Positions 1 to 32,788 of a stretch of DNA of 32,788 bases are shown here, one piece after another. The notes beneath the pieces were generated by a model. That model was given only the letters and a program-made list of their open reading frames with translations. It was not told the origin of the DNA and searched no databases. Position numbers and translations under genes: made by a program. The number at the start of each line of letters is the position of its first letter. The stretch's first letter is position 1. This DNA comes from Thermoprotei archaeon (GTDB lineage Archaea > Thermoproteota > Nitrososphaeria > Geothermarchaeales > JDFR-13). The DNA lies in NCBI GenBank assembly GCA_011043415.1, contig DQXH01000124.1:1-32788 (forward strand). Direction: 5' to 3'.

Positions 1-420
1 CCTCAGCCTAGCTTCAACAGCGCATTCAACCCTCCTCTTCTCTAAATCACTCTTAACGTCTTCAGGTAGGTTAGATGCTACATACCTAGCTACTGGAGCG
101 AATACTATAGATGCTTTAATAGCCATTTTAATTGCTTTACATGGTTCATCATATACTATTACTGACGCATTTGCCAGCAATTCTTTAGCGGTCTCAGTGT
201 TATCCGTCAAGTTCTCTGGAATCTCAATATTATACTCTTCTGCAAGCGAAAGAATGTAATTTATTCTTCTAGATATCTTATCTATAATTGTCTGAGCAAC
301 AGCGATTTTATTGATATTATCCTTACTTGCATATACTATCTGCTGTGTATTTAAATATGATGCAAATCCACCCAAAAGTATAATTGTTATTAGGGCTATC
401 GGCAGTAACTTAATCTCCAT
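1..420 (-). CDS. Partial CDS (3' end outside window): small secreted or membrane-anchored protein with N-terminal hydrophobic helix, unknown function
   Basis: Manual reverse-strand translation from ATG at 420: MEIKLLPIALITIILLGGFASYLNTQQIVYASKDNINKIAVAQTIIDKISRRINYILSLAEEYNIEIPENLTDNTETAKELL..., open to the window edge; absent from the ORF track because it has no stop in the window. Confidence 0.75.
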   Translation of the reverse strand, partial: MEIKLLPIALITIILLGGFASYLNTQQIVYASKDNINKIAVAQTIIDKISRRINYILSLAEEYNIEIPENLTDNTETAKELLANASVIVYDEPCKAIKMAIKASIVFAPVARYVASNLPEDVKSDLEKRRVECAVEARLR

Positions 421-456
421 GTAGTTCACCATTAAAGAATAGGAAAAAGTGCTCTA

Positions 457-496
457 TTAGGGAAACCTAGGGAAACTTAGGGAATAAAAAGGGAAA
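457..496. repeat. Short ~10-bp-period direct repeat (ttagggaaac / ctagggaaac / ttagggaata, plus a degenerate fourth copy)
   Basis: Read directly: ttagggaaacctagggaaacttagggaataaaaagggaaa. Confidence 0.7.
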
Positions 497-510
497 TAGG
501 TTTTACCTAT
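484..510 (-). terminator. Hairpin ATAGGT-AAA-ACCTAT followed by T-rich tract, downstream of the Trp/Tyr-rich gene pair
   Basis: Minus strand reads ATAGGTAAAACCTATTTCCCTTTTTATT just after the stop codon of the 512..721 ORF; perfect 6-bp stem. Confidence 0.4.
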
Positions 511-511
511 A

Positions 512-721
512 TTACTCTGTCTTAGGCACTATATACTTACCGAAATTCTCCATTATCTTCTTCCATACGTCGAATGACGCCCTGAATGCCTCTAGGTAAA
601 GCATCCAGTAGTATGGATAGATCATCCACCCAAGTGTCTGACTCATTATCGCAAAGATATCGTATGGTGGATAGACCGGTGGGTAAGGCATCCAAGATGG
701 ATACCTATACCACCAGAACAT
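512..721 (-). CDS. Tyr/Trp/Pro-rich small protein (69 aa) with amphipathic-looking C-terminus
   Basis: MFWWYRYPSWMPYPPVYPPYDIFAIMSQTLGWMIYPYYWMLYLEAFRASFDVWKKIMENFGKYIVPKTE; ATG at 721 preceded by GGTGGTGA, which also holds the stop of the upstream ORF. The ORF track starts at GTG 733. Confidence 0.65.
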   Translation of the reverse strand: MFWWYRYPSWMPYPPVYPPYDIFAIMSQTLGWMIYPYYWMLYLEAFRASFDVWKKIMENFGKYIVPKTE

Positions 722-726
722 CCGGG

Positions 727-975
727 TCACCACCAGTATGAAGGATAGTATGCTGTACTATACCATGGGTACATCCAACTGTATCCTGGGTAATACCAGT
801 ATGGATAGTATAGATATGAATATAGCCATGGATTGCCGAATAGGTACCAGCATGCACCTCTACCAAAGATCCAGCCTGGTCTAAGCCATGGAGGTAGATG
901 ACTAAATGGTCCTCTACCTGGCCAAGGGCTCCAGCCCCATCCACCTTTCCAACCCCATCCCCATCTCCATCCCAT
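727..975 (-). CDS. Extremely Trp/Tyr/Gly/Pro-rich small protein (82 aa)
   Basis: MGWRWGWGWKGGWGWSPWPGRGP...YYPYWYYPGYSWMYPWYSTAYYPSYWW; 16 Trp and 14 Tyr in 82 residues. ATG at 975 preceded by AGGTGAT; TATA-like AT-rich stretch upstream. Confidence 0.65.
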   Translation of the reverse strand: MGWRWGWGWKGGWGWSPWPGRGPFSHLPPWLRPGWIFGRGACWYLFGNPWLYSYLYYPYWYYPGYSWMYPWYSTAYYPSYWW

Positions 976-1128
976 ACTAATCACCTATGAATTATTAGCA
1001 TATGCACAAAAATAAATATTTTAATGTTATACATGCATTTACCTTCCGATAAATCTGTAGTATAAAATTACTTAATCAAGAATATTTACACTAAAGGGCA
1101 TATTAATTTTATCTATAGGTGTTTTGCA

Positions 1129-2502
1129 ATGTTTGATGAACTACATTTTCAGGAAGCTCCTAGGATTGTTATCGAGCCTCCTGGTCCAAAAGCTAGGGAG
1201 TTACTGGAGAAACAGAGAACTTTAGAGGGGAATCCTGTACTATATCCAAGGAGTCTACCATTTGTACCTGAAGAAGCGAAGGGAGCTACAGTTAAGGATG
1301 TAGATGGAAACATATATATAGAATTATTTGCAGGGATATCAGTACTCAACTTTGGATATTCAAATCCATATATTCTTGATAAGACGATTAACCAATTAAA
1401 AAAGATTGCTCATACACTCGATTTTCCGACTGTAATTAGAGAAGAGTTTGTTGAGAAGTTGAATATTATCGCACCAGGGTATCTAAGAAATAATTCTAAA
1501 GTATTGTTTGGAGGGCCTACTGGTTCAGATGCTGTTGAAGCCGCGATTAAACTAGCTAAATATTATACTAAACGCCATTCTATAATTGCGTTTACAGGCT
1601 CATATCATGGTCAGACCACTATGGCTCTGGCAGTTACATCCGGTAAAAAGTTTAAGGAGCCTATATCACCCTTAGCCCCCGACATATATTTCGCACCATA
1701 TCCAGATCCATATAGATGTCCATTTAAAACAGATGACCCTAGAGAATGTAGTGAACTGTGTATCGCATATATTGAACATATGCTTGAGAATCCCTACTCA
1801 GGCATACCTACACCTGCAGCGATAGTAGTAGAACCTATACAGGGGGAAGGCGGGATTATAATCCCTCCAGACGACTTCTTACCCAAGCTAGAGAAGATAG
1901 CTAGAAGAAATAACGTGGTTTTAATTATAGATGAGATTCAAAGTGGATTAGGCAGGACTGGTAAGTGGTTTGCACATGAATATACTAGTGCTCAAGCAGA
2001 TATAATTCCAATGGCTAAGTCACTTGGTGGTATAGGACTGCCTCTATCAGCTATTATGTATAAAAAAGAGTTGGATATATGGCCTGAAGGCGCTCATGTA
2101 GGGACATTTAGAGGAAACGTCGTGGCTATGGCCGCGGGATCAGCGGCAATTGATTTTGCATTAGAAAATAATCTCCTGGGTCACGTAAATAAAATTGGTT
2201 GTGAAGCGCTTAAATATCTTAGAGATTTGATGAGTGAGAGTAGATATATAGGACACGTGAGAGGGAGGGGATTAATGCTCGCCGCCGAATTCGTGAAGGA
2301 TAAAGCTACTAAAGAGCCATTTAAAGAGATTGCAGGTAAAATACAGCTGGAGGCCTTTAAGAGAGGAATTATAGTTTGGAAAGCAGGTGCATATGGAAAT
2401 GTCATTAGGTTCCTACCTCCACTTGTAATAACAGAAGAGTTGATGATGAAGGCGCTTGAGATATTCAGAGACGTAGTTAAATATATAGAGGAAATATTCT
2501 AG
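1129..2502 (+). CDS. Class III (PLP-dependent) aminotransferase, 4-aminobutyrate/omega-amino-acid type
   Basis: FGGPTGSDAVEAAIKLA, SYHGQT, VVEPIQGEGG, IIDEIQSGLGRTGKWFA, AKSLGGIGLPLSA (PLP lysine region), PYPDPYRCPF motif. Confidence 0.9.
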   Translation: MFDELHFQEAPRIVIEPPGPKARELLEKQRTLEGNPVLYPRSLPFVPEEAKGATVKDVDGNIYIELFAGISVLNFGYSNPYILDKTINQLKKIAHTLDFPTVIREEFVEKLNIIAPGYLRNNSKVLFGGPTGSDAVEAAIKLAKYYTKRHSIIAFTGSYHGQTTMALAVTSGKKFKEPISPLAPDIYFAPYPDPYRCPFKTDDPRECSELCIAYIEHMLENPYSGIPTPAAIVVEPIQGEGGIIIPPDDFLPKLEKIARRNNVVLIIDEIQSGLGRTGKWFAHEYTSAQADIIPMAKSLGGIGLPLSAIMYKKELDIWPEGAHVGTFRGNVVAMAAGSAAIDFALENNLLGHVNKIGCEALKYLRDLMSESRYIGHVRGRGLMLAAEFVKDKATKEPFKEIAGKIQLEAFKRGIIVWKAGAYGNVIRFLPPLVITEELMMKALEIFRDVVKYIEEIF

Positions 2503-2590
2503 CCTCTACTCCGAATAAAGTCGGGAATATCAACATACCCTTTTTATAAATTAAATAGTTTTTAACTAAGTCACTTTATTTATTATAATC

Positions 2591-3448
2591 ATGTTTGGCT
2601 CTGAATGTATACCATGCATCTTTAACCAGGCATTAAAGACTTATAGAGTAATTGGATATAGCGATGAAGTTATAATCGAGAAGTTTTGGAGCATAATGAA
2701 ATTAGTGAATAAACTCGACTATAAACTTACCGCGCCGGAAATTTATTTTACAGTATATAAGTGGATTAGAGAGGACTCTGGGTTAAATGACCCATACTAT
2801 AAAATTAAGAAGATGTGGAATAGATGGGTTTTAGATAAGGCTTCTACTATTAAGAAAATGATTATCGAGTCTAAGGATCCTATATTTACTGGTCTAAAGA
2901 TCTCTTTAGCTGGTAATATCATAGATTATGGGGCATTAGATGATATTAAATTTGAAGATACGTTAAATCAGGTTCTTTCAAGTAAATTAACTATCGACGA
3001 TTATCAAGTATTTAGGAATAAGCTAGACTATGCGAAGAGCATATTATTTGTTCTTGATAATGCTGGTGAAGCCGTTCTAGATAAAATATTTATTGAGAGT
3101 ATATTAAATGAGACTAGAATATCTAAGGTATACATCGGTGTTAGAGAAGAGCCTTTCATAAACGACGTCACTATAGAAGACATAAGATTCCTTGGATTCG
3201 ATGAATTAGGAGATATTGAGATAATAAGTTTTCCAGTAGATATAAATAAACATTCTACATATCTAAATGAAGGAAGATATAGCCAGGTATTTAGATTAGC
3301 TGATACCACAGTTTTAAAGGGACAAGGGAATTACGAACTATTCCATAATTTCAAGGATATATTCTTTGCTTTAATAGCTAAATGCAAGCCCGTCGCATCA
3401 CATTTAAATGTTGATGTAGGGTCGCAAGTCTTTAAGTTTAATAAGTAA
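2591..3448 (+). CDS. DUF89 family protein (ARMT1-like / damage-control phosphatase-type)
   Basis: N-terminal SECIPCIFNQAL and central LFVLDNAGEAVLDKIF; typical DUF89 length. Confidence 0.8.
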   Translation: MFGSECIPCIFNQALKTYRVIGYSDEVIIEKFWSIMKLVNKLDYKLTAPEIYFTVYKWIREDSGLNDPYYKIKKMWNRWVLDKASTIKKMIIESKDPIFTGLKISLAGNIIDYGALDDIKFEDTLNQVLSSKLTIDDYQVFRNKLDYAKSILFVLDNAGEAVLDKIFIESILNETRISKVYIGVREEPFINDVTIEDIRFLGFDELGDIEIISFPVDINKHSTYLNEGRYSQVFRLADTTVLKGQGNYELFHNFKDIFFALIAKCKPVASHLNVDVGSQVFKFNK

Positions 3449-3457
3449 GTTATTTGA

Positions 3458-4489
3458 TCATTCTTGAGACAGTCTATGTATGTATAATATATCGGATAAT
3501 AATGCTTGTCCAGTCTCTATCCTACCAGCTCCTGGACCAATTAATGTAACGTCACCTAAATGATCAGTCTTAAATGTAATTGCATTTAATACACCCATTA
3601 CATTAGCTAAGGGGTTAGTTAATGGAAGTTTCATAGGCTTTACACTCGCTTTAATTACTCCATCATCAGTATAAATCCTTGCAATCAACTTTATTCTCAT
3701 GCCATTTTTAAGCGCCTCCTTAACATCCTTACCACTTATCCCCGTAATACCCATTCTTTCTACATCATTAATCTTAAGATCCGAATCTAATACCGTGTTA
3801 GCTAGTATAACAGTCTTAACCGCAGCATCCCACCCCTCCACATCAGCCGTTGGATCAGTTTCAGCATATCCTAGTCTCTGAGCTTCCTTTAGAGCGTCTG
3901 AATAACTATATCCATTCTCCATCTTGGTCAATATAAAGTTTGTAGTTCCATTTAGAATACCTTGAATCTCCTGTATATTACAGCCTGCTAAAGCCTCTCT
4001 AGCTATTGATATAGCTGGTGTACCACTCATGACTGTGCCCTCAAATCGGAGGAATACATTATTCTTTCTAGCGATATCAATCAACTCTCTATATGCCAAT
4101 GCAATAGGGCCCTTATTCGAAGTTACTACATGCCTACTATTCTCTAAAGCGGTTTTAATATGAGTAAGTCCAGGCTCTCCAGTCTCGATATTAGTCGGCG
4201 TAGCCTCCACAATAATATCGACATCCATCTCCTTAGCCAAAGTAATGCTGTCAAAATCCTTTTCACCTGGATAATCCCATATATTCCCTTTTTCATCAAC
4301 CAGCTCTATAATATGATTAAGATCTAGGCCTTCATCCGAATATGCATTTCCCTTAATAGGGTCAGCTATAGCTATCAACTTAAATTCAAAGCCGAATCTA
4401 TCTCTTAAACATCTTTCCTTATTCCTTAAAACCCTTATGAAACCCTGTCCAACATTTCCGAAGCCTATTAATCCAATTCTCCAAACCAT
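3458..4489 (-). CDS. hom: Homoserine dehydrogenase
   Basis: Rossmann GLIGFGNVGQG; TSNKGPIA; FEGTVMSGTPAI; GILNGTTNFILTKM; AQRLGYAETDPTADVEGWDAAVK; GPGAGRIETGQALLSDI. Confidence 0.93.
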   Translation of the reverse strand: MVWRIGLIGFGNVGQGFIRVLRNKERCLRDRFGFEFKLIAIADPIKGNAYSDEGLDLNHIIELVDEKGNIWDYPGEKDFDSITLAKEMDVDIIVEATPTNIETGEPGLTHIKTALENSRHVVTSNKGPIALAYRELIDIARKNNVFLRFEGTVMSGTPAISIAREALAGCNIQEIQGILNGTTNFILTKMENGYSYSDALKEAQRLGYAETDPTADVEGWDAAVKTVILANTVLDSDLKINDVERMGITGISGKDVKEALKNGMRIKLIARIYTDDGVIKASVKPMKLPLTNPLANVMGVLNAITFKTDHLGDVTLIGPGAGRIETGQALLSDILYIHRLSQE

Positions 4490-4491
4490 AC

Positions 4492-6282
4492 TTAATCACC
4501 TAATAGAGATTTAAGATCTAACTCATTTAATTTACCTTCGGTAGGTATGCCATTTGAATCCCATCCACGTAGCTTATAGTACTCGTCCAACATCTTATTA
4601 AAGTCTTCCTTCGGCAATCTAATATGCTTATCTCCTTTAGGTGGTAAAGGTAATGGATCTTCAAATACCCTAGCTGGTAGGGAATCATCCTTTCTACTGA
4701 CCCCCGCCTCCCTAATATTAAATAATCGAGTTAAATTCCATATCCTCTCGCCAACCTTCAAATATTCATTTAAATCATATTCCAATCCAACTGCATATCT
4801 TAATGCAGTTATATCATAGTCTGGTAGAAAGTCGCATACTATCAATGAAAATGCAGCGGCCCTCTCATCCTGAGTCCTCTTTACATACTCTGCCACACCC
4901 TCTATAGAGAAACGCTTAAGGACGCCTGTCAATTCAGCCTTAGTAGTCCATGCACGCTGGTGGCACCCTCCCCTATCACTAGTTGCATATGCTAGCGCCA
5001 TCCCCCATGAACTCCTCGGCTCATAACCCGGTAACTCTAGTCCCTTAACATGCATCGCGAATTTATATGAATCCATACCAATTATCTCACTAACTCTTTT
5101 TACCCCTTCAGCCAGTAAATCGCCTATTCCCTTCCGATATGCAATCATTTTAATAAGCTTTAATTGTCCGTCTTTATCCCCGAACCTAGGACCCTCGTCT
5201 ATCAACCCCCTCTCCCTACACTCCATTATAAAGCCGATTACATTCCCAGTTGAAATCGCATCCAAGCCGAGGGTATTGCATAATTTCATTGCATCAGCTA
5301 CATCCAATACATCCTTGATACCGTTATTACTACCTAATAATGCTATTCCCTCATACTCCACCTTAACGTCAAATCCATCTCTAGATACTATTTTACCACA
5401 TGAAATTGGACAGTTATAGCATGATACAATACGCTTCACAAAATCTCTCAAATAAGTACCATATAATCCAACTGCATCATCAATATATCCCCTCTGAAAG
5501 TTGTAGCTGGGTAGGATTCCAAATGCATTCATCGGATCCACCCAGTAGGATGTACCTATCTGCCTCCTAATCCTTAGAAACTTATTTTTATTTACCTTAC
5601 GCATCCTCTCAACAGCAACTCTATGAAAACCTTCTTTATCATATAACTCAATTTTCTTATATCCCTTAACAGCGATAGCCTTTAAATTCTTACTTCCCAT
5701 AACGGCTCCCGGCCCACCCCTACCAGCTATTCCAGACCTCCATGGATCAGAATCCTTATCTATATTAATACTTGCAAATCTAACAAGGTTCTCTCCAGCA
5801 GGACCTATCGATGCAATATGGGCTCTAGAGTCAGTTTCATCTCTAATAACCTTAACTGTCTTCTCTGTATCAGCCCCCCATAAATGTTTAGCATCTCTAA
5901 ATTCAATATCATCACTAATCCATATGTATATAGGGTCTTCTGACTTACCATATATAATTACGCCATCATATCCAGCCTTCCTAAGCTCAGGTCCAAAATA
6001 CCCGCCTGCATGTGAATCATTAAATAAATTAGTTAATGGTGATTTGGTTACGACAGTTATTCTACCGGATGTAGGATACTCAGTGCCTGTCAAAGGCCCA
6101 GTTAAAAACATTAGCAGGTTATCTGGAGAAAGGGGGTCTGCATTCTTCTTCAGTAATTTATAGAGCAGATACGCTCCTAACCCTTTACCCCCTATAAAAC
6201 TTCTGATCACATTGGCATCAATTTTAATCTCTCTATATTTTTCGTTATTTAAGTCGACATAGAGGATTTTACCATATGTCAT
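4492..6282 (-). CDS. Aldehyde:ferredoxin oxidoreductase family protein (tungstopterin, AOR family)
   Basis: GPLTGTEYPTSGRITVVTKSPLT, NDSHAGGYFGPELRKAGYDGVIIYG, AGRGGPGAVMGSKNLKAIAVKG, SCYNCPISCGK, LGLDAISTGNVIGF. Start taken as ATG 6282. Confidence 0.93.
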   Translation of the reverse strand: MTYGKILYVDLNNEKYREIKIDANVIRSFIGGKGLGAYLLYKLLKKNADPLSPDNLLMFLTGPLTGTEYPTSGRITVVTKSPLTNLFNDSHAGGYFGPELRKAGYDGVIIYGKSEDPIYIWISDDIEFRDAKHLWGADTEKTVKVIRDETDSRAHIASIGPAGENLVRFASINIDKDSDPWRSGIAGRGGPGAVMGSKNLKAIAVKGYKKIELYDKEGFHRVAVERMRKVNKNKFLRIRRQIGTSYWVDPMNAFGILPSYNFQRGYIDDAVGLYGTYLRDFVKRIVSCYNCPISCGKIVSRDGFDVKVEYEGIALLGSNNGIKDVLDVADAMKLCNTLGLDAISTGNVIGFIMECRERGLIDEGPRFGDKDGQLKLIKMIAYRKGIGDLLAEGVKRVSEIIGMDSYKFAMHVKGLELPGYEPRSSWGMALAYATSDRGGCHQRAWTTKAELTGVLKRFSIEGVAEYVKRTQDERAAAFSLIVCDFLPDYDITALRYAVGLEYDLNEYLKVGERIWNLTRLFNIREAGVSRKDDSLPARVFEDPLPLPPKGDKHIRLPKEDFNKMLDEYYKLRGWDSNGIPTEGKLNELDLKSLLGD

Positions 6283-6374
6283 CAATTAAATAAATAGTTT
6301 AATTACACTATATTTGGTTTATAGCAGATTTACATAATAATTTATAGAGAACCTTATTTGCTTGGTGTTTATAA

Positions 6375-7133
6375 ATGAGGAAGTATGTTTCTATTAAAAG
6401 TACTGATGAAAAGATTGTTGAGGTGATTTTAAATAGGGTTGATAAGGCTAATGCATTGAATAAGGATATGTTAGTCGAGTTAAACGAGTTCTTTAGAGAA
6501 ATTATGGATGAGAGATATATTGTCATTATTAGGGGAGAGGGGAATAAATATTTTTCTGCTGGAGCCGATATAGAGTCGTTGTATAATGGAGAGTTAAACG
6601 TGGTAGAGATTCATAAATACTTTGATATAATCGAGGAATATCCTCATCCAGTCATTGCTATGGTAAATGGATATTGTTTTGGGGCGGCGTGTGAGTTGAT
6701 AGCGGCCTGCGACTTGAGAACAGCGTCAAGCAAATCTTTATTTGGGATTACCCCGGCTAAGCTAGGTCTGACATATAGTATAGAGGGGATCGAAAGGGTA
6801 ATTAAATTAATTGGATACTCGAAAGCTAAATTACTCTTTCTAACTGGTAAGACGATAACTTCAGAGGAAGCATTAAGATATGGATTAGTGGATTATGTAT
6901 ATGATCCAGATATTCTTGAGGAGGAGACTATTAGAATCGCCCGAGAGTTGGCTGAGAATGCTCCGCTATCGCTGGAGAGCATTAAGAGAGTTTTTAACCT
7001 AATTAGATACCAAAAAGCCTATGACGAAACTACGTTAACGGATGTATATAACCTTGCATTAGAGAGTCGTGATTATAGAGAAGGGTTAAAAGCATTTCTA
7101 GAGAAGAGAAAACCACTATACAGGGGGAGATAG
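6375..7133 (+). CDS. Enoyl-CoA hydratase/isomerase (crotonase family)
   Basis: YFSAGADIESL, VIAMVNGYCFGAACELIAACDLRTAS, FGITPAKLGL, LTGKTITSEEALRYGLVD. Confidence 0.92.
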   Translation: MRKYVSIKSTDEKIVEVILNRVDKANALNKDMLVELNEFFREIMDERYIVIIRGEGNKYFSAGADIESLYNGELNVVEIHKYFDIIEEYPHPVIAMVNGYCFGAACELIAACDLRTASSKSLFGITPAKLGLTYSIEGIERVIKLIGYSKAKLLFLTGKTITSEEALRYGLVDYVYDPDILEEETIRIARELAENAPLSLESIKRVFNLIRYQKAYDETTLTDVYNLALESRDYREGLKAFLEKRKPLYRGR

Positions 7134-7138
7134 TTCAG

Positions 7139-7900
7139 TTATAACATGTTTTCAATAGACTCTACTAGCCTTGGAACAACTTCCCCCACCTTAGCATTAA
7201 TTAATATCTCTGCAATATGGTCTTTTTCAGTCGGCTCCATATTAATTATAATAACTTTTCCACCATGCATTTTAACAGTCTCGGGGATATATGCAGCGGG
7301 ATATACTGTAAGTGAAGAGCCTAATACTAGGATAAGATCTGCTTTGCTAGCCTCTTCATAAGCCTTTGAAATCTCAGTATATGGCAGTGGTTCCCCGAAT
7401 AATACGACATCAGGCTTTAAAATACCATTACAGACTTTACACCTGGGTGGAAGAGAGGATTCCTCGATAATCGAGAATACTTCATCATAAGTATACTTAT
7501 ATCCACATCTGGTACACGATATCGTACGGAGATTGCCGTGAAGCTCTATAACATTCCTTGACCCCGCCTTCTGATGAAGACCATCTATATTCTGTGTAAT
7601 AATTACCTTAAGTAGATTAAGCTTCTCAAGCCTGGCTAAACCGATGTGGGCAGGGTTTGGTTCAGCCTCTCTAAATGATCTTACAAAGGTTAGATATAGC
7701 TTCCAGAAACCCTCGGGATCCTCAATAAAATACGTATATGTAGCGTAATATGGATTTATCCTTCTCCACAGCCCATTTTGCCCCCGAAAATCTGGGATAC
7801 CGCTTTCGGTGGAAATACCAGCTCCAGTTAAAGCAATAGCATACTGAGAGGAGATAATATATTCAGCTGCTTTATTAATTAAAATATCAATCGAGCTCAT
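7139..7900 (-). CDS. NAD-dependent protein deacylase, Sir2 family
   Basis: ALTGAGISTESGIPDFRGQNGLW, ITQNIDGLHQKAG, IELHGNL, two CxxC pairs (CTRCG, CKVC), LKPDVVLFGEPLP, LGSSLTVYPA. Confidence 0.95.
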   Translation of the reverse strand: MSSIDILINKAAEYIISSQYAIALTGAGISTESGIPDFRGQNGLWRRINPYYATYTYFIEDPEGFWKLYLTFVRSFREAEPNPAHIGLARLEKLNLLKVIITQNIDGLHQKAGSRNVIELHGNLRTISCTRCGYKYTYDEVFSIIEESSLPPRCKVCNGILKPDVVLFGEPLPYTEISKAYEEASKADLILVLGSSLTVYPAAYIPETVKMHGGKVIIINMEPTEKDHIAEILINAKVGEVVPRLVESIENML

Positions 7901-7962
7901 CAACTAAACTATTATATATAGGTATTGAAAAAGAATATTATAAAAGTTATGTAAAGAAAAAA

Positions 7963-7977
7963 TTTTACAATGTAAAA
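7963..7977. promoter_or_regulatory. Perfect 7-1-7 dyad TTTTACA-A-TGTAAAA in divergent intergenic region; candidate transcription factor site
   Basis: Read directly; an extra half-site (atgtaaa) lies just upstream at about 7949-7955. Region separates divergent genes 7900(-) and 8088(+). Confidence 0.35.
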
Positions 7978-8087
7978 AGAAGACTATTTACGATGATATA
8001 TAGTAAGGGATTATATTTTTTATTTATGTATAAATATTAATTATTCAATTTATAAATAATAAAAATGCAGTAATTAGATATTCAGAG

Positions 8088-8633
8088 GTGGTCGTAATAA
8101 GTTACCGATCGAGACTAGCGGTTAAAGTCACCCTACTCGCTATATTCTCTGTACTGACATTCTTAAGTGCGCTTTTAAATAAATTTACTTTACAGGGTGG
8201 GCAGATATTTTTCTCAATAATATATTCTACAGGTGTACTTACATTAGGTTCATTTGGTAGCGGGACTTTAATAGCCTTTATAGCAGGATTAATGTATATG
8301 TTTCAATCTACATTAGGGTTCTTTAGCTTAGCGTCATTCGCTGTAAGGGGAGTTACAACAGACTTAACGTTTTTATTATTAGGTGTTTATAAGGATTCTA
8401 AACAGTATAGATACAATTGGATTAAGATAGCGATAGGACTCGTGGTAGCAAGCTTCTTGACGGGACTATTCCAATACTTCTTTTTCGTCGTATTCATGAA
8501 GATGTTGATTGACTTCGGTAGATTCATCGTAAGTATAATCTTTCTAGTTGCATTGGTCTCTAATGGAGTCGGAGGATTTATTACAGGGAAGATCATAATG
8601 CCAAGGATATCTAGCATCATTAGGTTTAGATAG
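8088..8633 (+). CDS. Integral membrane protein, possibly ECF-transporter S-component-like
   Basis: 181 aa with about 5-6 hydrophobic segments (VKVTLLAIFSVLTFLSALL, GVLTLGSFGSGTLIAFIAGLMYMF, IAIGLVVASFLTGLFQYFFFVVFM, FIVSIIFLVALVSNGVGGFITGKI). GTG start likely leaderless: TATA-like tttataaat about 30 nt upstream. Confidence 0.6.
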   Translation: MVVISYRSRLAVKVTLLAIFSVLTFLSALLNKFTLQGGQIFFSIIYSTGVLTLGSFGSGTLIAFIAGLMYMFQSTLGFFSLASFAVRGVTTDLTFLLLGVYKDSKQYRYNWIKIAIGLVVASFLTGLFQYFFFVVFMKMLIDFGRFIVSIIFLVALVSNGVGGFITGKIIMPRISSIIRFR

Positions 8634-8642
8634 GTGTATAGG

Positions 8643-9758
8643 ATGGTACACTTAAGATCCTTATTTATAGAACGGGATTTGATGAGAGAGGCCGAGGAAA
8701 GAGTTCTAGAATCATATAGGAGAGGGGGTGTAAGTTCAGTCATATGGACCGTGACATATGCATGTAACCTAAGATGCAGACATTGTTACGAAGCTGCGGG
8801 AAGCCCGTTATCAAATGAGCTTGATACTGAAGAAGCCCTTAATCTTATAAAGGAACTAAGGGAACTCGGTAAACCCATTTTATTCATATCTGGCGGAGAA
8901 CCCTTACTTAGGGATGACATCTATATTATCTTGAAAGAAAGTGTAGATGCTGGAATGAGAGTTATATTAAGCTCCAATGGAACATTGATAGACGATATCG
9001 TAGCTGATAAAATTGCTGATACAAAGGTACATTATGTAGCATTATCGATATATGGCCCAGAAAAGTTCCACGACTATTTCACAAGGGTATTAGGCTCTTT
9101 TAGGAGGACTGTTAATGCATTAAGGTTATTGAGGGAAAGGAGTATGAAGATCGGGATTAAAACTACAGTTACCAGGGAAAACTATAGGCACATTCCCTAT
9201 CTTTTTTATCTCGCTAAAAAGTTGGAAGCGTCTCTAGTCTATATATGTGATTTCATACCCATCGGGAGAGGCTCTAACATGGAGAAAATGGCACTTAGCA
9301 ACATGGAATGGAGGAGACTTATGGACATTCTTATTGAAGACATATTGTTGAATAATGGTTATAGAGATATTGAGATAGACATAGGGGCACATCCATCCAC
9401 CGCTATATATGCTCTCTTAAAGTTAAGGGAACTTGGTTTTAACGTGGATCATGCTATTCAAAGATTAAGATTAAAACGTGAAAACCCTATTGGACAAGGA
9501 TTCATCTCCATATCACCAAGTGGCGATATACTTCTCTCCAACTTCCTTCCAAGTATTAAGCTTGGTAATATACGGGAGATCAGGATTAGGGATGCAATAA
9601 AAAATGATTTATATAGACTTCTTGGAGACTCTAATAACCTTAAGGGAATATGTGGAAAATGTAGCTACAGGCATCTCTGTGGAGGATGTAGGGTAAAGGC
9701 ATACTATAAATATGGTGATTTATTTGAGGAGGATCCATCCTGTATAGTATATAGATGA
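8643..9758 (+). CDS. Radical SAM/SPASM domain protein 1
   Basis: TVTYACNLRCRHCYEA (CX3CX2C), FISGGEPLLR; C-terminal GICGKCSYRHLCGGCRVKAYYKYGDLFEEDPSC (SPASM). Alternative GTG start at 8634. Confidence 0.9.
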   Translation: MVHLRSLFIERDLMREAEERVLESYRRGGVSSVIWTVTYACNLRCRHCYEAAGSPLSNELDTEEALNLIKELRELGKPILFISGGEPLLRDDIYIILKESVDAGMRVILSSNGTLIDDIVADKIADTKVHYVALSIYGPEKFHDYFTRVLGSFRRTVNALRLLRERSMKIGIKTTVTRENYRHIPYLFYLAKKLEASLVYICDFIPIGRGSNMEKMALSNMEWRRLMDILIEDILLNNGYRDIEIDIGAHPSTAIYALLKLRELGFNVDHAIQRLRLKRENPIGQGFISISPSGDILLSNFLPSIKLGNIREIRIRDAIKNDLYRLLGDSNNLKGICGKCSYRHLCGGCRVKAYYKYGDLFEEDPSCIVYR

Positions 9759-9767
9759 GGTGAACAT

Positions 9768-10895
9768 ATGCTCGATTATAATGAAAAGCCTATCTTAATA
9801 TTTTGGGAGGCTACGAAGGCATGTATGCTAAGGTGTAGACATTGTAGAGCCGAGGCTATATTAAATCCTTTACCCGATGAACTATCGACGGATGAAGCAC
9901 TGGGACTCATCGATATGATCACACGTTTTGAAAAGCCATACCCTGTATTAATAATTACAGGTGGAGATCCATTAATGAGAAAAGACTTGTTCGAAGTCAT
10001 CGGATATGCGGCCGATAAAGATATTCCTCTTGGAATAGCTCCGGCTGTCACAGAACTACTTAATGATAAAACCATGGATAAATTAATTGAATATAACGTA
10101 AAGTATATCTCGATCAGTCTAGATGGAGGGATGCCTGATACGCATGACGTGATTAGAGGCGTTAAAGGAAACTTCCATATGACTATAGAGGTATTGAAGA
10201 AACTCGTTAAAAGAGAATTTAAGGTCCAGGTTAATACACTAGCCTGTAAGGAAACTGTGAACGACCTACCATATATAGTTAAAATTTTAAAAGATCTAGA
10301 TATAGATATTTGGGAGGTATTCTTCTTGATAAAGGTAGGTAGAGGGATTGAGGTAGGAGATTTAACACCGAAGGAATATGAAGATGTCAATAATTTCCTT
10401 TATGAAGTAAGTAGATATGGAATTGAAGTCAGAACCGTTGAGGCTCCATTCTATAGGAGAATAGCTAAATGGAGGATTGAAGACGAATATGATTATAATA
10501 AATTGGATGTCAAGTATATTATGAGAAAATATAGACTTGGTGAATTATATGAAGAACTAGTTAAGAAATTAATAGGACTTCTAGGTTATCCACAGAATCC
10601 TCCAAAGCCTCACATACCATCAACGAGAGATGGGAAGGGGATAATCTTCGTATCTTATAATGGAGATATATACCCTAGTGGTTTCGCACCTTATAGACTC
10701 GGCAATATAAGGATAGATGATCTTGTAGAAGTATATAGGAATAACCCTATTCTAATCAGAATAAAAAAAGGAGATTTTAAAGGTAAATGTGGAAAATGCG
10801 AGTTTAAAGATTTATGCGGCGGAAGCAGGGCGAGAGCATATGCGGAATATAGAGATATATTACATGAGGATCCAGCCTGTACGTATATACCATAA
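9768..10895 (+). CDS. Radical SAM/SPASM domain protein 2 (resembles TIGR04053 / AhbD-like group)
   Basis: FWEATKACMLRCRHCRAEA, IITGGDPLMR, SISLDGGMPDTHDVIRGVKG, YNGDIYPSGFAPYRLGNIR, GKCGKCEFKDLCGGSRARAYAEYRDILHEDPAC. SD GAGGTGA before ATG. Confidence 0.9.
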   Translation: MLDYNEKPILIFWEATKACMLRCRHCRAEAILNPLPDELSTDEALGLIDMITRFEKPYPVLIITGGDPLMRKDLFEVIGYAADKDIPLGIAPAVTELLNDKTMDKLIEYNVKYISISLDGGMPDTHDVIRGVKGNFHMTIEVLKKLVKREFKVQVNTLACKETVNDLPYIVKILKDLDIDIWEVFFLIKVGRGIEVGDLTPKEYEDVNNFLYEVSRYGIEVRTVEAPFYRRIAKWRIEDEYDYNKLDVKYIMRKYRLGELYEELVKKLIGLLGYPQNPPKPHIPSTRDGKGIIFVSYNGDIYPSGFAPYRLGNIRIDDLVEVYRNNPILIRIKKGDFKGKCGKCEFKDLCGGSRARAYAEYRDILHEDPACTYIP

Positions 10896-11072
10896 TAAAA
10901 ATTAATCTAATATCAGAGATAGTATATTAATTGATAGAAAATTCAATTTATAGTCTATTTAAATACACTTGAATTTAAGTTAAATCTTATTTACTGCAAA
11001 AAATCTCTAAAAATATTTGATTAAAGATATGAAAAACAAAATTAAAGGGTTCTATTCATAATATATATTTTA

Positions 11073-12521
11073 GTGGTGAAAGGAGTGGAGGACGCTACAC
11101 AGGGTTTAGACGTTAATAAGTTGATGGCTACAATAAGAAGGATGGTTGGGAATAAAGCTGTTAGATTTATTATTAGGAGAATGGGTAACCCGAAGAGAGT
11201 GATTAAAATATTAGGTATATATGCGGGTGTTGAAGAGACGTCTAATATAAGAGAAAAGAGTTGGGCTAAATTAATTTCTAAGTTATTGGAAGAGGCTGGA
11301 TCTAGATTTGGATTCGATTCAAATGAAATTAGATCTAGACTTAAGGATCCATATATTAGGAGAGGGTTAGCAAATATACTACTTGGGATCTCTAAGTATG
11401 GCATTACAAGACCTCAAAGATTATATGCACCGTTTATGATTGTATGGGACTTCACTAAGCAGTGTAATTTAAAATGTAAACACTGCTATGCAAATGCAAC
11501 GCCGTTACCTGCTAAAGATGAACTCACCTTAAGTGAGAAGATGGAGGTATTGAGACAGCTTGATGAAGCCGGGGTTGCCGCAATATCTTTCTCAGGTGGA
11601 GAACCCCTTATGAATAGGGATTTCTGGCCTGTCGCTGAGAAAGCTGCAGAGATAGGAATGTATATCAGCGTAGCCACCAATGGAACATTGATCACAGAGG
11701 GAGTCGCTAAGAAACTTAAGGAGATTGGAGTAAGATATGTGGAGGTCAGTATAGATTCACCATATCCCGATGCCCATGACGAATTTAGAGGTATACCTGG
11801 TGCATGGGAGAAAGCAGTTAGAGGGATTAAGAATGCTAAGAAAGTAGGTTTAGACGTCGGTATAGCGACGACTGTTACCAAGATAAACTATGGAGATATG
11901 CCTGATATGATTAAATTAGCAAGAGAATTGAAGGTAGATAGATTCATAGCATTCAATTTCATACCTACAGGTAGGGGTAAGGAAATTATGGAATTAGATC
12001 TTTCTCCTGACGAAAGAATGGAACTCTTAGAATATTTCTACCAAGAATGGATGAGAGGCGAACTACAGATCTTCTCTACAGCGCCAATGTATGCAATCGT
12101 ATCACTATCTCACATTGATGAGGGAGGAAAGATATCACCAACACATTTTGCAGAATTGGCTATACCTGAGGAATATATGTCTGCTGGCTTTGCATTAGGA
12201 GAATTTCTAGGTGGGTGTGGCGCAGGTAGGATATACTGCTCTATAGAACATAATGGAGATATATACCCATGTGTATTCCTACCGATTAAGGTAGGTAATG
12301 TAATTAAAGATGGATTCCTAAAGGTATGGCATGAAAGCCCGATACTGAAGATGTTAAGAGATAGAGACCACTATGCATGCAGCTCATGTCCATATAGATA
12401 TATATGTGGCGGGTGTAGAGCCAGGGCATACGCATACTTTAACGATATTAGAGGGCCAGACCCGAGTTGTAGCTTTAATGAAAAGTATTGGAATGAGATT
12501 ATTCTAAATATGAAACATTAA
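11073..12521 (+). CDS. Radical SAM/SPASM domain protein 3 with ~120-aa N-terminal extension
   Basis: WDFTKQCNLKCKHCYANA, SFSGGEPLMNRD, EVSIDSPYPDAHDEFRGIPG, CSIEHNGDIYPCVFLPIKVGNV, CSSCPYRYICGGCRARAYAYFNDIRGPDPSC. Possible downstream GTG start at 11085. Confidence 0.9.
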   Translation: MVKGVEDATQGLDVNKLMATIRRMVGNKAVRFIIRRMGNPKRVIKILGIYAGVEETSNIREKSWAKLISKLLEEAGSRFGFDSNEIRSRLKDPYIRRGLANILLGISKYGITRPQRLYAPFMIVWDFTKQCNLKCKHCYANATPLPAKDELTLSEKMEVLRQLDEAGVAAISFSGGEPLMNRDFWPVAEKAAEIGMYISVATNGTLITEGVAKKLKEIGVRYVEVSIDSPYPDAHDEFRGIPGAWEKAVRGIKNAKKVGLDVGIATTVTKINYGDMPDMIKLARELKVDRFIAFNFIPTGRGKEIMELDLSPDERMELLEYFYQEWMRGELQIFSTAPMYAIVSLSHIDEGGKISPTHFAELAIPEEYMSAGFALGEFLGGCGAGRIYCSIEHNGDIYPCVFLPIKVGNVIKDGFLKVWHESPILKMLRDRDHYACSSCPYRYICGGCRARAYAYFNDIRGPDPSCSFNEKYWNEIILNMKH

Positions 12522-12549
12522 TCTAGTCCAAAGTAAATTAATTTATCAA

Positions 12550-13731
12550 ATGAGTAAAAGATATGATATAATAGTCTTAGGCCTTGGATCAACTGGATCG
12601 AGTATAACGTATTTTCTAGCCCGTAAGAATGCATCGAATGTACTAGCCATCGATGCAAGATGCTCTGGATGTGGACAGACCAGTAGAAGTAGTGCTCTAA
12701 TTAGATTACATTATACAAACCCTGTTATCAGAAGTATGGCTATATACTCATGGCGTTTCTGGAGAGAGTTTCAAGATCATACCGGATGTGAATACTCGGT
12801 ATTTACTAAGACTGGCATAGCGTTTGTCGGTCCGGAAGACTATGTTGATACTATGAACGAGATCGTGCATGACATTAGATCCAAAGGGATAGAAGCCTAC
12901 TTGTATGACCCCACCGAATTTAAGAAAGAGGTTTATAAGAATTTTAATGAAGATGGTATAGCTGGTGTAGCCTGGGAGCCTGAAAGCGGGTATGGAGATC
13001 CAAATACATCCGTAAGATGCTTTATAGAATATGCGAGGAAGAATGGAGTAGATGTACTGGAGTATACTTCTGTAAAGAAATTATTGAGAGAGGATTCCAA
13101 ATTAATCGGGATAGAAACCGAAGATGGAGTTATTAAGGGAGAGATTTTTATAAATGCTTTAGGGGTATGGTGTAACGATCTACTTGCTACAATTGATAAA
13201 CAGCTCCCAATTAAATATGCGAGAGAAGACGTGATATATTTGGAGAATCCAGGGGACATAGATGGAATTCCACCTGGATGGGGTGACCTAGTATATGGAT
13301 TCTATTCAAGGCCGGATGGAGCTACAAAAACCCTAGTAGGTACTTTGGAGGCGGAGTATGTAGATAATTATGATGAGCCAGGCGAATATACTACACCTCC
13401 AATGGATGTCGTTAACAAGAGAATGGAGATATTTACAAGGAGGTTCCCGGACATGATTAAGGCAAGGCCTTCCTCAGTCATATATGGATATTATGATGTA
13501 ACTCCAGACTGGCAACCTATCATTGGATATGATAACGAGATAGAGAACCTTATACATATGGTTGGATTAAGTGGACATGGATTTAAATTAGCCCCAGCAT
13601 ATGGAGAAGTAATATCAGATATCGCGTTGTATGGCAAGTCGAAGATGTTTAATGTAGATGAATTTAAGATAGATAGATTCTATGTAGGAGTATCTAAACA
13701 TAGTAAATATAAATATGGTATAATCGGCTAG
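12550..13731 (+). CDS. FAD-dependent oxidoreductase, DAO/sarcosine oxidase beta-like family
   Basis: YDIIVLGLGSTGSSITYFLARK nucleotide-binding motif, GQTSRSSALIRLHY, FINALGVWCNDL, DVTPDWQPIIG, HMVGLSGHGFKLAPAYGEVISD. Confidence 0.9.
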   Translation: MSKRYDIIVLGLGSTGSSITYFLARKNASNVLAIDARCSGCGQTSRSSALIRLHYTNPVIRSMAIYSWRFWREFQDHTGCEYSVFTKTGIAFVGPEDYVDTMNEIVHDIRSKGIEAYLYDPTEFKKEVYKNFNEDGIAGVAWEPESGYGDPNTSVRCFIEYARKNGVDVLEYTSVKKLLREDSKLIGIETEDGVIKGEIFINALGVWCNDLLATIDKQLPIKYAREDVIYLENPGDIDGIPPGWGDLVYGFYSRPDGATKTLVGTLEAEYVDNYDEPGEYTTPPMDVVNKRMEIFTRRFPDMIKARPSSVIYGYYDVTPDWQPIIGYDNEIENLIHMVGLSGHGFKLAPAYGEVISDIALYGKSKMFNVDEFKIDRFYVGVSKHSKYKYGIIG

Positions 13732-14849
13732 GACCGTTTAAAAAACCTATATAAGAGTAAAATGACGAATACAGCTGTAGATAGCTGGAGAATAGTCATA
13801 TATACATTACCGAGGCTAAATAGCGTGATTGAGGATAATAGAAACATTAATAATCCACCGATAGATCTTGATACGGTTACAACCCCGACGGCGCTAGCCT
13901 GCTCAACCTTACTCAATAATCTACTTACTGATATTGTGGTTGAAACCTCATACAATGCGTAGACTGGTATAAGCCAGAGAATAATCAGGATGTATCCACT
14001 CAGTAAATACATTCCAGTAGAGACTATTATAAGTATCAATGGAGTTAAAGTTAGAGTATACCACGGATCATATTTATCTACCAAATACCCTGCCATGAAT
14101 CTGCCTATAAATCCGAATATAGCTGGTGAAGTATTGTATATTAATCCAAAGAATATGGGGTCGCCGCCAGTCAGATCCAGTAATTTAAAGTAGAAGCCGT
14201 TCCAGAAAAACTCTATTGAAGAGCTTAATAAAATGATAACCATTGAAAATAATATCAATATCTTACCCACGTATTTAAAACTATTTATAATATCCCTTAA
14301 AGATACTTTAGTAAAGTCCCCACCTGGATAACATATGTATAATAGTGTAACTGATATAGTCTCTAGAAGAGCAATTATTTTATAGTAAATTGATATATCG
14401 TATGGAAGCATTGGAAATATTAATCCCGATAACCCCCATCCAATTGGCATACCAGCCGAGTATATTGCATAGTAAGAGCCGGTCGATCCACCTTTATCTA
14501 GTACAATACCTGCAGATGATGTTAAGAGTATTGATTCACCTATACCAGCCAGGAAGATTAATGGGATTATATATTTTATTCCGAGGATTGATATTAGGAA
14601 ATATGCCATTGGACCTATATATCCCAGTAGTAACATTTTGCGCCTGCCTAGTATATCCGCTCCGATCCCAATAAATAGTGACGAGATCGAAGATGATAAT
14701 TCCACGGCTCCAAGCATAATTACGAGATTATACTCATATCCATATACAGATCTTATGTAATATCTTGAGAAGACTACGTGGAGGCCGAATGATAAAATTA
14801 TTATAAATAGGGATATAGAGTATATGTAGAGCCAGTATCCCCTACTCAT
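13728..14849 (-). CDS. Major facilitator superfamily (MFS) transporter
   Basis: About 12 hydrophobic segments; GIGADILGRRKMLLLGYIGP (MFS loop 2-3 motif) and GRFMAGYLVDKYDPW in the second half. Confidence 0.8.
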   Translation of the reverse strand: MSRGYWLYIYSISLFIIILSFGLHVVFSRYYIRSVYGYEYNLVIMLGAVELSSSISSLFIGIGADILGRRKMLLLGYIGPMAYFLISILGIKYIIPLIFLAGIGESILLTSSAGIVLDKGGSTGSYYAIYSAGMPIGWGLSGLIFPMLPYDISIYYKIIALLETISVTLLYICYPGGDFTKVSLRDIINSFKYVGKILILFSMVIILLSSSIEFFWNGFYFKLLDLTGGDPIFFGLIYNTSPAIFGFIGRFMAGYLVDKYDPWYTLTLTPLILIIVSTGMYLLSGYILIILWLIPVYALYEVSTTISVSRLLSKVEQASAVGVVTVSRSIGGLLMFLLSSITLFSLGNVYMTILQLSTAVFVILLLYRFFKRS

Positions 14850-14884
14850 TCACAAATACTAAATATCCTGTACTAATCTAAATA

Positions 14885-16234
14885 CTAGCCTACGACTTCT
14901 ACATCAGCGATTTTTAGAGCCTCATCAAACGCCCCTATACCGAGGTCGATATCCTCCTCAGTAACTATCAACGGGGGTGCGATTATGAAATGTGATATCC
15001 AATACATTGTCTGCAATACACCGAGTTCACGCAATTTGTTAGCAATTCTAGCCGTCATCAGAGGTTTACCGAGGATCTTATCAATCTTCCTATTAAACGG
15101 CTCTTTAGTCTCCCTATTCTTAACAATCTCTAAAGCCCAGAATAAACCGACTCCACCTACATATCCAACTGATTTATGCCTATCCATAAGCCCCTTCAAT
15201 TCCTCACCAAGGTATCTACCCATTTTAGCAGCGTTATCCAGTATCTTCTTCTCCTTATATTCCTCAATGACAGCCTTCATCGCCGCTAGACCAGCTAAAT
15301 TATATGCATATGTATGGCCGACGGGAAGAAAGTTATTCTCAAAGTATTCTGAAATATCCTTAGATAATATCGTTAAACCAAGTGGATAATAAGATGAAGT
15401 AGCCCCCTTCGCAGTAGTTATTACATCAGGTACGACATCGAAATGTTCAAATGCAAACCACTTGCCGGTTCTACCCCATCCAGACATCACCTCATCAAAC
15501 ATAAGGATAATATCATTTTTATCAGCTATCCTCCTAATCTCTCTATAAAACTCCTTAGGAGGAACTAATGGTTTATTCGTCCCAGTCACCGTCTCAAAAA
15601 TTATCGCAGCTATATTACCCTCATTCTCAATCATATACTTAATATACTCCACTACAGCCATCGCACACTCATAAGGATCAGCGATACCCTTAAAGGGGCA
15701 TCTATATGGATCTGGATCAGGCATAAATACAGTACCCCTTACATTAGTATGATACTCGACGGATATCCTCCTAGGGTCGCCTGTAATGGAGATCGCTCCC
15801 GCTGTATTACCATGGTAAGACCAGTATCTAGTCATCACCTTGTACTTAGGAAACTTATATGCTCTAATTATCTTCAAAGCATCTTCATTGGCTTCCGAAC
15901 CAGAGGAAGACGCCATATACCTCTGGAATTTAGGTGGGAGAATACTGAAAAGCGCTTCTGAAGCCTCAGCCCTAATCTCATTTACATATCCAGCTGACAA
16001 GTAACTTATTTTCTCTAAAGCCTCTTTAATAGCCTCTATAACTCTCTTATTCCCATATCCCAAGTTTACACACGCCAATTGCGAGCTAAAATCAAGATAT
16101 TTATTGCCATCCTTATCATATAGATAAGCTCCTTCCCCATGAGTAATATGTAACGGGGTCTTCCAGTCTCTCTGAAACCTCCATGTACCAAAAGTTCTCT
16201 CTACAGAAACCTTTATTACATCGAGATCTAACAT
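14885..16234 (-). CDS. Class III (PLP-dependent) aminotransferase
   Basis: SSGSEANEDALKIIRA, YWSYHGNTAGAISITG, LMFDEVMSGWGRTGKWFAFEH, TTAKGATSSYYPLG (PLP lysine), PDPDPYRCPF. ATG at 16234 preceded by AGGTG. Confidence 0.92.
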   Translation of the reverse strand: MLDLDVIKVSVERTFGTWRFQRDWKTPLHITHGEGAYLYDKDGNKYLDFSSQLACVNLGYGNKRVIEAIKEALEKISYLSAGYVNEIRAEASEALFSILPPKFQRYMASSSGSEANEDALKIIRAYKFPKYKVMTRYWSYHGNTAGAISITGDPRRISVEYHTNVRGTVFMPDPDPYRCPFKGIADPYECAMAVVEYIKYMIENEGNIAAIIFETVTGTNKPLVPPKEFYREIRRIADKNDIILMFDEVMSGWGRTGKWFAFEHFDVVPDVITTAKGATSSYYPLGLTILSKDISEYFENNFLPVGHTYAYNLAGLAAMKAVIEEYKEKKILDNAAKMGRYLGEELKGLMDRHKSVGYVGGVGLFWALEIVKNRETKEPFNRKIDKILGKPLMTARIANKLRELGVLQTMYWISHFIIAPPLIVTEEDIDLGIGAFDEALKIADVEVVG

Positions 16235-16347
16235 ATATAACACCTATATAATACATAATTTGTTAGTAAGATTAAGATAAATTTTAAACAAATATATCTT
16301 ATATCACTATATTTTCCAAAAAAACTTTATTTAATTCGAATAAAAAC

Positions 16348-17691
16348 CTATTTGAACTTTCTTTCTATAACCGATGCAGCGACTACTAATGGATCCCAGA
16401 CAGGAGCGAATGGGGGTGCGTATGCCAGATCAAGCATCTTAAGGTCTTCAGTCTTCATCCCCGCCGTAATAACTGCGGCTGCAGTATCTACCCTTGCTAA
16501 TACTCCCTCCTCACCAGTAGCCTGAAGCCCTAATACCCTATGAGTATCTTTATCAGCTACTAGACGTATATTAATCCTCTTATTTCCGGGATAATAGTGG
16601 CTTCTGGTTCCATGTATAATATCTATATAAACTGCGTTGAAACCCTCTTTCAAAGCCTCTTCATATGTCAACCCTGTTCTACCTACTTCAATATCAAATA
16701 TCTTTGCTATTGCAGTCCCCACTATGCCAGGGAACTCCGCATATCCCCCAGCCAAATTCTCTCCCGCTACACGACCCATCTTATTAGCTGTTGGTGCAAG
16801 CGGGATATATATGGGTCTACCCGTAACTAAATTTATAGTTTCTACATTGTCTCCAGCTGCATATATATCTGGGTCTGAGGTCCTCATAGTTTTATCTACT
16901 TTAATAGCACCCGTCGTACCTATCTCTAAACCGAGTTTCTTAGCGAATTCTATATTCGGCTTGACACCAACTGATAACAATACTAAATCCACGTTATATG
17001 ACCCCTTATCTGTAACTACCTTGTTCACACGGTCCCTACCTTCGAAGGCAACGACCTTCTCATTCAAATGTAAGTCTACTCCATTTCTTCTAATAACCTC
17101 CTCGACAGGCTTCGCAGGCTCCTCATCAAAACTAGGTAGTACATGGCTTCGCCTCCCAAGTACTATAACTTTCTTACCCATCTTCCTAAATGCCTCAGCC
17201 ATCTCCAATCCTATATAACCAACCCCGACAATCCCTATCGTATCCGCTTTAACAGCCTCCCTATATAATTTATCCGCATCCTCTAATATTCTAAGTGTAA
17301 ATATCCCGTCTAGATTAATGCCGTCTACAGGAGGTTTTGAAGCAATACCTCCAGTAGCTAGAAGAAGCTTATCATACTCTACTTTAACCTCCTTACCAGA
17401 TTCTAGGTCTATAGCGGTCACTGTCTTACTCGATCTATCGATCTCCGTAACCAAGTGCCTAGTCCTTACATCGATCCCCCTCTCCTTCCTAAAGTATTCA
17501 GCAGTATAATATACTAATTTATCTAATTCCTTAACTAGACCCTGGAAATAATATGGTACTCCACATGCTGCATACGAGACGTATTTACTGCGTTCGAATA
17601 CAATGACATCAAGCTCCTTATTAACCCTCTTCGCCTTAGCCGCAGCAGCCATACCAGCAGCAGATCCACCTACGATAACTACTCTAGTCAT
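16348..17691 (-). CDS. FAD-dependent pyridine nucleotide-disulfide oxidoreductase, CoA-disulfide reductase/NADH oxidase type
   Basis: VVIVGGSAAGMAAAAKAKR, single redox Cys in YVSYAACGVPYYF, IGIVGVGYIGLEMAEAFRKMGKKVIVL, TSDPDIYAAGDNVE. Confidence 0.9.
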   Translation of the reverse strand: MTRVVIVGGSAAGMAAAAKAKRVNKELDVIVFERSKYVSYAACGVPYYFQGLVKELDKLVYYTAEYFRKERGIDVRTRHLVTEIDRSSKTVTAIDLESGKEVKVEYDKLLLATGGIASKPPVDGINLDGIFTLRILEDADKLYREAVKADTIGIVGVGYIGLEMAEAFRKMGKKVIVLGRRSHVLPSFDEEPAKPVEEVIRRNGVDLHLNEKVVAFEGRDRVNKVVTDKGSYNVDLVLLSVGVKPNIEFAKKLGLEIGTTGAIKVDKTMRTSDPDIYAAGDNVETINLVTGRPIYIPLAPTANKMGRVAGENLAGGYAEFPGIVGTAIAKIFDIEVGRTGLTYEEALKEGFNAVYIDIIHGTRSHYYPGNKRINIRLVADKDTHRVLGLQATGEEGVLARVDTAAAVITAGMKTEDLKMLDLAYAPPFAPVWDPLVVAASVIERKFK

Positions 17692-17724
17692 CTAAAACAG
17701 CCTCTTAAACAACATTTTAATAAT

Positions 17725-17781
17725 GCCTCTTTAAAAGAAGATATTATTATTTATCCCCGAAACGTATTAACAGAAAGAGGC
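17725..17781. repeat. 8-bp inverted repeat GCCTCTTT / AAAGAGGC with 41-nt spacer in the CoADR-like upstream region
   Basis: gcctcttt at 17725-17732 and aaagaggc at 17774-17781; additional direct half-site gcctctt at 17700-17706. Confidence 0.45.
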
Positions 17782-17821
17782 TAGTTAAAATAGAAATTTT
17801 AAAATAAAAATTAGGATGGAT

Positions 17822-19813
17822 CTACTTGCCCTTGAACTTAGGCTTCCTCTTCTCCATAAACGCCGTTACACCCTCGATGAAGTCCTCCGTACTGAATGTC
17901 AACCCGAATAATGCTGATTCCACAGCCTCACCACGCCATATATCACCCTCTATACCGAACTGTATAGCATATTTAGCGGCTAGTAATGCTAATGGAGGCT
18001 TCTCAGCAAGTTTCAAGGCAAACTTCCTGACTTCATCCTCAAGCTTCTCAGGCGGATACACTCGGTCAACCAATCCAATCTTCAAGGCTTCATCCGCTGG
18101 TATCATATCACCAGTATAGATCAGCTCTTTAGCCTTACTCCTCCCTATTAACCTAGGCATCCTCTGTGTGCCTGCAGCGCCTGGGATAATACCTAAATTA
18201 ATCTCAGGCTGTCCAAGCATAGCTATCTCAGATGCGAATCTAAAGTCGCCGCTCATCGCGAGCTCCATACCGCCGCCCAGGGCATATCCATTGATCATTA
18301 CAATTACTGGCTTAGTATAGTATTCAATTTTATTAGTTACCTCCTGGAACCTTCTAGAGAATATAGCTGCCTTAAATGGTGTGATACCTACGAAAGCAGT
18401 TACGTCAGCGCCAGCACTAAATGCCTTCCCAGCCCCAGTCAATACTACAACCCTAATTTTATCGTCCTCCTCAAGTTCATCCAAGGTATTACCTAACTCC
18501 TTAAGAAGATCTATCGTCAATGCATTTAACTTAGCCGGCCTATTTAATACAATCCATGCTATCGGAGGTTCATATCTAACTATCAAATTCTTTAAGACCC
18601 TTTCCTCAACCTTCGGATACTGGTAAAATCCCTCACCACTCTTCCTACCCAACTTACCCTCTTCAACCATCTTCTTTAATAATGGATCAGGCTTATACTC
18701 TTCCCAGCCAGTCTCCTTATACATCCTCTCTAGAGTCTCTACAACCTTATCGATACCATATTCATCAGCATACTTCAGTATTCCTTTAGGATACCCCAAT
18801 CCTAATTCAGTTGCCTTATCTATATCATCTCTAGACCCGATGCCCTCTCTAAGTAGCCATGCAGCCTCATTAATTGCAGGTGCTATAAGTTCAAGCTCAT
18901 CGACCTTCTCACCAGCCTCCTTAGGTATACTAGGCTTCACATACTTACCTGGCGAGGGATATTGGTAGAATCCCTTACCACTTTTTACACCATATTCCCC
19001 AGCATTATACTTTTCCTCAAATAATGGACATGGATGTATTACTGCACCCTTCTCCATAATCGCTTTACCGACTAAATATATTACATCAATTCCCGTATAA
19101 TCCGCTAATTCGAATGCACCCATCGGGAAACCTAATTTATACTTGACAGCTGAATCAACTTCAATAACGGATGCCTTATTATTAGCGACTATCCAGCATG
19201 CTGTAGACATAAACTTCATTAAAATTCTATTGACTATAAAACCTGGTACATCCTTATTAACCATAACAGGCTGTTTACCAAACTTCTTCGCTAATTCATA
19301 TGTAATCCTCGCTGTTAAGTCTGAAGTTTTATCACCCTTAATAATCTCGACGAGGGGCATGAGCGGCGGGGGATTGAAGAAGTGCATCCCGATGACTTTA
19401 TCAGGGCGTTTAGTTGCGGATGCGATCTCGCTAATAGGTAGACTACTTGTATTAGTTGCTAATATAGTATGTGGCGGCGTCTTCTCGTCTAGATCTGCAA
19501 AGACCTTCTTCTTCAAGTCGATCTTCTCTGGAACAGCTTCAATTACAAAGTCTGCCCCTGAAACCACCTCATCAAAGTTTAGGCTTGGGTGTATCCTGGA
19601 CATTACTGTATCCACATCCTCTCTTATAGTTCCTTTAGAAGCTAGTTTACCCACACTCCATTTAATCTTCTCCATAGCATTCTTAAGTATATCCTCAGCA
19701 ATATCATATACCCATACCTCATATCCAGCCATCGCAGCTACTTCCGCTATTCCATGCCCCATAGTACCTGCTCCAATTACAGCTATCTTCTTAATTACAT
19801 CTACTGAAGACAT
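17822..19813 (-). CDS. Bifunctional 3-hydroxyacyl-CoA dehydrogenase / enoyl-CoA hydratase
   Basis: IAVIGAGTMGHGIAEVAAMAGYEV, MHFFNPPPLMPLVEI, two copies of KSG-GFYQYP (duplicated C-terminal 3HCDH domain), then crotonase domain with GAGKAFSAGADVTAF, VIVMINGYALGGGMELAMSGDFRFAS. Confidence 0.95.
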   Translation of the reverse strand: MSSVDVIKKIAVIGAGTMGHGIAEVAAMAGYEVWVYDIAEDILKNAMEKIKWSVGKLASKGTIREDVDTVMSRIHPSLNFDEVVSGADFVIEAVPEKIDLKKKVFADLDEKTPPHTILATNTSSLPISEIASATKRPDKVIGMHFFNPPPLMPLVEIIKGDKTSDLTARITYELAKKFGKQPVMVNKDVPGFIVNRILMKFMSTACWIVANNKASVIEVDSAVKYKLGFPMGAFELADYTGIDVIYLVGKAIMEKGAVIHPCPLFEEKYNAGEYGVKSGKGFYQYPSPGKYVKPSIPKEAGEKVDELELIAPAINEAAWLLREGIGSRDDIDKATELGLGYPKGILKYADEYGIDKVVETLERMYKETGWEEYKPDPLLKKMVEEGKLGRKSGEGFYQYPKVEERVLKNLIVRYEPPIAWIVLNRPAKLNALTIDLLKELGNTLDELEEDDKIRVVVLTGAGKAFSAGADVTAFVGITPFKAAIFSRRFQEVTNKIEYYTKPVIVMINGYALGGGMELAMSGDFRFASEIAMLGQPEINLGIIPGAAGTQRMPRLIGRSKAKELIYTGDMIPADEALKIGLVDRVYPPEKLEDEVRKFALKLAEKPPLALLAAKYAIQFGIEGDIWRGEAVESALFGLTFSTEDFIEGVTAFMEKRKPKFKGK

Positions 19814-19825
19814 CTAACCACCTAC

Positions 19826-21037
19826 CTACATTGTTAATACATCTATTCCAAGGGCCCTCTTCAAAAGCTGTCTAATTGTAGTAAGTCTCTGAATATCATT
19901 CGTACCTTCATAGATAGTTGTTATAATCGCATCCCTTAGATAATGCTCTACACCAGTCTCCCTATCTACACCTACACCGCCATGTATCTTAATAGCTAGG
20001 TTAGCGACTTTTTCAGCGACTTCAGTTGCAAATGTCTTAGCCATCGATGCAGCGAATATAGCTTCCTCCCTATCCTGATCAGCTAAAGTAGCTGCCCAAT
20101 ACGTCAATAATCTTGCAGCCTGTATCTCTGTTATCATATCGGCTAATTTAAAGCTTACAGCTTGGAATGCAATTATCTGTCTATTGAATGCAGTTCTCTG
20201 GAGTGCGTAGTTGAATGCCTTCTCGAATGCACCTTGTGCAATACCTACGGCTTGTGCGGCTATACCTACTCTACTATGGTCATATGTATCTAGGAGAATC
20301 TTAAAGCCTTCATTTACAGGCCCCACCACATTCTCCTCAGGAACCTCAACATTATCTAGTATAACTTCATCTGGATGCTCGCCACTCAACCCAATAACAT
20401 CAAATTTAGACCCGATCTTAACTCCAGGCCAGTCTGTCTCGACTATAAATGTAGTTATACCCCACCATCTCTTCCTCTTCTCGGGTGGTTGGCTTGTTCT
20501 AGCTGATACAAGGAGGAATTTAGCCTTAGAGGCTCCAGTAATAAATATCTTCCTCCCATTTATAACCCATTTATCACCCTTCTTCTCAGCAGTTGCCTGG
20601 ATACCAGCGACGTCACTTCCCGCTGCAGGCTCGGTATTCGCATGAGCTGCAAAGACTTCTCCCTTCGCAATTGGAGGGATATACTTCCTTTTCTGCTCCT
20701 CAGTACCATACTTTAATACTGGATATGTAAATAATCCGTTTACTAGAATCGCCGTCCCATATGCAGGCATCCCCCTAGACAACTCTTCCATTAAAATAGC
20801 CGTCATTAAAGTGCCTCCACCCTGGCCGTCATACTCCTCAGGAATACCTACACCCGTGAACCCTAGTTCAACACCCTTCTGAATCAGCTCTTCCGGAATA
20901 ACTCCAGTCTTCTCAACCTCAACCACCTTAGGCATAAGCTCGTTATCGACGAACTCTCTTACAGTCTTCCTAAATAACTCCATCTCATCCGTTAGCTCTA
21001 CGTTAAAATCCTTTATACTCTTGAATGGAAACACCAT
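19826..21037 (-). CDS. Acyl-CoA dehydrogenase
   Basis: FTGVGIPEEYDGQGG, HANTEPAAGSDVAGIQATAEKKGDKWVINGRKIFITGA, RTAFNRQIIAFQAVSFKLADM, YLRDAIITTIYEGTNDIQRLTT. Confidence 0.96.
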   Translation of the reverse strand: MVFPFKSIKDFNVELTDEMELFRKTVREFVDNELMPKVVEVEKTGVIPEELIQKGVELGFTGVGIPEEYDGQGGGTLMTAILMEELSRGMPAYGTAILVNGLFTYPVLKYGTEEQKRKYIPPIAKGEVFAAHANTEPAAGSDVAGIQATAEKKGDKWVINGRKIFITGASKAKFLLVSARTSQPPEKRKRWWGITTFIVETDWPGVKIGSKFDVIGLSGEHPDEVILDNVEVPEENVVGPVNEGFKILLDTYDHSRVGIAAQAVGIAQGAFEKAFNYALQRTAFNRQIIAFQAVSFKLADMITEIQAARLLTYWAATLADQDREEAIFAASMAKTFATEVAEKVANLAIKIHGGVGVDRETGVEHYLRDAIITTIYEGTNDIQRLTTIRQLLKRALGIDVLTM

Positions 21038-21203
21038 AATAAATTACACCTCAATAGTCTAATAATGCCTTAATCAGTTAATTATTTTAAAATATATAGT
21101 TAAAATGCATATGATTAATGTCTATAAACCAACTTGATCTAAACCAAGTGCCGATTAGAATATTGAAATATATTATCTTAAATAAAAAAGGGTGATTAGA
21201 GGG

Positions 21204-21755
21204 TTATTCTACTGGAACCCATTCATATACATAATATCCTTCAGGCTCTCTCTTCACAACCTCTAACCTAATCTTCATACCGACTTTAAGCTTCTTAGGA
21301 TCACTCTCTCTAACCCATGCCGTAACATTAACCCCCTCAGGAAGTTTTCCTATGCCTACTATATAGTCATCATAGTGAGAGAATGAGTATGGCTTTACAT
21401 TGATCTGAGTATATGTGACTAGAGTACCTTCCTTAGAGAGTTCTATCCACTCTACATCCGACTTCCTACATTTTGGACAATCTACCTGTGGAGGAAAGTA
21501 AATTTCGCCGCATATTTTACATTTTGTGGCTAATACCTTACCATCTGCCAATCCATTGAAGAAGGGCTTCAGCCTCTCCACCCCTATCACAAATCTTACA
21601 TTTAATTCTCTTTGATCAACCCATAGCGCTACACCCGTCTTTATATCCGGTACCATAGGTAGCCCCATGCTCTTCTTCATACTCTCAACAAATTCTATAA
21701 ATTTCTTCATCTCCTCATCAGTCAATTCCTTTTGAGTCTTTTTCTCACCACTCAT
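21204..21755 (-). CDS. DUF35 / OB-fold + rubredoxin-like zinc ribbon protein, thiolase partner
   Basis: CKICGEIYFPPQVDCPKCRKSDVEW zinc ribbon; immediately downstream of thiolase; ATG 21755 with SD GAGGTGAT overlapping the thiolase stop. Confidence 0.88.
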   Translation of the reverse strand: MSGEKKTQKELTDEEMKKFIEFVESMKKSMGLPMVPDIKTGVALWVDQRELNVRFVIGVERLKPFFNGLADGKVLATKCKICGEIYFPPQVDCPKCRKSDVEWIELSKEGTLVTYTQINVKPYSFSHYDDYIVGIGKLPEGVNVTAWVRESDPKKLKVGMKIRLEVVKREPEGYYVYEWVPVE

Positions 21756-21760
21756 CAGGA

Positions 21761-22948
21761 TCACCTCATAGGCTTAGATAATGATAATATAGTTACATAT
21801 GCATAGTGCCCCGTTCCACCAATATTATGTGCAAGTGCATATCCATTTTTAATAGGGGCCTGCCTATCCTTCTCAACCCTACTTAACAACTGTCTAGTCA
21901 ATTCAGCAATCATACCCTCTCCAGTGGCTCCAATAGGATGGCCCTTAGCCTTAAGCCCGCCGTCGACATTAACGGGTATCTTACCACCTATATATGTCTG
22001 GTCATTTCTAATCCAATCGACAGCCTCTCCCCTCTTAGCAAATCCAAGGTCTTCATACGCCATTAACTCCGCTATTGTAAAGCAATCATGGACATTCGCT
22101 ACATCAATATACTTAACTGGATTATCGGGATTTATCTTAGCCTCTTTATATGCCATTTTAGCAGCGACTACAGCCGCCTCTAGACTCGAGAAAGTCCCCC
22201 TCTTAGACATATTTGATGTTCCACTAGCTGAACCTATTCCAGCAATCCATATAGGCGAATCAGTTAATTCTTTAGCCTTCTCCTCACCCGCCAATATAAC
22301 TGCAGCAGCACCATCTGTTATTGGACAACAATCATATAATTTAAGGGGCCAGGCAATGTATCTAGATGACATACATTTCTCAACGGTGATCTCCCTTTGA
22401 AACTGTGCCTTAGGGTTCCTGGCACCATAATAATGGTTTTTAACAGCGACTTTACATAGATCTTCTTCCGTCGCCCCATATTTAGACATATATGCAGTTG
22501 CATGTAATGCATAATAGCCGGGAAATGTCAACCCAAAGTTCTCGAATTCCCAGAAGTAGTTCCCTGCTCTACCGATAAACTCTACTACTATAGGTGTTGG
22601 AGACTCATTCATCTTCTCAATCCCAATAGCCATCGCAATATCCACATGACCCGATGCAACCATATCATAAGCTAATTTAACTGCTGCACTCCCGGATGCA
22701 CATGCAGCCTCAACCCTGACAGTCCCCTTAGGGACCAGCTTACTATATTCTCCAATTACAACAGCAGGTAGAGGCTCGCTACTCCACCCCCCAGTGTTAC
22801 TTACTATAAAATACTCGATATCCTTCTGCTCTAATCCAGCCTCGTCTAAAGCCTCCTTGATAGCCTCCCATGCAAGTTCAGACATGCTGACATCATTCCT
22901 GACACCAAATTTAGAATGCCCTGTACCAACTATAGCTACATTCCTCAT
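21761..22948 (-). CDS. Archaeal thiolase (acetyl-CoA acetyltransferase / SCPx-type)
   Basis: VEAACASGSAAVKLAYD (active Cys), CCPITDGAAAVILA, NVHDCFTIAELMAYEDLGF, GGLKAKGHPIGATGEGM. Confidence 0.94.
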   Translation of the reverse strand: MRNVAIVGTGHSKFGVRNDVSMSELAWEAIKEALDEAGLEQKDIEYFIVSNTGGWSSEPLPAVVIGEYSKLVPKGTVRVEAACASGSAAVKLAYDMVASGHVDIAMAIGIEKMNESPTPIVVEFIGRAGNYFWEFENFGLTFPGYYALHATAYMSKYGATEEDLCKVAVKNHYYGARNPKAQFQREITVEKCMSSRYIAWPLKLYDCCPITDGAAAVILAGEEKAKELTDSPIWIAGIGSASGTSNMSKRGTFSSLEAAVVAAKMAYKEAKINPDNPVKYIDVANVHDCFTIAELMAYEDLGFAKRGEAVDWIRNDQTYIGGKIPVNVDGGLKAKGHPIGATGEGMIAELTRQLLSRVEKDRQAPIKNGYALAHNIGGTGHYAYVTILSLSKPMR

Positions 22949-23219
22949 TTAAACACCTCTCACACCATTCAAAATAATTTAGGTATTTAATTGAATTTTA
23001 GAGGAGACAATTATTATATAAACAGATGCGGCACAAAATTATATTTAAAATGAAATATTGGAACTATATCATTACGTTATACTCTACTATAAATTTAACT
23101 CTAGTTAATCTAATGGTTTGATATCGTCAATATAGTGCATTACATTATATATGATATTTGGAATATATAAAATCCAATAAAAGTAGAGGAGCAGATAATA
23201 TTCTAATTGGTGTTCCACT

Positions 23220-23555
23220 ATGGCTAGTGAATTATTTGAGAAGTTTAAGCAGGTATATGAAAAGGCTAAGGAAAAGATGGGTGATGAGATGGCTACATGG
23301 AATAAGGTCTTCCAGTTTGAAGTACCTGGCTTAGAGCCGTTTTACATCGAGTTTAAAGCAGGTGAGATGAAGATTGAGACTGGGAAACATCCGTCTCCAC
23401 TAGCAACCTTATCTATGGAGAGGGATGTTATGGAGAAGATTTTGAATGGAGAGTTAGATGCAATGGCGGCATTTATGAGGGGAATGATGAAGATTACTGG
23501 AAACGTTATGGAGACTGTACATCTCAGGAAGATGTTCGAGGTTGTTAAAGAGTAG
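23220..23555 (+). CDS. SCP2 sterol-binding domain protein (stand-alone)
   Basis: 111 aa; FEVPGLEPFYIEFKAGEMKIETGKHPSPLATLSMERDVMEKILNGELDAMAAFMRGMMKITGNVM is characteristic of SCP2 domains. Confidence 0.85.
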   Translation: MASELFEKFKQVYEKAKEKMGDEMATWNKVFQFEVPGLEPFYIEFKAGEMKIETGKHPSPLATLSMERDVMEKILNGELDAMAAFMRGMMKITGNVMETVHLRKMFEVVKE

Positions 23556-23694
23556 AACCACAATCCTTTTTATATTAATTAAAATTCACTTTATATCAGG
23601 AATTATTTGAAAAATATCATATACAACGACAATAATTAATTCCCATTTGACAATATCTTCATTTTTATAGTTTTAACAGTATTTTAAATATGTA

Positions 23695-25425
23695 ATGTCC
23701 AAGGTAAATGATAAGGAGATATTTGAAAAATGGATTCTTTCGAAGCCGTGGCTAAAGTTCTATGAGGAGGCTGTCCCCAAGGAGATAGATATACCGGAGA
23801 TACCATTATACAAGTTCCTCGACGACGCATATAAGATCGGGGCCGACCATCCCGCAATGATATTCATGGGTAGGAAGATAACTTATAGAGAGTTCTACGA
23901 GGATAGTGAACGATTTGGAAGGGCGTTGGTAGATAAATTTAATATTAAGAAGGGGGATAAGGTAGCTATATACCTACCTAATACACCGCAGTTTGCAATA
24001 GCGTTCTACGGTGCTATTAAAGTAGGGGCTATAGTCACACCCATGAACCCACTATACACTGCAAGGGAGGTGGCTAGGCAGTTAAAAGATAGTGGTGCCA
24101 AGGTCTTAGTAGCACTAGATTTATTCACAGAGAATGTTGAGAAAGCGTTGGAGGAAGTCGATATAAATGCAGTGATATATACTGGAATAGAGGATTACAT
24201 GCCTTCATTGAAGGGATGGATCTACAAGACATTTATGAAGAAGGTTAAGGTACCTATAGATAATGTAAAGAGGTTTAGATTTAAGGATGTGATAAGAGAC
24301 GTTCCTCCTGAAGCCCCGAGGCCTGATGTAAATCCCAAAGAGGATGTCATAGCATTAATGTATACAGGTGGGACGACGGGTGTGCCTAAGGGAGCAGAGT
24401 TAACTCACTACAATCTCGTATCAAACGTACTTCAGATCGATGCATGGCTATTTAGGGGGAGGAAGAAGGTTGATAAATATGTAGGTGTATTACCATGGTT
24501 CCATATATATGGCATGACGACGGTATTACATTCTGCAATATATAGCGTAGCTACTATAATAATATTCCCGAGATTCGATATTAAGGAGCTTCTCGAGGGT
24601 ATTAAGAAATATCGTCCAAATGTATTCCACGGAGTCCCGACGATATACTCGCTTCTAATAAACTATCCTGAAATAAAGAAGTATGACTTGAGCTCCATCG
24701 AGGCATGTGTAAGTGGGGCAGGTCCTTTACCTGTATCAGTTGCAAAGAAGTTTGAAGAGATTACGGGAGGAAGGATTAGAGAGGGATATGGATTAACTGA
24801 GACGAGTCCGGTGACGCATGTGAACCCAATTTATGGAAAATATAAATTTGGAAGTATCGGCCTACCAATTCCAAATACATTAGCTGCAATAGCGGATCTG
24901 GAGGAAGATAGATTCTTAAAGCCTGGTGAGACTGGAGAGTTGGTTATATCAGGGCCACAGGTCATGAAAGGATACTATAACAGGCCTGAGGAGAATAAGA
25001 AGGTCTTCTTCGAGAAATACGGCTTTAGATGGCTTAGAACAGGTGATATAGCATATATGGATGAGGAAGGATACTTCTATATAGTTGATAGAAAGAAGGA
25101 CTTGATTAAGTATAAGGGATACAGCGTCTATCCAAGGGAGATTGAGGAGGTATTGTATCAGCATGAAGCAGTTGCAGAAGCCGCGGTAATAGGAGTCCCG
25201 GATGAGAAGGTTGGTGAGAGGATAAAGGCATTTGTAGTATTAAAGAATGAATATAGGGGGAAGGTCTCTCAAGATGATATACTAAGCTTCCTTAAGGATA
25301 ATTTAGCGCCTTATAAGCTTCCAAAGGAGATTGAGTTTAGAGATACACTACCTAAGAGCGCGGCCGGAAAGATATTGAGGAGAGTATTACGTGAAGAGGA
25401 GGTTAAGAAGCTAGAGGGTAAATAA
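23695..25425 (+). CDS. Long-chain acyl-CoA synthetase / AMP-binding family
   Basis: LMYTGGTTGVPKGAELTHYNL, REGYGLTETSPVTH, DRKKDLIKYKGYSVYPREIEEVLYQHEAVAEAAVIGVPD, LPKSAAGKILRRVLRE. Confidence 0.95.
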   Translation: MSKVNDKEIFEKWILSKPWLKFYEEAVPKEIDIPEIPLYKFLDDAYKIGADHPAMIFMGRKITYREFYEDSERFGRALVDKFNIKKGDKVAIYLPNTPQFAIAFYGAIKVGAIVTPMNPLYTAREVARQLKDSGAKVLVALDLFTENVEKALEEVDINAVIYTGIEDYMPSLKGWIYKTFMKKVKVPIDNVKRFRFKDVIRDVPPEAPRPDVNPKEDVIALMYTGGTTGVPKGAELTHYNLVSNVLQIDAWLFRGRKKVDKYVGVLPWFHIYGMTTVLHSAIYSVATIIIFPRFDIKELLEGIKKYRPNVFHGVPTIYSLLINYPEIKKYDLSSIEACVSGAGPLPVSVAKKFEEITGGRIREGYGLTETSPVTHVNPIYGKYKFGSIGLPIPNTLAAIADLEEDRFLKPGETGELVISGPQVMKGYYNRPEENKKVFFEKYGFRWLRTGDIAYMDEEGYFYIVDRKKDLIKYKGYSVYPREIEEVLYQHEAVAEAAVIGVPDEKVGERIKAFVVLKNEYRGKVSQDDILSFLKDNLAPYKLPKEIEFRDTLPKSAAGKILRRVLREEEVKKLEGK

Positions 25426-25492
25426 ATATAATCTAAGTAAACCTACTTAATCATGCAGTACTCTGAATATAATTGAATAGAGGGTGATATAC

Positions 25493-26290
25493 GTGGATAT
25501 AGGTGTGTTGGTTAAAGCCTCGCTAGATGGTAATATGATACGGGCAGATCCGGATGGAAGGATCAATATAGAGAATACACCCTTACTAATAAGCGAGTAT
25601 GATAGAAATGCGGTCGTAGAAGCTGCTAGAATTAAGAGTGAGGTAGGCGGTAAAATATATGTATATACATTATTGACGTGGGGGCCGACCAAGAAAAAGA
25701 AGAAGGAACTCGAGAATGTAGTTAGAGAAGCACTAGCATTAGGCGGAGACGAGGCATATGCAGTCGTCGACGATAGAGTTATACCATGTGATGTTACGTC
25801 AACAGCATATATCCTGTCTAATCTAATTAAGAAGTTCGGGAACCCGGAGTTGATACTCGCTGGAGAAGCTTCTATGGATATGCTATCGTCTCAAATGCCT
25901 ATAAGACTCGCTCGCCACCTAGGCTATAACGTTGTTACATTTGCTAGAAAGATCGAGTTGAGTGATAACAAGATAAGAGTTACGAGGGATCTAGAGGATA
26001 AGTTGGAGGTTGTCGAGACATCTCTACCAGCAGTCATCAGCGTAACAGGTGAGATTAATAGGCCTAAACTACCAACGTTACTACAAATTAGGAAAGCATT
26101 CGCAAAACCATTTAAAGTGGTAGGTCTGGATGAATTGGAGCTAGAGGATACAGGGAGAAAGATATCATACAGTGATTTAAGGCTAATTACAATCACTAGA
26201 AAGAATGTAATTATCGAAGCGGATAAACTTGAGGATATAGCAGATATACTTATAGATAAACTAATTGAGGAAGGTGTCGTAAGGGTGTGA
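25493..26290 (+). CDS. etfB: Electron transfer flavoprotein beta subunit
   Basis: DIGVLVKASLD..., LILAGEASMDMLSSQMPIRLARHLGYNVVTFARKI, RDLEDKLEVVETSLPAVISVTGEINRPKLPTLLQI. GTG 25493 follows GAGGGTGAT; ORF track uses GTG 25484. Confidence 0.9.
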   Translation: MDIGVLVKASLDGNMIRADPDGRINIENTPLLISEYDRNAVVEAARIKSEVGGKIYVYTLLTWGPTKKKKKELENVVREALALGGDEAYAVVDDRVIPCDVTSTAYILSNLIKKFGNPELILAGEASMDMLSSQMPIRLARHLGYNVVTFARKIELSDNKIRVTRDLEDKLEVVETSLPAVISVTGEINRPKLPTLLQIRKAFAKPFKVVGLDELELEDTGRKISYSDLRLITITRKNVIIEADKLEDIADILIDKLIEEGVVRV

Positions 26291-26292
26291 AT

Positions 26293-27201
26293 ATGAAGAC
26301 GGTTATATATGGATTCTCAACTGAGGATTTATTGGATGGACTGGGACTAGCCCAGAGGATACGTGAATTAAGTGGAGAAGAGTTAGAAACATTCGGATTT
26401 ATAGTTGGAGCAGAGCCAGATGTCGATGGATTCGATGTAATATATAAAATGGGGTATGCACCTACAGATGCAATTAGCAAAGCCATATTGGAAAATATTT
26501 CAGATACCGATATATTCATCGGCCCAGCGACTAAGAATGGAACAGATATCGCGACTAGGTTATCCGCAGAGTTAGATTATCCGATGATAACGGAAGTAGT
26601 AGACGTAGATAAAGTTGACGACGAAATTATTTTAAAGAGGCAGATCATTGGAGGAAGAGGGCTCGCTTATTATAAATTCGTGACCCCGATCACACTGACG
26701 GTCCCGCGTAAGAAGTTCCAACCATCTAAACTAGATAAGAAGCCTGAGGTAAAGGAGGTATCCATTCCAGAGGCTAAGATAAGGATTATAGAGGAGCTAC
26801 CGAAGGAGAAGGGGGAGGTGGATATTGAGGCTGCCGAGGTCGTCGTCGGAGTAGGTCGAGGATTTAAGTCTAAGGAGGATATTCAAATGGCTTTTGAGCT
26901 TGCTAAGTTGATAGGCGGTGAAGTAGGATGCTCCAGACCAATTGCAGCAGATTTCCACTGGCTAGGTGAGGATAGGTGGATAGGGATTTCAGGTAAGAAG
27001 ATAAAGGGGAAGTTATACTTTGCAATTGGAGTATCTGGAGCCCCACAACATATAATGGCTGCTGGAGACGCTAAGATAATTGTAGCGGTTAATAAAGATA
27101 AGAATGCCCCGATATTCAAATACGCTGATTACGGTGTGGTAGCAGATCTATATCAATTTATCCCGGTACTGATAGATAGATTAAAGAAGAGAAGAGGTTG
27201 A
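26293..27201 (+). CDS. etfA: Electron transfer flavoprotein alpha subunit
   Basis: C-terminal FAD-binding region: VVGVGRGFKSKEDIQMAFELAKLIGGEVGCSRPIAADFHWLGEDRWIGISGKKIKGKLYFAIGVSGAPQHIMAAGDAKIIVAVNKDKNAPIFKYADYGVVADLYQFIPVLIDRL. Confidence 0.95.
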   Translation: MKTVIYGFSTEDLLDGLGLAQRIRELSGEELETFGFIVGAEPDVDGFDVIYKMGYAPTDAISKAILENISDTDIFIGPATKNGTDIATRLSAELDYPMITEVVDVDKVDDEIILKRQIIGGRGLAYYKFVTPITLTVPRKKFQPSKLDKKPEVKEVSIPEAKIRIIEELPKEKGEVDIEAAEVVVGVGRGFKSKEDIQMAFELAKLIGGEVGCSRPIAADFHWLGEDRWIGISGKKIKGKLYFAIGVSGAPQHIMAAGDAKIIVAVNKDKNAPIFKYADYGVVADLYQFIPVLIDRLKKRRG

Positions 27202-27228
27202 TAACTCCCATCCAATTTATTTATAAAT

Positions 27229-28170
27229 ATGAAAATCATAGATATACATGTACATGATCCATATATATTCGAAGTACATAAACCCAGTCCAGAGATTGTA
27301 GCAGAGGAGCTATTAAGTAAGATGGATGCAATTGGAATTGAAAAAATATTTCTATATGCTCTAGAAGCAGATCCATCTAAGATTTATAGAGAACTGGATA
27401 GGAAGGAGATTTATAAAGGCGTTGAGGACGCTATTAATAAAGGGATTTACCATATCCCTAAAATAGTTTTAGAGGGGATTGAGAAGACTAAAGAAACGAG
27501 GGATAGACATATAAATGTTCTTAAAGCCGCGTATACCCCAACTGAAAGAGTGGTAAAAATATCTAAATACAGTGGAAATAGGATTCTACCAGTTGGAAGT
27601 ATTAGGCTGGAGGATAAATCCGACTATAGAGCTAGACTACATGATATATTTAGGCTAGGCATCTATGGACTTAAGCTATATCCCACTGTCCAGTTTATAG
27701 AGCCGTCTAGTAGGAAACTCTATAAATTATATGATGAACTCGAGAGAAGAGATATATCACTATTTATTCATACAGGTTGCGACCCCGGCCTCTGGGAACT
27801 ACCTAGATTCTGTAGATATGCAGATCCAATTAACGTGCGTAAGATCGCCGATAAATATCCCAAGCTGAAGATAGTCCTATGTCACATGGGTGCATACAGC
27901 GCGTTAAAACCAGGTATATTTGTAGATAAAGCTATTGAACTAGTAAATTCATACGATAATGTATATGGAGACCTAGCCGCACTGGATTTCGACATTATTA
28001 AATATATTGTCAAGAGAGTCAAAATCGATAAGATATTATTTGGAAGTGACTATCCGGTGACTGGCTTAGAATGGTATACACATATTAGAAACATATTAAA
28101 TCTGGATATTCCAAATCACTATAAAAATATGATTCTATATGAAAATGCCGTCGAAATATTTAATCTATGA
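27229..28170 (+). CDS. Amidohydrolase-2-type metal-dependent hydrolase (TIM barrel)
   Basis: MKIIDIHVHDP (HxH), LFIHTGCDPGLW, IVLCHMGAY, ILFGSDYPVTGLEWY. Confidence 0.85.
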   Translation: MKIIDIHVHDPYIFEVHKPSPEIVAEELLSKMDAIGIEKIFLYALEADPSKIYRELDRKEIYKGVEDAINKGIYHIPKIVLEGIEKTKETRDRHINVLKAAYTPTERVVKISKYSGNRILPVGSIRLEDKSDYRARLHDIFRLGIYGLKLYPTVQFIEPSSRKLYKLYDELERRDISLFIHTGCDPGLWELPRFCRYADPINVRKIADKYPKLKIVLCHMGAYSALKPGIFVDKAIELVNSYDNVYGDLAALDFDIIKYIVKRVKIDKILFGSDYPVTGLEWYTHIRNILNLDIPNHYKNMILYENAVEIFNL

Positions 28171-28258
28171 ATACTGAAATATATCTCGTATATAATTAAT
28201 TTAACAATCGATTTTAAGCAATAAAATTGTTTTTTAATTTATAGCATAGGTGTATTAA

Positions 28259-30250
28259 ATGATTGGAATAGAGCACTTTCTATATGTCGAGGATATAGAG
28301 ATATTAGTCTATATATTCACAGTAATATCAGGCGCTATATTCATATATGGATTGTATAGAAGTTATAGAAGATGGTTTAGAAAGGGGGAGAAGCCTTCCT
28401 TCGATAATTTCTGGACCCGCCTATACAATTTAGTTAAATATGGTCTTCTACAGAGAAAAGTGGTATATAGACCATTTGAAGGATCTATGCATCTACTAAT
28501 ATATATTGGATTTATAATCCTATTCATCGGAACATTAATAAGGGCCTTTGAAGCAGATATAACATTGAAGTTTCTGGGATATAGGGTTGTTTCCGGCTCA
28601 TCATATCTAATTTATAAGTTATTCCTGAATATCGGTGGATTATTAGCTATAATAGGGATTATCATCGCCTTTATACGTAGAATATTCCTTAAATCAGAGA
28701 ATTTACCTGATACGCTTTCAGACTACCTACTGCTCTTATTGCTGTTAATCATCCTCATCACAGGATTCGTTTTAGACGGTATATCCACATTAGCGTACAG
28801 GTATGAATGGGTGAATAACTATGATTTTATCGGATTATATATTGCAGACTTATTTAAGAATGTAGAGAATATTGAAATAATATACCGTGTAACGTGGCTC
28901 ATCCACATGGCTCTAGCGATATTCTCAGTAGGCTTTATACCATATACAAAGTTATATCATATTATAGTAGGCGGAATATTGAATACATTCTTCTCGAGAA
29001 ACTACCACCCAGCCGCATTTAAGAAGATCGAGAATATAGATGAGATTATTGAGAAGGGTGAGACTCCTGGGGCATTAACATTAAATGATTTGAGTTGGAA
29101 GGAGAGGATGGATTACGATGCATGTATAAAGTGTGCTAGATGTACAGATAATTGTCCAGCTGCATCATCTGGAAAGCCCCTCAGTCCAATGGATTTAATG
29201 CTTAAGATGAGAAGCTTTATAGATCAAGGAATATACAATAAGGAGTTAATTCCAGATTATTTAGATAAGGATATTATATGGTCATGTGTCACATGTGGCG
29301 CTTGTGTATACCAATGCCCACTTTTAATTCATCATGTCGAGACTATACTAGACTTTAGACGAGGGTTGATTGGCAAGGGTGAGAACGTACCCGAGGAACT
29401 TCTCGAGGTATCATATAATTTAATGAGATATGGTAATCCTATGGGGAATGACCCTATTAACAGGGAGGAGTTTATCAAGGAGCTAGTGGATGAAGGCTTG
29501 GTCGAGATTGCGGAGGAGGGTAGTGAATACGATTATATATACTGGATTGGATGCCAATCCACATACGATCCAGCTGATAAGGAGATAGCACGCTCCCTAC
29601 TGAAGATACTGAAGAAGGCCGGGTTAAAGATCGCCGTATTACCTGAGGAGAACTGCTGTGGAGAACCCGCTAGAAGAATAGGCGACGAACTAATGTTCAG
29701 CGAACTAGTGAAGATGAATGGTGAAATCCTTTCAAAATATAAATTTAAGAGACTTGTCGTAAACTGTCCACATGGATACAACATATTTAAACATGAATAC
29801 CCACTATATGGCGTCAAGATCGAGGTTATACACCATACACAGTTACTAAATGAATTGATTAGGAAAGGATTAGTTAAATTAGATGGCGGGAAGATTGATA
29901 AGAAGATTACATATCATGACCCATGTTACCTAGGTAGATGGAATAATATATTCGATGAACCAAGAAATATATTAAAGGAAGTAGTTAAAAATGAATATCT
30001 AGTTGAAATGAGGCATAATAGGGAGAGAAGCTTTTGCTGTGGAGGCGGAGGTGGACATTTGTTCTTTGATATAAAGATTGGAGAGAGGATAAGTAAAATC
30101 AGAATGAATGAGGCATTGGAGACGGGAGCAAGTATATTAGCCGTAGCATGCCCATATTGTAAGATCATGCTACACAGCGAGGCTGGAGAGAAGATTAAGG
30201 TGATGGATATATCAGAGATATTAGCCGAAGCATTAACAGAGAAAAAGTGA
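28259..30250 (+). CDS. Membrane-anchored heterodisulfide-reductase-D/FadF-like Fe-S oxidoreductase; probable ETF:(mena)quinone oxidoreductase (EMO-like)
   Basis: N-terminal hydrophobic NarI/cytochrome-b-like region; two 4Fe-4S motifs (CIKCARCTDNCPA, CVTCGACVYQCP); two CCG domains (YWIGCQS...EENCCGEP; YHDPCYLGR...SFCCGGGGGHLF); downstream of etfBA. Confidence 0.88.
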   Translation: MIGIEHFLYVEDIEILVYIFTVISGAIFIYGLYRSYRRWFRKGEKPSFDNFWTRLYNLVKYGLLQRKVVYRPFEGSMHLLIYIGFIILFIGTLIRAFEADITLKFLGYRVVSGSSYLIYKLFLNIGGLLAIIGIIIAFIRRIFLKSENLPDTLSDYLLLLLLLIILITGFVLDGISTLAYRYEWVNNYDFIGLYIADLFKNVENIEIIYRVTWLIHMALAIFSVGFIPYTKLYHIIVGGILNTFFSRNYHPAAFKKIENIDEIIEKGETPGALTLNDLSWKERMDYDACIKCARCTDNCPAASSGKPLSPMDLMLKMRSFIDQGIYNKELIPDYLDKDIIWSCVTCGACVYQCPLLIHHVETILDFRRGLIGKGENVPEELLEVSYNLMRYGNPMGNDPINREEFIKELVDEGLVEIAEEGSEYDYIYWIGCQSTYDPADKEIARSLLKILKKAGLKIAVLPEENCCGEPARRIGDELMFSELVKMNGEILSKYKFKRLVVNCPHGYNIFKHEYPLYGVKIEVIHHTQLLNELIRKGLVKLDGGKIDKKITYHDPCYLGRWNNIFDEPRNILKEVVKNEYLVEMRHNRERSFCCGGGGGHLFFDIKIGERISKIRMNEALETGASILAVACPYCKIMLHSEAGEKIKVMDISEILAEALTEKK

Positions 30251-30387
30251 CGTATATCGGGCTATAGTAGAGTTATAACTAATATTTCTTAATCTGAAAA
30301 GCGAATGGCGTGGCTCCCCAATCAGAGTTCCATGATTCACCATTTATAACAGGATATAAACCATAGATTACCGTAGAATTTGCCTAA

Positions 30388-30799
30388 TATTTTAGGGGTA
30401 AGTATGTAATTTTGTATTTTTATCCTAAGGATGATATACCTGGATGTACTAAAGAAGCCTTAGACTTTACTGAAAAGATTACAGAATTCAAATCCTTAAA
30501 TGCAGTTGTAATCGAGGTGAACCCAGATCCTATAGAGAGGCATAGGAAATTCATAGAAAAGTATAATTTAAAAGTTATATTGCTGAGTGACGTTAGTCGT
30601 AGGGTTTTAAATATATGCGGTGTACTAGGTCTTAAGAAAAGATTTGACAAGGAGTACTATAATGTAATTAGAAGTACTTACTTAATCGATCCAGAGGGGA
30701 GGATTATAGGGAGATGGAGAAATGTAAAGGTTGAGAGCCCATGCGGATAGTGTTTTAAACGTCCCTAGATGTATATTGGGTAGAGAGGCTAGTAAATAA
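30388..30799 (+). pseudogene. Decaying peroxiredoxin (Bcp/AhpC-TSA family) with in-frame stop upstream and C-terminal frameshift
   Basis: Reading through TAA (30385-30387) gives YFRGKYVILYFYPKDDIPGCTKEALDF...; ORF-track TTG start at 30412 lies mid-motif. At the 3' end the ORF ends ...RNVKVESPCG*, but shifting frame at about 30733 gives ...RAHADSVLNV..., matching the usual Prx C-terminus. Confidence 0.7.
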
Positions 30800-31982
30800 A
30801 TTCGTCAATGTCGTATATTGCTTGAATAGGCTTTCTACTGTGTCTTAACCCGTCTTTAATCCTCCTGATTTGATCCTCCATCTCATCATCACTGAGATAA
30901 CCTAATCCATATTTAGAGGATATTTTATAATACTCTGAAGATTCTGAAACCTTCAACTTTGAAAAATATATTATATCTCTATCATCTAGATACATCTCAT
31001 TAAGTATTTTAATCGTATTGTCTACATGTCTATCAAAATACTTCTTACCACCCGCACCTATCAACACGATTACTCCTACATCGATACCAGCCTTCTTCAA
31101 TAAGTTAACGGCTTCAACAGCCTTCTCGGGTGGACCCGGTTTATTAAGAATCTTTAATAGAGACTCGTCACCAGTCTCTAAACCGATATAAACCATCTTC
31201 AAACCCATTCCACGAAGCCATTTGAAGTCATCTAAATCCTTTCTTACAGTGAAATAATCCATGAATGAATATAAACCTGATATGTAGATATTAGGGATAT
31301 ACTCATAGATTATACTTATATACTTTTTCAACATATTCATAGGAGTTACTAGGGCATTTGCATCTGCTAGAAATATCTTTCTTCTCATTAAAATCCCCTT
31401 ACCTACGAAGTTAATTACATATTTGACATGCTTTCTAAACTCATCTATAGTTTTAAACCTGAATTTCCTATCTCGATAAAATGTGCAGAAACTGCATTTA
31501 TTGTATGGACACCCCTCTACAGGCTGAAGCACAAGTGCAAGGTATTGATCTGGTGGTAGGATGGATATAGGCTTATATATTTGATAGAATCTCCTTCCCT
31601 CCTCGTCCAATCTATCAAAATTCATATATAATATTTTCCTAAGTATCGGCGTGAATTCAGATGGAGGGGACAGTGATAGGACCTCTTTTATCCTCATATG
31701 CGCATACTCTACGACTCTTTTTTTGAGTCCTATATCCTTAACTCTAGCCAAATATCTCTTAGGTGGAGTGAAGCTAGTCCATTTCTTAGCTACAAATTCA
31801 TTCGATAAGCCTCTTTCATATAATACATTATTATAGTATATGAAAACGGGTCTCCCCTCCAAGTCATATACATATACTTCAGGCGAGATATGCAGCTTTA
31901 AACTATCATTAAATAATGCTAAATAAGCTTCCTTCCCATCCCTAGTAATATATTCAAATTCATGTAGTATTTTACTCTCCAT
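30789..31982 (-). CDS. Radical SAM protein (Elp3/HemN-like SAM domain, CX4CX2C motif)
   Basis: VEGCPYNKCSFCTFYRDRKFRFKT, ADANALVTPMNMLKKY, MVYIGLETGDESLLKILNKPGPPEKAVEAVNLLKKAGIDVGVIVLIGAGG. Confidence 0.85.
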   Translation of the reverse strand: MESKILHEFEYITRDGKEAYLALFNDSLKLHISPEVYVYDLEGRPVFIYYNNVLYERGLSNEFVAKKWTSFTPPKRYLARVKDIGLKKRVVEYAHMRIKEVLSLSPPSEFTPILRKILYMNFDRLDEEGRRFYQIYKPISILPPDQYLALVLQPVEGCPYNKCSFCTFYRDRKFRFKTIDEFRKHVKYVINFVGKGILMRRKIFLADANALVTPMNMLKKYISIIYEYIPNIYISGLYSFMDYFTVRKDLDDFKWLRGMGLKMVYIGLETGDESLLKILNKPGPPEKAVEAVNLLKKAGIDVGVIVLIGAGGKKYFDRHVDNTIKILNEMYLDDRDIIYFSKLKVSESSEYYKISSKYGLGYLSDDEMEDQIRRIKDGLRHSRKPIQAIYDIDEFIY

Positions 31983-32068
31983 AGATCATCATCTATATAA
32001 CCATGTTATATGATATAAAATGAATATAAATCTTTTGAAGGCCCTCAATAAATTAAAATAAAAATAGT

Positions 32069-32551
32069 ATGTATATACCATATTACCCCTCGAACTGGGA
32101 GGCATTAAAGAAGCTCATAAAGATATTAAACCTCCCAGCAGGTACAAGATTCGTCGACTTAGGCTCAGGAGGCGGTAGAGTACTTGCAGTCGTATCAAAA
32201 GAGTATGATGATATAGAGGTATATGGTGTAGAGAAGAATCCATATCTAATTGAAGCATCAAGAAGATACTTAGATAGATATAGATTAAAGGCCAAGATTA
32301 TACAAGGAGACCTCTTTTCCACAGATTTAAGCAGGTTCGATGTGGTATATGGATATCTAACAGTAGATGCTTTAAAATCCTTAAGAGATAGAATCATTAG
32401 ATTCATAGATTCCGGCAAGGTATTCATAACCCTTGATTTCAACATCCCTGGATTAAAACCTGCATATATTGTTAAAATCGATTCTTGGCCTGGGAGACAT
32501 AGATTAAACATCTATGGGAAGAGGGGGATTAAACGATATATTAATTTATAA
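32069..32551 (+). CDS. Class I SAM-dependent methyltransferase, resembling archaeal protein-lysine methyltransferase (aKMT/Dot1-core-like)
   Basis: 160 aa; YIPYYPSNWEALKKLIKILNLPAGTRFVDLGSGGGRVLAVVSKEYDDIEVYGVEKNPYLIEASRRYL; size and N-terminal layout as in aKMT proteins. Confidence 0.7.
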   Translation: MYIPYYPSNWEALKKLIKILNLPAGTRFVDLGSGGGRVLAVVSKEYDDIEVYGVEKNPYLIEASRRYLDRYRLKAKIIQGDLFSTDLSRFDVVYGYLTVDALKSLRDRIIRFIDSGKVFITLDFNIPGLKPAYIVKIDSWPGRHRLNIYGKRGIKRYINL

Positions 32552-32552
32552 T

Positions 32553-32607
32553 GGTCAGTGAAGCCAAGCACTGTCATCTAATCCAAATCGTTCCCTATCA
32601 TCATCCC
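32553..32607 (-). ncRNA. Candidate C/D-box guide sRNA
   Basis: Minus strand: GGG-ATGATGA(C)-TAGGGAACGATT-TGGA(weak D')-T-TAGATGA(C')-CAGTGCTTGGCTTCA-CTGA(D)-CC; 55 nt with GG/CC flanks; TATA-like ATTTATA on the same strand at about 32645-32651. Confidence 0.5.
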
Positions 32608-32741
32608 AGATAGTAGATTAGATTGGATTCTAATATTCTTTATGTATAAATATCTCAATATCTATACGTAGCTTTAATTGCTATGATACCTATAGAAATA
32701 TAAACCCCCTATGATATGCCTTAAATACATGGTGAATTGAT

Positions 32742-32788
32742 ATGCCTAAAGAACATGATACAATTGCATTTGGAAGAGGTTCATCTAC
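32742..32788 (+). CDS. Start of a CDS truncated by the window end (MPKEHDTIAFGRGSS...), function not assignable
   Basis: ATG at 32742 with upstream ggtgaattgat and open frame to window end. Confidence 0.45.
   Translation, partial: MPKEHDTIAFGRGSS

What the first reader, a model, noticed from the sequence alone, without database searches (positions are those of the whole stretch)
512..975. Coupled pair of extremely Trp/Tyr-rich microproteins
Two adjacent minus-strand ORFs encode an 82-aa protein with 16 Trp + 14 Tyr (37% W+Y) and a 69-aa protein with 6 Trp + 10 Tyr (23%). Trp at ~20% is exceptional. The first has a GW-repeat N-terminus (GWRWGWGWKGGWGW) and a YYP/YW C-terminal half. The junction is TGG TGG TGA CCC GG ATG: the stop of ORF1 lies within the SD-like GGTGGTGA of ORF2, so they look coupled, or joined by a frameshift. 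The ORF2 C-terminus (YLEAFRASFDVWKKIMENFGKY) looks like an amphipathic helix loosely reminiscent of phasin-type granule proteins. A surface or granule-coating role, perhaps linked to the lipid/acyl-CoA genes in this window, is speculative.
Basis: partly seen in the sequence, partly recalled or inferred. Interest (0 to 1): 0.62.

Follow-up and report, generated by a model that had tools for sequence, protein, structure and literature searches.

The report
Tryptophan-rich archaeal iron-sulfide regulon protein pair
Two tiny tryptophan- and tyrosine-rich archaeal proteins turn out to be real, conserved, co-translated genes; related genes in other archaea share a DNA switch with IssA, the known iron-sulfide storage protein, so the pair probably helps archaea handle or store iron and sulfide.

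Summary
ORF1 (727-975, -) belongs to a broad archaeal family with the core WPGxGPFSxLPPWxRPGWxFGRGxCW; one capped scan of 84,980 genomes gave about 116 archaeal loci. ORF2 (512-721, -) has homologues directly downstream of ORF1 homologues in about 30 loci. Both families are under purifying selection (dN/dS about 0.02-0.4). The terminal Trp-Trp-stop of ORF1 (TGGTGGTGA) recurs as the ribosome-binding site of ORF2, so the pair is coupled; nothing supports a frameshift. ORF1 homologues are preceded by an undescribed palindrome, TTWTGTGCATATGCACAWAA (at least 9/10 core matches in 81 of 121 loci; 0.7 expected). The same palindrome lies upstream of the Thermococcus orthologue of IssA/SipA (thioferrate storage), of NifX/Mrp Fe-S genes and of a cation-efflux gene. 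Genome-wide it sits beside DUF134 regulator genes (16 of 33 sites within 250 bp; 0.02 expected). NifX domains fused to Gly/Arg/Trp linkers and DUF5320 coiled coils link the modules physically. Best reading: stand-alone cationic-aromatic accessory proteins of an IssA-like iron-sulfide storage/trafficking system, probably DUF134-controlled. Regulon membership is well supported; thioferrate binding is inferred. The phasin/lipid idea is not supported.

The parts
727..975 (-). ORF1: 82-aa W/Y/G/P-rich protein (GW repeats, core SPWPGRGPFSHLPPWLRPGWIFGRGACW, W/Y/P-rich tail ending WW), stop included
   Evidence: conserved archaeal family under purifying selection; AF2 mostly disordered, pLDDT 51
512..721 (-). 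ORF2: 69-aa protein, disordered aromatic/Pro N-terminus plus one long helix (22-64: hydrophobic aromatic then amphipathic); alternative GTG start at 733
   Evidence: homologues directly downstream of ORF1 homologues in about 30 loci
727..734 (-). GGTGGTGA: Shine-Dalgarno of ORF2 formed by the last two Trp codons and stop of ORF1
   Evidence: recurs in L027, L070, L086, L213 and, with TAG, L122
995..1008 (-). operator copy TGTGCATATGCTAA (8 of 10 core matches to TGTGCNNNNGCACA; right half-site degenerate)
   Evidence: the same TTTGTGCATATGC occurs exactly once elsewhere in this genome, upstream of the DUF5320 gene next to DUF134 (C6:31216-31228)
980..985 (-). GGTGAT: Shine-Dalgarno-like sequence of ORF1
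   Evidence: direct reading
1009..1022 (-). A/T-rich TATA-like stretch immediately upstream of the operator (operator would lie between TATA box and transcription start)
   Evidence: direct reading; inference
957..1016 (-). about 60 bp (operator, leader, first codons) 95% identical to the DUF5320 gene start on contig C6 of the same genome

Best explanation
ORF1 and ORF2 are the stand-alone accessory subunits of an IssA-like iron-sulfide handling system. Shown: they form a conserved, translationally coupled pair; their family shares a palindromic operator with issA/sipA, NifX-type and Mrp/NBP35-type Fe-S genes; the operator is associated genome-wide with DUF134 genes. Inferred: DUF134 (a sigma-70 region-4-like helix-turn-helix protein) binds the operator, just upstream of the start codon, and couples expression to iron plus sulfide. 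Inferred: ORF1 acts like the detached tail of IssA, a disordered, cationic, Gly/Trp/Tyr/Pro-rich chain with one Cys that wraps anionic iron-sulfide (thioferrate) polymer held by NifX-domain proteins. Inferred: ORF2 is a helical partner, made in fixed ratio by coupling, that coats the particle or tethers it to a membrane through its aromatic, hydrophobic and amphipathic helix.
For: (1) Operator: at least 9/10 core matches upstream of 81 of 121 ORF1-family loci against 0.66 in first-order (Markov) randomised upstream sequences; perfect in 39 against 0.02. Only 13 other copies in 880 kb, most of them at DUF134, NifX, Mrp or radical-SAM genes; reversed-motif control 0. (2) Perfect copies precede IssA orthologues in two Thermococcus genomes. 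Protein length (180 aa) and tail composition (71 aa: 11 P, 14 aromatic, 8 K/R, 12 G, 1 Cys, pI 10.6) match the published P. furiosus IssA (179 aa; 70 aa: 11 P, 14 aromatic, 7 cationic, 15 G, 1 Cys, pI 10.7; PMC5524996). (3) The other sites of the same Thermococcus genome are NifX|Mrp-like ATPase, a Cation_efflux transporter and NifX-ORF1-ORF1. (4) DUF134 present in 13 of 13 tested genomes; phylum-wide, 16 of 33 sites in DUF134-bearing genomes lie within 250 bp of DUF134 (0.016 expected). (5) Fusions NifX + G/R/W linker + DUF5320 coiled coil. (6) DUF134, NifX or Mrp genes in the held flanks of 91 of 120 ORF1-family loci. (7) SipA, a second Fe-Mo-cofactor-type protein and CobQ/Mrp-type genes are among the most sulfur-induced genes of Palaeococcus (PMC6981617).
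Against: No expression, binding or metal data for ORF1, ORF2 or DUF134. ORF1 has no NifX domain, and no sequence homology to the IssA tail is shown, only composition and shared regulation. The window operator has one intact and one degenerate half-site. No NifX gene was found in the part of contig C7 covered by the window, and the NifX genes of this genome (other contigs) lack a clear operator. Ten genomes of the same family lack ORF1, so it is not essential there. Many family members end in a coiled coil or zinc ribbon instead of a W/Y tail, so function may vary.
Confidence: 0.5

Rival explanations
1. The regulon serves maturation of molybdenum or tungsten (ORP-like) or general Fe-S cofactors rather than mineral storage; ORF1/ORF2 are scaffold or chaperone-like partners of NifX and Mrp proteins.
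For: NifX-domain, Mrp/NBP35 and radical-SAM neighbours; NifX and Mrp domains bind and transfer Fe-S clusters in the Desulfovibrio ORP system (PMC6345978); a tungsten-type aldehyde ferredoxin oxidoreductase gene lies in the window.
Against: The Thermococcus sites cover IssA itself and a cation-efflux transporter, which fits iron/sulfide load better; the AOR gene is not a recurrent neighbour of ORF1 homologues.
Confidence: 0.25
2. The palindrome is read by an iron-dependent DtxR-family repressor (or another factor), and DUF134 is a co-regulated gene with another role.
For: A few loci carry a DtxR/MntR-looking gene (9 loci, cluster 6); iron-dependent sipA control is on record.
Against: DUF134 lies in 61 of 120 ORF1-family loci, in 13 of 13 tested genomes and within 250 bp of 16 of 33 sites found without reference to ORF1, often sharing the operator with a divergent gene, as autoregulators do.
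Confidence: 0.2
3. The palindrome acts as an RNA stem-loop in the leader, not as a DNA operator.
For: TTTTGTGC-NNNN-GCACAAAA could form a hairpin; similar hairpins occur between amoC and the next gene in ammonia-oxidising archaea.
Against: One copy often serves two divergent genes (L196-L199, L201, L204, L206, L208), and the A/T flanks and spacer are conserved in sequence.
Confidence: 0.08
4. One reading: a phasin-like lipid or PHA granule coat or surface protein linked to the acyl-CoA genes of the window.
For: ORF2 is a hydrophobic-then-amphipathic helix; lipid genes lie elsewhere in the window.
Against: No phasin family hit, no structural match in the PDB, and homologues travel with Fe-S genes, not lipid genes.
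Confidence: 0.04
5. Non-coding low-complexity tract.
For: Extreme composition; no Pfam or NCBIfam hit for the window ORFs.
Against: Conserved motif, operator, ribosome-binding sites and dN/dS well below 1 across the family.
Confidence: 0.01

Closest known systems
DUF5320 family (Pfam PF17253, function unknown)
   Same: Same operator, same DUF134/NifX neighbourhood, G/R/W-rich N-terminus; 36 of 100 ORF1-family members hit PF17253 at E<=1 (best 6e-8); the window's own C6 paralogue is DUF5320 (28.9 bits, cut-off 27).
   Different: Window ORF1 has no PF17253 hit, no GDRTGP...YCAGY start and no C-terminal coiled coil; its tail is W/Y/P-rich.
IssA/SipA iron-sulfur storage protein (PF2025, Pyrococcus furiosus; PMC5524996)
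   Same: Pro-rich then cationic Gly/Trp/Tyr-rich disordered tail with one Cys, ending WW in the Thermococcus orthologue; same operator upstream of the Thermococcus orthologues.
   Different: ORF1 lacks the NifX (IPR003731) domain; it is a separate protein with the LPPWxRPGW core, which the IssA tail lacks.
ORP / MrpORP system of Desulfovibrio (PMC6345978)
   Same: NifX-type and Mrp/NBP35 proteins in one gene neighbourhood.
   Different: No W/Y-rich microproteins described there; bacterial; different regulation.
Small membrane protein of the Thermococcus issA operon (L173:1992-2211)
   Same: Small protein between regulon genes, aromatic/G/R-rich N-terminus and hydrophobic helix, an analogue of ORF2.
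   Different: Much more hydrophobic (Kyte-Doolittle 2.8 against 0.8); no sequence relation shown.

Membership tests
DUF5320 (PF17253) | Pfam gathering score of at least 27 bits | tested here: not met
   no hit for window ORF1
DUF5320 (PF17253) | C-terminal coiled coil | tested here: not met
   sequence; AF2 shows no long helix
DUF5320 (PF17253) | DUF134-associated operator and neighbourhood | tested here: met
   family-wide; window site 8/10 core matches
IssA/SipA | N-terminal NifX/IPR003731 domain | tested here: not met
   no PF02579 hit in ORF1 or ORF2
IssA/SipA | Unstructured cationic Gly/aromatic/Pro-rich chain with a single Cys | tested here: met
   composition and pI 9.4; low pLDDT; no shared sequence motif shown
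IssA/SipA | Same upstream palindrome as Thermococcus issA orthologues | tested here: met
   window copy degenerate in one half
IssA/SipA | Binds thioferrate; induced by sulfide with iron | not testable with these tools
   needs biochemistry and transcript data
ORF1 LPPWxRPGW family (defined here) | Core motif, including residues not imposed by the search (W18 P19 G20 G22 S25 G38 G40) | tested here: met
   profile hit 1.8e-16 in own genome (the window sequence is itself in the profile)
Phasins | Phasin Pfam domain | tested here: not met
Phasins | PHA biosynthesis genes nearby | not tested
   none evident among the listed ORFs, but not searched systematically

The most novel reading that the evidence does not exclude
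Archaea from Thermoproteota to Asgard, Archaeoglobi, Hadesarchaea and Thermococci share one ancient DUF134-controlled iron-sulfide storage regulon in which tryptophan-rich microproteins, rather than only IssA tails, form an anaerobic counterpart of ferritin: a cationic-aromatic coat or condensate around iron-sulfide mineral, with ORF2 as a dedicated helical shell or membrane tether.
Probability: 0.3. Interest if true: 0.87.

Novelty: new variant of a known kind. Interest (0 to 1): 0.74.

Why it matters
How anaerobic archaea store iron and sulfide, and what senses sulfide plus iron at issA/sipA, appears to be open: issA/sipA regulation is described in the papers read here without a named regulator. 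This work yields a specific operator, a specific candidate regulator (DUF134, 'function unknown') and new candidate storage subunits present in dozens of uncultured lineages, all testable in Thermococcus. It also ties three 'unknown function' groups (DUF134, DUF5320, the LPPWxRPGW microproteins) to Fe-S metabolism.

Tried and rejected
Single-protein search in 100 related genomes found only the window copy. Pfam and NCBIfam scans of the window ORFs gave nothing. Frameshift/fusion: rejected, since all homologues keep two ORFs. Phasin or lipid link: rejected on context. Non-coding tract: rejected by dN/dS and conserved signals. The PDB by sequence gave only chance hits and by fold nothing (ORF2). 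Papers on DUF5320, DUF134/UPF0251 and the palindrome: nothing relevant. The original sipA regulation paper and a DtxR regulon paper on archaea that I know of from memory are not held, so prior description of the motif cannot be excluded. Some palindrome hits in Nitrosopumilaceae are a hairpin next to amoC and unrelated. Mis-binning: rejected, as another protein encoded on the same contig is 86% identical in same-family genomes.

Full report
OBSERVATION. The two minus-strand ORFs are present as described. ORF1 (727-975) has 82 aa with 16 Trp, 14 Tyr, no acidic residue and one Cys. ORF2 (512-721) has 69 aa with 6 Trp and 10 Tyr. The window ORFs give no Pfam or NCBIfam hit.

ORF1 IS A CONSERVED ARCHAEAL FAMILY. 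By record title nearly all are archaeal: Thermoproteota, Bathyarchaeota, Thorarchaeota, Hermodarchaeota, Archaeoglobales, Hadesarchaea, Thermococcus. Translations show a shared core WPGxGPFSxLPPWxRPGWxFGRGxCW behind a G/R/W-rich start, followed by one of several tails: W/Y/P-rich (as here), coiled coil, zinc ribbon, or a CARFPWLPRWWW type. Ten core residues were imposed by the pattern, but W18, P19, G20, G22, S25, G38, G40 and C42 were not. Close pairs show dN/dS 0.05-0.38. W+Y content has median 27% and maximum 41% in the family, so the window protein is typical of its subgroup. Of 100 members, 36 hit DUF5320 at E<=1; the window ORF1 does not.

ORF2 IS A CONSERVED PARTNER. About 30 loci carry an ORF2 homologue immediately after ORF1; 21 were aligned, with dN/dS 0.02-0.10. 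In L027, L070, L086 and L213 the last codons and stop of ORF1, TGG TGG TGA, form the GGTGGTGA ribosome-binding site of ORF2 exactly as in the window; L122 has TGGTGGTAG. The offset between the ORFs varies, so translational coupling is favoured and frameshift fusion is not. AlphaFold gives ORF2 a long helix at 22-64 (pLDDT about 90 in its second half), hydrophobic and aromatic first, then amphipathic (moment 0.63). ORF1 is mostly disordered (pLDDT 51). ORF2 has no fold match in the PDB.

A SHARED OPERATOR. Upstream translations of many loci read FCAIAQN or VHMHII, which revealed a palindrome, TTWTGTGCATATGCACAWAA. At least 9 of 10 core bases match in 81 of 121 loci, against 0.66 in first-order (Markov) randomised upstream sequences; 39 are perfect, against 0.02. 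The median distance to the start codon is 24 nt. In 880 kb of held sequence only 13 further copies exist, most of them at DUF134, NifX, Mrp or radical-SAM genes; the reversed motif gives none. The window copy (995-1008) keeps TGTGCATATGC and has a degenerate second half-site. The 13-mer TTTGTGCATATGC occurs exactly twice in this genome: here, and before a DUF5320 gene that directly follows a DUF134 gene on contig C6. The two starts are 95% identical over about 60 bp.

THE REGULATOR. A search that did not use ORF1 (349 genomes of the phylum) found 52 perfect sites in 46 genomes and DUF134 in 126 genomes (123 over the curated cut-off). Of 33 sites in DUF134-bearing genomes, 16 lie within 250 bp of the DUF134 gene; 0.016 are expected. 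Presence is also associated (29 against 17 genomes, Fisher p 5e-5), although relatedness of genomes is not corrected for. Reading 22 of these loci (L194-L215) shows the palindrome typically between DUF134 and a divergent or downstream DUF5320- or ORF1-type gene, followed by NifX. DUF134 is present in 13 of 13 genomes with ORF1. DUF134 carries a sigma-70 region-4-like helix-turn-helix. That it binds the palindrome is inferred.

THE LINK TO IRON-SULFIDE STORAGE. In Thermococcus G300 the palindrome (at most one mismatch) occurs at four places: the IssA/SipA orthologue, a NifX gene divergent from an Mrp-like ATPase, a cation-efflux transporter, and NifX-ORF1-ORF1. The IssA orthologue matches the published protein in length and tail composition (PMC5524996). 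IssA stores thioferrate in particles up to 300 nm and its cationic Gly/aromatic tail is proposed to wrap the anionic polymer (PMC5524996). SipA, a neighbouring Fe-Mo-cofactor-type protein and CobQ-type Fe-S proteins are among the top sulfur-induced genes in Palaeococcus (PMC6981617). DUF134, NifX or Mrp genes are found in 91 of 120 family loci. Several NifX proteins carry fused G/R/W linkers plus DUF5320 coiled coils; one was verified with both Pfam domains over cut-off. The same modules therefore occur fused or as separate co-regulated proteins, and ORF1 is the stand-alone aromatic-cationic module.

MECHANISM. Shown: gene reality, family, pairing, conserved coupling signal, operator, DUF134 association, regulon content. 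Inferred: DUF134 acts as an iron/sulfide-responsive regulator; ORF1 binds anionic iron sulfide electrostatically with aromatic packing, like the IssA tail; ORF2 supplies a helical coat or membrane tether in fixed ratio. The main rival is that the regulon serves cofactor maturation rather than storage.

LIMITS. The window genome is an 85% complete MAG. Ten same-family genomes lack ORF1, though the contig itself belongs to that lineage, so the pair is patchy, possibly transferred or lost. The NifX genes of this genome sit on other contigs without a clear operator. The original sipA regulation paper and a DtxR regulon paper on archaea that I know of could not be read, so earlier description of the motif is not excluded. 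Nothing was found in the open library.

Noticed in passing
L171:2783-3672 (Thermococcus G300, contig C138): A perfect copy of the palindrome directly precedes a Cation_efflux (CDF) transporter gene, suggesting metal export belongs to the same regulon.
   Followed up: partly
L142, L084, L118, L035, L091 and others: NifX-domain proteins with Gly/Met/Arg/Trp-rich linkers fused to DUF5320-like coiled coils; one verified by Pfam (PF02579 + PF17253).
   Followed up: partly
L173:1992-2211 and L178:1493-1703: Small protein with G/R/aromatic start and a strongly hydrophobic helix between the IssA orthologue and a second, GRG-tailed NifX gene in Thermococcus.
   Followed up: no
L218-L222 (Nitrosopumilaceae-like genomes without DUF134): A conserved ATTGTGC-NNNN-GCACAAT hairpin lies in the intergenic space next to amoC; it resembles the palindrome but is probably an unrelated stem-loop.
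   Followed up: no
L043, L062, L092, L114, L119 (Asgard archaea): ORF1-type proteins in which the W/Y tail is replaced by a zinc ribbon.
   Followed up: no
G300 L038:233-793: NifX protein with a Pro-rich tail and a CIHYKNGKCEFWNLTVHADDPACPFF cysteine motif, in tandem with two ORF1 copies.
   Followed up: no
window 8088-12521 (+): A membrane protein followed by three consecutive radical-SAM proteins (the third with a SPASM domain).
   Followed up: partly
window 1-432 (-): Downstream of ORF2, a helical protein with a signal-like hydrophobic start, cut by the contig end; no Pfam hit. Whether it is cotranscribed is unknown.
   Followed up: no
genomes G001-G010 (same family as the window): ORF1 is absent from all ten same-family genomes although the contig is native, so the locus is patchy (gain or loss).
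   Followed up: partly
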